From contig JAFLDO010000011.1 of NCBI GenBank assembly GCA_017302455.1, positions 1 to 64,000 of the forward strand: 64,000 bases of DNA, read 5' to 3'. The notes under the pieces are model-generated. The model was not told where the DNA came from and did not search any database. It saw only the letters and a program-made list of their open reading frames with translations. Both the position numbers and the translations under genes were made by a program. This document shows positions 1-64,000 of the stretch, piece after piece; position 1 is the stretch's first letter; each line of letters begins with the position of its first letter. Origin of the DNA: Accumulibacter sp. (GTDB lineage Bacteria > Pseudomonadota > Gammaproteobacteria > Burkholderiales > Rhodocyclaceae).

Positions 1-180
1 GCAGCCGGCGCGTTCGCCGCCGCCGGGGTGGCTGGTGTCACGGGCTTGGCCGCGGCCGGGGCAGCCGGCGCGCTTGCCGCCGCCGGAGTGGCCGGCGCCA
101 TGGGTTTGGCCGCGGGCGGGGCAGCTGGCGCGCTCGCCGCCGTTGGGGTGGCCGGTGCCGCGGGCTTGGCCGGCTCGGTC
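1..180 (-). repeat. 60-bp tandem repeat inside the ComEA-like gene
   Basis: Three consecutive 60-bp lines of sequence (1-60, 61-120, 121-180) align base for base with few differences. In the coding frame each encodes a 20-residue unit built around AKPxxPATPxAAxAPAA, rich in Ala and Pro with one Lys. The array continues off the left edge, so the total copy number is unknown. The differences are scattered over codon positions, as expected of an ageing coding repeat. Confidence 0.85.
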
Positions 181-572
181 TTGGCAGCGGGAGCAGGCAC
201 CGGTGTTGCTACGGTGCTTCCACCGGCAGCGGTGGGCTTGGCGGCCGCAGCAGCTGGTGCTGCCGCGCTGGTGGCTGCCGGTCTGGCCGCATCACCGGCC
301 GCGGGCTTGGCTGCCGTCGGACCCGTCAGTGTCACGTCGCTCTTCATCTTGCCGAGAACAGCCGGACCAATTCCGGGGACCTTGATCAGATCATCGACAG
401 TCTTGAACTCGCCGTTCTTGGTCCGGTAGTCGATGATCGCCTTGGCCTTCGCCGGGCCAATCCCGGTCAGCATCTGCAACTCCTTCTCGTTGGCGGTGTT
501 GACATTGACCGCGGCAAAGGCGTTTACCGCGATCATCAGCAGACCGACCAACAGGGCAATGAGCTTGTGCAT
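1..572 (-). CDS. ComEA-like helix-hairpin-helix protein, C-terminus cut by window edge
   Basis: The start ATG at 572 is preceded by GGAGGAAAT. The protein opens with a hydrophobic signal peptide (about residues 1-21, ending NAFAA), then a helix-hairpin-helix pair of the ComEA type: VNVNTANEKELQ, GIGPAKAKAI, and a second VPGIGPAVL hairpin near residues 68-76. This fold binds double-stranded DNA without sequence specificity; in ComEA it holds DNA at the cell surface or in the periplasm during uptake. After about residue 85 the chain becomes an Ala/Pro/Lys-rich low-complexity tail that runs off the window. Standard proteobacterial ComEA-like proteins are about 90-120 residues; this one is at least 190. 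Type IV pilus genes elsewhere in the window fit a role in DNA uptake, but that is inference. Confidence 0.85.
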   Translation of the reverse strand, partial: MHKLIALLVGLLMIAVNAFAAVNVNTANEKELQMLTGIGPAKAKAIIDYRTKNGEFKTVDDLIKVPGIGPAVLGKMKSDVTLTGPTAAKPAAGDAARPAATSAAAPAAAAAKPTAAGGSTVATPVPAPAAKTEPAKPAAPATPTAASAPAAPPAAKPMAPATPAAASAPAAPAAAKPVTPATPAAANAPA

Positions 573-744
573 GGATTTCCTCCAGAGTAGATAGGAACGG
601 CAAACCGGCAGGAAACCCTGCGCATGGTGTCCGGCAACTCCAGTCAACGCGCGCGCACCGCTTTTCGTTGACCCGGGCGGGCGAGTCCGTGCGCCAGCGT
701 TGTCGACAGGTCACGGTCGCCTGCGCCAAAGCGACCAGCGTGGC

Positions 745-1524
745 CTATTTGCGCAGTGGTCGGCGATAGCCAAGGGCCTGTGAGATCTGGTTGGCGGTTG
801 CCTTGATCGGCGTCACCCAGTCGGGGTTATGACGGTCGGTGGGCGCTGATATGGACAGTCCGGCGACCAGTTGACCTTCGTCGTTGCGAATCGGCGCGGC
901 GACGCAGCGCAGGCCGACCTCGGCCTCCTCGTTGTCGTAGGCGACTTCGTGGCGACGGATCTTGTCGAGTTCCTTTTCGAGCGCATCGATACGGGTCAGC
1001 GAGTGCGGTGTCTCGCCCGGCAGACCGGTCCGCCGCGCGTAGGCGCGCACGTCGGCCACCCCGTCGGCCGCCAGAAAAAGCTTGCCAACCGACGTGAGGT
1101 GCAGCGGCGCGCGGCCGCCGACCAAGTAGACCACGCGCACCAGCGAGCGGCCGCTGGACGTGCGCTCGACGTAAATGATCTCGTCCTCGTGACGAATGCC
1201 GAGGTTGACGGCCTCGCCAACGACCTCGTGCAACTGCTGCATGTACGGCAGGGCGAGCTGGCGAATGCCGATCCGCGACTTGACGATGTTGCCCAGTTCG
1301 AGCAAACGGATGCCGAGGGAGTAGGTTCCCGCTTCGTGGCGCTCAACCAGTGCGGTGCTGGTCATCGCTGCCAGAATGCGATGGGCGGTCGATGGGTGGA
1401 GTCCGCTGGTCTTCGCGAGGACCTTGAGACTTGCCGGTTCCGGCAGGTCGGCCAGCACGTCGAGCAGCGACATCATCCGTTCGATGACCTGAATCGACGC
1501 CTTTTCTGCCTGTTGTTCGGCCAT
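745..1524 (-). CDS. IclR-family transcriptional regulator
   Basis: 259 residues with IclR architecture: an N-terminal winged helix-turn-helix (about residues 10-75, including KVLAKTSGLHPSTAHRIL) and a C-terminal GAF-like effector domain (about 90-255, with LHLTSVGKLFLA and EEAEVGLRCVAAPI). IclR proteins usually sense a small organic acid and control adjacent catabolic genes. The gene is divergent from the ALDH-like and hydroxyacid dehydrogenase genes starting at 1695, which makes those plausible targets; the 170-bp gap would hold the operator. A TTG at 1539 is an alternative start five codons upstream. ATG 1524 was preferred, although the nearby GGAAAGG is closer than usual. Confidence 0.88.
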   Translation of the reverse strand: MAEQQAEKASIQVIERMMSLLDVLADLPEPASLKVLAKTSGLHPSTAHRILAAMTSTALVERHEAGTYSLGIRLLELGNIVKSRIGIRQLALPYMQQLHEVVGEAVNLGIRHEDEIIYVERTSSGRSLVRVVYLVGGRAPLHLTSVGKLFLAADGVADVRAYARRTGLPGETPHSLTRIDALEKELDKIRRHEVAYDNEEAEVGLRCVAAPIRNDEGQLVAGLSISAPTDRHNPDWVTPIKATANQISQALGYRRPLRK

Positions 1525-1694
1525 GGCCTTTCCGTCCAACCTTCCGTTTTGCTCGCTGGCGGAATACTATTGGGCGCTCCGCCGATCGCCCGCTGCACCT
1601 TGTGCGCCGCAATATCTTACCATCATGCGCGTATCGCTGTTCGTCACCTGCCTGGCACGCGGCCGATCAACGAGAGCCCTTGCCGAGGAGTGCC

Positions 1695-2393
1695 ATGACC
1701 GAGAGTGACGAAATGCTGGCCATTCCGCTGTGGATCAACGGCCACGCCTATTTGACGATGGCGCCGGCCTTTTTCGATGTGCGCGATCCCCGTAGTGGCC
1801 GGGTGAGGCGGCGAACGCCGTTGTGCGGTGCCGCCGAAGCGCAGGCGGCGGTCGCCTCGGCAGGCAGCGCCTTGCCATCCTGGGCGGCACGAACGACGGT
1901 CGAGCGCGCGCAGTTGCTGACGCTGGTCGGCGATGCCCTGGCCGGATACGCGTCGCACTTTGCCCATTTGATCGCCGAGGAAACCGGCAAGCCTGGCGAG
2001 GCCGCGGCGGCCGAGGTGAGCGATGCCGTGGCCCTGCTGCGCACGACAAGTGCTGACGGTGGGGCAGCCGGTGGCATCGTCGCAGTCGTCAGCGACGATG
2101 CCGCGCCCTTGCTCGGTCTGCTGCAAGCTGCCTGCCCGGCGCTGCTGGCCGGCGCAGCGGTGGTCCTCAAGCCCAGCCCGAAGGCGCCGTCGGCTGCCTT
2201 CGCGCTCGCCGAACTGACCGCACGCAGCGGCTTCCCGGCCGGCGTCGTCAACGTCCTGCACGGCGATCTGGCGGCCATCGAGGGTCTCTGTGCGGCGACC
2301 GCGGTGAGCGTCCTGCTGTTTACCGGCGACCCGGCGCTCGGCGCCGCCGTCCGTGCTATCGCAGCCGGCCACGGCAAGCCTTTCAGGGGTTGA
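1695..2393 (+). CDS. truncated aldehyde dehydrogenase-like protein (NAD-binding half only)
   Basis: 232 residues from ATG 1695 (GAGGAG upstream). Similarity to the aldehyde dehydrogenase superfamily runs from the N-terminus (INGHAY, VRDPRSG) through the cofactor-binding half (AGAAVVLKPSPKAP, SGFPAGVVNVLHGD, LLFTGDPALGAAV), then stops where a full enzyme would continue into its catalytic domain. The E-L-G-G segment and the nucleophilic cysteine region are absent, and the usual N-P-W-N-F segment is replaced by DDAAP. Full enzymes have about 450-500 residues. The frame is clean and the stop lies 3 bp before the next ATG, so it looks like a maintained short gene and not a fresh frameshift. A dehydrogenase activity is unlikely; function unknown. 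Confidence 0.7.
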   Translation: MTESDEMLAIPLWINGHAYLTMAPAFFDVRDPRSGRVRRRTPLCGAAEAQAAVASAGSALPSWAARTTVERAQLLTLVGDALAGYASHFAHLIAEETGKPGEAAAAEVSDAVALLRTTSADGGAAGGIVAVVSDDAAPLLGLLQAACPALLAGAAVVLKPSPKAPSAAFALAELTARSGFPAGVVNVLHGDLAAIEGLCAATAVSVLLFTGDPALGAAVRAIAAGHGKPFRG

Positions 2394-2396
2394 GTC

Positions 2397-3353
2397 ATGC
2401 ACCGCATCGTCTACCTCGAGCGTGAGTCGATTATCGCCGATGTCCGCCGGCCGGATTTTCCCCATCACTGGGTCGAACACGCGCAGAGCTTGCAGGTCCA
2501 GGTCGCGGAGCGGCTTGCTGGGGCGACGATCGCGATCGTCAACAAGCTCACGCTCGGCGGCGAATTGATCGCCGCGCTGCCGGCGTTGCAGATGGTCGCC
2601 GTGGCGGCGACCGGTACCAACAACGTCGACCTCGAAGCCTGCCGAGCCCGGCGCATCGTCGTCTCGAACATCCGCGGCTACGCCGAACATACGGTTCCCG
2701 AGCATGTCTTCGCGCTGCTGCTGGCGCTTTCGCGCAATGTGCTCGCCTACCGACAGGCGGTGGCCGCCGGCAAGTGGCAAGCGTCCGAGCAGTTCTGCTT
2801 CTTCGATTTCCCGATCCGCGATCTGCACGGCGCAACGCTGGCGCTGGTCGGTAGCGGCAGCCTCGGTAGGGGCGTTGCTCGCCTGGCCGAGGCCTTCGGC
2901 ATGCGCGTCCTGCGCTGCGAGCGCAAGGGCGCGTCCGCGGTACGTGCCGGCTATACGCCGTTCGCCGAGGCCTTGCGCGTGGCCGACGCGATCTCGCTGC
3001 ATTGCCCGCTGAACGCGGAAACGACGCATCTGATCGGCGAGCCTGAACTGCGCGCGATGAAACGTTCGGCCTTGCTGATCAACAGCGCGCGTGGCGGTCT
3101 CGTCGACGAGACCGCTCTGGCGAGGGCGCTGCAGGAGGGCTGGATCGCCGGTGCCGGCTTCGACGTGCTGAGCGTCGAACCGCCAGGCGCCGGCAACGTC
3201 CTGTTGGCACCGGACCTGCTGGCGCTGCCCAACTTTCTGCTGACCCCGCATGTTGCCTGGGCGAGTCGGCCGGCGATGCAGTCTCTCGCCGATCAACTGA
3301 CCGCCAACCTCGAAGCCTTCGCGCGCGGCGAACCGCAGAACCGGGTCGCCTGA
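2397..3353 (+). CDS. D-isomer-specific 2-hydroxyacid dehydrogenase (glycerate/hydroxypyruvate reductase type)
   Basis: 318 residues, normal for the D-2-hydroxyacid dehydrogenase family, which interconverts 2-hydroxy acids and 2-keto acids with NAD(P)H. Visible family features: ATGTNNVDL near residue 79, an NAD-binding glycine motif (LVGSGSLGRGVA, about 150-162), the substrate-binding Arg in NSARGGLVDE (about 226-235), the Glu in LSVEPP, and the catalytic His in TPHVAW (about 282). The pattern resembles glycerate dehydrogenase (HprA), but substrate cannot be fixed from sequence. It follows the truncated ALDH gene by 3 bp and is probably co-transcribed with it under the divergent IclR regulator; modA begins 4 bp after its stop. 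Confidence 0.88.
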   Translation: MHRIVYLERESIIADVRRPDFPHHWVEHAQSLQVQVAERLAGATIAIVNKLTLGGELIAALPALQMVAVAATGTNNVDLEACRARRIVVSNIRGYAEHTVPEHVFALLLALSRNVLAYRQAVAAGKWQASEQFCFFDFPIRDLHGATLALVGSGSLGRGVARLAEAFGMRVLRCERKGASAVRAGYTPFAEALRVADAISLHCPLNAETTHLIGEPELRAMKRSALLINSARGGLVDETALARALQEGWIAGAGFDVLSVEPPGAGNVLLAPDLLALPNFLLTPHVAWASRPAMQSLADQLTANLEAFARGEPQNRVA

Positions 3354-3357
3354 GGCG

Positions 3358-4122
3358 ATGCGCCGCTGGTGGCTGTCGCTCTTGCTGCTCGCCTGCGTCG
3401 CGAGTGCGCGCGGCGCCGACACGACGACGGTCGCCGCCGCGGCCGACCTGACCTTCGCCCTCGGCGAAATCGCCGCCACCTACGAAAGAGACACCGGCAA
3501 CAGGATTCGCATCTCGTTCGGTTCTTCCGGCAACCTCGCGCGTCAGATTCCCCAGGGAGCGCCTGTCGACCTGTTCCTGGCGGCCGACGAGGAGGACATC
3601 TTCCGGCTGGCGGCGCAGGGTTTTCTGCGCGACCGGGGTCGGCTGTACGCTATCGGTCGTATCGCGCTGCTGGCACCGCACGGCTCGCCGTTGCCTGTCG
3701 ATGGCGAACTGCAAGGCCTGGCCGCCGCGCTTGCCGACGGCCGTCTGCAACGCCTGGCGATCGCCAACCCCGAGCACGCTCCCTACGGACGTGCCGCGCG
3801 CGCTGCGCTCGAGCGCGCCGGCCTGTGGCAGCCGCTGCAGGGGCGGCTGGTCCTCGGCGACAACGTGGCGCAGGCGGCCCGTTTCGCGCTCAGCGGCTCG
3901 GCGCAAGGTGGCATCGTCGCCTGGTCGCTGGTCCGCTCGCCGGAACTGGCCAAGCGCGGCCTGGCGGCGCTGATTCCCGAGAGTTGGCACCCGCCGCTGC
4001 GCCAGCGGATGGCCTTGACGCGCCACGCCAGCGAAGGCGCCGAGCGCTTCTACGACTACCTGCAACAACCGGCGGCGCGCGCCGTCTTCGAACGCTACGG
4101 CTTCTCGCTGCCGGCCAGGTGA
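3358..4122 (+). CDS. modA: molybdate ABC transporter, periplasmic binding protein ModA
   Basis: 254 residues with a signal peptide (hydrophobic stretch at about 5-18, cleavage near residue 20, SARGA). The mature protein carries ModA hallmarks: VAAAADLTFAL, FGSSGNLARQI, GAPVDLFLAADE and IANPEHAPYGRAA. It binds molybdate (or tungstate) in the periplasm and delivers it to ModB. The gene starts 4 bp after the dehydrogenase stop and is followed 10 bp later by modB, so modABC forms a compact operon. No modE regulator is seen in the window. Confidence 0.93.
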   Translation: MRRWWLSLLLLACVASARGADTTTVAAAADLTFALGEIAATYERDTGNRIRISFGSSGNLARQIPQGAPVDLFLAADEEDIFRLAAQGFLRDRGRLYAIGRIALLAPHGSPLPVDGELQGLAAALADGRLQRLAIANPEHAPYGRAARAALERAGLWQPLQGRLVLGDNVAQAARFALSGSAQGGIVAWSLVRSPELAKRGLAALIPESWHPPLRQRMALTRHASEGAERFYDYLQQPAARAVFERYGFSLPAR

Positions 4123-4132
4123 TCGGTCGCTG

Positions 4133-4795
4133 ATGGACTGGCAAGCCCTTTCGCTGTCGCTGCAACTCGCTGCCGCCACCGTGCTGTTGCTGCTGCCGCT
4201 GGGCATCTGTCTGGCACGTCTGCTGGCGTGGTCGCGATTTCGCGGCCAGGGGGCGCTGGAGGCGGCGATCCTGCTGCCACTGGTCCTGCCGCCGACGGTT
4301 CTCGGCTATTACCTGCTGCTCGGTTTCGGCAATGCTTCGTCGCTGGGCCAGATCTATCATGCGCTGACCGGACGGGCGCTGGTGTTTACCTTCGACGGTC
4401 TGCTCGCTGCGTCTCTGATCTTCAATCTGCCCTTCGCCGTGCAACCGATGCAGCGGGCCTTCGCTGCGATTCCGCGCGAAGTGCGCGAAGCGGCGTGGGT
4501 TTCCGGGCTATCGCGCTGGCAGACCTTTCTGCGCGTCGAACTGCCGCTCGCCTGGCCGGGGATCGCGGCCGCATTGGCGCTTACCTTCGCCCACACGCTC
4601 GGCGAGTTCGGCGTCGTGCTGATGGTCGGCGGCAGTCTGCCGGGCGAGACGAGGACCATCGCCATCGCCATCTACGACCAGGCGCAGGCATTCAACGATT
4701 CGGCCGCCGCCGCCATGTCGGCGCTGCTCCTGGCACTCTCGTTCATCGCCGTTGCTCTGGTCAGCCGGCTGGGACGTTCGCTGGGCCGCCGATGA
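4133..4795 (+). CDS. modB: molybdate ABC transporter permease ModB
   Basis: 220 residues, about five membrane-spanning segments, typical ModB length. The coupling loop that contacts the ATPase is visible as EVREAAWVSGLSRWQTFLRVELPLAWPGI (given here in pieces: EVREAAWVSG, then LSRWQTFLRVELP), followed by FAHTLGEFGVVLMVGG, a segment highly typical of ModB. It forms the inner-membrane channel of the importer. Its stop codon overlaps the start of modC (ATGA). Confidence 0.93.
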   Translation: MDWQALSLSLQLAAATVLLLLPLGICLARLLAWSRFRGQGALEAAILLPLVLPPTVLGYYLLLGFGNASSLGQIYHALTGRALVFTFDGLLAASLIFNLPFAVQPMQRAFAAIPREVREAAWVSGLSRWQTFLRVELPLAWPGIAAALALTFAHTLGEFGVVLMVGGSLPGETRTIAIAIYDQAQAFNDSAAAAMSALLLALSFIAVALVSRLGRSLGRR

Positions 4796-5925
4796 GCCTG
4801 CTCGCCCGCCTCGAGCAGTCGGCTCCGATCCCGCTGGCCGCCGACATCGCCTGCGAGCGGGGCGAACTGCTGGCGCTGGTGGGGCCGTCGGGCAGTGGCA
4901 AGTCGACCATCCTGCGTTGCCTCGCCGGGCTGCACCGACCCGCGGGTGGCTACGTGCGCTGCGGCGACGCCACCTGGTTCGACGCCGCGCGCGGCATCGA
5001 TGTGACGCCGCAAGGGCGCCGCGTCGGCTTCGTCTTTCAACACTACGCGCTGTTTCCGCATCTGACGGCACTCGCCAACGTGACGCTGGCGCTGCAGCAT
5101 CTGGCGCCGGGCGAGCGATCGGCAAAGGCACGCGAGTGGCTGGCGCGCGCCAATCTCGAAGGTCTCGAGGCACGCCGCCCGGCCGAATTGTCGGGCGGCC
5201 AGCAGCAGCGCGTGGCGATCGCCCGCGCCTTGGCGCGCGATCCGCAGGTGCTGCTGCTGGACGAGCCGTTTTCGGCCGTCGATCAGGTCACCCGCCGCAA
5301 GTTGCTGCGCCAGCTCATCCACTTGCGGCGCTCGTTGCCGATCCCGATCGTTCTCGTGACCCACGACCTCGAAGAGGCGAGTCTGCTGGCCGACCGGATG
5401 ACTGTCCTGCACCACGGCCGCACGCTCCAGACGGCGGCACCGGACGAGATGCTGGCGCGACCGGCAAGCGCACTGGTGGCACGCCTGACCGACCAGCCGA
5501 ACCTGTTTGCCGGCAAGGTGCTCGAGCAATCGCCGGAGACCGCGACGACCGTCATCGACTGGCTGGGCCAGCCGCTGCTGGCGCCGTATCACGCGGGTTT
5601 TGCGGTCGGTGACACGGTCTCCTGGATGGTCCCCGAGGCGGCTGTCGTCCTCGTCCGCGAGCACCAGAGCGATCGTGAGAATACGGTCGCTGCATGCGTC
5701 AGCGAAAGACTCGCCTGGCGCGGCCACGCGACGGTGAGCGCGCGCGTCGCCGGTCGCCGCGACGCGACGCTGTCCTTCGCCATTGGCGCTTCGGTGGCGC
5801 AGCGGCGAGGGATCATCCCCGGCGCCAGTATCCTGCTGCAGTTGCAGAAATCCGCCGTGCGCCTGCTTCCTGCGGAGGAGGCGAGCCGCGCGCCAGCCAG
5901 CGGTCGAGGCGATGTTTCGCCATGA
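4792..5925 (+). CDS. modC: molybdate ABC transporter ATP-binding protein ModC
   Basis: 377 residues. ATPase motifs: Walker A GPSGSGKST (about 32-40), Q-loop FVFQHYALFP, signature LSGGQQQR, Walker B VLLLDEPFSAVD, and the switch His in VTHDLEEA. A C-terminal extension after about residue 240 holds a TOBE/Mop-type oxyanion-sensing domain, typical of ModC. The start ATG overlaps the modB stop by 4 bp; an open frame continues upstream through modB but has no family similarity there. The last ~20 residues (RAPASGRGDVSP) look non-conserved. Confidence 0.92.
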   Translation: MSLLARLEQSAPIPLAADIACERGELLALVGPSGSGKSTILRCLAGLHRPAGGYVRCGDATWFDAARGIDVTPQGRRVGFVFQHYALFPHLTALANVTLALQHLAPGERSAKAREWLARANLEGLEARRPAELSGGQQQRVAIARALARDPQVLLLDEPFSAVDQVTRRKLLRQLIHLRRSLPIPIVLVTHDLEEASLLADRMTVLHHGRTLQTAAPDEMLARPASALVARLTDQPNLFAGKVLEQSPETATTVIDWLGQPLLAPYHAGFAVGDTVSWMVPEAAVVLVREHQSDRENTVAACVSERLAWRGHATVSARVAGRRDATLSFAIGASVAQRRGIIPGASILLQLQKSAVRLLPAEEASRAPASGRGDVSP

Positions 5926-6028
5926 CGCCTTCCGGTCACCCCGACCCTGCTGCGCCGTGACCGCAGCGCGCTCCCGCGTCGGACGCCGAACGCATCCCGC
6001 TGAATCGCGGCACACCTGACGCAAGCCG

Positions 6029-6937
6029 ATGGAACAGCGAACGCCTCCCGGTCTCTCCGCCTTTGCCTTGATGATCCTGCTCTGCGCGACCTGGGGCTAC
6101 CAGCAGGTCAGCATCAAGATCGCCAGCGAAGGCATCAGCCCGGTGCTCCAGTCGGGGTTGCGCTCGGCTATCGCCCTGCTGCTCCTGACGCTCTGGGCGC
6201 GCTGGCGTGGCCTGGCATTCTGGCAGCGCGACGGCACCTTGCGCATGGGTCTCCTCGCGGGGCTGCTGTTCGCGATCGAGTTCCTCTTCATCTACCTTGG
6301 GCTCGCCTACACGACGGCTTCGCGCATGATCGTCTTTCTCTATACCGCTCCGTGCCTGACCGTGCTCGGGCTGCACTGGTGCGTGCCGGGCGAACAACTG
6401 CGCTGGCGACATCTCGGCGGCATCTCGCTCGCCTTCGCCGGCATCGTCCTGGCATTTGCCGGCAAGGGCGGTGCTCGTCCGAACGCCTGGATCGGCGATG
6501 TGCTGGGAGTGCTGGCCGCAGTCGGTTGGGCGGCGACGACGGTTCTGATCCGGGCGAGCAAGCTGGCGAGCATCAGCGCCACCCGTGTCCTCTTCTATCA
6601 GCTCGCCACGTCGACCGCTCTCCTGCTGCCGATCGCCCCCTTGGTCGGCGAGGCAACGATCGGCGCACTCACCTTGCCGGTGGTGCTGGCGCTGGCCTAT
6701 CAGGGCGTCATCGTCGCCTTTGCCAGTTACCTCACCTGGTTCTGGCTGCTCACCCGTCACCTCACCGGCCGACTGATGGTGTTCTCGTTCCTGACGCCGC
6801 TTTTCGGCGTCGCCTTCGGCGTGTTGTTCCTCGGCGAGCGGCTGACGACAAGCTTCATCGTCGCCGCCATCTGCGTGGCGACCGGCATCGTGCTGGTCAA
6901 CCTGCCGGCAGCAGGCAGTTGCGACCATCGCCAGTGA
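6029..6937 (+). CDS. EamA/DMT-family transporter, ten membrane helices
   Basis: 302 residues composed almost entirely of hydrophobic segments in two repeats of five helices, the EamA (drug/metabolite transporter) layout. Family-like segments include ILLCATWGYQQVSIKIA near the N-terminus, a short loop ending AYTTASRMIVFLYTAP, and the second-repeat FLTPLFGVAFGVLFLGERL near residues 252-270. Members export amino acids, purines or other metabolites; the substrate cannot be told. It stands alone, 103 bp after modC. Confidence 0.85.
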   Translation: MEQRTPPGLSAFALMILLCATWGYQQVSIKIASEGISPVLQSGLRSAIALLLLTLWARWRGLAFWQRDGTLRMGLLAGLLFAIEFLFIYLGLAYTTASRMIVFLYTAPCLTVLGLHWCVPGEQLRWRHLGGISLAFAGIVLAFAGKGGARPNAWIGDVLGVLAAVGWAATTVLIRASKLASISATRVLFYQLATSTALLLPIAPLVGEATIGALTLPVVLALAYQGVIVAFASYLTWFWLLTRHLTGRLMVFSFLTPLFGVAFGVLFLGERLTTSFIVAAICVATGIVLVNLPAAGSCDHRQ

Positions 6938-7095
6938 GTGCGGGAGCAGTAGCGCCTGGCGGACGTTCCGACCTGCGCTGATGGCCCCAGGGGGCGGCCA
7001 CCACTACCTTCGGCTGTCGTGAACCGGCGCCAATCGGCAAGACGGCGCCCGTATTTCCTGTAGACTCGTGAACGCAGCATCCACGGAGCGAGTTC

Positions 7096-7569
7096 ATGGT
7101 CGAGGCTCACCATCAGGTGTCTTCGGTAGCACAGGTGATACAACTTGCGGTCGCGCCGGTCTTCCTGCTGGCCGGCGTCGGTGCGCTCCTGGCCGTTCTG
7201 ACCAATCGCCTGGGACGCGTGATCGACCGATTCCACGTTCTCGACAAGGCCTTGCCTGCGGGATCGACCGAGGTGGAAAGTGCCGGCGATCTGGCAACCA
7301 AGATCTCCCTGTCGCGGCGGGCGAAACTCATTCACTGGGCGATCATCCTGTGCACGGTCTGCGACCTGCTCGTCTGCCTGGTCGTCGTCGCCCTGTTCGT
7401 TGGCGCCGAACTGCGGATAGATCTCTCGAGTACCATTGCCGTCCTCTTCGTGGCGGCAATGGCCAGCCTGATTGCCGGACTGGCCTGTTTCCTGAGGGAA
7501 ATCGCTCTGGCCACCAGCTTCATCGAAAACCTACACGCTTCGCGCACTACCAACCGGGAGAAGAGCTAG
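7096..7569 (+). CDS. DUF2721 family small membrane protein
   Basis: 157 residues matching the DUF2721 pattern: an N-terminal helix with APVFLLAGVGALLAVLTNRLGRVIDR (residues about 20-46, quoted in spirit as APVFLLAGVGALL then NRLGRVIDR), a charged cytoplasmic stretch with SLSRRAKLIHWAI, and two further membrane helices (about 80-103 and 110-135) ending in a conserved FLREIALA. The family has no established function. No partner genes are evident: the spacing to both neighbours is over 100 bp. Confidence 0.82.
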   Translation: MVEAHHQVSSVAQVIQLAVAPVFLLAGVGALLAVLTNRLGRVIDRFHVLDKALPAGSTEVESAGDLATKISLSRRAKLIHWAIILCTVCDLLVCLVVVALFVGAELRIDLSSTIAVLFVAAMASLIAGLACFLREIALATSFIENLHASRTTNREKS

Positions 7570-7674
7570 TGTGTCAGATGCCTTGCCGACGGTGCGCCGC
7601 CAGACATTCGCAATGACCTGATTGGCGTTGGGCGCCGCTGTCATCCGACGACGGCCTGCGGCGTTACTTGGCTC

Positions 7675-8064
7675 ATGAAAACGCCAATCACCTCTCTCTG
7701 CCTCGCGCTCTGCCTCGCGCTGGGCGCTTCCGCCCCCGCTTTCGCCGACCACCGGTATGACGGTGGTTACCGCGACGGGTATTACGAACCACCGCGGCAT
7801 AGGCATCATCATGAGGGGCGCTACCGGAACGACTACCGCGCTGAGCGCTGGGTTGCTCCGGCGGCCATCGTGGCGCTTACCGGCATAGCCGCCGGCGTCG
7901 CGGCTTCGGCATACTACGCGCCGCGCCCGGTCTATGTGGCGCCACCACAGCCGGTCTACGTGGAGCCACCGCGGCCCGTTTACGTGGTGCCCGCGCGTCC
8001 GGTCTATACCGTGCCGGCGCAACCGGTGTACGCCGCGCCGGCAGTCGGCTATTGGGGCTACTGA
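7675..8064 (+). CDS. secreted or periplasmic protein with PVY-type tandem repeats, unknown function
   Basis: 129 residues. A clear signal peptide (MKTPITSLCLALCL..., cleavage after APAFA near residue 24) is followed by a His/Tyr/Arg-rich segment (HRYDGGYRDGYY, RHRHHHEGRY), a short hydrophobic helix (about 61-80, AIVALTGIAAGVAAS), then five to six imperfect repeats of about nine residues of the form PxPVYVxPP, ending in VGYWGY. Such small proteins occur widely in betaproteobacteria. The His cluster might bind metal, but this is only a guess. ATG 7675 gives the complete signal peptide. Confidence 0.72.
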   Translation: MKTPITSLCLALCLALGASAPAFADHRYDGGYRDGYYEPPRHRHHHEGRYRNDYRAERWVAPAAIVALTGIAAGVAASAYYAPRPVYVAPPQPVYVEPPRPVYVVPARPVYTVPAQPVYAAPAVGYWGY

Positions 8065-8442
8065 GAAGATTGCGGGCCAGCCTGCGCCGTACGCTCGCCG
8101 ACCGTCGAGGCGATGCTGGGGGATCAGGTACGGGCTGATGCCGCGTTGCCCCTGTTCCTGAGCGCGCCGGTGCAGCTTCCCGGCAGGGCCTCATGACGTC
8201 GGCGGCCTGCCGCCTGCTGTGCGGCCTCAGTGTCCAGGGCTCGCTGTCCGCGTGCGTCGCGGCCGCATCGGCCTACCCTTTCCTGGTGACGTTCGAGCAC
8301 AGCGGCGGCGCCTACACTCTGTCGTCCAGAAACGGCTGGGCAGCGGCGAAGGCTTCACCAGGGTTTCGCTGCCGGTTCGCTTCTACACCGGCAATCCCGC
8401 TCGATCCTTCGTACCCCGCTACCGGTAAACGGTGACCGCCGA
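8065..8442. other. gap of about 380 bp without a convincing gene
   Basis: This lies between the PVY-repeat gene and the convergent MepK-like gene. Short open frames exist (for example 8193-8435 on the plus strand), but they lack a credible ribosome binding site, family likeness or compositional support. I saw no clear terminator with a T tract and no strong promoter. Confidence 0.5.
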
Positions 8443-9000
8443 CTACCAGTAACGCACCTTGCCGGTGTCGAGATGGACGAACTTGCTGCGCGGGTAGAAA
8501 CCGACTCCTCCGGCCTGTAGCGACATTGCCGCATCGCGGACATCGGCCAGCGGCACGCCATCGATGCGGATGTCGATCGCCCGTCCTTCCATGTGCAGGC
8601 TCTGCCGGGCAACCCCGCCGCCGCCGGAGTTGCGCAGGCGGGTGTTGGTGGCGGCGCAGCGATAGCCGGAGATGACCTCGAAAGGCTGCGTGCAACCAAG
8701 TTCGCGCCGGGTCTCGAAAAGGAGATCGAAAAGTTGTGGGTCGATCGAGCCGACTTCCCCGGAATAATGGTCGCGCAGGAAATGGTTGAGCTTTCTCAAC
8801 CCGTCGTCCACGTACCGGTCGCCGACGGCGAACACGACGGAAAGGCGTTCGCCGGTATGTGTGTGATCGAATTCGAGGCGGCGTGCCTGCGGCAGGGCGG
8901 CCAGCGCTGGTCTGGTCAAGGGTGTGATCGCCCCGGCAATGACCAGCCGGGTCGCGTGACCGAGGAAGATCCGCCGAGGGTGCTTGTTGGACTTCAACAT
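8443..9000 (-). CDS. DUF882/YcbK (MepK-type) murein endopeptidase
   Basis: 185 residues. The N-terminus is twin-arginine-like (RRIFLGHA followed by a hydrophobic segment to about residue 34). The body is a peptidase M15-like domain as in YcbK/MepK: VISGYRCAATN (about 109-119), SLHMEGRAIDIR (zinc-ligand His and Asp, about 134-145) and a C-terminal GVGFYPRSKFVHLDTG with the second catalytic and zinc-binding His. E. coli MepK cleaves 3-3 crosslinks made by L,D-transpeptidases. It sits directly downstream of a YcbB-type L,D-transpeptidase gene on the same strand, as ycbK follows ycbB in E. coli. Confidence 0.88.
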   Translation of the reverse strand: MLKSNKHPRRIFLGHATRLVIAGAITPLTRPALAALPQARRLEFDHTHTGERLSVVFAVGDRYVDDGLRKLNHFLRDHYSGEVGSIDPQLFDLLFETRRELGCTQPFEVISGYRCAATNTRLRNSGGGGVARQSLHMEGRAIDIRIDGVPLADVRDAAMSLQAGGVGFYPRSKFVHLDTGKVRYW

Positions 9001-9018
9001 GACTGTCTGGTACGGCTT

Positions 9019-10647
9019 CTAATGAACTGATTTTAGATCATTTGAAAGTGTATTGAAAGGTTTCCCGCGGAGCGTCGCCGAGCGCTGCTGGAGGGCGTCG
9101 CGGAGAGCCCGGTCAAGCCCATAGATGTCCGGGAAGAAATGGACACGACCGTCCCTGACGGTGGCGGTGCGGTAAGCGATGACCACCGGAATCTCCTCTT
9201 TCAGGCGGAGGGTTGCCGACTTGCCGCGTTTCATTGCCTGGATGATGCGTTGCCGCGTCCACTCCGGTTCTCCCGCGAGAACGAATTCCGCCAGATCTGC
9301 CGGTGCCTCGACACGGATACAGCCATGACTGAAGTCGCGCCGGTCGCGCTTGAACAACTGCGCGGTCGGGGTGTGATGGAGGTAGATGTTGTCGGTATTG
9401 GGAAAGACGAACTTGATGTCGCCAAGGGCGTTTCTGGCACCCGGTTTCTGGCGGATCCGCATCCGGCCCTGTGCGAGAGCATCGAGACCACCCTCGGGCA
9501 AGCTGCCGAGAACCCGGCCGTCACTGGTGACCAGTTCAAAGCCCTGCCGCTCGAAATAGCCGGGATCGCTGCGTAGCCTGGGCAGGGTTTCGCCGCGGCT
9601 GATCGAAGGGGGAACGTTCCAGTACGGACTGAATTCGACGAAGCGCATTTCGGCATCGAAGAGCGGGGTGCGGGTCTTGCGCGCGTTGCCGACGATCACC
9701 CGCATCACTGGTCCCGGGTCGCTTCCCTTGTCGTTCATCTGATAGGTGTGCAGCATGAACTCGGGAACGTTGACCACGATGATGCGGCCCTGACGCTGCA
9801 GCGGCGTCCAGCGCAGCCGTTCGAGCGCCAGTTCCAGTTGGCCGACGCGCGCTCCCGGGGACACTTTGAGTTGCTCGAAGGTTTCCTTGCCGATCACCCC
9901 ATCCGGCGTCAGGCCGTGGCGCTCCTGAAACGACTTGATGCCGTCGACGAGGCTTCCCTCGTAGCGTGGCGGAGGCAGCGTTCCGACTGGGAGGTCGGCA
10001 AGCACGATCAGTCGCGCGGTCAGTCGCGAAACCCCGCTGTAGGCCTGGCCCGGAGCCAGCTTGCCGGACGGCAGCGGCGGCAGTTCCTGCTGCCAGGCCG
10101 GGTGGCCAGCCACTGCACGGTAAGCGGCAAGCGCCTGACGCAAACGCTCATAATCGGCTGAGCGCGGTGCGGCACGGCGCGCCAGGTCCGGCATCTGGTC
10201 GTCGGCCATGGCCGAGTGCAGCAGGGCATCCGGCGCAGGCGCGCTGCCAATGGGGCTGTATCTGGCGCCCAACTGCTGCGGGTCGACGCGTCCGTAGCGC
10301 AGGTCAGAGACATAGCGTCGCAATGCCGTATGCAGCATGGCATGCAAGCTGGCTGCGCCCTCTGCCGTCATTTCCGGACCGTCGCCGGGACCGGCAAGGC
10401 TGGCCCGCAGGGCCTCCACGCCGTAGTCGCTGGGCTCCAGTCCGTCGGCCGCCGCCGACGCCAGCAACTCGAAAGCCTGATGCGCGGCAGGCGTCGGCCC
10501 CTGCCGGTCGAACCACGACGAAGCGTCGGCGGCCGACGTGAACCCGGCACCAGTAATCAGCACCACGGCGAGGTAGAGGCTGGGGGCATTCCAGCGCCGG
10601 CAGCGCATGGCGGAAACAAAGACGACGAGCGGCGATCGGGCAGGCAT
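9019..10647 (-). CDS. YcbB/LdtD-type L,D-transpeptidase
   Basis: 542 residues. Signal anchor at about 21-40; an N-terminal scaffold domain; a peptidoglycan-binding domain (about 235-265, IKSFQERHGLTPDGVIGKET in pieces: IKSFQERHGLTPDG, VIGKETFEQL); then the YkuD catalytic domain with IIVVNVPEFMLHTY and the active site SHGCIRVE, nucleophile Cys443. LdtD-type enzymes form meso-DAP to meso-DAP crosslinks in the periplasm. Its neighbour at 8443-9000 would hydrolyse such links, so the two form a remodelling pair. The initiation ATG at 10647 lacks a strong ribosome site; ATG 10605 (MRCRRW) is an alternative that also keeps the signal anchor. Confidence 0.9.
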   Translation of the reverse strand: MPARSPLVVFVSAMRCRRWNAPSLYLAVVLITGAGFTSAADASSWFDRQGPTPAAHQAFELLASAAADGLEPSDYGVEALRASLAGPGDGPEMTAEGAASLHAMLHTALRRYVSDLRYGRVDPQQLGARYSPIGSAPAPDALLHSAMADDQMPDLARRAAPRSADYERLRQALAAYRAVAGHPAWQQELPPLPSGKLAPGQAYSGVSRLTARLIVLADLPVGTLPPPRYEGSLVDGIKSFQERHGLTPDGVIGKETFEQLKVSPGARVGQLELALERLRWTPLQRQGRIIVVNVPEFMLHTYQMNDKGSDPGPVMRVIVGNARKTRTPLFDAEMRFVEFSPYWNVPPSISRGETLPRLRSDPGYFERQGFELVTSDGRVLGSLPEGGLDALAQGRMRIRQKPGARNALGDIKFVFPNTDNIYLHHTPTAQLFKRDRRDFSHGCIRVEAPADLAEFVLAGEPEWTRQRIIQAMKRGKSATLRLKEEIPVVIAYRTATVRDGRVHFFPDIYGLDRALRDALQQRSATLRGKPFNTLSNDLKSVH

Positions 10648-10721
10648 GTGGACTCACGGGACGTTTTCTCGCATTATCGGGGAAACCCGGCCTCCCCGCA
10701 CTTCGATCCGCCCGTCTATCG

Positions 10722-10916
10722 ATGAACAGCCTTGCCGATGCACAGACCCTTGTGCGTGAAACCGAAGCCCTGCTCAGTCAACGCAGGCTCTGCCATCGCC
10801 CGCCGCCGCCTGTACCGACCGTTTGTTGCGGCCGCGGCTGCAATGGCTGTGTCTGGGAAGGGTATTACGCCGCGCTGGCTCGCTGGCGTGACGATGCCCG
10901 GGAACTCCTGCGATGA
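10722..10916 (+). CDS. oxidoreductase-like domain mini-protein
   Basis: 64 residues with the short motif of the 'oxidoreductase-like' family: a run of prolines (PPPPVPTV) followed by CCGRGCNGCVWEGYYAAL (Cys35, Cys36, Cys40, Cys43) and an Arg-rich end. The four closely spaced cysteines suggest metal or Fe-S binding, but no biochemical role is established. It is divergent from the L,D-transpeptidase gene and precedes the Rieske gene by about 100 bp. Confidence 0.8.
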   Translation: MNSLADAQTLVRETEALLSQRRLCHRPPPPVPTVCCGRGCNGCVWEGYYAALARWRDDARELLR

Positions 10917-11019
10917 TCGCGTGCGCGCGGGCACTTGAAGACTGGGGGCTAGCCTCTGCCGGCATTGCCGCACGCGCCCAGGCCGCCACTTTCCGAAGCC
11001 GCCGGTCGAGCCGCCACGA

Positions 11020-11571
11020 ATGAGTCAGGAAGGTGGCGTCGCGCCGGGACGCCGGCGTCTGCATCTCCTGGCCGCGTTCTGCGCGCTCGGGACAGGGGTT
11101 GGCGTGACGAAGTATCTGGCGGATCGGTCGCGGCCGCCAGCCGGCAATGCGACGCCAGTCGATCTTGGCGATCTGCCGGCGGGCCGGCTGCGCACGGTCG
11201 ACTGGAATGGTCGCACCGTCTGGATCCTGCGGCGAAGTGCCGCGGAACTTGCCGCGCTGGCAGACCGCGAAGGCGATTTGATCGACCCCGATTCGGCACA
11301 GTCGATCCAGCCGGTGGGTTGCCGCAACCGACATCGCTCACTGCGTCCGGAGGTCTTTGTCGCCATCGGACAATGCACGCATCAGGGCTGTCTGCCGCAA
11401 CTCAGCCAGGGCCGTGGCGCCCACGGCGAGTTTCTCTGCCCGTGCCACACGTCGAGGTTCGACCTGGCGGGGCGGGTCTTCCGCGCGGGTCCGGCGCTCG
11501 CCAATCTGGTCATCCCCGAATACCGCCTGGAGAGCGATGCCCCTCTCCGTCTGGTGATCGGTGAGGCGTAG
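11020..11571 (+). CDS. Rieske [2Fe-2S] protein resembling the cytochrome bc1 iron-sulfur subunit, orphan
   Basis: 183 residues, near the length of PetA/UQCRFS1-type subunits. The N-terminus has an Arg-Arg-Arg stretch followed by one hydrophobic helix (about 11-30), consistent with an uncleaved Tat-type anchor. Cluster ligands are complete: Cys119 and His121 in CTHQGC, Cys140 and His143 in CPCH, with Cys124 and Cys142 placed for the stabilising disulfide. PVGCRNRHRSLRPE before the first box also resembles the bc1 subunit. No cytochrome b or c1 gene is adjacent, so a bc1 role is uncertain; it may be a paralogue of a petABC-encoded subunit elsewhere. Confidence 0.82.
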   Translation: MSQEGGVAPGRRRLHLLAAFCALGTGVGVTKYLADRSRPPAGNATPVDLGDLPAGRLRTVDWNGRTVWILRRSAAELAALADREGDLIDPDSAQSIQPVGCRNRHRSLRPEVFVAIGQCTHQGCLPQLSQGRGAHGEFLCPCHTSRFDLAGRVFRAGPALANLVIPEYRLESDAPLRLVIGEA

Positions 11572-11611
11572 GCGCCGCTACCAAGAGCCAGCGCTCCGGC
11601 TGCGGCGCGCC

Positions 11612-12844
11612 TCAGGACGGCCGACTTGGCAGACCCGACCAGATCTCGTTGAGATCGGGAAAGTTCCACTTGGCCGGGTCCTCGCGGCTGACGATCTTGA
11701 ATTGACCGCGCGCAAGGTCGACGATTTCCGGCCGCACGCGCGCGTTGCCTCGCGTCGAGAAGAAGATCTTGACCCGTGGCTGCAGAAGCGACTTCTCGCC
11801 CTGCTCGATGACCACCCCCAGTCGACCACAGCTGAGCAGCACCAGCGAGCCGATCGGATAGATGCCGACGCTCTTGACGAAGGCCTGGAACACTGCCGGG
11901 TCGAAATGCCCCGTGCTCCACTCGGCCATCTTGCGCAGGGACTCGGCCGGATCCCAGCCCGCCTTGTACGGGCGGTTCGAGGTGATCGCGTCGTAAACGT
12001 CACAGACGGCGCCCATCTTGGCGAAGATGCTGATCTCCTGATCCTTGAGCCGCTTCGGGTAGCCGGAACCATCGGTCTTCTCGTGGTGGTGCAGGACCAC
12101 ATCTAGGGCGACGGCGTCCGCGCCGCTCCCGGCAAGCAGCATCCGATGTCCTTCTTCCGGATGCGACTTGATGATCGTGAACTCGGCGTCGGTCAGCTTG
12201 CCGGGCTTGTTGAGCACTTCGATCGGCATGGCTGCCTTGCCGAGGTCGTGCAACAGGCCGGCAATTCCGGCGGAACGTGTCTCAGCTTCGTCGAGGCCAA
12301 GCTGCCTGGCAAGCGCGACCATCAGCGCGCATACGGCGACCGAATGCATGTAGGTGTAGTCGTCGGCAGTCTTCAGGCGGGCGAGGCTGATCAGGGCGCC
12401 GGGGTTGCGGCTGACCGAGTCGGAGATCTCTTCCACCAGGCGTTGCGCCCCGGCAGTATCGACCGCGTTGCCCATGCGCGCTTCCTCGAACATCGAGGTG
12501 ACCGCCTGCCGGGATTTGGCGACGATCTTTGCTGCACGGGCGAGTTCGACTGAACTGGGGACACGCTCGATTTGCCGAACCCGACTGGCGGCGACGGCGA
12601 GCTCGGCCTCGACCTGGGCGTCCGATTCGGCGACCGATACCACCGTCTCGCCCGCTGGCACGTCGAGTCCCTTGCTGCAGTCGATCCAGACGTCCCGGAT
12701 GCTGCTTGCGCGAACGGCTTCGATGTCCTTGGGGTCGGTGATGACGAAGGATGAGCGCCAGAACGGGTGCTCCATCCAGGAACCACAGAACTCCTTGAGG
12801 TACATGCCGACGGTGAGTTGTTGAACGCTGATTCGCTTGAGCAT
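11612..12844 (-). CDS. HD-GYP domain protein (putative cyclic-di-GMP phosphodiesterase)
   Basis: 410 residues from ATG 12844 (MLKRISVQQL). The N-terminal ~130 residues match the DUF3391 domain often found before HD-GYP; the catalytic domain has HSVAVCALMVALA, HDLGKAAMP, HHHEKTDGSGYP and the NRPYKAGW segment. Family members hydrolyse c-di-GMP to pGpG/GMP and lower adhesion or pilus-related behaviours. An in-frame extension upstream to 13114 crosses the metK terminator and is not conserved, so it was left out. Downstream of metK on the same strand but separated from it by a terminator. Confidence 0.88.
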   Translation of the reverse strand: MLKRISVQQLTVGMYLKEFCGSWMEHPFWRSSFVITDPKDIEAVRASSIRDVWIDCSKGLDVPAGETVVSVAESDAQVEAELAVAASRVRQIERVPSSVELARAAKIVAKSRQAVTSMFEEARMGNAVDTAGAQRLVEEISDSVSRNPGALISLARLKTADDYTYMHSVAVCALMVALARQLGLDEAETRSAGIAGLLHDLGKAAMPIEVLNKPGKLTDAEFTIIKSHPEEGHRMLLAGSGADAVALDVVLHHHEKTDGSGYPKRLKDQEISIFAKMGAVCDVYDAITSNRPYKAGWDPAESLRKMAEWSTGHFDPAVFQAFVKSVGIYPIGSLVLLSCGRLGVVIEQGEKSLLQPRVKIFFSTRGNARVRPEIVDLARGQFKIVSREDPAKWNFPDLNEIWSGLPSRPS

Positions 12845-12915
12845 GGCAGTATCGTGGCTGACGCACCAGGGTGGCGATAGATGCAGTCTACACCCGCGAC
12901 ACCGGCGGGCAAACG

Positions 12916-12937
12916 AAAAGGGGGCCTGGCGGCCCCC
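12916..12937 (-). terminator. intrinsic terminator of metK
   Basis: On the minus strand, GGGGGCC-GCCA-GGCCCCC forms a 7-bp all-GC stem followed by TTTTCG. It lies 20 bp after the metK stop and before the HD-GYP gene, so metK is likely transcribed alone. Confidence 0.85.
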
Positions 12938-12956
12938 GTCTGAATGTTGGGGGCAG

Positions 12957-14123
12957 CTACAGCCCCGCGTCTGCGCGCAATGCCGCTGCCTTGTCGATCG
13001 CCTCCCAGGTGAATTCCGGTTCGTCGCGGCCGAAGTGACCGTAGGCGGCCGTCTTGCGGTAGATCGGGCGCAACAGATTGAGCGACTGGATGATGCCTTT
13101 GGGACGCAGGTCAAAGTGCTTGTCGATCAGCTGGACGATGACCTCGTCGCTGACCTTGCCGGTGCCAAAGGTGTTGACCATCAACGATACCGGCCGGGCG
13201 ACGCCGATGGCGTAGGCGACCTGGACCTCGCAGCGGTCGGCGAGGCCGGCGGCGACGATATTCTTGGCGACGTGGCGCGCCGCGTAGGCGGCCGAGCGGT
13301 CGACCTTCGACGGGTCCTTGCCCGAGAAGGCGCCACCACCGTGCCGGGCGGCGCCGCCGTAGGTGTCGACGATGATCTTGCGGCCGGTCAGACCACAGTC
13401 GCCGTGTGGGCCACCGACGACGAAGCGTCCGGTGGGATTCACCAGATAGCGCGTACTGGTGGTCATCAGTTCCTTCGGCAGAACCGGCTTGATGATCTCC
13501 TCGATCACCGCTTCGGCGATCTGTGCGTGTGATACGTCCGGATCGTGCTGCGTGGAAACGACGATGGTGTCGATCGAAACCGGCTTGTTGTCCACGTATC
13601 TGACGGTCAGCTGGCTCTTGGCGTCCGGGCGCAGCCACGGCAGTCGGCCGTCACGGCGGACCTCGGCCTGTCGCTGCATGACGCGGTGCGCGTAATGGAT
13701 CGGCAGGGGCATCAACGATGCCGTCTCGTTGCAGGCGTAGCCGAACATCAGCCCCTGGTCGCCGGCACCCTGGTCGAGGTCGAGGCCCTGGCCCTCGTTG
13801 ACGCCCTGCGCAATATCCGGTGACTGGCGGTTGATTGCTGTCAGAATGGCGCAGCTTTTGTAGTCAAAGCCGATTTCGGAGTTGTTGTAGCCGATGCGGC
13901 GAACGGCGTCCTGGGCGATTTCGCGATAGTTGATGTGCGCTTTGGTCGTTATCTCGCCCGAGATGACGACCAGACCGGTGGACACGAGAGTCTCGCAGGC
14001 CACCCGGGCCGGGGGGTCGTCGGCGAGGATCGCGTCGAGAATGGCGTCGGAAATCTGGTCGGCGACTTTGTCCGGATGGCCTTCGGAAACGGATTCCGAA
14101 GTGAAAAGGTACTCTTTGCTCAC
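12957..14123 (-). CDS. metK: S-adenosylmethionine synthetase
   Basis: 388 residues, the usual MetK length. Starts at GTG 14123 ([18 protein letters not shown] follows), with GGAG about 10 bases upstream. Family signatures are intact: GHPDK near the N-terminus, [12 protein letters not shown] (about 120) and the glycine-rich [16 protein letters not shown] (about 265). It makes S-adenosylmethionine from methionine and ATP in the cytosol. The leader upstream carries a sigma70 promoter, a SAM-II-like pseudoknot and a terminator, predicting feedback control by its own product. An in-frame extension to 14216 crosses the leader terminator and is not coding. Confidence 0.97.
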
Positions 14124-14137
14124 GCTGGGTCTGCTCC

Positions 14138-14178
14138 AAAAAAAACCCCGATAAGGCGGCGTTGCCGGCTCCGGGGTT
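14138..14178 (-). terminator. intrinsic terminator (attenuator) in the metK leader
   Basis: On the minus strand, AACCCCG and CGGGGTT pair around a loop that contains a smaller GGC/GCC stem, and the hairpin is followed at once by eight T residues (14145-14138). The T tract touches the GGAG ribosome binding site of metK. A terminator in this position only makes sense as a regulated premature stop, because the only promoter I see is upstream of it. Confidence 0.85.
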
Positions 14179-14181
14179 CGA

Positions 14182-14264
14182 GCAGACGACGCTTTAGCAG
14201 TATTTTTCCGCCGCATTTGCGGCTACCCCGCCCTGCAAGTTGTCCTGATTAACTCGGCGGAGGG
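14182..14264 (-). promoter_or_regulatory. candidate SAM-II-like riboswitch (pseudoknot) upstream of metK
   Basis: Read on the minus strand. P1: CUCCGCC (14262-14256) pairs with GGCGGGG (14232-14226). The loop strand ends in ACUUGCAG, directly before the P1 3' arm. Further down, CUGCUAAAGC (14200-14191) can pair with it as UUGCAG to CUGC-U-AA with one bulged U, and GAC with GUC extends the helix. UUGC next to P1 and a distal GCUAA with bulged U are the hallmark of the SAM-II H-type pseudoknot. The segment between the helices contains an extra hairpin (GCCGCA-AA-UGCGGC). The L1 segment (GAGUUAAUC) departs from the SAM-II UGAUUU pattern, so I call it SAM-II-like. Gene context (metK) and the following terminator agree. 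Confidence 0.7.
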
Positions 14265-14267
14265 ATA

Positions 14268-14297
14268 ATTATAGTTTTTCTCGTGGCGGCTGGTCAA
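14268..14297 (-). promoter_or_regulatory. sigma70 promoter of metK
   Basis: On the minus strand TTGACC (14297-14292), an 18-bp spacer and a perfect TATAAT (14273-14268). Transcription would begin about 7 bases downstream, right at the 5' arm of the P1 helix, so the RNA starts with the riboswitch. Confidence 0.85.
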
Positions 14298-14332
14298 ACC
14301 TTCCTGCCGTCACCCTAACGCGTACCAGCCTT

Positions 14333-15199
14333 GTGATCACTCTGTCTCGTCTTCTCAGCTTCCTGCCGTTGTCCTGGCTGCACGCGCTCGGCGTGCTGCT
14401 CGGCTGGCTGACATGGCTCTTCTCGCCCACCTATCGGCGGCATATGCGCGAGAACATGGTGCTCGCCCTCGGCGAGGCCGAGGCTGCGCGGATTCGCACG
14501 GCAGCCATCGGCGAAACCGGCAAGGGCATGCTCGAACTGCCGCGCATCTGGCTGCGGCCGCTTGCCGAGACCGCGTCTCGCGTCGTCAAGGTGTCCGGCT
14601 GGGAACTCGTCGAAGCGGCCTCGCGTCGGGGTAAGGGGATCCTCTATCTGACACCCCACCTCGGCTGTTTCGAGGTCACCGCACAGTACCTTTCTACGCA
14701 GGCGCCGATTACGGTGCTTTATCGGCCGCCGAAGCGTGCCTGGCTGCAGGCGATGATCGAGGCCGGGCGGGCACGCGAGCAGCTGCATCTGGCGGCCGCC
14801 GACCTGTCGGGTGTGCGCACCCTGCTCAAGGCGCTCAGGCGTGGCGAGGCCGTGGGGATGTTGCCCGACCAGGCGCCGAGGGCCGGCGAGGGTCGGTGGC
14901 TGGACTTCTTCGGCCGGCCGGCCTACACCATGACTCTCGCCGCTCGACTGGTCGAGAGTGGTGCGAGCGTGATCATGGTCTGGGCGGAACGTTTGCCCGC
15001 CGGTGCCGGTTACCATTTTCGCCTGCAGCCGCCGACGCAACCGATCAGCGGCACGATCGAGCAGCGGGCGCAACAAATCAACCACGAGATCGAGCATCTC
15101 ATTCGCCAGTGCCCGACTCAGTACTTGTGGGGCTACAACCGCTACAAGCGACGCCGCGGCAGCGAACCGCCGCCGCCGGTCGAGGTCGGGCGGGCATGA
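14333..15199 (+). CDS. LpxL/HtrB-type lipid A acyltransferase
   Basis: 288 residues starting with GTG 14333. A hydrophobic N-terminal anchor (about 5-30) is followed by the lysophospholipid acyltransferase-like domain: catalytic H(X4)E in TPHLGCFEV (about 102-110), VLYRPPKRAWL, and a GMLPDQAP motif (about 182-189), all typical of Kdo2-lipid A late acyltransferases at the inner-membrane face. Length is slightly shorter than E. coli LpxL (306). It heads a run of LPS core genes (glycosyltransferase, two kinase genes, msbA), which supports the call. Which acyl chain and position it uses cannot be told. Confidence 0.88.
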   Translation: MITLSRLLSFLPLSWLHALGVLLGWLTWLFSPTYRRHMRENMVLALGEAEAARIRTAAIGETGKGMLELPRIWLRPLAETASRVVKVSGWELVEAASRRGKGILYLTPHLGCFEVTAQYLSTQAPITVLYRPPKRAWLQAMIEAGRAREQLHLAAADLSGVRTLLKALRRGEAVGMLPDQAPRAGEGRWLDFFGRPAYTMTLAARLVESGASVIMVWAERLPAGAGYHFRLQPPTQPISGTIEQRAQQINHEIEHLIRQCPTQYLWGYNRYKRRRGSEPPPPVEVGRA

Positions 15200-15251
15200 G
15201 GGTGCCAGGAAAGCGCTGCGCGTCAACGGCCCTTGCCGCGGGACCGGCCTG

Positions 15252-16373
15252 ATGCAGGTAGCCTTCTGTCTGTACAAGTATTTTCCGTTTGGTGGCCTGC
15301 AGCGCGATTTTCTGCGCATCGCGCTGGCCTGCCAGGCACGTGGTCACGCCATTCGCGTCTACACGCTGGAATGGCGCGGCGAGGTCCCGGCAGGCTTCGA
15401 TGTTCAGTTGGTGCCGGTCAGGGCGCTGACCAATCAACGCCGCTATGCGCGGTTCAGCGGCTGGATCCGGGATGACCTGGCCAGGCGCCCTGTCGACCGA
15501 GTCGTCGGTTTCAACAAGATGCCCGAGCTTGACGTTTACTTTGCCGCCGATCCCTGCTTCGAAGACAAGGCGCGCACCCTGCGCCATCCGCTCTACCGAT
15601 TGTCCGCGCGCTACCGTCATTTCGCGGCCTACGAGCGCGCGGTCTTCACGCGCGACAGCGGCACCGAGATCCTGATGCTCTCGCCACTGCAAAAACCGTT
15701 GTTTCAGAAGTACTATGGCACTCCCGACGAGCGCCTGCACTTGCTGCCGCCGGGAATTGCGCGCGACCGGCGGGCACCTGCCGATGCCGCCGAGATCCGG
15801 GCGACCTTTCGTAGCGAGTTTGCGCTGACGCGTGACGACCTGCTCCTGCTGCAGATCGGTTCGGGCTTCAAGACCAAGGGGCTCGACCGCAGCCTGAAGG
15901 CGCTGTCGGCGTTGCCCAAGTCTCTCGGCAGTCGTTGCCGGCTGATTACCATCGGTGACGACGATCCCAAGGCGTTCCTTGCTCAGGCAAGATCTCTCGG
16001 GCTTGCTGACCGCGTCCAGATTCTCCGCGGGCGCAGCGACATCCTGCGTTTTCTGCTCGGCGCGGATCTGTTGGTGCATCCGGCCTACAACGAGAACACC
16101 GGGACGGTGCTGCTCGAAGCCGTGGTCGCTGGCTTGCCGGTGCTTGCCACGGCCGTCTGCGGGTATGCGCACTACGTCGCCGAGGCAGATGCCGGTATCG
16201 TCCTTCCCGAACCTTTTGAGCAGCCACGTCTCGACCAGTCGCTCGTGCAGATGCTCAGTGACGAGCCGGCACGCGACCGCTGGCGGACCAACGGTCTCGC
16301 TTACGCTGAGCACGCGGACATCTACGACAACGCCGAACATGCGGCTGACGTGATTCTGAGGCATCGGCGGTGA
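15252..16373 (+). CDS. waaG: WaaG-type LPS core glycosyltransferase (GT4)
   Basis: 373 residues from ATG 15252. MQVAFCLYKYFPFGGLQRDF is the WaaG N-terminus; LLQIGSGFKTKGLDRSL and a C-terminal HPAYNENTGTVLLEAVVAGLPVLAT (in pieces: HPAYNENTGTVLLEA, VVAGLPVLAT) form the nucleotide-sugar site of GT-B/GT4 enzymes, with the E(X7)E arrangement. WaaG adds the first hexose to heptose II of the LPS inner core on the cytosolic side. The stop overlaps the GTG start of waaP by 4 bp, indicating translational coupling. Confidence 0.9.
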   Translation: MQVAFCLYKYFPFGGLQRDFLRIALACQARGHAIRVYTLEWRGEVPAGFDVQLVPVRALTNQRRYARFSGWIRDDLARRPVDRVVGFNKMPELDVYFAADPCFEDKARTLRHPLYRLSARYRHFAAYERAVFTRDSGTEILMLSPLQKPLFQKYYGTPDERLHLLPPGIARDRRAPADAAEIRATFRSEFALTRDDLLLLQIGSGFKTKGLDRSLKALSALPKSLGSRCRLITIGDDDPKAFLAQARSLGLADRVQILRGRSDILRFLLGADLLVHPAYNENTGTVLLEAVVAGLPVLATAVCGYAHYVAEADAGIVLPEPFEQPRLDQSLVQMLSDEPARDRWRTNGLAYAEHADIYDNAEHAADVILRHRR

Positions 16374-17194
16374 GCGGGGACACTGTATTTCTCGACGAGC
16401 CGTTTCGCTCGTTGTGGTCGGGGAAGGATCCCTTCGCCGCTGTCGAAGCGCTCGCTGGCGAGGTGTTCCGTGAGCTGGAGGGGCGCCGGACGCTGCGTAC
16501 CGAAGTGGCGGGGCGCGCTTACTTCGTGAAGATCCATCGCGGCATTGGCTGGGCCGAGATCGTCAAGAATCTCGTCTCGCTGCGCCTGCCGGTACTCGGT
16601 GCGCAGGACGAGTGGCGGGCGATCCGGCGCTTGACCGACGTCGGCGTCGACACCATGCGCACGGTTGCCTTCGGCCAGCAAGGCGCCAACCCAGCGCGCC
16701 AGCGTTCATTCATCGTGACCGAAGAGCTGGCGCCGACCGTCAGTCTGGAGGATTACTGCAGCGACTGGGCGACCCATCCTCCTCCGATCCTGCTGAAACG
16801 TGCGCTGATCGCCCGCGTCGCTTGGACGGCAAGAACCATGCACACGGCGGGGGTCAACCATCGGGACTTCTACATCTGTCATTTTCTTGTCCATCTTGAT
16901 CCGCCACCAACGACGGATCGGCTCAAACTGTCGCTGATCGACCTCCATCGTGCCCAGGTCAGGCCGACGACACCCCGGCGCTGGCGCGACAAGGATCTGG
17001 CCGCCCTCCATTTTTCGGCGCTTGACATCGGCCTGACCCGGCGTGACCTGCTGCGCTTCCTGGTTGCCTATTTTGGCTATCCGCTGCGGCGGGTCGTAAG
17101 TGAGGAGGCAGCCTTGCTGGCTCATCTGGCGAACGAGGCGCGGCAGTTGCAGGCGCGCTTCGTTCGCAAGGTTGCGCAAGGCGAGATGACGTGA
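16370..17194 (+). CDS. waaP: WaaP/RfaP LPS core heptose kinase
   Basis: 274 residues, GTG start overlapping the waaG stop. Kinase-like fold features: Lys in YFVKIHRGIGW (about residue 50), hinge ELAPTVSLEDY, catalytic loop VNHRDFYICHFL with the essential Asp (about 165-176) and LSLIDLHRAQ (about 187-196) as the metal-binding Asp. These match WaaP, which phosphorylates heptose I of the inner core and strengthens the outer membrane. Cys in YICHFL is also typical of the WaaP group. Confidence 0.92.
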   Translation: MSGDTVFLDEPFRSLWSGKDPFAAVEALAGEVFRELEGRRTLRTEVAGRAYFVKIHRGIGWAEIVKNLVSLRLPVLGAQDEWRAIRRLTDVGVDTMRTVAFGQQGANPARQRSFIVTEELAPTVSLEDYCSDWATHPPPILLKRALIARVAWTARTMHTAGVNHRDFYICHFLVHLDPPPTTDRLKLSLIDLHRAQVRPTTPRRWRDKDLAALHFSALDIGLTRRDLLRFLVAYFGYPLRRVVSEEAALLAHLANEARQLQARFVRKVAQGEMT

Positions 17195-17249
17195 GGTGTC
17201 GGTGGTGCACTGCGCACGCCTTGGATGACGGCCCCCTGGGCGGCGGACG

Positions 17250-18686
17250 ATGACGTCCCCCAAGCCGACCTCTGCCGCGGAATTGCGTACGGCCGGCCGC
17301 CATCCAGCGCTGCCGTTTCGCGTCTTCCTGGTCGATGGTCGCGAGCTCAGCATGCTGAGTCTGTTGCGCGTCTTGCCAGGAAAGCGAATTGTCGGCGAGG
17401 CGCAGCTGGACGGTTGCCGGGTGTTGGCCAAGCTCTTCATCGGGACGCGCGGCGAAAGGCACTGGCGGCAGGAATGTGCCGGTCTCGCGGCTCTCGCCGA
17501 GGCTGGCGTCGCGACTCCGCCGCTGGTTGCTGCCGTGGCCATGGCCGGCGGTGGCTACGCGCTGATGACCGCCTTTCTCGATCGTGCAGAAGATCTCGCT
17601 GAATGCTGGGCACGCGTGACTCGGCGAGCGCCTGGTGATGGCGAGGCACTTGCGGTCCTGGCTCCCGCCCTGAGCTTGCTCGGTAGACTGCACGCCGCCG
17701 GGCTGGTCCAGGAGGATCTGCACCTGGGCAATTTCCTCCGTCATGACGGCAGCGTGTTCCTTGTCGACGGCGACGGGGTGCGCGTCCTCACGCATGGGCA
17801 AGCTGTGCCGCGTGCGCGCGCCTGCGCCAACCTGGCAGTTCTGCTTGCGCAGTTGCCGCCGGTCTGGGATCGGCAGATGGCGGCGCTGCTGCCTGCGTAC
17901 ATCGCTGGCTCGGGGACGTCCCCACCCGACTTGCCGGCATTGGCCGAGCAGGTCGCGCGTGTCAGGGCATGGCGTCTGGGTGACTTTCTGGCGAAGAGCA
18001 TTCGTGACTGCACGCTCTTCGCCGTCGAGCGAAGTGCTACCCGTTTCAGCGCCGTGGTGCGCGCGCAGGCAGAGCCGCTGGCCTCCCTGCTGGCAGCGCC
18101 GGATTGCGCCATCGATGCGGGCTCGCGCCTGAAGGACGGTGGTACCACGACGGTCGCCCGCGTGGTCGCCGCGGGTCGCGTTCTGCTCATCAAGCGCTAC
18201 AATCTCAAGGACTTGCGTCACGCCTTCGGTCGCCTGTGGCGCCCCAGTCGTGCCTGGCATTCGTGGCGTGAAGCGCACCGGCTGCGCTTTCTCGGCATCG
18301 CCACTCCCGAGCCGCTGGCCCTGATCGAGGAGCGCGTCGGCCCGCTGCGCCGACGCGCCTGGTTGATCAGCGAGTTCTGCGCCGGGCCGAGTCTGCTGAG
18401 CCATCTGGCCGCCGATCGCGAACCGTCCGAGGACGAGGCGACGGCGATTCTGGCCCTGTTCGAGTCGATGTGTCGGCAGCGCATCAGCCACGGTGATCTC
18501 AAGGCGACGAATCTGCTCTGGGATGCCGGCCAGGTAATGGTGATCGATCTGGATGCCGTCGTGCAGCATCGATCGGCCGCGGCGCACGCGCGCGCCTGGC
18601 GGCGCGATCGCGCCCGACTGCTGCGCAACTGGCCAGCCGGTTCGCTGCTGCATCGCTGGCTGGACCAGCACTTGCCAGCCGCTTGA
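17250..18686 (+). CDS. tandem double-domain LPS kinase-like protein
   Basis: 478 residues containing two lipopolysaccharide-kinase-like domains in series. Domain 1 (about 20-245): putative ATP-binding Lys61 in VLAKLF, catalytic-loop VQEDLHLGNF (Asp156, Asn161) and LVDGDG (171-176). Domain 2 (about 265-478): Lys315 in LLIKRY, SHGDLKATNLL (Asp416, Asn421) and VIDLDAV (433-435). Each has the Asp, Asn and Asp expected of an active kinase, so neither is obviously a pseudokinase. ATG 17250 is a reasonable start, 56 bp after waaP. By context it phosphorylates heptose or Kdo of the LPS core; the two domains may serve two sites. Single-domain relatives (WaaP, WaaY, KdkA) have about 230-280 residues. 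Confidence 0.83.
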   Translation: MTSPKPTSAAELRTAGRHPALPFRVFLVDGRELSMLSLLRVLPGKRIVGEAQLDGCRVLAKLFIGTRGERHWRQECAGLAALAEAGVATPPLVAAVAMAGGGYALMTAFLDRAEDLAECWARVTRRAPGDGEALAVLAPALSLLGRLHAAGLVQEDLHLGNFLRHDGSVFLVDGDGVRVLTHGQAVPRARACANLAVLLAQLPPVWDRQMAALLPAYIAGSGTSPPDLPALAEQVARVRAWRLGDFLAKSIRDCTLFAVERSATRFSAVVRAQAEPLASLLAAPDCAIDAGSRLKDGGTTTVARVVAAGRVLLIKRYNLKDLRHAFGRLWRPSRAWHSWREAHRLRFLGIATPEPLALIEERVGPLRRRAWLISEFCAGPSLLSHLAADREPSEDEATAILALFESMCRQRISHGDLKATNLLWDAGQVMVIDLDAVVQHRSAAAHARAWRRDRARLLRNWPAGSLLHRWLDQHLPAA

Positions 18687-18729
18687 GGAGCACCGTCGCT
18701 GCCGCCACTTCTGGCGGCGCGCGCTTCGC

Positions 18730-20532
18730 TCAGTCCGTGGTGCTGGCTGTCTGCTCGCTGAACTGCATCGCGTGCAGTCGGGCGTAATGGCCGTTGCCGG
18801 CCAGAAGTTCGGCGTGGCTGCCGCGTTCGACGATGCATCCCTGATCCATGACGAGGATCTGGTCGGCCCTTTCGATCGTCGACAGACGGTGGGCGATGAC
18901 CAGCGTCGTCCGCCCGGCCACGACATGATCGAGCGCGCCCTGGATGTGGCGTTCGGATTCGCTGTCGAGCGCCGACGTCGCCTCGTCGAGAATCAGGATC
19001 GGCGCGTCCTTGAGCAGCGCCCGGGCAATGGCCAGTCGCTGACGCTGCCCCCCCGAGAGCATCACGCCGTTTTCGCCGACCAGCGTCTCGAAACCGTTCG
19101 CCAGCTGGTCGATGAACTCGCGCGCGCATGCTGCCTCGGCCGCCTGTTCGATTGCCGCCCGCGGTGCCGTGGCCAGGTCGCCGTAGGCAATGTTGCTCGC
19201 CACCGTGTCGTTGAACAGAACGACCTGTTGGGTGACCAGGGCGATGTGGCGGCGTAGGTTGCGCAAGGTGTAGTCCCTGACGTCAACCCCGTCGATCAGG
19301 ATTTGGCCTGAGTCGTGCTGATAGAAACGGGCGATCAGGCTGGTCAGCGTCGACTTGCCGCTCCCCGAGCGCCCGACAAGCGCGACCATTTGCCCGGGCT
19401 CTACCGAGAAGCTGACGTGGTCGAGGACGCGCTGGGTGTGCTCCGGATAGGTGAAGGAAAGGTCTCTCACCTCCAGGTGGCCGGTGACACGATCTCTTTC
19501 GACGCTGCCGTGATCCGGCTCCGGAGCTTCATCGAGCTGGGCAAAGATGCTCTCGGCCCCCGCCAGCCCTTTCTGTATGGTCGCGCTGACTTCGGAGAGC
19601 TGACGAATCGGCTTGGGCAGCATGCCGGCGGCGGTGATGTAGGCTACCAGATCGCCGGCCGACGCGTCACCACGCAGCATGAGTACCAGCAGGAGCACAG
19701 CCGCCATGGCGGTGAAGGTGACGAACTGCAGCGCCGGTGTGTACGTGGCGGCGGTCTTGACCATGCGTAACTGCTTGGCCTTGTTCTCCTCGCTCGCCGC
19801 TCGGAAGCGGGCCGATTCATAGTCCTCGCCGCCGAAACTGCGTACCACCCGGTAGCCCTGGATGGTCTCCGACGCGACATGTGTCAGGTCGCCCATCGTT
19901 GCCTGTATCTTCCGACTTTGTCGGCGAAACTTGCGGCTGGCGTGGCTCACCATCAGACCGATGACCGGCAGGATGGCGACCATGACCAGGGTGAGTCGCC
20001 AGTTCATCCAGAGCAGATAGCCGAACAGGAAGACGACCGACAATCCTTCCCGGATGACCACCTTGATCGCGTCGGTTGCCGCACCCGTCACCATGGTCAC
20101 GTCGTACGTGATGCGTGAGATGAGGTGCCCCGAATTGTGCTTGTCGAAATAGACATTCGGTAGCCGCAGCAGGCTGTCGAAGAGCGCGCGCCTGAGATCG
20201 TCGATGAGACCGAGAGAGACCTTTGCCAGATAGAAGTTGCCGAGGAACGACCCGATCCCCTGCCAGGTGACAACCAGGACGAGCAGCAGCGGCACGACGT
20301 AGATCAGTTCCAGCGCGCCGACCAGAGGAAGTGCGTGCGGCGTCGTGTCGCTGGTCGCGTTGAGTCCGTCGACGAAATACTTGAGAATGCCCGCCATCAT
20401 CGGCTGCGACGAGGCGAAGATGACGTAGCCCGCGAGGCTGATCGCGAAGAGGCCGGCCAGCGGCCGCAGATAGCCGAGCAGCCGCAAGTAGATGCGCCAC
20501 GAGGAAACGCGAGATTGGCTGGCGGGTGGCAT
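18730..20532 (-). CDS. msbA: lipid A export ATP-binding/permease protein MsbA
   Basis: 600 residues, a half-transporter with six membrane helices (about 15-320) fused to an ATPase. Motifs: Walker A GRSGSGKST (about 384-392), Q-loop VTQQVVLFN, signature LSGGQRQRLAIARAL, Walker B ILILDEATSALD, and switch His in IAHRLS. MsbA flips core-lipid A across the inner membrane. It is convergent with the LPS kinase gene (44 bp between stops). Placement beside LPS core genes supports MsbA over a generic ABC exporter. Confidence 0.93.
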   Translation of the reverse strand: MPPASQSRVSSWRIYLRLLGYLRPLAGLFAISLAGYVIFASSQPMMAGILKYFVDGLNATSDTTPHALPLVGALELIYVVPLLLVLVVTWQGIGSFLGNFYLAKVSLGLIDDLRRALFDSLLRLPNVYFDKHNSGHLISRITYDVTMVTGAATDAIKVVIREGLSVVFLFGYLLWMNWRLTLVMVAILPVIGLMVSHASRKFRRQSRKIQATMGDLTHVASETIQGYRVVRSFGGEDYESARFRAASEENKAKQLRMVKTAATYTPALQFVTFTAMAAVLLLVLMLRGDASAGDLVAYITAAGMLPKPIRQLSEVSATIQKGLAGAESIFAQLDEAPEPDHGSVERDRVTGHLEVRDLSFTYPEHTQRVLDHVSFSVEPGQMVALVGRSGSGKSTLTSLIARFYQHDSGQILIDGVDVRDYTLRNLRRHIALVTQQVVLFNDTVASNIAYGDLATAPRAAIEQAAEAACAREFIDQLANGFETLVGENGVMLSGGQRQRLAIARALLKDAPILILDEATSALDSESERHIQGALDHVVAGRTTLVIAHRLSTIERADQILVMDQGCIVERGSHAELLAGNGHYARLHAMQFSEQTASTTD

Positions 20533-20816
20533 TCTTGGGCGGGCTCTCGCCGAGTTTTCTGACCCCCGAGTTTAACACGCGGTGCTCAACCGCCCGGCCT
20601 GCGCCGCTGGATGCCTGGATGCTCGACATCATCGACGAGGGGCCGGGCAGCTATCGGCCGTAGATCGAGTCATGGTCTCGCCATTACATCCACCACCAGA
20701 AGGTTGCCGCGCGTCCCCTGGCGGTGGGGGGACGCTGCCGACACTCGCCCGCGCGGCGGCACATCCTCCTCATTCGCGATGGCCCGGCAAGGCGAGCCGG
20801 TGTCCATCGCGAGTCT

Positions 20817-21014
20817 TCAATCAAGCTCCGCCGGCGTTCCCTCGTAGCACTCGATCAGGTCCTTCACGCCGCCGCTCTCCGCCGGCACTGGCCCGAGTCT
20901 TGTCTCGAAAACTCCCTTTACCCCGAAGCGAGCCAGCAGAGCCCTGCCTTCTTCATTCTCGGGTTCGATGCGCAGCGCGCAATCGTCGCCCTCGACCACC
21001 ATCAGCACTTTCAT
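20817..21014 (-). CDS. small acidic hypothetical protein
   Basis: 65 residues from ATG 21014, which has GGAGG five bases upstream. The sequence (MKVLMVVEGDDCALRIEPENEE at the start, quoted in part) is acidic and has a protein-like composition with alternating hydrophobic residues, but I recognise no family. It sits alone between msbA and mrcA, with about 285 bp of featureless sequence on either side. Confidence 0.55.
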   Translation of the reverse strand: MKVLMVVEGDDCALRIEPENEEGRALLARFGVKGVFETRLGPVPAESGGVKDLIECYEGTPAELD

Positions 21015-21296
21015 TTCAGCCTCCATGTACGCCCAACTATCGTGTCAGGCAGACGGACCAGATGCCCCAGCGCCTTGTCAGCCGGCCCGGCGCCCGCTGT
21101 TGGCGCCCAGGTCGAGGGTCGCCAGCCGTAGACGGACTGGTGACCTCTGAAACGAAGTGTCGATCGAATACCCGGCCGACGGAAGGAACAAATGCACACC
21201 GCATGCGTCACCGTCGGCATGCTTTTGTCGTCGGCGTGCGGAAGTCGGCTGGGCAGGTGTGAAACGCGGGGAGCCTGCCTCGGCGTGGACCGGAGT

Positions 21297-23591
21297 TCAG
21301 TCCTCGGGTTTGACGGTTTCGTCCAGCGGTGGCGACGGCGCCAGTTCGGCAGGAGCGTTTTCCCGGTAGAACACCTCCTCGCTCGGACCCTTCCCGGGGC
21401 CTGGCGAGGCAACCGTTACAAGGCCCTCGGGAGCCGGGAGAAACGACTCCGGAACATCCTTGAGGACCTTGGCCATATAGGCAATCCATGTGGGCAGGGC
21501 CGCCGTGCCTCCGGTCTCGCCAGCGCCCAGGTTCTTCGGCTGATCGAAGCCGATCCACGAGCAGCCGACGACCGTTTGCTGGTAACCGCAAAACCAGGCG
21601 TCTACGTGCTCGTTCGTGGTTCCCGTCTTGCCCGCAAGATCCTTACGCTTGAGTGTTGCCGAAGCACGCGCCGCCGTGCCGTAGATGGTGACGTCGCGCA
21701 GCATGCTGTCCATCAGGTAGGCGTTGCGCGGGTCGATGGCGCGCAGGGTTTCGTCGCCGGCAGTGATGGGCTCTGCGCGAGCCAGTACCTGTCTCTTGTC
21801 GTCCTGGATCTCGCTGACGATGTAAGGTCGAACACGGTAGCCGCCGTTGGCAAAAACCGCATAGGCGGTAACCATCTGCCAGGGGGTGACCGAGCCGGCG
21901 CCAAGGGCCATGGTGAGATACGGCGGGTGTTTGCTGGCATCAAAGCCGAAACGGGTGACATAGTCCTGCACAAAGCGCACGCCGCTCGCCTGCAGGAGGC
22001 GAATCGAAACCATGTTCTTGGACTTGGCCAGCGCGGTGCGCATGCGCATCGGGCCCTCGTACTTCCCATCGTAGTTCTTCGGCTCCCACGCCTGACTACC
22101 GGTTACCGCCGCCGGAAAGCTGATCGGCTCGTCGTTGATGACCGAGGCTGGAGTGAAACCCTTCTCGAGCGCGCCGGAGTAGATGAAGGGCTTGAAGCTC
22201 GAACCGGGTTGCCGCCAGGCCTGAGTCGCGTGGTTGAACTGGCTGTGGTTGAAATCGAAACCGCCAACCAGGGCGCGGATCGCCCCGTCATGGGGATCCG
22301 CGGCAATGAAAGCCGCTTCCGCCTCCGGCATCTGCACTATCCGCCAGGTGCTCTTGTCGTCGCTCTGGATGCGAATGACCGCGCCGCGGCGGAGCCGCTT
22401 GTTCGCTGGTGCCTTCTCGTCGATCATGCGTGCGGCAAACTTCAGACCGTCGCCGCTGATGGTGACGACTTCGCCACCGCGTCGGTAGGCACGAATCTTC
22501 TTGCTGTCGGCTTGCAGGACTATCGCCGGATGCAGGTCCTCGGCATCGTGGAAATCCTGCAGCAGTTCGTCGAGGGCGTCGTCCTGCTCGGACTTGATGT
22601 CGCCTACATCGACGTAGGCCTCGGCACCGCGGTATCCGTGCCGCCGGTCATAGTCCATGACGCCCCGGCGCAGGGCGGCGTAGGCCGTTTCCTGATCGTC
22701 CTTGACGATCGTCGTGTATACCCGCAGGCCGCGGGTATACACGTCATCAGGGAAACGCTCGGCGGCAATCTGGCGCGCCATCTCGGTAACGAACTCGGCG
22801 TGAACGGGCGCTTCATTGACGTCGCGTTTGATCACCAGTGCTTGCTGAAGTGCTGCTTCATACTGCGCGTCGCTGATGAAACCGAGTTCGCTCATTCTGC
22901 GCAGCACGTACTGCTGGCGCACCCGTGCACGTTTCGGGTTGACCACCGGGTTGTACGCAGACGGTGCCTTCGGCAGTCCGGCGAGCATTGCCGCTTCGGC
23001 GAGCGTCAGCTCGGCCAACGGTTTGCTGAAGTAGGTCTGGGCTGCGGCCGCGAAGCCGTAGGCACGCTGCCCAAGGAATATCTGGTTGATGTAAAGCTCC
23101 AAGATTTGGTCCTTGCTGAGATTGCTCTCGATCTTGAAGGACAGGAGCGCTTCGTAGAGTTTGCGCGTATAGGTTTTCTCCGAAGAGAGGAAGAAGTTCT
23201 TGGCCACTTGTTGGGTAATGGTCGACGCGCCCTGACGCTTGCCGCCGCCCAGCAGGTTGGCGTGCAGTGCCCGCAGAACGCCCAGCGTGTCGACGCCGCC
23301 GTGCTGATAGAAGCGCTCGTCCTCGGCGGCCAGGATGGCCTGCTTCATGATGGGCGGCACGTCCTGGATGTTGACGATGGCCCGGCGCTCTTCGCCGAAC
23401 TCGCCAATCAGATAACCGTCGGCGGTGTAGACCCGCAGCGGAACCTTTGGTCGATAGTCGGTAAGAATCTCCAGCGACGGCAGGTTCGGGTAGGTCAGGC
23501 TGAGGACCACAGCCGCCAGGGCAATGGCCATAGCGGTGAGGCCGACAAGAAAGACAATCGGATAGAGGAACCAACGAAGGGCAGTAGGCAA
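21297..23591 (-). CDS. mrcA: penicillin-binding protein 1A (bifunctional transglycosylase/transpeptidase)
   Basis: About 764 residues. N-terminal membrane anchor (WFLYPIVFLVGLTAMAIALA), then the glycosyltransferase-51 domain (AAEDERFYQHGG, GASTITQQVAKN), an OB-like insert, and the transpeptidase domain with Ser nucleophile in SSFKPF, the SKN triad and KTGTT. It polymerises and crosslinks peptidoglycan in the periplasm. The N-terminus is uncertain: no ATG fits, so I chose TTG 23591 because the TATAAT-like -10 at 23630-23625 would give a 26-base leader; TTG 23615 is the alternative. Divergent from pilM, a common proteobacterial arrangement. Confidence 0.92.
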   Translation of the reverse strand: MPTALRWFLYPIVFLVGLTAMAIALAAVVLSLTYPNLPSLEILTDYRPKVPLRVYTADGYLIGEFGEERRAIVNIQDVPPIMKQAILAAEDERFYQHGGVDTLGVLRALHANLLGGGKRQGASTITQQVAKNFFLSSEKTYTRKLYEALLSFKIESNLSKDQILELYINQIFLGQRAYGFAAAAQTYFSKPLAELTLAEAAMLAGLPKAPSAYNPVVNPKRARVRQQYVLRRMSELGFISDAQYEAALQQALVIKRDVNEAPVHAEFVTEMARQIAAERFPDDVYTRGLRVYTTIVKDDQETAYAALRRGVMDYDRRHGYRGAEAYVDVGDIKSEQDDALDELLQDFHDAEDLHPAIVLQADSKKIRAYRRGGEVVTISGDGLKFAARMIDEKAPANKRLRRGAVIRIQSDDKSTWRIVQMPEAEAAFIAADPHDGAIRALVGGFDFNHSQFNHATQAWRQPGSSFKPFIYSGALEKGFTPASVINDEPISFPAAVTGSQAWEPKNYDGKYEGPMRMRTALAKSKNMVSIRLLQASGVRFVQDYVTRFGFDASKHPPYLTMALGAGSVTPWQMVTAYAVFANGGYRVRPYIVSEIQDDKRQVLARAEPITAGDETLRAIDPRNAYLMDSMLRDVTIYGTAARASATLKRKDLAGKTGTTNEHVDAWFCGYQQTVVGCSWIGFDQPKNLGAGETGGTAALPTWIAYMAKVLKDVPESFLPAPEGLVTVASPGPGKGPSEEVFYRENAPAELAPSPPLDETVKPED

Positions 23592-23624
23592 CAGCTTGTC
23601 CGGGAAGAGTAGCAAATACCTACT

Positions 23625-23630
23625 ATTATA
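23625..23630 (-). promoter_or_regulatory. probable -10 element of the mrcA promoter
   Basis: TATAAT on the minus strand, 34 bases before TTG 23591. No good -35 hexamer is seen 16-18 bases upstream, so the call rests on the -10 and on position alone. Confidence 0.4.
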
Positions 23631-23956
23631 TTGGTGCGGCCACGAAAAGACGCGAACAGCAAGCGACCGACGGCCGTGTTGTTCCTCGGTGGCCGTGGCC
23701 AAGGCCACCACGGATTTTCCGACGGATCGGCAGCGGCTTGGCGCCACCATGTCAGCGGGGTGCGCGAGCCTTGGCCGAGTTGAATCCACGACGTCTGTCA
23801 CCCTGTCTGATTCTGATGACGCTACGCCGGGAGTTCGCAGTGAACCCGGAGAAATTGCTTTACACGCCGGAAGCTTGTTGCTAGCATCTAAAGTAGAATA
23901 TCTATAAGTACGCTAACTACAAATTATTGAAGGGTTTTTTGGCGAGGGGTGGCGAT
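23631..23956. other. divergent intergenic region between mrcA and pilM
   Basis: About 325 bp with no gene. It holds a 7-bp inverted repeat, GGTGGCC with GGCCACC, near 23691-23712, and an AT-rich stretch from 23850 to 23935 that carries the likely pilM promoter. The inverted repeat could be an operator or a hairpin; nothing in the sequence decides. Confidence 0.5.
23859..23887 (+). promoter_or_regulatory. candidate sigma70 promoter of pilMNOPQ
   Basis: TTTACA (23859-23864), 17-bp spacer, TAGCAT (23882-23887), about 65 bases before the pilM start. A TATAAG at 23903-23908 is an alternative -10 in the same AT-rich patch. Confidence 0.4.
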
Positions 23957-25036
23957 TTGACGTTGGATCTTTCGATCTTTAATCCCAAGGCGCGCTCGCT
24001 GATTGGTCTCGACATCAGTTCATCGTCGGTCAAGATGGTCGAGCTGGGGAGCGACGGTAGAGGGGCGTACCGCGTCGAACGCTACGCGATCGAGACGTTG
24101 CCGAGGGATGTGGTTTCAGACGGAAACATCGTCAACCTCGAGGCGGCTGCGGAGTCCGTGAGGCGTGCGTGGAAGAAGCTGGCGACGTCGACAAGGCAGG
24201 TCGCCATCGCGCTGCCGGCATCGCATGTCATTACCAAGAAGATCATCGTTGCTGCGGGGCAGCGCGAGGAGGACCTGGAGGTGCTGGTTGAGTCCGAAGC
24301 CAACCAGTACATTCCGTTTCCTCTCGAGGAGGTCAACCTGGATTTTCAGGTGGTCGGTCCGGCGCCCTCTTCTCCCGACGAAATCGAGGTGCTGATCGCT
24401 GCGTCTCGAAAGGAGAAGGTCGAAGACCGTGTGGCGGTGGCTGAGTCGGCTGGACTCAAGCCAGTCGTGCTCGATGTGGAGTCGTACGCGGTCCTGTCGG
24501 CTTTCGACCTGGTGCAGAAGCACCTTCCCGATGGCGGAAAGGGGCAAATCGTGGCCCTCGTCGACGTCGGCGCCAACGTGATGAACCTGACGGTGCTGCG
24601 TAACGGCCAACAGGTTTACGCTGGTGAGCAGGCCTTCGGCGGCAACCAGTTGACGCAGGATATCGCGCGCCTGTTCTCGATGAGTTTCGAGGAAGCTGAA
24701 GGAGAGAAGCGCCGCAACACGCTGCCGGAGAGATACGAAAGCGAACTCCAGCGGCCCTTCATCGAGGCGCTCGCTCTGGAACTGTCCCGCGCGCTGCAGT
24801 TCTTCTTTACCTCGACCCAGTTCAACCAGATCAACCACATCGTTCTGGCGGGTGGCTGCGCAGTCATTCCCGGCGTCGACGAAGCCGTCGCCGGCCGCAC
24901 CCAGATCAACACGATCATTGCCAATCCCTTTATCGGCATGCTGCTTTCCGAACGCGTGCGCGAGAAAAGCCTCCAGGCAGATGCTTCGTCGCTCATGGTT
25001 GCCTGCGGTCTGGCGCTGCGGAGGTTCGACGAATGA
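23957..25036 (+). CDS. pilM: type IV pilus assembly protein PilM
   Basis: 359 residues of actin-like fold from TTG 23957, which has GAGGGG seven bases upstream; a second TTG at 23927 lacks this. The N-terminal SLIGLDISSSSVKMVEL carries the phosphate-1 loop, and IVALVDVGANVMNLTVL the phosphate-2 region, typical of PilM. The cytosolic protein binds the PilN N-terminus and connects the pilus motor to the inner-membrane platform. The stop overlaps the pilN start. Confidence 0.93.
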   Translation: MTLDLSIFNPKARSLIGLDISSSSVKMVELGSDGRGAYRVERYAIETLPRDVVSDGNIVNLEAAAESVRRAWKKLATSTRQVAIALPASHVITKKIIVAAGQREEDLEVLVESEANQYIPFPLEEVNLDFQVVGPAPSSPDEIEVLIAASRKEKVEDRVAVAESAGLKPVVLDVESYAVLSAFDLVQKHLPDGGKGQIVALVDVGANVMNLTVLRNGQQVYAGEQAFGGNQLTQDIARLFSMSFEEAEGEKRRNTLPERYESELQRPFIEALALELSRALQFFFTSTQFNQINHIVLAGGCAVIPGVDEAVAGRTQINTIIANPFIGMLLSERVREKSLQADASSLMVACGLALRRFDE

Positions 25037-25602
25037 TACGTATCAATCTTCTGCCGCATCGGGAAGAGAAACGCAGGGCGCGACGGCAACAGTTCTACGC
25101 CTTGTTCGGGCTGGTTTCGGTGCTCGCCGGACTGCTTGTTTTTCTGGTTTATTCGATAATCGGCGGCTATATCTCGGCGCAGGATGCCAAGAACGAGTTT
25201 CTTCAAAAGGAAATTGCCGTACTTGACAAACAGATCGACCAGATCAAGAGGTTGAAGGAGCAGAGCCAGGCACTGATGGAGCGCAAACGCGTGATCGAGT
25301 CCTTGCAGCGTGATCGCGCGGAGGCGGTGCGCCTGCTGAGCGAGCTGGCCAAGCAGATGCCCGAAGGCGTCTTCATCCGCTCGCTCAAACAGGAGGGCCA
25401 GCGACTCAGCCTCGGCGGTTACGCGCAGTCGGGTGCCCGGGTATCGACGCTAATGCGCAACATTGAGGCATCGCCATGGCTGGAAAAGCCGCAGTTGGTC
25501 GAGATCAAGGCGGTAATGCTTGACAAACGTCGCCTGAATGAATTCAGCATGAATGCGTCGCTCAAGCGGGCCGCTCCTGTCGCACAGGGAGGGAAGAAAT
25601 GA
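25033..25602 (+). CDS. pilN: type IV pilus assembly protein PilN
   Basis: 189 residues. Begins MIRINLLPHREEKR, the conserved INLLP motif that docks into PilM, then one membrane helix (about 22-43), a coiled-coil stretch (about 50-95) and a small ferredoxin-like periplasmic domain. Forms the alignment subcomplex with PilO. Overlaps pilM and pilO by 4 bp each. Confidence 0.93.
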   Translation: MIRINLLPHREEKRRARRQQFYALFGLVSVLAGLLVFLVYSIIGGYISAQDAKNEFLQKEIAVLDKQIDQIKRLKEQSQALMERKRVIESLQRDRAEAVRLLSELAKQMPEGVFIRSLKQEGQRLSLGGYAQSGARVSTLMRNIEASPWLEKPQLVEIKAVMLDKRRLNEFSMNASLKRAAPVAQGGKK

Positions 25603-26273
25603 AAGCACCCGCGTTCCCGGTGATCGATTTCAGAGCCATCCTTCTCGATTTCCAGAATCTCAATCCTAAGGATGTAGGGGCATGGCCCGCTGCACCGCGG
25701 GTGACCATCCTGCTTGCCCTGTTCGTGGCGATAATGCTGGCGGGCTGGTGGTTTGTCTGGGTTGACCAACTGGATATGCTCGAAAAAAAGCAGCAGACGG
25801 AGCTGAAGTTGAGAGATGAGTTCGTTGCCAAGAAGAAGGAGGCAGTGAATCTCGACCTTTACGTCCAGCAGTTGAACGAGATTGACCGCTCGTTCGGGGC
25901 GCTGCTCAAGCAGTTGCCAAACAAGGCCGAAGTCGAATCACTGCTGGTCGAGATCAATCAGGCGGGCATGGGCAGGGGGCTCCAGTTCGACCTCTTCAAG
26001 CCCGGTGTCGAGCAGGTCAAGGATTTCTATGCGGAACTGCCGATCAACGTGCGCTTGACCGGGAGCTACCATGACTTTGGTGCGTTTGCCGGCGACATCG
26101 GCAAACTGTCGAGGATTGTCACCTTGAACAATGTTTCCATCGTCGCCAATCCGCAGGCCAAGGATGGGAGTCTGGTGATGGATGCCGTCACCAAGACCTT
26201 CCGGTATCTCGACGAAGAAGAGTTGGCAGCGAAGAAGAAGGCCGCCCAAGCCGCCAAGGGTGCGAAGAAATGA
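25599..26273 (+). CDS. pilO: type IV pilus assembly protein PilO
   Basis: 224 residues with a cytosolic start, one membrane helix (about 34-52), a coiled coil (about 55-100) and a periplasmic domain with VRLTGSYHDFGAFAGDIGKL, typical of PilO. It pairs with PilN to bridge the inner-membrane platform to PilP and the secretin. The C-terminus is Lys/Ala-rich. Overlaps pilP by 4 bp. Confidence 0.93.
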   Translation: MKAPAFPVIDFRAILLDFQNLNPKDVGAWPAAPRVTILLALFVAIMLAGWWFVWVDQLDMLEKKQQTELKLRDEFVAKKKEAVNLDLYVQQLNEIDRSFGALLKQLPNKAEVESLLVEINQAGMGRGLQFDLFKPGVEQVKDFYAELPINVRLTGSYHDFGAFAGDIGKLSRIVTLNNVSIVANPQAKDGSLVMDAVTKTFRYLDEEELAAKKKAAQAAKGAKK

Positions 26274-26785
26274 GCAAACTCGCTGTTCTCCTGTGCAGTT
26301 TCGTTCTGGTCGGCTGTGCCACGGGCGACCAGGAGGAATTGCGCCAATGGATGGCTACTGTCGCACAGGACGCCAAAGGCAAGATTCCGCCGTTGCCCGT
26401 AGTGGAACCCTACGAGCCCGTTCCCTATGATGTCGGCAACCTGCTGGATCCCTTCAAGCCGGGCAAGATGGCTCCGGAGGAAAAGAAGGGTGGCACTGGC
26501 TTCCGGCCTGACCTGGATCGGCCCAAGGAGCCGCTCGAAGCCTATCCTCTCGAGTCGTTGAAATACGTGGGCGTAATGACCAGGAAGCAGGCATCGTACG
26601 CCATCATTCAGGTTGACGGTACCTTGTACCAAGCCAAGATTGGGAACTACATGGGGCAGAACTTCGGTGTGGTGGTGAGCGTTTCCGAGCCGGAGGTAAC
26701 TCTGCGGGAACTCATTCAGGATTCCGCAGGTGACTGGGTGGAAAGAACGAGCACCTTGCTGCTGCAGGAGAAGGGAGCGAAGTAA
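26270..26785 (+). CDS. pilP: type IV pilus lipoprotein PilP
   Basis: 171 residues with a lipoprotein signal: LLCSFVLVGCATG, with Cys16 as the predicted lipidated residue. Contains the PilP beta-domain: PLESLKYVGVMTRKQASYAII and LYQAKIGNYMGQNFGVV (motifs split here). Links PilN/PilO to the periplasmic N-domains of PilQ. Directly followed by pilQ. Confidence 0.93.
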   Translation: MSKLAVLLCSFVLVGCATGDQEELRQWMATVAQDAKGKIPPLPVVEPYEPVPYDVGNLLDPFKPGKMAPEEKKGGTGFRPDLDRPKEPLEAYPLESLKYVGVMTRKQASYAIIQVDGTLYQAKIGNYMGQNFGVVVSVSEPEVTLRELIQDSAGDWVERTSTLLLQEKGAK

Positions 26786-28897
26786 ATGAGGCAGATCAGA
26801 AACTACCTGCTCGGTCTTGTCGGCGGCGCGTTACTGGCGCTCGGGACAGCCAGCGCACAGGACGCCGGAGCAAACTCGATCGAGGCGATGAACGTCGTGC
26901 AGCAAGGCCAGGTGCTCAACGTCAAGCTCACCTTCAAGGAGCCCTTGAAAGCCCTTCCCGCGGCGTTCAGCGTTGCCAAGCCGGCGCGGATCGCGCTCGA
27001 TTTCGCGAACACGACGAACGGTCTCGGCAGATCCAGCCAGGCATTCAACGAGGGCGATCTGAAGAGCGCGAATATCGTTCAGGCCGACGATCGCACGCGC
27101 GTCGTCCTGAACCTGCACAAGGTCATGACCTACGAAGCGACAATCGACGGCAACAGTCTGGTGCTTGCGCTGTCGCCGAGCCGGGTCGCCGAAGGCGCGG
27201 TACCCGTGGACCACTTCGCGAAGGCAGTAGCTTCGTCTCACTTGAACAGCGTGCGTGACATTGCCTTCCGGCGCGGCAAGGACGGCGAGGCGCGCATCAC
27301 TGTGGACCTAAGTGACTCGAATGCCGGCATCGACATCCGTCAGCAGGGATCGAGTCTGGTCGTGGACTTCGCCAAGGTGTCTGTCCCGGAAAGCTTGCGC
27401 AAGCGGCTCGACGTGGCCGATTTCGCAACCCCGGTGCAGACCGTGACCACCGTCCAGAAAGGCGAGAACGCCCGCATGACGATCGTCCCGCGTGGCCTGT
27501 GGGAGCACAACGCTTATCAGAGCGATACCCAATTCGTCATCGAAGTGAAACCGGTTATCGAGAACCCGAATAAGCTGGTTCAAGGGACGCGCGGCGGCTA
27601 TCAGGGAGAGAAGTTGTCGCTGAATTTCCAGAACGTCGATGTCCGTCGTTTGCTGCAGGTCATCGGCGAGTTCACCGGCATGAACATGGTCATCAGCGAT
27701 TCCGTGAGCGGCGCCATCACACTGATTCTCAAGGATGTCCCCTGGGATCAGGCGCTCGACATCATCATGCAGCAAAAGGGCCTGGACATGCGCAAGAATG
27801 GAAACGTCATTCTGATAGCGCCGCGCGATGAGATCGCGACCAAGGAAAAGCTCGAGTTCGAGTCGAAGGCGCAGATCAGCGACCTCGAACCACTGCAGAC
27901 CGAGAGTTTCCAGTTGAACTATATCCGGGCCGAGGACATGCACAAGCTGTTCGACAACCCGGCCCAGCGAATGCTTTCCAAGCGTGGCAGCGCTGTCCTG
28001 GAGCCACGTTCGAACATGGTCATTGTCAAGGATACGCCGAGCCGTCTGGACGAACTCCGCGCCATCATCACCAAGGTTGATGTGGCGGCGCGGCAAGTCA
28101 TGATCGAGGCCAGGATCGTTGAAGCTGGGGACAGTTTCGCCAAGAACCTCGGCGTTCGCCTCGGTTGGAATCAGAGACAGGGCTACCAGTTTGGCGGGCA
28201 GGGAGCCTCCGGCACCGCCATGGCTGGCGCGAGAGCGAACACTCCTGGCTTTTACACGACGCAGGTCAGGGACATTCCGAACTTCAACACCGACGCCTTC
28301 AACGTCAATCTTCCCGCCACACCGCGCACGGGTAATGCCGGTCTGTTCTCACTGGTTCTCTACAACAGCGCACTGACGCAGTTTCTGAACACCGAGATTT
28401 CCGCGCTGGAAGCCGATGGCCGTGGGAAGGTGATTTCCAGTCCGCGCGTGATGACTGCCAACAACATCGAGGCACTCATCGAGCAGGGCGTCGAGATTCC
28501 CTACCAGCAGGCGACGAGTTCCGGCGCGACCAGTGTGTCCTTCAAGAAGGCCGTCTTGTCGTTGAAAGTGACGCCACAGATCACGCCGGACGGTAACGTG
28601 ACGATGAAGGTCGAGGTCAATAAGGACACGCCGAATACGCGTCTGAACACCGGTGCTGGTGTGGCCATCGATAACAAGCACGTGAAGACCGAGGTGCTGG
28701 TTGAGAACGGTGGAACGGTGGTGATCGGCGGGATTTACACGCAGGAAGTGCGCAACAACACCCAGCGCATTCCCTTTTTCGGCGACCTTCCCTATATCGG
28801 CTGGCTCTTCAAGAGCCGCGAGTGGATTGATGACAAGCAGGAACTGCTGATCTTCATCACGCCGAGGATCGTCGCCCAAGGCCTCGCCATACGCTGA
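26786..28897 (+). CDS. pilQ: type IV pilus outer-membrane secretin PilQ
   Basis: 703 residues. Signal peptide to about residue 25 (GTASAQD), two AMIN-type domains (about 30-135 and 150-255), a secretin/TonB short N-terminal domain with SLNFQNVDVRRLLQVIGEFTG (about 272-292, split here by meaning), an N1 domain, then the secretin core with GKVISSPRVMTANN and the C-terminal IPFFGDLPYIGWLF signature. Forms the multimeric pore through which pili emerge and DNA may enter. Last gene of pilMNOPQ; aroK follows after 94 bp. Confidence 0.95.
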   Translation: MRQIRNYLLGLVGGALLALGTASAQDAGANSIEAMNVVQQGQVLNVKLTFKEPLKALPAAFSVAKPARIALDFANTTNGLGRSSQAFNEGDLKSANIVQADDRTRVVLNLHKVMTYEATIDGNSLVLALSPSRVAEGAVPVDHFAKAVASSHLNSVRDIAFRRGKDGEARITVDLSDSNAGIDIRQQGSSLVVDFAKVSVPESLRKRLDVADFATPVQTVTTVQKGENARMTIVPRGLWEHNAYQSDTQFVIEVKPVIENPNKLVQGTRGGYQGEKLSLNFQNVDVRRLLQVIGEFTGMNMVISDSVSGAITLILKDVPWDQALDIIMQQKGLDMRKNGNVILIAPRDEIATKEKLEFESKAQISDLEPLQTESFQLNYIRAEDMHKLFDNPAQRMLSKRGSAVLEPRSNMVIVKDTPSRLDELRAIITKVDVAARQVMIEARIVEAGDSFAKNLGVRLGWNQRQGYQFGGQGASGTAMAGARANTPGFYTTQVRDIPNFNTDAFNVNLPATPRTGNAGLFSLVLYNSALTQFLNTEISALEADGRGKVISSPRVMTANNIEALIEQGVEIPYQQATSSGATSVSFKKAVLSLKVTPQITPDGNVTMKVEVNKDTPNTRLNTGAGVAIDNKHVKTEVLVENGGTVVIGGIYTQEVRNNTQRIPFFGDLPYIGWLFKSREWIDDKQELLIFITPRIVAQGLAIR

Positions 28898-28991
28898 CTG
28901 TACCCCCTTGGGATCAGAATAGCGAAGCGCGACGCTCGCCCCGGTCTTCTGGTACGGGCCGGCAGCGCGGCCGCTGCGCTAGAATAGGGCC

Positions 28992-29528
28992 GTGAAGATC
29001 GAGTACGACGAACGCAACGTCTATCTGGTTGGCCTGATGGGGGCCGGGAAAACGACAATTGGCAAAGCCTTGGCCAGACGACTAGCCTACGGCTTTGTCG
29101 ACTCCGATCACGAGATCGAGGCTCGCACAGGCGTCAGCCTGCCGACGATCTTCGAAATCGAAGGCGAAGAAGGTTTTCGCAGGCGCGAGGCCCTAGTGAT
29201 AGCGGACCTGGCGAGACTTGGTGGTCAGGTCGTCGCCACCGGCGGCGGCGTCGTGCTGCGGCCCGACAACCGCGAAAACCTCAAAGACAGTGGCTTCGTC
29301 ATCTACCTGGACGTACCGCTGCAAACCCTCTGCGAACGCACGCGGCACGACAAGGGCCGCCCGCTCCTGCAGGTCGGCAACCCTCTGCAAAAATTCCGGG
29401 AACTGCACGCGCAGCGAGACCCGCTCTATCGCAGCATTGCGAACTTGGTGATCAGTGGCAGCCGAATCACCGCGCAGTCTGTGGTAAACCAAATGATCAA
29501 GGAAAAGAAAGTGCCATGGAAACGCTGA
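28992..29528 (+). CDS. aroK: shikimate kinase
   Basis: 178 residues, GTG start. Walker [10 protein letters not shown] (about 14-22), shikimate-binding DSDHEIE (about 36-42), GGGVV (about 83-87) and the lid RPLLQV (about 121-126), the set expected of AroK. It phosphorylates shikimate on the way to chorismate. Overlaps aroB by 13 bp, so the two enzymes of the same pathway are translationally coupled. Confidence 0.95.
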
Positions 29529-30604
29529 CCGTTGCCCTGGGAGATCGCGCCTATCCTATCTACATTGGGCGTGCACTTCTCGAGCGCGTCGACCTCTTGC
29601 TGCCTTTCTTGCGACAGCCGCGAGTTGCAATCGTCACCAACGGCACGGTTGCTCCCCTGTACCTGCCGCGACTGGCGGGCGCGTTGCGCCACGCGGGCAC
29701 GGCAGTCATCGAGATCATCCTCCCCGATGGCGAGAAGTTCAAGGACTGGCGAACACTGAACTCGGTTTTCGACACCCTGCTCGAGCGCCGTTGCGAGCGA
29801 ACCACCACACTCATTGCTCTCGGCGGTGGCGTGGTCGGTGACATGAGCGGCTTTGCCGCCGCTTGCTTTCAGCGTGGCATGCCGTTCATCCAGATCCCAA
29901 CGACGCTGCTCGCGCAGGTGGATTCTTCAGTTGGTGGCAAGACGGCGATCAATCACCCGCTTGGCAAGAACATGATCGGCGCCTTCTACCAACCGCAGCT
30001 CGTGCTGGCTGACACCGATACCTTGACGACGCTGCCCGATCGCGAGTTGCGAGCGGGGTTGGCGGAAGTCATCAAGTACGGGCTGATCAGGGACTTGCCT
30101 TTCTTCGAATGGCTCGAGGTCGAGCTCGATCGCCTGCTGTCGCGCGAGCCGGCGGTGCTGGCCGAGGCCATTTACCGTTCCTGTCGGAACAAGGCAGAAG
30201 TGGTTGTCGCGGATGAGCGTGAGAGCGGCGAACGAGCCTTGCTCAACTTGGGCCACACCTTCGGTCATGCGATTGAAACCGGGATGGGTTATGGCCAGTG
30301 GCTGCACGGAGAAGCCATCGCAGCGGGGACGCTGATGGCTGCACAACTCTCGGCGCAGCTCGGCTGGATAGGCCAGCAAGACGTCGCTCGTGTCGAACGA
30401 CTGTTGCAGCGCGCTGGACTGCCGGTGCGCGGGCCTGTGCTGGAGGTCGAACGCTACCTCGATCTCATGCAGCAGGACAAGAAGGTGCAGGATGGGAGGC
30501 TTCGCCTCGTTCTCCTGAAGCGGATCGGCGAGGCTGTGCTGACTGACGAAGCGCCTGCATCTGAGGTCCGACGCGCCATCGCCGCACGTTTCGCGCGTGC
30601 CTGA
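29516..30604 (+). CDS. aroB: 3-dehydroquinate synthase
   Basis: 362 residues, standard AroB length. Visible motifs: [17 protein letters not shown] (NAD-binding, about 101-117), [21 protein letters not shown] (split: [21 protein letters not shown]), AEVIKYGLI, and [11 protein letters not shown] with metal-binding His (about 243-253). It converts DAHP to 3-dehydroquinate. It follows aroK and overlaps the dgt start by 8 bp. Confidence 0.96.
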
Positions 30605-31718
30605 GCGGGCGCCCTATGCCGCCTCCGGCGCCAGTTCCCGGGGCCGCCGGTACCCGGACAGCGAGCCGGCGCATCGCAGCGAATTCCAGCGCGACCGAGA
30701 CCGCATCGTGCACTCGACGGCCTTCCGGCGTTTGGAGTACAAGACGCAGGTCTTTGTCAATCATGAAGGTGACCTGTTCCGCACTCGCCTGACGCACAGC
30801 CTCGAGGTGGCCCAGATAGCGCGCGCAATTGCGCGTGCCTTGCAACTCGACGAGGACCTCGCCGAGGCCATCTCGCTCGCGCATGACCTTGGGCACACGC
30901 CTTTTGGGCACGCTGGCCAGGATGCGCTCAACGAATGCATGCGTGAGCACGGCGGCTTCGAGCACAATCTGCAGAGCCTGCGCACAGTCGACCTGCTCGA
31001 GGAGCGTTACGCCGCGTTCGATGGTCTCAATCTGTGTTTCGAGACGCGCGAGGGAATCGTCAAGCACTGTTCGCTCGCCAACGCTCGCCAGCTTGGCGAC
31101 GTCGGCGAGCGTTTCCTCAAGCGGATGCAACCGTCACTCGAGGCGCAGATCTGCAATTTGGCCGATGAAATTGCCTACAACAACCACGACGTCGACGATG
31201 GGTTGCGAGCTGGTCTGATCAGTCTGGAAGATCTGGAAGATGTCAGCCTGTTTGCCAGGCATATCGCCGAAGTCCGTGGTCTATACCCGAATCTCCGCGG
31301 GCGTCGCTTGATTCACGAGACGGTGCGCCGCATGATCAATACGCTGGTTTGCGACCTGATCGAAGCAACTGCCGGCCACCTCGCCTGCCACAGACCACGC
31401 AGTCTCGACGATGTACGCAGTGCACCGCCGCTGGTCGCGTTTTCGGATGAGGTCTTTGCCGCCCAACGCGACATGAAGCGCTTCCTGCGAGGCCACCTTT
31501 ACCAGCACTACCAGGTCTTGCGAATGGCCAGCAAGGCGCAGCGAATCGTCAGTGACCTGTTTGCCGCCTTTACCGCTGATCCGCGCTTGCTACCTCCGCA
31601 GTACCAGGTGGCTGCCGGTGGCGAGCAGGTACGCAGGGTTGCCGATTACATTGCCGGAATGACGGACCGATATGCGATCAGGGAGCACCGGCGCCTGTTC
31701 TCGGTTGGCGGCAGTTGA
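30597..31718 (+). CDS. dgt: deoxyguanosinetriphosphate triphosphohydrolase-like protein (HD domain)
   Basis: 373 residues, GTG start within the aroB end. Begins with the Dgt-like [20 protein letters not shown] region; [11 protein letters not shown] follows, then the HD metal site: [21 protein letters not shown], and DEIAYNNHD. The family hydrolyses dNTPs to deoxynucleosides and tripolyphosphate, often activated by other dNTPs. Synteny aroK-aroB-dgt-gltB is common in betaproteobacteria. Confidence 0.9.
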
Positions 31719-31765
31719 CGCGCTCCAACGGCCGAGGATCATCGCTGCGGCCGGCGGCAAGTCTA

Positions 31766-31784
31766 GCGCCCTGCGTCAGGGCGC
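31766..31784. terminator. short GC hairpin between dgt and the CBS gene
   Basis: GCGCCCTG-CGT-CAGGGCGC is an 8-bp perfect stem that spans the stop codon of the CBS gene in the 57-bp convergent gap after dgt. There is no T tract on either side, so termination ability is a guess. Confidence 0.35.
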
Positions 31785-32237
31785 AGGCCAGTCCTTGATA
31801 TAGGCCTTGAGCAGCTTGTTTTCCATGTTGCGCTCTTCGAGCACCGCTTTGGCAACGTCATGGAACGAAACGATGCCGACGATGGTATCGCCTTCCATTA
31901 CCGGCACGTAGCGCGTATGCGTATCGACCATGATTCGGCGCAACTCATCGACGTCCATGTCCGGGTCCGTGGTCGGTGGATCGCGGTCCATGGCTTCGAG
32001 GACGAGGATCTCGGCAATGGGCGGGGTCGGCCCGACGCGGCGTTCGGTCTGGCGTTTCGCGAGTATGCTCAGAACCTCGCGGAAGGTCAGCATCCCTGCC
32101 AGCTTGCCACCCTCCATGACGATGACGGAGCCGATATCGTTTTCGGACATCATGATCACCGCTTCGGAGAGAGGCGAGTCGGGATGTACGGCGAACAGCG
32201 CGGAATCTTTGACCTGCAGAACTTCTTTGACCTCCAT
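31776..32237 (-). CDS. CBS-domain pair protein
   Basis: 153 residues from ATG 32237, with AGGGGG upstream. Two CBS motifs: SALFAVHPDSPLSEAVIMM...IGSVIV (about 10-50) and MDVDELRRIMVDTHTRYVPVMEGDTIVGIVSFHDVAKAV (about 95-135; sequences abbreviated). Stand-alone CBS pairs usually bind adenosine nucleotides and regulate a partner protein. No obvious partner is adjacent; convergent with dgt. An in-frame ATG at 32276 lacks a ribosome binding site. Confidence 0.85.
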   Translation of the reverse strand: MEVKEVLQVKDSALFAVHPDSPLSEAVIMMSENDIGSVIVMEGGKLAGMLTFREVLSILAKRQTERRVGPTPPIAEILVLEAMDRDPPTTDPDMDVDELRRIMVDTHTRYVPVMEGDTIVGIVSFHDVAKAVLEERNMENKLLKAYIKDWPAP

Positions 32238-32407
32238 GTGACCCCCTAGAGATAGGATAGCTGGCTGATGCGCCAATTGACTTATCTGACCGATTCTATC
32301 AGATGTCGATCAACTTCCGAGGACTCGCCGCTTTCTTTTGATCGTCCAGGCTGCGCCCGGGAGTGATGGGGACTCTGGCTGGAGAGCGGTTTTCGGTCCG
32401 TCAGAAG

Positions 32408-32437
32408 GCACAACGCCCGCGAGAGCGGGCGTTGTGC
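32408..32437 (-). terminator. hairpin terminator after pntB
   Basis: A perfect 13-bp stem, GCACAACGCCCGC with GCGGGCGTTGTGC around a GAGA loop, begins 23 bp after the pntB stop. The minus-strand T tract is weak (CCTTCTG), so termination may be partial or Rho-assisted. Confidence 0.6.
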
Positions 32438-32459
32438 GAGGTGGTTCAGAAGCAGCCGC

Positions 32460-33878
32460 TCAAGTCTTCAAGGCAACCAGTACCTCATCAAGCATCTTCT
32501 TCGCATCGCCGAAGAGCATGCGGTTGTTGTCCTTGTAAAACAGCGGGTTGTCCACCCCGGCGTAGCCGGAGGCCATGCTGCGCTTCATGACGATCGACGT
32601 TTTCGCCTTCCAGACTTCGAGTACCGGCATGCCGGCGATAGGGCTGGTCGGGTCATCCTGTGCCGCCGGATTGACGATGTCGTTGGCGCCGATGATCATG
32701 GCGACGTCGGTTTGCGGAAAGTCGTCGTTGAGTTCGTCCATTTCAAACACGATATCGTAGGGCACCTTGGCCTCGGCGAGCAGGACGTTCATGTGCCCGG
32801 GCATGCGGCCCGCCACGGGATGGATGCCGAAGCGAACGTTGACACCCTTTTCGCGCAGCAGGCGCGTGATCTCGTAGACCGTGTGTTGCGCCTGCGCCAC
32901 CGCCATGCCATAACCCGGGACGATGATCACATTCTTGGCCTCGCGCAGCAACTCGCAAGTCTCAGGGGCGCTGATCGGAACGACCTCACCGGCCGGTTGC
33001 GCTCCACCGGCCGCCGGCGCGGGAGTTCCTCCGGTAGTCCCGAAGCCGCCGGCGATGACGCTGATGAAGTGGCGATTCATCGCCGCACACATGATGTACG
33101 AAAGGATCGCGCCGCTCGATCCGACCAGCGCGCCAGTGACGATCAGCAGGTCGTTGGAGAGCATGAAGCCGGTCGCCGCCGCTGCCCAGCCCGAGTAGCT
33201 GTTCAGCATCGAGACCACCACCGGCATGTCGGCGCCGCCGATCGCCATGACCATGTGGATGCCGAAGAGCAGGGCGACGACGGTCATCACGACCAGCGGG
33301 GTCATGCCGTCGCTGATTGAGCCGGCGTGCAGGAATTCGCGTCCGAAGTAGATGACGATCAGCAATCCGGCAAGGTTGATCCAGTGGCGTGCGGGGAGCA
33401 GCATCGGGTTGCCCGAGATCTTGCCGGACAGCTTGCCGAAGGCGATGACCGAGCCGGAAAAAGTGACTGCACCGATCAGGATGCCCACATAAACCTCGAC
33501 CTCGTGGATTGCCTTTTCGGCGCCGGTCATGCCGGCGGACGTGACCGGGTCGATGTAGTTCGCAAAACCGACCAGCATCGCCGCAAGGCCGACCATGCTG
33601 TGCATCAGCGCGACCAGTTCGGGCATTTGAGTCATCTGAACGGTGCGGGCGGCGTAGATGCCGATCGTCGCACCAACAGCCATCGCGCCGATCAGCCACG
33701 CATAACCGGCGCTGCCGACACGCGGACCGAAGACCGTCGCCAGAACGGCGATGGTCATGCCGATGATCCCGTAGAGGTTGCCGCGGCGCGAGGTCTCCTG
33801 ATTGCTGAGTCCGCCGAGGCAGAGAATGAAAAGAATCGTTGCTCCGAGATAGGAGACGGTTGCCAAGCTTTCAGACAT
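32460..33878 (-). CDS. pntB: NAD(P) transhydrogenase subunit beta
   Basis: 472 residues from ATG 33878 ([10 protein letters not shown]); AGGAG lies nine bases upstream, a better spacing than for ATG 33884. About eight to nine membrane helices in the first 270 residues, then the NADP-binding dIII domain with [38 protein letters not shown] (in part) and [11 protein letters not shown]-like [12 protein letters not shown]. With PntA it forms the proton-pumping transhydrogenase that makes NADPH from NADH. Only 12 bp after pntA. Confidence 0.95.
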
Positions 33879-33890
33879 GTTCATCAACTC

Positions 33891-35483
33891 CTATTTGCGG
33901 AACATTGCCAGCATGCGCTGGGTTACGGCGAAACCACCGAACATGTTGATCGTCGCCAGCACGATGGCACCGATTGCCAGCCAGCGAATCCAGTCTTCCG
34001 GACGATTCAGCCCAGCCTCGATCGGCGGTGCGATCTGTACCAACGCGCCGATGGCAATGATGCTGCTGATGGCATTGGTGACGCTCATCAGCGGCGTATG
34101 CAGCGCCGGCTTGACGTTCCAGACGACCATGTAGCCGACAAAGCAGGCCAGGACGAAGACGGTGAAGTGGCCCAGGAACGCGGGCGGCGCACTCGCACCG
34201 ATAAACCAGAAGAGAACTGCCGCCGCCGCAAACATGACGGCCACACCGGCTCCCGAAGCGGGTTCGCTGGCCTTGCCGTGACCGTGCGATTTCTTCGCGG
34301 CAACCACCGGCTGGGCCGCCGCCGGTGGCGCAACTGGCGCTGCCGACTGCTTTGGCGCCGGGGGCGGCCAAGTGATACTGCCCTCCTGGATCACTGTCAG
34401 GCCGCGGATGGCTTCGTCTTCCATGTTGACATCGATGATGCCGTCCTTGGTCTTGCAGAGTTCCTCGGCGAGGCGGAACAGGTTGGTGCTGTACAGCGTC
34501 GACGACTGCCGCGCCAAGCGGCTGACCAAGTCGGTGTAGCCGATGATGGTGACGTCGTGCTTCACCACCGCTTGGCCAGGCTCGGTCAGTTCGCAGTTGC
34601 CGCCTTGTTCGGCGGCCATGTCGACGATCACGCTGCCCGCTTTCATCGAGCGCACCATCTCGGCGGTGATCAGCTTGGGCGCCGGCTTGCCAGGAATCAG
34701 CGCGGTGGTGATGATGACGTCCACCTCCCGGGCCTGCTTGGCGTACATGTCGCGCTGAGCTTTCTGGAAGCCCTCGCTCATCACCTTCGCGTAACCGCCG
34801 CCGCCGGAACCTTCTTCGTCGTAATCGACCTTGACGAACTCCCCGCCCAGCGACGCGACCTGATCGGCCACTTCGGCACGCGTGTCGTTGGCGCGAACGA
34901 TGGCGCCGAGGTTGGCGGCAGTGCCAATCGCCGCCAGGCCGGCGACGCCAGCACCGGCAACGAAGACCTTGGCCGGCGGAACCTTGCCGGCCGCCGTGAT
35001 CTGGCCGTTGAAAAAGCGACCAAAGGCGTTGGCGGCCTCAATGACGGCGCGGTAGCCCGCGACGCCGGCCTGGGAGGTCAGCGCGTCCATCTTCTGGGCG
35101 CGCGAGAGCGTGCGGGGCAGCGAGTCGATGGCCAGCACGGTCACCTTGCGCGCCGCGAGCTGCTGCAGGAGTTCCGGGTTCTGGGCCGGCCAGATGAAGC
35201 TGACCAGCGTGCTCCCCTCGCGCATCAGGCCGACTTCTGCCACTGACGGCGCACGTACCTTGAAGATGATGTCCGACGACGACCAGAGGCTGGTCGCTCC
35301 TTCGGCGATTGCGGCGCCCGCGGCCTGGTACGCGTCGTCCGAGATATTCGCGGCATCGCCGGCGCCGGATTCCACCAGCACGGCGAAGCCCAGCTTGATC
35401 AGTTTCTCCACGACCTCGGGTACGGTCGCCACCCGTTTTTCCTCTGCGGCGGTCTCTCTTGGAACTCCGATTGTTAGCGGCAT
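33891..35483 (-). CDS. pntA: NAD(P) transhydrogenase subunit alpha
   Basis: 530 residues. The N-terminal NAD-binding dI domain (about 1-375) shows [31 protein letters not shown] and [11 protein letters not shown] His/Ala/Pro-rich linker (about 378-415, with KKSHGHGKA) leads to four membrane helices (about 415-525). So PntA1 and PntA2 regions are fused in one chain, as in E. coli. It is the first gene of pntAB; the leader has an intrinsic terminator about 40 bases upstream of the start. Confidence 0.95.
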
Positions 35484-35521
35484 TCAGTCCTCCATCATTC
35501 GTTTTCTAAGTCCTGGTGTTC

Positions 35522-35553
35522 AAAAAAGACCGGTTCCCGAAGCGCGGAACCGG
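35522..35553 (-). terminator. intrinsic terminator just upstream of pntA
   Basis: On the minus strand CCGGTTCC, an 8-base loop, GGAACCGG, then TC and six T residues. It lies about 40 bp before the pntA ATG. It is either an attenuator in the pntAB leader or the end of an unrecognised small RNA. Confidence 0.75.
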
Positions 35554-36001
35554 CCTCCCCAAAAAGTGTCAAATTCCGGTCGTCAGCCCTGAAGATTTTC
35601 CCGGGATGCGCCTCTGGGTCCAACGAAAGAAGCGGCCTCCCTTCGTTTCGGCCCGCCCCTACGCTCAGCGACCTCTCCATCAGCTTACCACAAGCCTAAA
35701 GCAGACTTTACCATGGCGTTCAGGACAAGAAAAACGCGCTCGCCGTAACTCCAGGCGGTGGCGGTCACTCGGTGACCAGGCCCTCTCACACTCCCAGGCA
35801 AGTCCTGTTTGTAAGAACCAGCTCGAGGCCGGGACCCGCGGCGGATCCACAGCGACTCTTGTGACGCTATAGGCACGGAGCTTGCTTGTGATGTCAAGAT
35901 TCTTGGGGGATCGGCTGTGTCGAGGCGTGGCGAAGCTTTCGCTGCCTCCTTTCGGTGCTGGAGAGCGTGTCCGGCGCACCCGCTTGGTGCGGCGCAGCAT
36001 C

Positions 36002-36030
36002 TTGAACGGCCGGGGCATTCGGCGTATAGT
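36002..36030 (+). promoter_or_regulatory. sigma70 promoter of gltBD
   Basis: TTGAAC (36002-36007), a 17-bp spacer and TATAGT (36025-36030). The leader to the gltB start is about 100 bases and contains CCGGC-N9-GCCGG followed by GTTTTTG (36054-36078). Confidence 0.75.
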
Positions 36031-36136
36031 CGCGAGTCCCGCGGAGTGACCTGCCGGCTGCTGTTGTGCCGGGTTTTTGTGGCGTTGCCGACCAGCGGTC
36101 GCCGGGCAAACGTCGTGGTTTTATGAGGATTCGAGC

Positions 36137-40816
<4,680 letters not shown>

Positions 40817-40818
40817 GC

Positions 40819-42261
40819 ATGGGCAAGCCAACCGGATTCATCGAGTATCGACGTCTGGCGGAGGCCTCCGAGCCCGCCGGATCGCGTCTGAAGCACTACC
40901 GCGAGTTCGTCAAGGTTCTCACTGACGAGCAGGCCAGCGTCCAGGGCGCACGCTGCATGGACTGTGGTATCCCGTTCTGTAATACGGGCTGCCCGGTCAA
41001 CAACATCATTCCCGACTGGAACGACCTGGTCTACCGGGGAAATTGGGAGCAGGCTCTGGCGGTTCTGCACTCGACCAACAATTTCCCGGATTTTACCGGC
41101 CGGATCTGTCCGGCGCCGTGCGAAGCCGCCTGCACGCTCAACATCAACACCGAGCCGGTCGGCATCAAGTCGATCGAGCATGCGATCGTCGATAAAGGCT
41201 GGGAGCAAGGCTGGATCGTGCCGCAGCCGCCGCAGGTCAAGACCGGCAAGCGCGTCGCCGTCGTCGGCTCCGGCCCGGCCGGTCTGGCCGCGGCGCAGCA
41301 ACTCGCGCGCGTCGGACATGATGTCGTGGTCTTCGAAAAGAGCGATCGTGTGGGTGGCCTGTTGCGCTATGGCATTCCGGATTTCAAGCTGGAGAAGTCG
41401 CACATCGATCGCCGCATCCAGCAGATGGAAGCCGAAGGCGTCGAGTTCCGGGTCAATCAGGAAGTTGGAGGCAACGGCAGCCACGGCGTTTCCGCCGAGC
41501 GCCTGCTGGGCGAATTCGATGCGCTCATTCTGGCTGGTGGCGCCGAGGCGCCGCGCGACTTGACCATCCCGGGCCGGGACCTGGACGGCGTCCTCTTCGC
41601 GATGGACTTTCTACCGCAGCAAAACAAGGTCAATGCCGGTGATAGCCTGCCCGGGCAGACTGTGGCGACGGGCAAGCGGGTGGTGGTCATTGGCGGTGGC
41701 GATACCGGTTCCGACTGTGTCGGCACCAGCAACCGGCATGGCGCCATCTCCGTAACCCAGTTCGAGTTGATGCCGCAGCCGCCGGAGCAGGAGAACAAGA
41801 GTCTCACCTGGCCTTACTGGCCACTTAAGTTGCGCACCTCGTCGTCGCACGAAGAGGGTTGCGCTCGCGATTTTGCCGTCTCGACCAAGGAGTTCATTGG
41901 CGAGAACGGCAAGCTGAAAGCGCTGAAGGTCGCTCGTCTCGACTGGGCGAACGGTCAGATGAACGAAGTTCCGGGTGGCGACTTCGAGATCGCGGCCGAC
42001 CTCGTGCTGCTCGCCATGGGCTTCGTTTCACCGGTCAAGCAAGGGCTCCTGGAACAGTTGGCGGTTGCCCTCGACGCGCGCGGCAACGTCAGCGCGACGA
42101 CTGACGGCGCCGGTTGCTACGCCACCAGTGTGCCCAAAGTTTTTACCGCCGGCGACATGCGGCGTGGCCAGTCGCTCGTCGTCTGGGCGATTCGCGAAGG
42201 CCGTCAATGCGCCCGCGAGGTGGACGTGTTCCTGATGGGGAGTTCCGATCTGCCGCGCTGA
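40819..42261 (+). CDS. gltD: glutamate synthase small subunit
   Basis: 480 residues. N-terminal 4Fe-4S cysteines in [17 protein letters not shown] and CPAPCEAAC, an FAD-binding [18 protein letters not shown] (about 148-165) and an NADPH-binding [16 protein letters not shown] (about 288-303). It feeds NADPH electrons to GltB. A 14-bp hairpin follows the stop. Confidence 0.97.
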
Positions 42262-42265
42262 ACGT

Positions 42266-42295
42266 TCATGAAACGCGCCTCGGCGCGTTTCATGA
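42266..42295 (+). terminator. hairpin terminator after gltD
   Basis: A perfect inverted repeat, TCATGAAACGCGCC with GGCGCGTTTCATGA, starts 5 bp after the gltD stop. No long T tract follows, but stem length and position fit the operon end. Confidence 0.6.
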
Positions 42296-42664
42296 CGCTA
42301 CCCTGGCCGACCGGGGCTGGGGTCCGGCCTGCCCCGATGGGCTTTTGCCACGATGTTGGTGCGGGTGCTTGCGGGTCGCCCCGGCCCTGGGCTTGCTTGC
42401 GGCGTAGAGGCGACAGCCTCGCCAAGTGTCACGTCGGCCGGCATTTCCCAGGAGGGCAGCCAGTGTCGGCAGGACGCTCTGTCAAGCGTGACATTCTTGT
42501 GAGTTTCCGCGGCCGAACCTGCAATAATACGGCTTAGTGAAGGTGGCCGGTGGCGCGGCAAGGCGGAGTCAAACCAGCCTCGGATAGCGCCGGTGCCGGC
42601 GTATGTCGCGGGCGCCTCCTTCCGCCAGCAGGGACCAAGCTTACCGTCTGACTGAGTCTTAGCC
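42296..42664 (+). promoter_or_regulatory. 370-bp gap before glmU with a possible extended -10 promoter
   Basis: No gene seen. A TGC-AATAAT extended -10 lies at 42520-42528 without a good -35. It would give a leader of about 130 bases before glmU. No further structure was recognised. Confidence 0.35.
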
Positions 42665-44023
42665 ATGAATATCGTGATTCTCGCTGCCGGGCAAGGCAAG
42701 CGAATGCATTCGAACCTGCCGAAGGTGCTGCATCCGCTGGCCGGCAAGGCGCTCGTCGCGCACGTCATTGATACCGCACGTAGCCTCGCTCCGCAGACGA
42801 TCTGTCTCGTCTATGGACACGGTGGGGACGTCATGCGCGCCACCATCGATGCGCCGGACCTGGTCTGGGCGCTGCAGGAACCGCAACTGGGGACCGGCCA
42901 TGCCGCCCGGCAGGCGCTGCCACATCTCGCGACCGAGGGGCTGACCTTGGTGCTCTACGGCGACGTACCGCTGATTCAGGCGGATACACTCAAGCGCCTG
43001 CTGCATGCGGCGCGAGATGCCCTGGCCATTCTCACCGTCGACCTCGCCCAACCAGGTGGCTACGGCCGTATCGTGCGCAGCGCGGCCGGCGAGGTGCTGC
43101 GCATTGTCGAAGAGAAGGATGCGACCCCCGCCGAGAAGGCGATCCACGAGGTCAATACGGGCATCATCGCGTTGCCGACCGTTCGTCTGGCGGAGTGGCT
43201 GGCTAGCCTGTCGAACGACAACGCCCAGCAGGAGTACTACCTCACCGACATCGTCGGCATGGCGGTCGCGGCCGGCGTGCCGATCCGGACCGCGCAGGCA
43301 CACTCTGAATGGGAAGTCCTTGGCGTCAATAGCAAGGTGCATCTGGCGCAACTCGAACGCGTTGCGCAGCGGCGGATCGCCGATCATCTGCTGGAACAGG
43401 GGGTACGCCTGGCCGACCCGGCGCGCATCGACGTGCGGGGCGAACTCGTCTGCGGTCGCGACGTGTTCATCGACGTGAACTGTGTCTTCGAGGGCAAGGT
43501 CGTTCTCGAAGAGGCCGTCGAAATCGGTCCGGCCTGCGTTCTCAAGAACGCCCGCATCGGTGCCGGATCGCGTCTTGCTGCCTTCTCCCACATTGAAGAT
43601 GCGGTCGTCGGGCCGGACGGCGTGATCGGACCCTTCGCCCGGCTGCGGCCCGGGACGGAACTGGCCGCCGGCGTGCACGTCGGCAATTTCGTCGAACTCA
43701 AGAACAGCAAGTTTGCCGCGCAGTCGAAAGCCAATCACCTTGCCTATATCGGCGATGCGATCGTCGGCAGCCGTGTGAACATCGGTGCCGGAACCATCAC
43801 CTGCAACTACGACGGGGCCAACAAGTCTAAGACCGTCATCGAAGACGACGCCTTCATCGGTTCCGACACGCAACTGGTTGCGCCCGTCACCGTAGGGCGC
43901 GGTGCCACTCTCGGCGCCGGTACGACGCTGACCAGGGACGCGCCACCCGACACGCTGACCCTCTCGCGGGCCAGGCAAGTGTCGATCGCCGGCTGGAAGC
44001 GGCCGCAAAAAGTCAAGAAATAA
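42665..44023 (+). CDS. glmU: bifunctional UDP-N-acetylglucosamine pyrophosphorylase / glucosamine-1-phosphate acetyltransferase
   Basis: 452 residues. The uridyltransferase domain starts with [24 protein letters not shown] (in part; residues 5-28) and includes QLGTGHAA and YGDVPL. The C-terminal left-handed beta-helix holds hexapeptide repeats and the acetyltransferase residues near [14 protein letters not shown] (about 377-390). It makes UDP-GlcNAc for peptidoglycan and LPS. glmS follows 50 bp later. Confidence 0.97.
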
Positions 44024-44073
44024 CATAAACCCCATCCCCGGCCGGAAACGGCCACAGAAGAAGTGATCTGACC

Positions 44074-45906
44074 ATGTGTGGCATCGTTGCCGCGGTCGCC
44101 GACCGCAATATCGTTCCCGTTCTCCTCGAAGGCCTGCGCAAGCTCGAATACCGCGGCTATGATTCCGCCGGTCTCGCGCTCATCAATGGCGCGGGCCTGC
44201 AGCGCCTACGTTCCGTTGGCCGCGTTGCCGAGCTGACGGCGCAGGTCGACGAATCACCGCAGGCGGCGGGCAACAGCGGCATCGCGCATACACGCTGGGC
44301 GACGCATGGCGTGCCCTGCGAGCGCAATGCCCACCCGCACATCTCCCAGGGACTGGCGGTGGTGCACAACGGCATCATCGAGAATCACGAGTCGCTGCGC
44401 GGGCGCCTCCAGGCGCTGGGTTACCACTTCACTTCGGATACCGACACCGAGGTCGTCGCCCACCTGATCGCCCATGAACTCAAGTCCACGCCCGACTTCC
44501 TGACCGCCGTGCGTCAGGCGGTCGCCCAACTGCAGGGCGCCTATGCCATTGCCGTGCTTCGCGAAGCCGATCCGACGCGCGTGGTCGTGGCGCGTGAAGG
44601 CGCGCCCCTGCTGCTCGGGGTGACCGAAGACGGGTGCTACGCCGCCTCCGACGCGTCCGCCTTGCTGCAGGTGACGCGGCGAATGGTCTATCTCGAGAAC
44701 GGCGATTGTGCCGAGCTGAAGCGCGACGGCTATCGCATTACCCGGGTTGACGGAATGCCGGTCGAGCGTGCCGAGACCGAGTCGCAGTTGACGGCCGACG
44801 CTGTCGAATTGGGCCACTACCGCCACTACATGCAGAAAGAGATCTTCGAGCAGCCGGTGGCCCTGGCCAACACGCTCGAGATGCTTGGCGCTGCCCGCAG
44901 CATCCAGCCCGGCGTGTTCGGCGCAGAAAGCGAGGCGACGCTCAGGGAGGTTCGGCAAGTCCTGATCATCGCCTGCGGAACCAGTTACCACGCGGGCCTG
45001 GTCGCCCGCTACTGGCTCGAATCGCTTGCCGGAATCCCGTGCTCGGTCGAGGTGGCCAGCGAATATCGCTATCGTGATTCGGTGCCCGACCCGCAGACAC
45101 TGGTAGTGACGATTTCCCAGTCTGGCGAAACAGCCGACACGCTCGCCGCACTGCAGCATGCCAAGTCTCTCGGCATGACGCGGACGCTGTGTATCTGCAA
45201 CGTTCCCGAGTCGTCGCTGGTGCGCGAGAACGCCCTGCGCTTCATTACCCGCGCCGGGCCGGAAATCGGCGTCGCGTCGACCAAGGCCTTCACCACGCAA
45301 CTCGCCGCGCTGTATCTGCTGACCCTGGTTCTCGCCAAGGTGCGTGGTCGTCTCGACGAGGAGGCCGAGGCGGCCGAACTGCATGCCGTGCGTCACCTGC
45401 CGCTGGCCGTGGCCAAGATCCTCGAACTCGAACCCGAGATCCGCGAATGGGCCGGACAGTTCTCGATGAAGCAGCACGCGCTCTTCCTCGGGCGTGGCCG
45501 TCATTACCCGATCGCCATGGAAGGCGCGCTGAAGCTCAAGGAGATCTCCTACATCCACGCCGAGGCCTATCCGGCCGGCGAGCTGAAGCACGGACCCCTG
45601 GCCCTCGTCGACCGGGAGATGCCGGTGATCGCCGTGGCTCCCAACGACGCACTGATCGAGAAGCTCAAGTCCAATCTGCAGGAAGTGCGCGCGCGCGGCG
45701 GCGAACTGTACGTCTTTGCCGACGCCGACAGCGAGATGAAGGAATCGGACGGCATTCACGTGCTGCATCTGCCGGAGCACTACGGCGCGCTGTCCGCCTT
45801 GCTGCATGTCGTGCCCCTGCAACTGCTGGCCTATCATGTCGCCCTGGTGCGCGGGACCGACGTTGACAAGCCTCGCAACCTCGCCAAGTCGGTAACCGTC
45901 GAGTAG
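44074..45906 (+). CDS. glmS: glutamine-fructose-6-phosphate aminotransferase (isomerizing)
   Basis: 610 residues. N-terminal Cys2 in MCGIVAAV is the glutaminase nucleophile; GYDSAGLAL and [13 protein letters not shown] are typical. Two SIS domains (about 285-425 and 455-595) carry the isomerase site, with [17 protein letters not shown] and the C-terminal [12 protein letters not shown]. It makes glucosamine-6-phosphate, the precursor used by GlmM and GlmU. No glmS ribozyme is visible, as expected outside Firmicutes. Confidence 0.97.
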
Positions 45907-46059
45907 GGCCACGTCGTCAGGTAGCCCGACGGCCTGACGGCGGCGTCGGCCACGACCCGCTAGGATTCACAACCATCGCCCCGCGCGGACCCCGTCGCCG
46001 GGACGCCGTAGAGCGCCGGCCTTTCCTGACCGGGTCGTGACGGGGGATCCGGAGCGCGC

Positions 46060-46587
46060 ATGGACTTTTCCATTTCGGCCGTAACGGCCACCGATATCGA
46101 GCCTGTCATCGCGCTCGCACGCCAGGTCTGGCAGCAGACCTACCCGGGAATCATCAGCCAGGCGCAGATCGATTTCATGCTCGAGCAGCGTTACAACCCG
46201 CCGCGCCTGCTGCAGGAACTGACGCTAACGCAACTCTGGTGGGACCAGATCAGGGTCGACGGGAAGCTGGCTGGCTTCGCCTCCTGTCTGCTTACCGAAG
46301 CTGGCGAAATGAAGCTCGACAAGCTCTATGTCGACCCGCAGAGGCAGCGAATGGGGCTGGGTTCCCGCTTGCTCGAGCATGTCAGCGGCCGCGCGCGCGC
46401 TGCCGGCTGCACGACGCTTATTCTGGCCGTGAACAAGCGTAACGAAGGCGCCATCGCCACCTATCGCCGGAACGGCTTCGCCGTCCGCGAGGCCGTCTGC
46501 GTCGACATCGGCGGGGGATTCGTCATGGACGACTTTATAATGGCAAAGTCACTGCTTGCACCGTCGCCAGGCGGCAACAAAAAATGA
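46060..46587 (+). CDS. GNAT-family N-acetyltransferase
   Basis: 175 residues. GNAT fold: an N-terminal variable part ([21 protein letters not shown]), the central [23 protein letters not shown] (in part) with the acetyl-CoA motif QRMGLGS, and the C-terminal [16 protein letters not shown]. Substrate unknown. The stop overlaps the dapF start by 4 bp, so it is co-transcribed with dapF. Confidence 0.88.
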
Positions 46588-47414
46588 AGATGCCATTCGT
46601 CAAGATGCATGGATTGGGCAACGACTTCGTCGTCCTCGATGGCGTTCGCCAGTCCGTCGTGCTGACGGCGCCGCAGTTGCGCCACCTGGCCGACCGCCAT
46701 TTCGGCATTGGCTGCGACCAGATCCTGCTCGTCGAACCCGCCAGCCAGCCCGGCATCGATTTCCGCTATCGGATTTTCAATGCCGATGGCGGCGAGGTCG
46801 AACAGTGTGGCAACGGCGCGCGCTGCTTCGTTCGCTTTGTTCACGAGCAGGGCCTGACCGCCAAACGCGAGATCCGCGTCGAGACAATGGGCGGCGTCAT
46901 CGGGCCGCGTCTCGAGGATGACGGTACGGTGACTGTCGACATGGGCGTGCCGGTGTTCGCCAGCGCGCAGATCCCCTTCGTGGCGGCGACCGAAGACCTG
47001 GTGCAAACCCTGCGCGTCGCCGACGAGGACATAGCGATCACCGCCGTCGGTATGGGCAACCCGCACGCCGTTCAGGTGGTGGCCGACGTCGATCTCGCAC
47101 CGGTCGAGCGCCAGGGCCCGTTGATTGAGGCGCACCCGCGTTTCCCGCAGCGCGTCAACGCGGGTTTCATGCAGGTCCTCGACCGGCACACCATTCGCCT
47201 GCGCGTTTTCGAACGTGGCGCCGGCGAAACGCTGGCCTGCGGCACCGGCGCCTGCGCTGCCGCCGTCGCCGGCATCGCCCGCGGCCTGCTCGATTCACCA
47301 GTGCGGGTTGCCACGCGCGGCGGGGAGCTGACCATTGCCTGGAATGGCCATGCCACCCCCGTCCTGATGACCGGCCCCGCCGTCACCGTCTTCAAGGGAG
47401 AAATCGAATTATGA
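46584..47414 (+). CDS. dapF: diaminopimelate epimerase
   Basis: 276 residues. Both catalytic cysteines are present: QCGNGARC (about 74-81) and [11 protein letters not shown] (about 217-227), with [10 protein letters not shown] at the N-terminus. It converts LL- to meso-diaminopimelate for lysine and peptidoglycan. Followed with 4-bp overlap by the DUF484 gene and then xerC, the same order as in enterobacteria. Confidence 0.96.
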
Positions 47415-48064
47415 AAGCGGAAGAAGTAGCGCATTACCTGCAGAACAACCCGCAGTTTTTCGAACTGCACGCGGACCTGGTCGCCAACATGGTCGTTCCG
47501 CATCCGCACAGCGGCCGCACCATCTCGATCACCGAACGGCAGATGCTGGCCTTGCGCGACAAGAACCGGCAGCTTGAAGGCAAGATGGGCGAGTTGCTGC
47601 AGTTCGGCGAGGAAAACGACGAAATCAGCCAGAAGATGCACCGACTGGCCGTCGGCATGATTGCCGCGCGGAGCTTCCAGGCCGTGCTGCACACCCTGAA
47701 CCTGCATCTACGCGACGATTTCGACGTTCCCCACGTCGCCGTTCGCCTGTGGCGTCACCCCGAAGGCAACGACGACCTGCCCGAGTTTGCCGAAGTCAGC
47801 CAGGAACTGCAGGCCTTCGCGGAAACCTTGACACTGCCTTACTGCGGGTCGACCAGTGGCTTCGAGACCTCGTCGTGGTTCGGTGAGGCATCGCTGCATG
47901 TCCGCTCGCAGGCGCTGATCGCCATGCGCGACGGCGGTGGCACGATCGGCATGATCGCTCTCGGCAGCGAGGATCTCGAGCGCTTCTACACCCAGATGGG
48001 AACGATCTACCTCGAACGTCTCGGCGAAATGGCCTCCGCCGCGTTGGCGCGCGTCCTGCGCTGA
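47411..48064 (+). CDS. DUF484 family protein (YigA-like)
   Basis: 217 residues matching DUF484: [32 protein letters not shown] (in part) at the N-terminus, a coiled coil (about 45-70), then a GAF-like domain. Found between dapF and xerC in many proteobacteria; function unknown. Overlaps dapF by 4 bp. Confidence 0.9.
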
Positions 48065-48074
48065 AAGCGGAGCA

Positions 48075-48989
48075 ATGAGCGCCAGCGCGCGCGCCGCCAG
48101 CGTCAATGCCTACCTCGACGAACTGGCTGGGCAACGCCGGCTGTCGCCGCACACCGTCAGCAACTATCGGCACGATCTCGAGACACTCTGCGCGCTGATC
48201 GGCGAATTGCCATCCGATTCCGGCTTCGCTGCCATCGAGACGCACCACATCCGCCGCTTCGTCGCCATCCTGCACACGCGTGGGCTCGGCGGCCGCTCGC
48301 TTGGCCGCACGCTGTCCGCGTGGCGCGGCTTCTATCGCTGGCTCGTCCAGCGCGGCATGACGACGCTGAATCCGGTCGACAGCGTGCGGCCGCCGAAGAG
48401 CCCGAAGGGGCTGCCGAAAGCCCTGTCGCCCGACGAAGCGAACCGCCTGTTGGCAGCGCAGAGCGAAAACCTGCTGGAAATCCGCGATCAGGCCATCTTC
48501 GAGCTCTTCTACTCGTCCGGCCTGCGCCTCGCCGAACTCGCCGCCCTCGACATCGGCTGCCTCGAAGACCTGCTCGCCGGCGAAGTGCGCGTCCTCGGCA
48601 AGCGCAACAAGCTGCGCATCGTCCCAGTCGGCAGCCAGGCCAGGGAGGCGGTGGCGCTCTGGGCCGGGCAGCGCGCCTGTCTCGCGGCAGCCGACGAAAC
48701 CGCCCTCTTCGTCGGTCAGCGCGGCCGACGCCTGGGTGTGCGCATGATCCAGTTGCGCCTGCTGCGCCGGGGCCGCGCGCAGGGCTTGCCGGCGCGCGTG
48801 CATCCGCACATGCTGCGCCATTCGTTTGCCTCGCACGTCCTGCAATCCTCGGGCGACCTGCGCGCCGTCCAGGAGATGCTCGGCCACGCCAGCATCGCTT
48901 CGACGCAGGTCTACACCCATCTCGACTTCCAGCACCTGGCGGCGGTCTACGATCAGGCCCACCCGCGCGCCAAGCGCAAGCCGGAGTAG
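48075..48989 (+). CDS. xerC: site-specific tyrosine recombinase XerC
   Basis: 304 residues. N-terminal core-binding SAM-like domain (about 8-95) and catalytic domain with Arg151, Lys176, His245, Arg248, His271 and Tyr280 (GLRLAEL, HPHMLRHSFASH, LGHASIASTQVYTH). Length and place after dapF-DUF484 identify the housekeeping XerC, which resolves chromosome dimers at dif with XerD, and not a phage integrase. Confidence 0.94.
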   Translation: MSASARAASVNAYLDELAGQRRLSPHTVSNYRHDLETLCALIGELPSDSGFAAIETHHIRRFVAILHTRGLGGRSLGRTLSAWRGFYRWLVQRGMTTLNPVDSVRPPKSPKGLPKALSPDEANRLLAAQSENLLEIRDQAIFELFYSSGLRLAELAALDIGCLEDLLAGEVRVLGKRNKLRIVPVGSQAREAVALWAGQRACLAAADETALFVGQRGRRLGVRMIQLRLLRRGRAQGLPARVHPHMLRHSFASHVLQSSGDLRAVQEMLGHASIASTQVYTHLDFQHLAAVYDQAHPRAKRKPE

Positions 48990-49011
48990 GTCCGTAGCCC
49001 GTAACCCGTAG

Positions 49012-49042
49012 GTTGGGTTAGCCCGCCAGGGCGTAACCCAAC
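49012..49042. repeat. palindromic repeat downstream of xerC
   Basis: GTTGGGTTA and TAACCCAAC form 9-bp arms around a 13-bp centre, preceded by a partial copy GTAACCCGTAG. Sequences of this GGTTGGGTTA...TAACCCAAC type are scattered through many proteobacterial genomes as small intergenic repeats. It could also act as the xerC terminator. Confidence 0.5.
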
Positions 49043-49228
49043 ATCCGGCTGCTCGACAACCACGGCCTTCAAGTGGACCTCGATCCACCGGCAATGTTCA
49101 TGCCCCAGCACCTGCTGCGCGCCAACAAGCAGTGGCTCGAACGCCGGCTGCGCGACCTCGGGCTGCTGGCCGGGGTAAACGACGCGGAATCGATGAGGCA
49201 ATTGCGCGCACAAGTTGATGTAGCATGA
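49037..49228 (+). pseudogene. possible remnant of a protein-coding gene
   Basis: An open frame of about 63 codons without a start at its beginning ends in TGA 49226-49228. Its translation is protein-like (AMFMPQHLLRANKQWLERR, then LRDLGLLAGVNDAES), with codon use like the neighbours, but I recognise no family. An ATG at 49094 would give a 44-residue product without a ribosome binding site. It looks like the C-terminal end of a lost gene, placed directly after the palindromic repeat. Confidence 0.35.
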
Positions 49229-49413
49229 TTGGCTTCAATCGTATCGAAAACGGCTACCGGGGTGGAAACACCAGTCCTCGTTCCGGCGCATGCCAAGTTG
49301 GACAAGGCTGCTTCTTTACAAACACGCGCAGGCAATGCATCATCGGACTGACCAACCGGCGCTAGCCCGGACCTGATGGTTCATCCTGCGTTGCAGGGTC
49401 CTTTCGCGAAAAA
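49229..49413 (+). other. leader region before pilB
   Basis: With the preceding repeat and remnant, xerC and pilB are 424 bp apart. This last part contains no gene and no clear sigma70 or sigma54 promoter that I can defend. Confidence 0.4.
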
Positions 49414-51129
49414 ATGGCTGCCAATCCGCAACAATCGCCGCTCAGCGGCCTCGCTCGTGCGCTGGTACAGGCTGGTCGGCTCAAAGAAGCCGAGGCGGAG
49501 TCCTTGCTTGTCCAGTCGATCGCCAGCAAGACGTCGCTGATCGAGCAAATGGTCGCCGCCAACAAGACGACCTTCCTCGACGTGGCGCGCTTCGCGGCAG
49601 ACAAGTTCGGTTACCCGTTGCTCGATCTCGCCGCCATCGACGACGGGAATATCCAGAAGAATGCGGTGGACCGCAAGCTGATCGCGACTCATCGCGTCGT
49701 GCCTCTGCACAAACGTGGCAACCGCCTGGCCATCGCGATTGCCGATCCAACCAATCTGCGGGCGCTCGACGAAATCCGCTTTCAGACCGGCCTGGCGGTC
49801 GACCCGGTGATCGTCGAGGAAAACAAGCTTGGGCCGCTGGTTGCCAAACTGTCCGAGACGGTCGAAGAGAGCCTGAAAACTCTCGCCAGCGACGACATCA
49901 ACCTCGAGTTTACCGATGAGCAGGCGCAGGACAAGGCCGATGAGGCCTCGAGTCTCGAGGTCGACGACGCGCCGGTGGTCAGGTTCATTCAGAAGATGTT
50001 GCTCGATGCCATCAATGAAGGGGCTTCCGACATCCATTTCGAGCCCTACGAAAAGAGCTATCGCATTCGCTTTCGAACCGATGGAATCCTGCGGGAAATC
50101 GCCTCGCCGCCGCTGGTCATCAAAGACAAGATCGCTTCGCGCATCAAGGTCATTTCTCGCCTCAACATCGCCGAGAAGCGTGTGCCACAGGATGGCAGGA
50201 TGCGCCTGGTGCTGTCGAAAAGCCGGTCGATAGATTTCCGCGTCAGCACCTTGCCGACGATGTACGGTGAAAAGATCGTCTTGCGCATTCTCGATCCGAG
50301 CAGCGCCACCCTGGGTATCGACGCATTGGGTTATGAGCCCGAGCAGAAGAAGATTTTGCTCGACGCCATCCACCGGCCTTACGGAATGATTCTGGTGACC
50401 GGACCCACCGGTTCGGGGAAGACCGTTTCACTGTATACCTGTCTCAACATACTCAACCGGCCCGGGGTCAACATCGCCACGGCCGAAGACCCAGCCGAAA
50501 TTCCCTTGCCGGGTATCAATCAGGTCAATGTCGACGACAAGGCGGGACTGACCTTTCCGATTGCCCTCAAGGCCTTTCTTCGCCAGGATCCGGACATCAT
50601 CATGGTGGGTGAGATTCGCGACATCGAAACCGCGGAGATTGCGATCAAGGCGGCACAGACTGGCCACATGGTCCTGTCGACGCTGCACACCAACGATGCG
50701 CCGGCGACCCTGACCCGCCTGATGAATATGGGCATACCGACTTTCAATCTCGCTTCGAGCATCCTGTTGATCACGGCGCAACGGCTGGTTCGTCGGCTCT
50801 GCACCTGCAAGAGACCGCTCGAAACGCCGGTCGAGACACTCCTCAACGCCGGCTTCGAGGAGAGCGACCTCGATGGTACCTGGACCCTGTTCGGTCCGGG
50901 CGAATGCGAACGCTGCAAGGGGAGCGGCTACAAGGGACGGGTCGGCCTCTACGAGGTGATGCCGGTCACTGAAGCCATTCAGCGCATCATCATGGCCAAC
51001 GGAACGGAACTCGACATTGCCATCCAGGCCAGGACGGAAGGCGTCAATGATCTGCGCCGCTCGGGCCTGCTGAAGGTCAAGCAGGGGCTCACCTCTCTCG
51101 ACGAGGTTCTCGGCAGCACCAACGCGTGA
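49414..51129 (+). CDS. pilB: type IV pilus extension ATPase PilB
   Basis: 571 residues. An N-terminal GspE/MshEN-type domain (about 1-150), then the ATPase with Walker A GPTGSGKTVS (about 331-340), Asp box, Walker B GEIRDIETAEIA (about 393-404), His box STLHTNDAPATLTRL and the zinc tetra-cysteine motif CTCKRP...CERCKGSGYKGR. It powers pilus polymerisation. First gene of pilBCD. Confidence 0.95.
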   Translation: MAANPQQSPLSGLARALVQAGRLKEAEAESLLVQSIASKTSLIEQMVAANKTTFLDVARFAADKFGYPLLDLAAIDDGNIQKNAVDRKLIATHRVVPLHKRGNRLAIAIADPTNLRALDEIRFQTGLAVDPVIVEENKLGPLVAKLSETVEESLKTLASDDINLEFTDEQAQDKADEASSLEVDDAPVVRFIQKMLLDAINEGASDIHFEPYEKSYRIRFRTDGILREIASPPLVIKDKIASRIKVISRLNIAEKRVPQDGRMRLVLSKSRSIDFRVSTLPTMYGEKIVLRILDPSSATLGIDALGYEPEQKKILLDAIHRPYGMILVTGPTGSGKTVSLYTCLNILNRPGVNIATAEDPAEIPLPGINQVNVDDKAGLTFPIALKAFLRQDPDIIMVGEIRDIETAEIAIKAAQTGHMVLSTLHTNDAPATLTRLMNMGIPTFNLASSILLITAQRLVRRLCTCKRPLETPVETLLNAGFEESDLDGTWTLFGPGECERCKGSGYKGRVGLYEVMPVTEAIQRIIMANGTELDIAIQARTEGVNDLRRSGLLKVKQGLTSLDEVLGSTNA

Positions 51130-51151
51130 AGATGAGGGAAGTGAGGGAAGA

Positions 51152-52390
51152 ATGGCGACTGCACTGAAGCTGACGAAAAAGGCCGCACCGGAAGTCAAGG
51201 AGTATGTTTTCCTCTGGGAAGGCAAGAACAAGGCGGGCAAGGTCATCCGCGGCGAGCAGCGGGCCTCCAGCGTGACCGTCGTCCAGGCCACCCTGCGCCG
51301 CCAGGGGGTTGTGGTCAGCAAGATCACCAAACAGCGCTTCCGCGGTGGCAGGAAGATCAGCGAGAAGGACATCGCACTGTTTACGCGGCAGTTGGCGACG
51401 ATGATGAAGGCCGGGGTGCCACTGCTGCAGACTTTCGAGATCGTCGGTCGCGGGCACGACAATCCAGCGGTTGGCAAACTGTTGCTCGACATCAAGGCCG
51501 ACGTGGAAACCGGCAGTTCGCTGTCGCAGGCCTTTCGCAAGTACCCGCTGCACTTTGATCTTCTTTACTGCAATCTGGTTGCTGCCGGCGAACAGGCCGG
51601 CATTCTCGAAAGCCTCCTTGATCGCCTGGCGACCTACAAGGAGAAGATGATCGCCATCAAGTCCAAGATCAAGTCGGCTCTGTTCTATCCCGTGGCGATC
51701 ATTGTCGTCGCCTTCATCATTACGGCCGTGATCATGATCTTCGTGATTCCGGCCTTCAAGGAGGTCTTCAAGAGTTTCGGTGCCGATCTGCCGGCGCCCA
51801 CACAGATCGTCATTGCCATGTCCGACTTTGTCGTCGACTACTGGTGGGCGTTGTTCGGAGGCATTGCCGGTTCGGTCTTCGCTTTCTTCTACACGTGGAA
51901 ACGCTCGGAAGCCATGCAGATCGCTTTCGATCGCATGTTCCTGCGAGTGCCTGTCTTTGGCGACATCATCCGCAAGTCGGTAATTGCCCGCTGGACACGC
52001 ACGCTGGCGACCATGTTTGCTGCCGGCGTCCCTCTGGTCGAGTCCCTCGAATCCGTTGGCGGCGCCGCCGGCAACTATGTCTACAAGGTGGCGACCAGGC
52101 AGATCCAGAGCGAGGTCAGCACCGGTACGAGCCTTACCTCGGCGATGCAGAACGTCGAACTCTTCCCGAACATGGTGACGCAGATGGTGGCCATTGGCGA
52201 GGAATCCGGCGCCCTCGATTCGATGCTTGGCAAGGTTGCGGACTTCTTCGAGGCGGAGGTCGACGATGCGGTCGAGGCGCTCTCGAGCCTGATGGAGCCG
52301 ATCATCATGGTCGTCCTCGGGGTGCTGATCGGCGGCATGGTGATCGCCATGTATCTGCCGATCTTCAAACTCGGCGCCGTTGTCGGCTGA
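51152..52390 (+). CDS. pilC: type IV pilus inner-membrane platform protein PilC
   Basis: 412 residues with two T2SS-F domains (about 75-200 and 275-400) and three membrane helices. Segments LFTRQLATMMKAGVPLLQ and GGAAGNYVYK are typical. It is the platform on which PilB and PilT act. Its stop overlaps the pilD ATG (ATGA reading TGATG). Confidence 0.95.
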   Translation: MATALKLTKKAAPEVKEYVFLWEGKNKAGKVIRGEQRASSVTVVQATLRRQGVVVSKITKQRFRGGRKISEKDIALFTRQLATMMKAGVPLLQTFEIVGRGHDNPAVGKLLLDIKADVETGSSLSQAFRKYPLHFDLLYCNLVAAGEQAGILESLLDRLATYKEKMIAIKSKIKSALFYPVAIIVVAFIITAVIMIFVIPAFKEVFKSFGADLPAPTQIVIAMSDFVVDYWWALFGGIAGSVFAFFYTWKRSEAMQIAFDRMFLRVPVFGDIIRKSVIARWTRTLATMFAAGVPLVESLESVGGAAGNYVYKVATRQIQSEVSTGTSLTSAMQNVELFPNMVTQMVAIGEESGALDSMLGKVADFFEAEVDDAVEALSSLMEPIIMVVLGVLIGGMVIAMYLPIFKLGAVVG

Positions 52391-53250
52391 TGCCGGGCGC
52401 GCCGGCCGTCTTTGCGGACCCGCTGCTGTTCGCTCTCCTCAGCGGCGTCGTCGGACTGCTGGTCGGCAGTTTCCTCAATGTCGTCATCTATCGCCTGCCA
52501 AAGATGATGGATCGCGATTGGCGTGTCCATTGCGCCGAGCTGCGGGGCGAGGTGTTGCCGGAGCAGGAGCGGTTTTCGCTGGCCTGGCCCGGCTCGCGTT
52601 GCCCTGCTTGCGGGCACGCCATCACGGCCATGGAGAATGTTCCTGTCCTGAGCTGGCTCTTCTTGCGCGGCCGCTGTTCGGCGTGTCGGCAGCCGATATC
52701 GTCGCGCTATCCGCTGGTCGAGGCGATCAGCGGCCTGCTGTGCGCTTTCGCCGCGTTTCATTTCGGCTATGGCTGGGCGGCGGCGGGCGCCATGTTGTTG
52801 ATCTGGTGCCTGATCGCCCTGACCTGCATCGATCTCGACACGTTGTTGCTGCCTGACTCGATTACCTTGCCCCTGCTGTGGGCCGGCCTCCTGTTCAACC
52901 TCTTCGGGACTTTCGCCGACCTGCACTCGGCGGTGATCGGCGCCGCCAGCGGCTATCTCTCGCTCTGGCTGGTCTACTGGGGCTTCAAGTTGACCACCGG
53001 CAAGGAAGGCATGGGCTATGGCGACTTCAAGCTGCTCGCTGCCCTCGGTGCCTGGTTCGGTTGGCAGATGCTGCCTCTGACGATCCTGCTGTCGTCCCTG
53101 TTGGGCGCCGTTGTCGGCATCGCAATGATCGTCGTCGCCAAACGCGGCCGCAGCGTGCCGATCCCGTTTGGTCCCTATCTGGCGGCAGCAGGCGGGCTTG
53201 CCTTGTTCTGGGGCAAACCGCTCACCCGCGCCTACGTCGGCCTGCTGTAG
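52390..53250 (+). CDS. pilD: prepilin peptidase / N-methyltransferase PilD
   Basis: 286 residues, about eight membrane helices. Starts at ATG 52390. GSFLNVVIYRLP opens the domain; zinc cysteines C71, C74, C96 and C99 (CPACG, CSACR) lie in the cytosolic loop; aspartates of the aspartyl protease site occur in CIDLDTLLLPD and GMGYGDFKLLAA. It cleaves and N-methylates prepilins. Confidence 0.95.
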   Translation: MPGAPAVFADPLLFALLSGVVGLLVGSFLNVVIYRLPKMMDRDWRVHCAELRGEVLPEQERFSLAWPGSRCPACGHAITAMENVPVLSWLFLRGRCSACRQPISSRYPLVEAISGLLCAFAAFHFGYGWAAAGAMLLIWCLIALTCIDLDTLLLPDSITLPLLWAGLLFNLFGTFADLHSAVIGAASGYLSLWLVYWGFKLTTGKEGMGYGDFKLLAALGAWFGWQMLPLTILLSSLLGAVVGIAMIVVAKRGRSVPIPFGPYLAAAGGLALFWGKPLTRAYVGLL

Positions 53251-53318
53251 TCGTCCACGGGGTCGCCACCGGCTCCCTTCGCCCGCCTCCGGCGCGCGCG
53301 AAACGTCGTCGGGTCGCG

Positions 53319-53324
53319 TATAAT
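53319..53324 (+). promoter_or_regulatory. probable -10 of the fmdB-DUF502-aspS operon
   Basis: A perfect TATAAT, 34 bases before the fmdB ATG. No clear -35 hexamer at the right distance. Position after pilD supports a new transcription unit. Confidence 0.4.
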
Positions 53325-53357
53325 CGGCGTCTTTTCAGCGTTTTCCGAAGGTTGTCC

Positions 53358-53690
53358 ATGCCGATTTATGCGTATCGTTGCGCCGCTTGTGGTTTCGAGA
53401 ACGATCACCTGCAGAAACTGAGCGACCCGGTGTTGCTCGTCTGTCCGCAGTGTGGGGAGGCGACCTACAGCAAGCAAGTGACGGCCGCCGGCTTCCAGCT
53501 TAAGGGCAGCGGCTGGTACGCCACCGATTTCAGGGATAGCGGCAAGAAGCCACCAAGCACGACGGAGCCGGCTTCGCCCGACAAACCGGCGAGTACTGAA
53601 AAGACGGCGAGCACCGAAAAGGCGGCGAGCACCGACAAGGCGGCGGTGCCGGCCTCCACGACGGGAGCTGGCGCGTGCGCCGACAATTGA
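53358..53690 (+). CDS. FmdB-family zinc-ribbon protein
   Basis: 110 residues from ATG 53358. MPIYAYRCAACGFEND is the FmdB start; Cys8, Cys11, Cys29 and Cys32 would bind zinc. After residue 60 follows a low-complexity tail with repeated ST(E/D)KAA units (STEKTASTEKAASTDKAA). The family is thought to be regulatory, without firm evidence. Its end overlaps the DUF502 start by 16 bp; the set fmdB-DUF502-aspS is conserved in betaproteobacteria. Confidence 0.9.
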   Translation: MPIYAYRCAACGFENDHLQKLSDPVLLVCPQCGEATYSKQVTAAGFQLKGSGWYATDFRDSGKKPPSTTEPASPDKPASTEKTASTEKAASTDKAAVPASTTGAGACADN

Positions 53691-54322
53691 TCAAGCGCTA
53701 TTTCATCACCGGCCTGCTGATCTGGGTGCCCTTGGCAATCACCGCCTGGGTACTGGCGCTGATCGTCGGCACGATGGACCAGTCGCTGCATCTCTTGCCG
53801 GCGGCCATTCACCCGCGCAATGTCTTCGGTTTCGACATTCCGGGCGTTGGTGCCGTCCTGACGCTTCTGGTCATCGTCGTCACCGGCTTGCTGGCGGCCA
53901 ACTTCATCGGTCAGCGGCTGGTCGTCTGGTGGGAGCGCTTGCTGGCGCGCATTCCTGTCGTCAATTCAATCTACAACAGCGTCAAGCAGGTTTCCGACAC
54001 TCTTTTCTCATCGTCGGGAAACGCGTTCCGCCAGGCGCTGCTGATCGAGTATCCACGTCGGGGCACGTGGACGATTGCCTTCCTGACCGGCACGCCGGGT
54101 GGCGAAGTGCTTCGCCATCTCGACGGTGAGCACGTCAGCGTCTATGTGCCGACGACGCCGAACCCGACCTCAGGTTTCTTTCTGATGCTGCCGAAGGCAG
54201 ACGTCATTCCACTTGATATGAGCGTCGATACGGCGCTCAAATACGTAATCTCGATGGGCGTCGTGGCACCACCGGTTCGGCGGCAGTCCGCGACTGTCGC
54301 CACCACTGCCCCCACTATCTGA
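53675..54322 (+). CDS. DUF502 family membrane protein
   Basis: 215 residues starting at GTG 53675. Two membrane helices (about 9-33 and 56-80) with [17 protein letters not shown], then [19 protein letters not shown] and the soluble [17 protein letters not shown], all typical of DUF502. Function unknown; it is regularly found next to aspS. Confidence 0.9.
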
Positions 54323-54345
54323 TGCAAGGAAGCCTGGGAAACAGC

Positions 54346-56148
54346 ATGCGTACTCATTACTGCGGACAAGTCAGCGCACGGATCATCGGCCAGGAGGTGA
54401 CGCTCTGCGGTTGGGCACATCGTCGCCGCGACCACGGGGGAGTGATCTTCGTCGACCTGCGCGACCGCGAGGGTTTGGCGCAGGTGGTCTGCGATCCGGA
54501 CCGACCGCTGATGTTCAAGACCGCCGAATCGGTACGCAGCGAGTTCTGTCTGCGCATCCGTGGCAAGGTGCGTGCTCGCCCGGAAGGTACCGTCAATGCC
54601 AACATCGCCAGTGGCGAGGTCGAGATACTCTGTCACGAGATGGAGATCCTGAATCCATCGCTGACGCCACCGTTTCAGCTCGACGACGAAAACCTTTCGG
54701 AGAATATCCGCCTGTTGCACCGGGTTCTCGACCTGCGCCGTCCGCAGATGCAGCAGAACATGCAACTCCGCTACAAGACCGCGCGTGCCTTCCGCCGCTT
54801 TCTCGACGATGCCGGTTTCATCGACATCGAAACGCCCATGCTCACCAAGAGTACTCCGGAGGGTGCTCGCGACTATCTGGTGCCGTCGCGAGTACATCCG
54901 GGACAGTTCTTCGCGCTTCCCCAATCGCCGCAGCTTTTCAAGCAGCTTCTCATGGTTGCCGGCTTTGACCGCTACTATCAGATCACCAAGTGCTTTCGCG
55001 ACGAGGACTTGCGCGCCGATCGACAGCCCGAGTTTACCCAGGTGGACATCGAGACGTCGTTCATGGGCGAGGACGAGATCATCGAACTGATGGAGGAATT
55101 GATACGCGTCGTGTTCAGGGAAGCGATCGGCAGCACCCTGCCGAAGCCCTTCCCGCGCCTGCCCTATGGCGAGGCGATGGATCGCTACGGCTCCGACAAG
55201 CCGGATCTGCGCGTGACGCTCGAACTGGTAGACGTGACCGATGCGCTGAAGGACGTCTCTTTCAAGGTCTTTGCCAGCGTCGCCAACAGCCAGGGGGGCC
55301 GGATTGCCGCCTTGCGCATCCCGGGCGGGGCCAGCCTGACGCGCGGCGAGATCGACGCCTACACCCAGTTTGTCGGTATTTACGGCGCCAAGGGCCTCGC
55401 CTACATCAAGGTCAACGACGCGACGCAACTGAACGAGAACGGCCTGCAGTCGCCGATCGTCAAGAATCTCCATCCGGCGTCGCTGCAAACCATCGTCGGG
55501 CGGACCGGTGCGCAATCGGGCGATCTCATCTTCTTCGGCGCCGACAAGCGCAAGGTGGTCAATGATGCGCTGGGTGCCCTGCGCGTCAAGATCGGTCACG
55601 AGAAGGGTTTTCTCAATGGACACGCCTGGGAGCCAGTCTGGGTCGTCGATTTCCCGATGTTCGACTATGACGAGGAGGCGAGGCGCTGGACGGCCTGCCA
55701 TCACCCCTTCACCAGTCCCAAGGACGAACATCTGCCTCGCCTCGAAACCGACCCCGGCAGTTGCCTCGCGAAGGCCTATGACCTGGCGTTGAACGGCTCC
55801 GAGTTGGGTGGTGGATCGGTGCGCATCCACCAGGCCGCCGTGCAGGAGAAGGTCTTCAAGGCGCTCGGCATCGGCGAAGAGGAGGCGCAGCAGAAGTTCG
55901 GGTTCCTGCTCGATGCGCTCAAGTACGGTGCGCCGCCACACGGCGGTCTGGCCTTTGGCCTGGATCGCATCGTCACGATGCTGGCCGGCGCCGAGTCGAT
56001 CCGCGACGTGATCGCCTTCCCGAAGACCCAGCGTGCCCAGTGCCTGCTCACCGACGCGCCGAGCGGAGTCGATGACAAACAGTTGCGCGAACTGCACATC
56101 CGCCTGCGCCAGAAGGTCGAAACGCAGGTCGAGGTTGACAAGGGGTAG
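54346..56148 (+). CDS. aspS: aspartyl-tRNA synthetase (bacterial type)
   Basis: 600 residues from ATG 54346 (MRTHYCGQV), with GGGAA a few bases upstream; ATG 54322 is possible but less typical. Anticodon-binding OB domain (about 1-105), class II catalytic core with motif 2 [20 protein letters not shown] (in part), a GAD insert, and motif 3 [11 protein letters not shown]. Charges tRNA-Asp (perhaps also tRNA-Asn if GatCAB is present). Confidence 0.97.
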
Positions 56149-56154
56149 GCGGTG

Positions 56155-56562
56155 ATGTCGAGAAGCAGCGCATTTCTCCGGCTCGTCGTGCTGGCGTGGC
56201 TACTCGGTCTGTTCGGCCTTGCCGACGTGGTGCATGCTCGCGAGGGCCAGTACCTGCGGACCATCGCGGTTGCCGATTTGCCACCGGAGGCGCAGCAAAC
56301 CTTGCGCCTGATCCAGGCGGGCGGGCCGTTTCCGTATCCGCGCAAGGATGGCAGCACCTTCGGGAACTTCGAGCGGCGCCTACCCCTGCAGGCGCGCGGC
56401 TACTATCGCGAGTACACGGTGCGCACACCGGGCAGTCGTGACCGTGGACCGCGGCGGATTGTCGCTGGTCAGGGTCGCGATGGCAACGTTGCTACCTCAG
56501 GTGAGTATTACTACACAGACGATCACTACCGCAGCTTCTGGCGGATACGCGGAAACCCATGA
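56155..56562 (+). CDS. secreted barnase/RNase Sa-type guanyl ribonuclease
   Basis: 135 residues. Signal peptide of about 28 residues (FLRLVVLAWLLGLFGL, cleavage near VVHA). The mature part resembles microbial RNase N1/T1/Sa: GYYREYTVRTPGSRDRG with the general-base Glu86, PRRIVAG with Arg100-Arg101 and YTDDHYRSF with His124. So the catalytic Glu-Arg-His set is intact. It should cut RNA after G outside the cytoplasm. Begins 6 bp after aspS and overlaps the barstar gene by 4 bp. Confidence 0.88.
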   Translation: MSRSSAFLRLVVLAWLLGLFGLADVVHAREGQYLRTIAVADLPPEAQQTLRLIQAGGPFPYPRKDGSTFGNFERRLPLQARGYYREYTVRTPGSRDRGPRRIVAGQGRDGNVATSGEYYYTDDHYRSFWRIRGNP

Positions 56563-57002
56563 GCTTGAGACCTCTGCAGACACTGCTTGAAGATTCCGGC
56601 CAGGCCGGTATCTACCACCTGCCGGGGAGCGGCCGGGCGACGGTCAGACGCGCCGCCGAAGCAGGCGGCCTGGCCTGCTTCGAGGTCAATGTCGCCGACA
56701 CTGACCGAATGGATCTTGTCCTCGCTACGCTGGGACGGGGCCTCGACTTTCCCGAATGGTATGGCAACAACCTGGACGCCCTGAAGGACTGCCTCACCGA
56801 CTTCTCCTGGTGCGAAGCTGCCGGCTACGTCCTCATCATCTCGCACGCCGAGGCCCTGCAGGCTGCCGATCCGGCGGCGTTCAAGGCGCTCAACGAGGTT
56901 TTTGGCGCGGCTATTGCGGAGTGGCGGTCGCAGGATTTTCCGTTGTGGGTTTTCTACGATCTGCGTTCGGATGGACTGGCGACACTGCCGACGCTGGCAT
57001 GA
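56559..57002 (+). CDS. barstar-family ribonuclease inhibitor
   Basis: 147 residues with the barstar motif LDFPEWYGNNLDALKDCLTDF (in part; about 63-83), whose Asp and Glu residues plug the barnase active site in characterised pairs. It has no signal peptide, so it protects the cytosol. Overlaps the RNase stop by 4 bp and the nudB start by 4 bp: a tight toxin-inhibitor pair within the operon. Slightly longer than Bacillus barstar (90) because of an N-terminal extension (about residues 1-50). Confidence 0.88.
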   Translation: MSLRPLQTLLEDSGQAGIYHLPGSGRATVRRAAEAGGLACFEVNVADTDRMDLVLATLGRGLDFPEWYGNNLDALKDCLTDFSWCEAAGYVLIISHAEALQAADPAAFKALNEVFGAAIAEWRSQDFPLWVFYDLRSDGLATLPTLA

Positions 57003-57454
57003 CCCGGTTCAAGCGGCCGGTGTCGGTTCTCGTCGTGATACATTCGGCGGATCTGCAGGTTCTGCTGCTTGAGCGCGCGACGCATGTGGGCTACTGGCAG
57101 TCGGTAACCGGTAGTCAGGAGGGGTCGGAAACGCTGCTGGCAACCGCTGTTCGGGAAGTTGCCGAGGAGACGGGTATCCGGGCAGTACCGGCGGATTTGC
57201 GCGACTGGCAGCTCACCAACCGCTACGAGATCTTCGCCGAGTGGCGCCACCGCTATCCACCCGGCGTGCTGTACAACACCGAACACGTCTTTTCGCTGCA
57301 GCTTCCGGCCGTCCGTCCGGTGACGATTGCTTACGGCGAGCACGTGAACGCGTGCTGGTTGCCCTGGGACGAGGCGGCAGCAAAGTGCTTTTCGTGGAGC
57401 AACCGCGATGCGATTCTCATGTTGCCGGAGCGGACTGGCGAGCAGTGGCAATAA
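56999..57454 (+). CDS. nudB: dihydroneopterin triphosphate pyrophosphatase (Nudix)
   Basis: 151 residues from ATG 56999, overlapping barstar. The Nudix box G(X5)E(X7)REVAEETGI is complete (GSQEGSETLLATAVREVAEE in part; about 38-60). The C-terminal ACWLPWDEAAAKCFSWSNRDAI matches NudB, which acts in folate synthesis. aspS-nudB proximity is conserved in betaproteobacteria, here separated by the RNase/barstar pair. Its 3' end overlaps the end of the opposing CWC gene by 38 bp. Confidence 0.9.
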   Translation: MTRFKRPVSVLVVIHSADLQVLLLERATHVGYWQSVTGSQEGSETLLATAVREVAEETGIRAVPADLRDWQLTNRYEIFAEWRHRYPPGVLYNTEHVFSLQLPAVRPVTIAYGEHVNACWLPWDEAAAKCFSWSNRDAILMLPERTGEQWQ

Positions 57455-57629
57455 GGCGTTTCTCCAGGCAGACCGGGCAGTAGCAACGGCCTGCGCTTTC
57501 CGGGGCGACGCCTAGTGCTGGCTTGTCCATGCACCAGCACGACACCAGACCCGCCGCAGCGCCACAGAGGAACGGCGCTCCGCAGCCTACGCAGCAGGGC
57601 TTGTCCGTTTGCTCCCCAGGTGCCGTCAT
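57417..57629 (-). CDS. cysteine-rich CWC-domain small protein
   Basis: 70 residues from ATG 57629, nine bases after the bufC-like stop. Nine cysteines: Cys12, 13, 16, 22, 31, 33, 49, 51 and 54, in CCVGCG, CWC and CYCPVC, the pattern of the 'cysteine-rich CWC' family, which probably binds metal. No signal peptide, so cytosolic. As the fourth gene of the bufferin operon it may handle copper inside the cell; that is inference. It is convergent with nudB with a 38-bp overlap. Confidence 0.75.
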   Translation of the reverse strand: MTAPGEQTDKPCCVGCGAPFLCGAAAGLVSCWCMDKPALGVAPESAGRCYCPVCLEKRLIATARQSAPAT

Positions 57630-57637
57630 CTGCGTGC

Positions 57638-58405
57638 TCAACCTTTCGCCAGGAGTTCTTCGGCGACCCAGCGTCGGAGCAGGCCGGCCGCTGTCATGGC
57701 CGGTTCCGGATCGCCTGATTCGGCGATGAGCAGGCACCATTCGGCAAAGCTCATCGCCTGTGTAAGCGCCGTCAGCGCCGCCGCCTCGCCCGCGTCTGCG
57801 GAGCGCCAGCGGCAATCGAGCGCCGGGCGCCAGATCAGCAGGGCGTGCGGGAGCGCTTGCGGTTCTTCGGTCGTGGCGTCGGCATCGTCGTTGAGCGCCT
57901 TCCAGATCGGTTCGACGCTCCACGACAGGTTGACCACCCGCAGGGAAGGCGTCGGCTGCAAGCGCAGGGCCGGCCAGTCTTCAGGCCGTAGCGAGGCGAG
58001 ATCACTCAGAGTAAGTGGCACAGCCTCGGTGGCGTCGAAAGCCGCACGTATCGTCCAGTCCATCCTCGCCAGATCGACCAGCGCCGGGTGTGGCAGTCGC
58101 TCGACTGTGCCGGCGAGAAAGTCTGCCAATGCGTGGCCGAACCAGCGGATCGAGCGAAAGGGTGACGGATGGCAGTCAATGTAGTCTTGCGCCAGGGTCG
58201 CGAACGCGTCGTCGCCGAGTGCCCGGTGGAGCACCGGGAAGTTGTCGCGCAGCGCAGCCGCCAGGCGCGCACGGTAAGCCTGGACGTACAGGTCGTAACC
58301 GCCGCCCAACTGGTGGGGCTCCCCGGCAGCGAACAACTCACCGGGGGTCGTCGCACACAAAACGGCTTGCTGGAAACGCTGCTGCAGTTCGGCGAGCGCG
58401 CTCAC
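57638..58405 (-). CDS. DUF2063 (BufC/HvfC-type) partner of MNIO enzyme
   Basis: 255 residues from GTG 58405 with GGAGG eight bases upstream. The N-terminal DUF2063 'putative DNA-binding' domain ([38 protein letters not shown] in part) is now known as the precursor-binding or recognition partner of DUF692 enzymes. It overlaps the DUF692 gene by 4 bp (GTGA), as in bufBC and hvfBC loci. Confidence 0.88.
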
Positions 58406-59241
58406 GCGGCATGCCTCCGGTCGCTGAGGGTGCTCCCTGCCAGCGCGCGTGCGACGTCGAGTTCATCGATCAACTCGCTCAAGGGCGGGATATTGTCGTC
58501 ACGTTCGATCATTGTCGGCACCGGCCCGAGCCGCTGCAAGGTATGCGCGTAGAGATCCCAGACTGCTGCGCAGACCGGGTGATCGTGCGTGTCGATGATG
58601 TACGTTCCATGATCCTCGTGCCCGGCGAGATGGATCTGGCGAACGGCAGCGGCCGGCATTGCGTCGATGAAGCGGTGCGGATCGAAGCCATGGTTGACGC
58701 TGCTCACATAGACGTTGTTGACGTCGAGCAGGATCTCACAGCCCGTTCGGGCGACGAGTTCGCAGATGAACTCCCACTCGCTCATCTCGTCGGCACGGTA
58801 ACGCACATAGCTCGAAACGTTCTCGAGCACCAGGGGGCGGCCAAGGACCTCCTGCACCTGGGCCACGCGCGGCGCCAAGTGCTGCAAGGCGGCTTCGTTG
58901 TAGGGCAGCGGCAGCAAGTCATGCAGGTTAACCGAATCGGTTCCCGTCCAGCAAAGATGGTCCGACACCCAGGCTGGCTCGATCCTTTCGGCCAGCGCCT
59001 TGATCTGACGGAGGTAGGACTGGTCAAGAACATCGTTGCTGCCGATCGACAGCGAGACACCGTGCATCACCATGGGATAGTCGCGGCGGATGCGATCGAG
59101 AAAATGGAGGGGTTTGCCGCCATCAACCAGATAGTTCTCCGAAATGATCTCCAGCCAGTCCACCCCCTGTGGCGCGGCGACGAAATCGCCGTAGTGGTCG
59201 GTACGCAAACCCAGGCCGAAACCTTCGATCACCTTGCTCAC
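58402..59241 (-). CDS. DUF692 multinuclear non-heme iron oxidase (BufB/MbnB-like)
   Basis: 279 residues from GTG 59241, AAAGGAGA eight bases upstream. A TIM-barrel enzyme with the DUF692 motifs [66 protein letters not shown] and DTHDHPV; the His, Glu and Asp residues bind the iron centre. Relatives modify cysteines in peptides to thiooxazole or oxazolone groups that bind copper. Substrate here is likely the Cys-rich precursor encoded 74 bp upstream. Confidence 0.92.
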
Positions 59242-59314
59242 GGCGCTTGTCTCCTTTCGGTCGGCGGGTTCGGCGGCACGACCGCTCGCTGGCGGTCATG
59301 CCTGAACCTCGTTT

Positions 59315-59575
59315 CTACTTGACTACCTTGCCACCCGCATCCGTACATTCCTTGGCGCTGGCCTTGACGACCCAGCCCTGACCCTTGCAGGCGTTCATTC
59401 CCTTGCATTCGCTCTTGGCCGTCTTGCACTCGGAACTCCCCTTGCAGGAGTTGACTCCGGCGCAGTGAACGGGGCTTCCTTCTGCCGCGCTGACGGTTGG
59501 TGCCACGAAAGTGCCAGCGGCGAACAGGGCGGCCGCAGCGGCGGCGATGGCTACTCCAGACAGTTGATGTGACAT
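59315..59575 (-). CDS. bufferin-type Cys-rich precursor (BufA-like)
   Basis: 86 residues from ATG 59575 with AAGGAGA upstream. A signal peptide (1-30, alanine-rich, cleavage at VSA-AEG) is followed by a short mature region with six cysteines at 38, 44, 50, 57, 63 and 77, spaced in a near-regular CxxxxxC series (HCAGVNSCKG, ECKTAKSECKGMNACKG). This resembles periplasmic bufferin metallophores, copper-sequestering RiPPs matured by DUF692 enzymes. A longer in-frame reading to 59662 has no ribosome site. Confidence 0.85.
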   Translation of the reverse strand: MSHQLSGVAIAAAAAALFAAGTFVAPTVSAAEGSPVHCAGVNSCKGSSECKTAKSECKGMNACKGQGWVVKASAKECTDAGGKVVK

Positions 59576-59654
59576 CTCGCTTCTCCTTGTAGTGGGTTTG
59601 ATCACGTCAGCGCCGGCGACGCCGGATTCGACAATCGCTTCCCTGACGCTGCTT

Positions 59655-59682
59655 AGACGCATCGAAGCGACAATTACTTACA
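59655..59682 (-). promoter_or_regulatory. candidate ECF-sigma promoter of the bufferin operon
   Basis: On the minus strand TGTAAG (59682-59677), a 17-bp spacer and CGTCT followed by AAG (59659 down). The GTAA/CGTC pairing is of the extracytoplasmic-function sigma type and unlike sigma70. It would give a leader of about 70 bases before bufA. Confidence 0.45.
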
Positions 59683-59798
59683 GGCAACGAAAAAAAATCG
59701 GCTGCTGCTCGTTCGGGCGACGCGAAATCACCACGTAGGCCATCGGTCGATCTGGCGACCGAAATCGTCGTCGGCCTCCCGGCGAACTTTTTGCGGGA

Positions 59799-59825
59799 TT
59801 GGCACTCTCAGGTGGCGAGTGCTAA
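59799..59825 (+). promoter_or_regulatory. CIRCE element (HrcA operator) upstream of rpoH
   Basis: TTGGCACTC, nine bases, GAGTGCTAA. Compared with the CIRCE consensus TTAGCACTC-N9-GAGTGCTAA there is one mismatch (third base). It overlaps the rpoH promoter completely, so HrcA binding would block RNA polymerase. Confidence 0.92.
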
Positions 59826-59828
59826 AAT
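59799..59828 (+). promoter_or_regulatory. sigma70 promoter of rpoH
   Basis: TTGGCA (59799-59804), 18-bp spacer, TAAAAT (59823-59828). Both hexamers lie within or touch the CIRCE arms. The leader before ATG 59863 is about 28 bases with AAGGAGG. Confidence 0.7.
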
Positions 59829-59862
59829 TGCTATACCAACTCGCAAGGAGGAATCGATCCAA

Positions 59863-60723
59863 ATGACGCACGCCCTGGCTTTACCGACCGTTTCGGCGGT
59901 CGGCAGCATTGATGCCTATATCCAGGCGGCCAGACAGTTTCCCATGCTGACGCAGGAGGAGGAGTTTCGTCTAGCCACCCGTTTTCGTGACGACAGCGAT
60001 CTCGATGCGGCACGACAGTTGGTGCTTTCCCATCTTCGGCTGGTAATCTCGATCGCGCGAGGCTACCTGGGGTACGGTCTGCCGCACGCCGACCTGATCC
60101 AGGAGGGCAATATCGGCTTGATGAAAGCGGTCAAGCGCTTCGATCCGGCGCACGGTGTCCGGCTGGTGTCGTTCGCCATCCACTGGATCAAGGCGGAGAT
60201 TCACGAGTACGTCCTGAAGAACTGGCGGATGGTCAAGCTGGCCACGACCAAGGCGCAGCGCAAGCTGTTTTTCAACCTGCGTAGCATGAAGGCGAACAGC
60301 GAGGCACTCAGCCCGGGGCAGGTCACTGACATTGCTCACCGCCTGAGCGTCAAGCCTGAAGAAGTGAGCGAAATGGAGGCGCGCCTGACGGGGCACGACC
60401 TGGCGCTGGACGGCGATAGCGATGATGACGAAGTGTTTGCCCCAATCTCCTATCTCGCCGACCATTCGAGCGAACCCGTGCATGTCCTTGAGGCGCGTGC
60501 GCGCGAGCGCTTGCACAATGAGGGCCTACAGGGTGCCTTGGCGAGCCTGGATCCGCGCAGCCGTCGGATTGTCGAGGCGCGCTGGCTGACCGACGAAAGC
60601 CCGGCAACCCTGCACGAGTTGGCGGCTGAGTTTGGTGTGTCCGCCGAACGAATCCGTCAGGTCGAAGTCAAGGCGATGCAGAAAATGCGCGCCAGTTTGG
60701 CGCCGTTGGTGGCCGACGCCTAG
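59863..60723 (+). CDS. rpoH: RNA polymerase sigma-32 factor RpoH
   Basis: 286 residues from ATG 59863. Region 2 with DLIQEGNIGLMKAVKRFDP and FAIHWIKAEIHEYVLKNW (split), the RpoH box QRKLFFNLR (about 134-142) that marks sigma32, and region 4 HELAAEFGVSAERIRQVE. Directs heat-shock transcription. CIRCE control links it to HrcA. A hairpin terminator follows the stop. Confidence 0.96.
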   Translation: MTHALALPTVSAVGSIDAYIQAARQFPMLTQEEEFRLATRFRDDSDLDAARQLVLSHLRLVISIARGYLGYGLPHADLIQEGNIGLMKAVKRFDPAHGVRLVSFAIHWIKAEIHEYVLKNWRMVKLATTKAQRKLFFNLRSMKANSEALSPGQVTDIAHRLSVKPEEVSEMEARLTGHDLALDGDSDDDEVFAPISYLADHSSEPVHVLEARARERLHNEGLQGALASLDPRSRRIVEARWLTDESPATLHELAAEFGVSAERIRQVEVKAMQKMRASLAPLVADA

Positions 60724-60746
60724 GACCGGGCGGCGCCAAGGACAAG

Positions 60747-60772
60747 AAAGGCCGGCTCGTCCGGCCTTTTTC
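60747..60772 (+). terminator. intrinsic terminator of rpoH
   Basis: AAAGGCCGG, loop CTCGT, CCGGCCTTTT then T: a 9-bp stem with a T tract of five, 23 bp after the rpoH stop. Confidence 0.9.
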
Positions 60773-60918
60773 GTGTGGGTTGTTCGCTGCAACAAGGTCC
60801 CCGCAAGCGCCTTCTTCATTGCGGCTGAAGGCCGCGTCAAATGGTCGCACCTGCGATTGCTGCGCTGCGTCATAGCGCCTTCGCAAGGCGAATGCAATCA
60901 TAATGTTAGCCCTGTTTC

Positions 60919-60947
60919 TTGCCAACAAAGTCCGCATCCGTGTTAAT
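60919..60947 (+). promoter_or_regulatory. candidate sigma70 promoter of the DUF2244-coxB-ctaD operon
   Basis: TTGCCA (60919-60924), 17-bp spacer, GTTAAT (60942-60947). The -35 matches five of six, the -10 four of six. Transcription would start near 60954. Confidence 0.5.
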
Positions 60948-60964
60948 CTTTCGGCCTCGATGCC

Positions 60965-60978
60965 TTGATGTGCGTCAA
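60965..60978 (+). promoter_or_regulatory. FNR/Anr-like box
   Basis: TTGAT-GTGC-GTCAA, one mismatch from TTGAT-N4-ATCAA. Its centre is about 17 bases after the predicted transcription start, a position for repression. Confidence 0.55.
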
Positions 60979-61022
60979 GTTCAGCCGGACTGCTCGCGAA
61001 GTCCGGCCATTCGGGAGGGGTG

Positions 61023-61496
61023 ATGAGCTTGGTTGCAGTACAGACGCTTGCGGGCCGAACGTGGGTGGCCCGCCCGAACCACTCGCTCTCAGTGGTTGGA
61101 CGCCGGCGGCTGTTTCTCGTCACGGCGGGGGTGTCCGGGGGTATCGCTTTCGCTTTTTCCTGTTTTGGCGCGTGGCCGGTGCTTCCTTTCGCTGGTGTCG
61201 AGCTCCTGTTCCTTTGGTGGGCGCTGCGCCGGAGTGAGTCGATGGCGGACGACTTCGAGAGAATCACCCTCGAATCGGGGCAGCTGACAATCGAGACGCG
61301 CCGCGGCGCGCAGGTGGAGCGCCATGAGTTCCAGCCCTACTGGGCGCGCCTGCAGTTTGTAAAGCCACCCGGACAGCATTGTCATCGCCTGCTGATCCGC
61401 TCGCATGGCAAGGAGGTCGAGGTGGGCAGCCTGTTGACGGAAGAGCAGAAGCTGGCGCTTGCCGAAGAGCTGCAACAAAACCTGGGTGCCGCCTAG
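61023..61496 (+). CDS. DUF2244 family membrane protein
   Basis: 157 residues with two membrane helices (about 28-45 and 48-67: LFLVTAGVSGGIAFAF and PFAGVELLFLWWALR) and a soluble C-terminal domain with ESGQLTIETRRG. DUF2244 genes often lie just before coxB; function unknown, presumably oxidase assembly. ATG 61023 and GTG 61020 are equally possible starts. Confidence 0.85.
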   Translation: MSLVAVQTLAGRTWVARPNHSLSVVGRRRLFLVTAGVSGGIAFAFSCFGAWPVLPFAGVELLFLWWALRRSESMADDFERITLESGQLTIETRRGAQVERHEFQPYWARLQFVKPPGQHCHRLLIRSHGKEVEVGSLLTEEQKLALAEELQQNLGAA

Positions 61497-61524
61497 GCCC
61501 GACCAAGTACTCCAAGGAGACAAA

Positions 61525-62706
61525 TTGAAGATTCTTTATCGTTTCTGCCTGCGGGCGGGTATTTCCTTGTCAGGCCTGCTCTTGGCAGTCCTTCCATCGC
61601 TGGCGCATGCTGACTACAGCTGGAACTTTCCAACGCCGGTGACACCGATCGCCCGCGACACGCTGGAGATTCACAATCATTTCATGATTGTCATTACCAT
61701 CCTGTTCGTTGTCGTCTTCGGGATAATGATCTATTCGATGGTCAAGCACCGGAAGAGCGTCGGTCATCAACCCGCCCGGTTTACCGGGCCGACCGGCACC
61801 GTACAGTGGATTTGGGCGCTGGTGCCGTTTGCGATATTGCTGTTTATCGACTACGTTCTGATGGGTATCCCCGCCTACCATGCCGTTCTCGACATGGAGG
61901 ACACCCGCACCAAGGCGGACATGGTGCTCAAGGTCACCGGCATGCAGTGGAAATGGCAGTACGAGTATCCGGACAGCGGCATCAAGTATCTGAGCACCAC
62001 GAGCACGCCGCGCGAGCAGATCGCCAACAAGGAAGCCAAGGGTGAGCACTACCTGCTCGAGGTGGACAATCCGGTGGTGCTGCCGGTGGGCAAGAAGGTG
62101 CGCATTCTGTTGACCTCGACCGATGTCATTCACACGTGGTGGGTGCCACAGTTCGGCGTCAAGCGCGACGCCATCCCGGGCTTCCTGCGCGAAACCTGGG
62201 TCAAGATCGAGCAGCCGGGCACTTACCGCGGTCAATGCGCCGAGCTTTGCGGCAAGGACCATGGCTTCATGCCGGTGGTCGTGCATGCCGTACCGGAGCC
62301 GGAGTATCTCGCTTGGGTTGACGAGAAGAAGAGCAAACTTGCCGCCGCGGCTGCCGGATCCGACAAGACCTGGAGCAAGGAAGACCTCCTGGCCGCCGGC
62401 AAGGATGTGTATGAAAAGCAGTGTGCGGTCTGCCACCAGTCGGAAGGCCAGGGTCTGGCTCCCGCCTTCCCGGCACTCGCTGGCAGCAAGATCGTGACTG
62501 GCCCGCTGCTCTCACCCGAGGGCAAACTGCTCAAGGACAGCCATGTTGACCGCGTCCTGAACGGCAAGGAAGGCACGGCCATGCAGGCATTCAAGAACAC
62601 ACTGTCCGACACCGACCTGGCAGCCGTCATTACCTACGAGCGCAACAGTTTTGGCAACAAGAAGGGTGACCTGATCCAGCCGGCTCAGATCAAGTCCCTA
62701 CGCTAA
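61525..62706 (+). CDS. coxB: cytochrome c oxidase subunit II with fused cytochrome c domain
   Basis: 393 residues from TTG 61525 with AAGGAGA five bases upstream. Signal peptide (cleavage near LAHA-DYS), two membrane helices (about 48-70 and 90-112), a CuA cupredoxin domain with CAELCGKDHGFM, and a C-terminal class I cytochrome c domain with the haem site CAVCH (about residues 303-307). The fusion marks a caa3-type layout, in which the enzyme takes electrons through its own haem c. Confidence 0.94.
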   Translation: MKILYRFCLRAGISLSGLLLAVLPSLAHADYSWNFPTPVTPIARDTLEIHNHFMIVITILFVVVFGIMIYSMVKHRKSVGHQPARFTGPTGTVQWIWALVPFAILLFIDYVLMGIPAYHAVLDMEDTRTKADMVLKVTGMQWKWQYEYPDSGIKYLSTTSTPREQIANKEAKGEHYLLEVDNPVVLPVGKKVRILLTSTDVIHTWWVPQFGVKRDAIPGFLRETWVKIEQPGTYRGQCAELCGKDHGFMPVVVHAVPEPEYLAWVDEKKSKLAAAAAGSDKTWSKEDLLAAGKDVYEKQCAVCHQSEGQGLAPAFPALAGSKIVTGPLLSPEGKLLKDSHVDRVLNGKEGTAMQAFKNTLSDTDLAAVITYERNSFGNKKGDLIQPAQIKSLR

Positions 62707-62729
62707 CGCCCAGGAATCAGGAGATTACC

Positions 62730-64000
62730 ATGAGCACTGCACCCTCTATCGAGCACGAAACCGGTCACGGTCATCACGCCGAACCCTACCAGGGCGGGGT
62801 GATGCGCTGGTTGACGACGACCAACCACAAGGACATCGGCACGATGTACCTGACCTTCGCGCTGATCATGTTCTTCATTGGCGGTGCGATGATCCTCGCC
62901 GTGCGTGCCGAGTTGTTCCAGCCCGGCCTGCAGTTGATGCAACCGGAGTTCTTCAACCAATTGATCGGCGTGCATGCGCTGGTGATGATCTTTGCCGCGT
63001 TGATGCCGGCCGCCACCGGGTTTGCCAACTGGCAGATCCCGTTGATGATCGGGGCGCCGGACATGGCTCTGCCGCGCATCAACAACTGGGGCTTCTGGCT
63101 GTTGCCGCCGGCTGCCGCGCTGCTCACCCTGCCCTTCATCCTGGCGTTGTTCGGTATCGGTGACGGCGCGGTCAACACCGGCTGGACGCTCTATGCGCCC
63201 CTCTCGGTGCAGGGTGGCATGGGTGTCGACTTCGCCATCTTCTCGATTCACATCCTGGGTGTTTCGTCGATCCTGGGATCGATCAACATCATCGTCACGA
63301 TCTTCAACCTGCGTGCCCCTGGCATGACGATGATGAAGCTGCCGCTCTTTGCCTGGGGCTGGCTGATCACCGCCTTCCTGCTGATCGCCACGATTCCCGT
63401 GTTGGCCGGTGCGGTGACGATGCTGCTCACCGATCGCCACTTCGGCACCAGTTTTTTCAATGCCGCCGGGGGTGGCGATCCGATCCTTTTTCAGCACTTG
63501 TTCTGGTTCTTCGGCCACCCCGAGGTCTACATTCTGTTGCTGCCGATCTGGGGTCTCATCCCGCACGTTCTCGGCACCTTCTCGCGCAAGCCGATCTACG
63601 GCTACAAGGCGCAGGTTTATTCCTTCATCGCCATCGGCGTGCTTTCGGTAGTCGTTTGGGCGCACCACTTTTTCACTGCCGGCATGCCTGTACCGGCACT
63701 CCTCTACTTCATGTACAGCACGATGTTCATCTCCCTGCCGCTGGCGGTGCTTTTCTTCTGCTGGGTGGCGACGATGTGGCGGGGTGCCATGACTTTTGAG
63801 ACTCCGATGCTTTTTGCGCAAGGCTTCATCGTTCTCTTCGGCCTGGCAGGCCTGACCGGTCTGGTGCTGGCCGACGTCGCGGCGGATGCGCAGTATCATC
63901 ACAGCTATTTCGTCGTCGCGCATTTTCACTACGCTCTTTTTGCCGGCGGTATCATGGGCGTTATGACCGGTGTCTACTACTGGCTGCCGAAATGGACTGG
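62730..64000 (+). CDS. ctaD: cytochrome c oxidase subunit I, C-terminus cut by window edge
   Basis: About 423 codons from ATG 62730 (AGGAG upstream); the reading frame runs off the right edge. Starts MSTAPSIEHETGHGHH, then the haem-copper oxidase core: IGVHALVMIF (haem a His), FWFFGHPEVYILLLP (CuB His with crosslinked Tyr), WAHHFFTAG (CuB His pair) and VAHFHYALFAGG (haem a3 and haem a His). All catalytic ligands in the visible part are present. It reduces oxygen and pumps protons together with CoxB. Confidence 0.95.
   Translation, partial: MSTAPSIEHETGHGHHAEPYQGGVMRWLTTTNHKDIGTMYLTFALIMFFIGGAMILAVRAELFQPGLQLMQPEFFNQLIGVHALVMIFAALMPAATGFANWQIPLMIGAPDMALPRINNWGFWLLPPAAALLTLPFILALFGIGDGAVNTGWTLYAPLSVQGGMGVDFAIFSIHILGVSSILGSINIIVTIFNLRAPGMTMMKLPLFAWGWLITAFLLIATIPVLAGAVTMLLTDRHFGTSFFNAAGGGDPILFQHLFWFFGHPEVYILLLPIWGLIPHVLGTFSRKPIYGYKAQVYSFIAIGVLSVVVWAHHFFTAGMPVPALLYFMYSTMFISLPLAVLFFCWVATMWRGAMTFETPMLFAQGFIVLFGLAGLTGLVLADVAADAQYHHSYFVVAHFHYALFAGGIMGVMTGVYYWLPKWT

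Follow-up and report, generated by a model that had tools for sequence, protein, structure and literature searches.

Gene content and organization of the operon

The window (the entire stretch of 64,000 nucleotides of Accumulibacter DNA analysed here) contains on its minus strand a run of four genes in the order bufA2, bufB, bufC and CWC, which spans 59575-57417. The first of these, bufA2 (59315..59575), encodes a Buf2-type bufferin precursor of 86 amino acids with six cysteines, which matches the model NF050166 with 96.7 bits (cut-off 60; E = 6.9e-28) and possesses an N-terminus that resembles a Sec signal when judged by eye. Its likely start is the ATG at 59575, behind a GGAG motif; the longest ATG form of the reading frame begins at 59662. 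Downstream of it, bufB (58402..59241) codes for a 279-residue MNIO/DUF692 bufferin maturase, which passes NF050167 (394.5 bits against a cut-off of 310), matches PF05114 (381.4 bits) and falls below the HvfB cut-off (274.4 bits against 360); residues 6-211 and 214-268 of this protein align with the solved DUF692 protein 3bww. The bufC gene (57638..58405), which overlaps bufB by 4 nt, encodes a DUF2063 partner of 255 amino acids, a length that agrees with the two-domain form described in the accessible portion of PMC12452194. Its N-terminal domain (residues 6-97) matches PF09836 with 64.4 bits against a cut-off of 27.2, and the remainder bears a weak likeness to HvfC (32.6 bits against a cut-off of 142); a sequence search of solved structures for an RRE-type domain in this C-terminal part recovered no convincing match. 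The last gene, CWC (57417..57629), has its ATG 8 nt past the bufC stop and encodes a protein of 70 amino acids with nine cysteines, which exceeds the cut-off of the Cys_rich_CWC model PF14375 (30.8 bits against 24) and displays no signal peptide by eye.

At its 3' end the CWC gene overlaps by 38 nt the convergent plus-strand gene nudB (56999..57454), which codes for a dihydroneopterin triphosphate diphosphatase (NF006961, 204.5 bits against a cut-off of 103). On the opposite flank, and divergent from bufA2, lies the plus-strand gene rpoH (59863..60723; sigma-32; TIGR02392, 402 bits against 323.1). As 8 of 12 other loci from the genus or its nearest relatives also have it upstream of bufA2, rpoH is a frequent neighbour in related loci and at most a candidate member of the operon. 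A profile scan of the 14-kb piece of the window bearing the operon recovered no DoxX match, and none was seen by eye between or beside the four genes in the list of reading frames of the window; an Rfam search and a scan for promoters and terminators yielded nothing informative. Gene calls within all loci considered here stem from ORF heuristics of this analysis. The initial annotation had recognized four co-directional genes that overlap or nearly do so, a bufferin-type operon and a nine-cysteine CWC protein, all of which are borne out by the strand, the spacing and the profile matches described above. Of the bounds that it gave, 57417-59682, the left one coincides with the end of the CWC gene, and the right one overshoots the likely start of the precursor by about 107 nt on its upstream side.

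Since the precursor and the MNIO pass their equivalog models, the region 59575-57638 is, as judged from its sequence, a Buf2 bufferin operon of ordinary make-up, lacking DoxX. It possesses the same precursor-MNIO-partner order as the known Buf2 operons (BUF_6/12Cys; bufA2-bufB-bufC(-doxX)), its precursor is likewise a six-cysteine protein with a Sec-like signal, and the BufA2 and BufB cut-offs are both passed. In those operons doxX is frequent but not obligatory; the operon in the window lacks it and, instead of ending at bufC, continues into a coupled CWC gene. The MNIO and the DUF2063 partner are also shared with the Hvf/oxazolin operons (Buf_EGKCG; hvfA-hvfB-hvfC-hvfX), which in certain relatives (e.g. 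L102) likewise end in a coupled CWC gene; the precursor and MNIO of the window are instead of the BufA2/BufB type. As the precursor, the MNIO, the CWC protein and the N-terminal domain of the partner all exceed curated cut-offs, the operon is not a chance arrangement. The survey of the MNIO landscape in PMC12452194 reports, in its accessible portion, that additional conserved genes accompany bufferin clusters in extremely low proportions, and the term CWC has 0 occurrences in its main text, in agreement with the earlier view that a CWC gene as fourth member lies outside the known layout. A coupling of CWC and MNIO genes was likewise not found in the literature searched, which included the accessible portions of PMC12452194, PMC13097082, PMC12538549, PMC13419390 and PMC8692599. 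The bufferin operon itself is ordinary; its coupling to a CWC gene constitutes a genuine variant that recurs.

Sequence features of the CWC protein

The protein from the window shares with the Cys_rich_CWC family (PF14375) the CWC motif and the flanking cysteine pairs, and to our knowledge no function has been assigned to this family. Eight of its cysteines (C13, C16, C22, C31, C33, C49, C51 and C54) are invariant in an alignment of 68 CWC sequences, many of them from genomes lacking an MNIO match, and define the pattern C..C...C...CWC...C.C..C. Comparison of 11 CWC genes from the genus and its nearest relatives, from which L232 had been dropped on account of an aberrant end, gave pN < pS in all 55 pairs, a constraint to which the overlap with nudB may contribute. 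The match to a curated model together with this purifying selection rules out the CWC gene being a chance ORF. A search of PDB sequences recovered short classical zinc-finger and other weak matches with no convincing solved relative among them, and a Foldseek search with a model of the protein (mean pLDDT 74) produced no match at E <= 0.001. We consider it most likely that the gene encodes a zinc-ribbon-like protein of the cytosol, in which the eight conserved cysteines would form thiolate metal sites, probably for zinc.

Certain contexts in the wider sample deserve mention. In four class-level genomes the CWC region and a downstream cysteine-rich segment are combined into one protein; two of these were tested and both match DUF5522. 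In L140 the CWC gene is located behind a gene for a PF02277 phosphoribosyltransferase, which we take to belong to the corrinoid pathway. Similarly, in Sulfurospirillum a CWC gene is situated between cbiA and sirC and is co-induced with genes of the corrinoid (cobalt cofactor) system, according to the accessible portion of PMC7755780.

Linkage of CWC genes to MNIO operons

Within Accumulibacter the CWC gene is present in 26 of 28 genomes and a BufB scoring over the cut-off in 18 of 28; in 17 of the 28 the two lie next to each other on the same strand at a distance of about 0.85 kb, leaving room for the partner gene (MNIO, in the genus and family counts, denotes a match to the BufB model). Nine of the 28 possess a CWC gene without an adjacent BufB pair, and the remaining exceptions are G519, with a BufB and no CWC match, and G534, with neither. 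In all 12 readable linked loci from the genus or its nearest relatives the CWC start lies between -4 and +16 nt from the stop of the partner gene, and this tight spacing is retained despite widely differing CWC proteins. A 13th locus, L239 (Ca. A. adjunctus), has the bufferin operon and nudB with no CWC gene between them. Among the nearest BufB loci, namely the best 80 of 577, a CWC gene is in reach in nine, all of them belonging to the 12 best-ranked, and none is in reach in the other 71, including all 68 below rank 12. Nine of the 12 nearest loci in named genomes carry the label Accumulibacter, Candidatus Accumulibacter or Propionivibrio; of the remaining three, L230 and L231 share a single MAG of an uncultured proteobacterium, and L237 belongs to a MAG designated 'Pseudomonadota bacterium'. 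The DoxX profile was without a match in all 12 of these top-ranked loci (again from the best 80 of 577 relatives).

A broader view was obtained from samples of 150 genomes of the family and 369 of the class, which were drawn evenly from larger groups and are incomplete. The family sample contains 79 CWC genes in 77 of the 150 genomes, in single copy except in G016 and G038. Twelve of the 79 are located behind a same-strand MNIO or partner gene as the end of the operon. Four of these 12 operons are bufferin-type with BufA2 present (the window, G018, G079 and G014), seven have an MNIO from an HvfB-type clade, and one, G056, shows a partner and DoxX alone at a contig end. In L102, whose operon ends in a coupled CWC gene, the cut-offs of HvfB, HvfC and HvfX are exceeded by the MNIO, the partner and DoxX, respectively. 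For the other 67 family CWC genes no same-strand MNIO operon is in reach (for 65 of them the upstream sequence extends over 1.5 kb or more), and the same applies to all 46 CWC genes of the class sample (40 with at least 1.5 kb upstream), for which no constant partner was seen by eye. The CWC genes occurring elsewhere in the samples are without an MNIO, in varied neighbourhoods, or joined to a DUF5522 segment; unlike these, the CWC gene of the window is the last gene of a RiPP operon. The expectation that CWC genes would be conserved next to DUF692 genes, for which a genome search had been proposed, is therefore upheld within the genus by the search carried out here, and outside it the association is patchy.

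The CWC start is placed from -17 to +10 nt from the preceding stop in 11 of the 12 linked family loci, the outlier being G014 with 114 nt between the two, and six of the 12 display exact 4-nt start/stop overlaps; as the CWC starts in this set and in that of the genus and its nearest relatives were chosen among possible codons near the stop, the distances are biased to be short, though this choice does not favour exact overlaps. Both DoxX and CWC are present in 9 of the 12 linked operons, and CWC is therefore no stand-in for DoxX in the family; the suggestion that it takes the place of DoxX holds for the genus of the window alone. At the level of genomes the co-occurrence with MNIO is weak: in the 150 genomes, MNIOs accompany the CWC subtype of the window in 39 of 67 cases and are found in 37 of the 83 others (Fisher p 0.10), and counting all CWC subtypes, which adds 10 more genomes, gives 46 of 77 against 30 of 73 (p 0.03). 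Of the 67 genomes carrying the subtype of the window, 28 do not match the BufB model at E 0.001. CWC genes are neither restricted to genomes with MNIOs nor clearly associated with them; nevertheless their coupling to MNIO operons recurs in different lineages of these, in 12 of 79 cases spread over three MNIO clades.

Origin and possible role of the coupling

Analysis of the gene neighborhoods indicated that in this family the CWC gene is mainly a resident at nudB. Of the 79 family loci, 53 have it convergent to nudB at a distance of no more than 300 nt, and in 44 of these 53 no same-strand MNIO operon is in reach. One of the 44 is G038, in which a bufferin operon lies alongside on the opposite strand, divergent from a shortened CWC gene. 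This raises the alternative of a pure neighbourhood effect, whereby the argB/hsp20-nudB interval would house MNIO operons, the CWC gene would reside at its edge, and the coupling would have arisen by loss of the spacer between them. Six of the 85 MNIO loci without an adjacent CWC gene are indeed situated within the interval or at its border (G053, G002, G090, G051 and G120, plus G077 on the argB side). The flanks covered were only about 2 kb on each side for many of the 85, and for about 60 MNIO loci altogether. This occupancy of the interval also weakens the case that repeated insertion at random sites proves function. The lack of a constant CWC partner in the class sample, as seen by eye, is in line with the same explanation. 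However, six family loci have overlaps of exactly 4 nt, the spacing stays tight in all 12 loci from the genus or its nearest relatives although their CWC sequences diverge, and in three genomes (G046, G113 and G014) a linked operon retains CWC with nudB not beside it; these observations speak against the interval as the whole explanation, which we consider possible but rather unlikely.

The trees bear on how the linkage might have come about. In a tree of 95 MNIO proteins, made by a quick method from a subset of all matches, the 11 CWC-linked MNIOs are distributed over an HvfB-type clade (seven), the BufB clade of the window (three) and another BufB clade (one), and eight changes of linkage are needed, at least three of which are forced by supported branches. 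In the CWC tree, based on a short alignment of 70 rows and only 58 columns, the 12 linked rows do not form one clade and nine changes are needed, at least three again being forced; the forced changes on either tree may be gains or losses. The CWC protein of L070 is closest to that of its congener L051 (61%), which is without an MNIO match. A single CWC-MNIO unit inherited as a whole is unsupported, given that the linked CWCs form no clade and the linked MNIOs fall into three. These patterns therefore imply that resident CWC genes were recruited repeatedly, or alternatively that one MNIO operon may have been replaced by another in place, or that an old link may have been lost many times.

Taken together, we believe that a bufferin operon probably captured a resident CWC gene, which stands outside the core of the system as an optional helper or a rider. 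Under this scenario CWC would originally have been a small gene convergent to nudB without an MNIO operon, and would have become the last gene of bufferin or Hvf/oxazolin operons in Accumulibacter and other genera. Its start codon and the stop codon of the preceding gene overlap or nearly so; the two genes would be co-transcribed, and the coupling would place CWC under the expression of the operon. By analogy with the described family, BufB, an iron-dependent MNIO, and the DUF2063 partner would convert cysteines of BufA2 into copper-binding thiooxazoles, and the modified peptide, exported by means of its Sec signal, would buffer periplasmic copper. One possibility is that CWC is an optional aid in the cytosol, which might for example shield the iron enzyme and the precursor, while its thiols are still reduced, from copper or zinc; another is that it simply rides along in the operon. 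A helper or guard of this kind is plausible because HvfBC is reported, in the accessible portion of PMC13419390, to work via a mixed-valent diiron state and to require a reductant. The recurrent tight coupling exceeds what a pure passenger would require and counts against the captured gene being a passenger.

A stronger version of the helper role is that CWC is a dedicated accessory of thiooxazole-peptide operons, namely a cytosolic metal chaperone or guard that supplies iron to the MNIO or excludes copper and zinc from it and from the precursor. It follows bufferin as well as Hvf operons, with overlapping start and stop codons and in three clades of MNIOs, and in the three genomes named above it is retained with the operon away from nudB; both facts, like the diiron state and reductant requirement of HvfBC and the presence of CWC genes in the corrinoid clusters of Sulfurospirillum and L140, are consistent with such a role. 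Yet the 44 nudB-linked CWC genes without a same-strand MNIO operon, the weak co-occurrence in the 150 genomes, the absence of CWC from the reach of 71 of the nearest 80 bufferin loci (best 80 of 577) and the operon of L239 that is retained without it make a dedicated accessory doubtful. G101 points in the same direction, as a decayed CWC gene follows its HvfB-type operon and an intact one is located at nudB; in its congener G046 the sole CWC gene sits in the operon. This contrast suggests that a single CWC copy per genome is sufficient, wherever it is placed. A related proposal, which we put forward tentatively and likewise hold to be unlikely, is that CWC is a shared cytosolic partner of bufferin and Hvf operons, a small protein with metal sites, recruited several times from a stand-alone gene, whose task under copper excess would be to protect or supply the MNIO and the unmodified precursor. 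It is also conceivable that CWC is a second MNIO substrate, a leaderless cysteine peptide remaining in the cytosol, in view of its nine cysteines, its position within the operon and the putative precursors without signal peptides present in MNIO clusters (PMC12452194, accessible portion). But eight of these cysteines are invariant in 68 proteins, including many from genomes lacking an MNIO match, their pattern looks structural, and the gene is placed behind the MNIO gene rather than before it; we regard a substrate role as very improbable.

Bufferins and Hvf peptides represent a widespread form of copper handling, and an account of how an iron enzyme and a thiol-rich precursor avoid the very metals they fight was not found in the accessible portions of the literature searched. 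A cysteine-rich gene coupled to both kinds of operon is a concrete candidate for providing this protection, and gives the PF14375 family a context. If CWC is instead a passenger, the case would illustrate neatly how a resident gene can be absorbed into an operon. The coupling itself hints at a possible shared role in metal stress.

Altered and extended forms of the CWC gene

In the genome G101 a decayed remnant of a CWC gene lies 3' of the DoxX gene in an HvfB-type operon (L218:4040-4260), and besides this operon copy the same genome carries an intact CWC gene elsewhere, at nudB. The CWC gene of one Accumulibacter MAG (L232:4168-4431) has an aberrant C-terminus, which may represent a natural change or an assembly error. 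In four class-level genomes (loci L152, L153, L154 and L155) the CWC protein bears a C-terminal DUF5522-like segment, confirmed by Pfam in two of them.

Additional gene content of MNIO and nudB-linked loci

The Hvf-type operon at L062 contains, between the DoxX and CWC genes, a second precursor-like ORF on the plus strand (5472-5837), whose Cys- and Lys-rich product of 121 aa recovered no match in NCBIfam at 0.001 or in Pfam at 0.01. Two further loci, L156 and L175, each possess two MNIO genes; at L175 (genome G002) both are located inside the argB-nudB interval, without a CWC gene. A ribonuclease (PF00545) and barstar (PF01337) gene pair, on the plus strand between aspS and nudB in the window (56152-57002), is found again in many of the family's nudB-linked CWC loci.

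Corrinoid contexts and a possible heat-shock link

On the plus strand of L140 (1979-2650) a CWC gene is situated 65 nt behind a gene for a PF02277 phosphoribosyltransferase, which we take to belong to the corrinoid pathway. The Sulfurospirillum corrinoid gene cluster is also reported to hold a CWC gene (PMC7755780); alongside it, L140 is a second corrinoid context for CWC.

Upstream of bufA2, and divergent from it, the window encodes the sigma-32 factor RpoH (rpoH, 59863-60723, plus strand). This arrangement recurs at 8 of 12 other loci from the genus or its nearest relatives; of the remaining four, rpoH was not found at L106, L233 and L234, and L235 offers only about 0.6 kb of upstream sequence. 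Given the divergent rpoH, a heat-shock link of the bufferin operon is possible.
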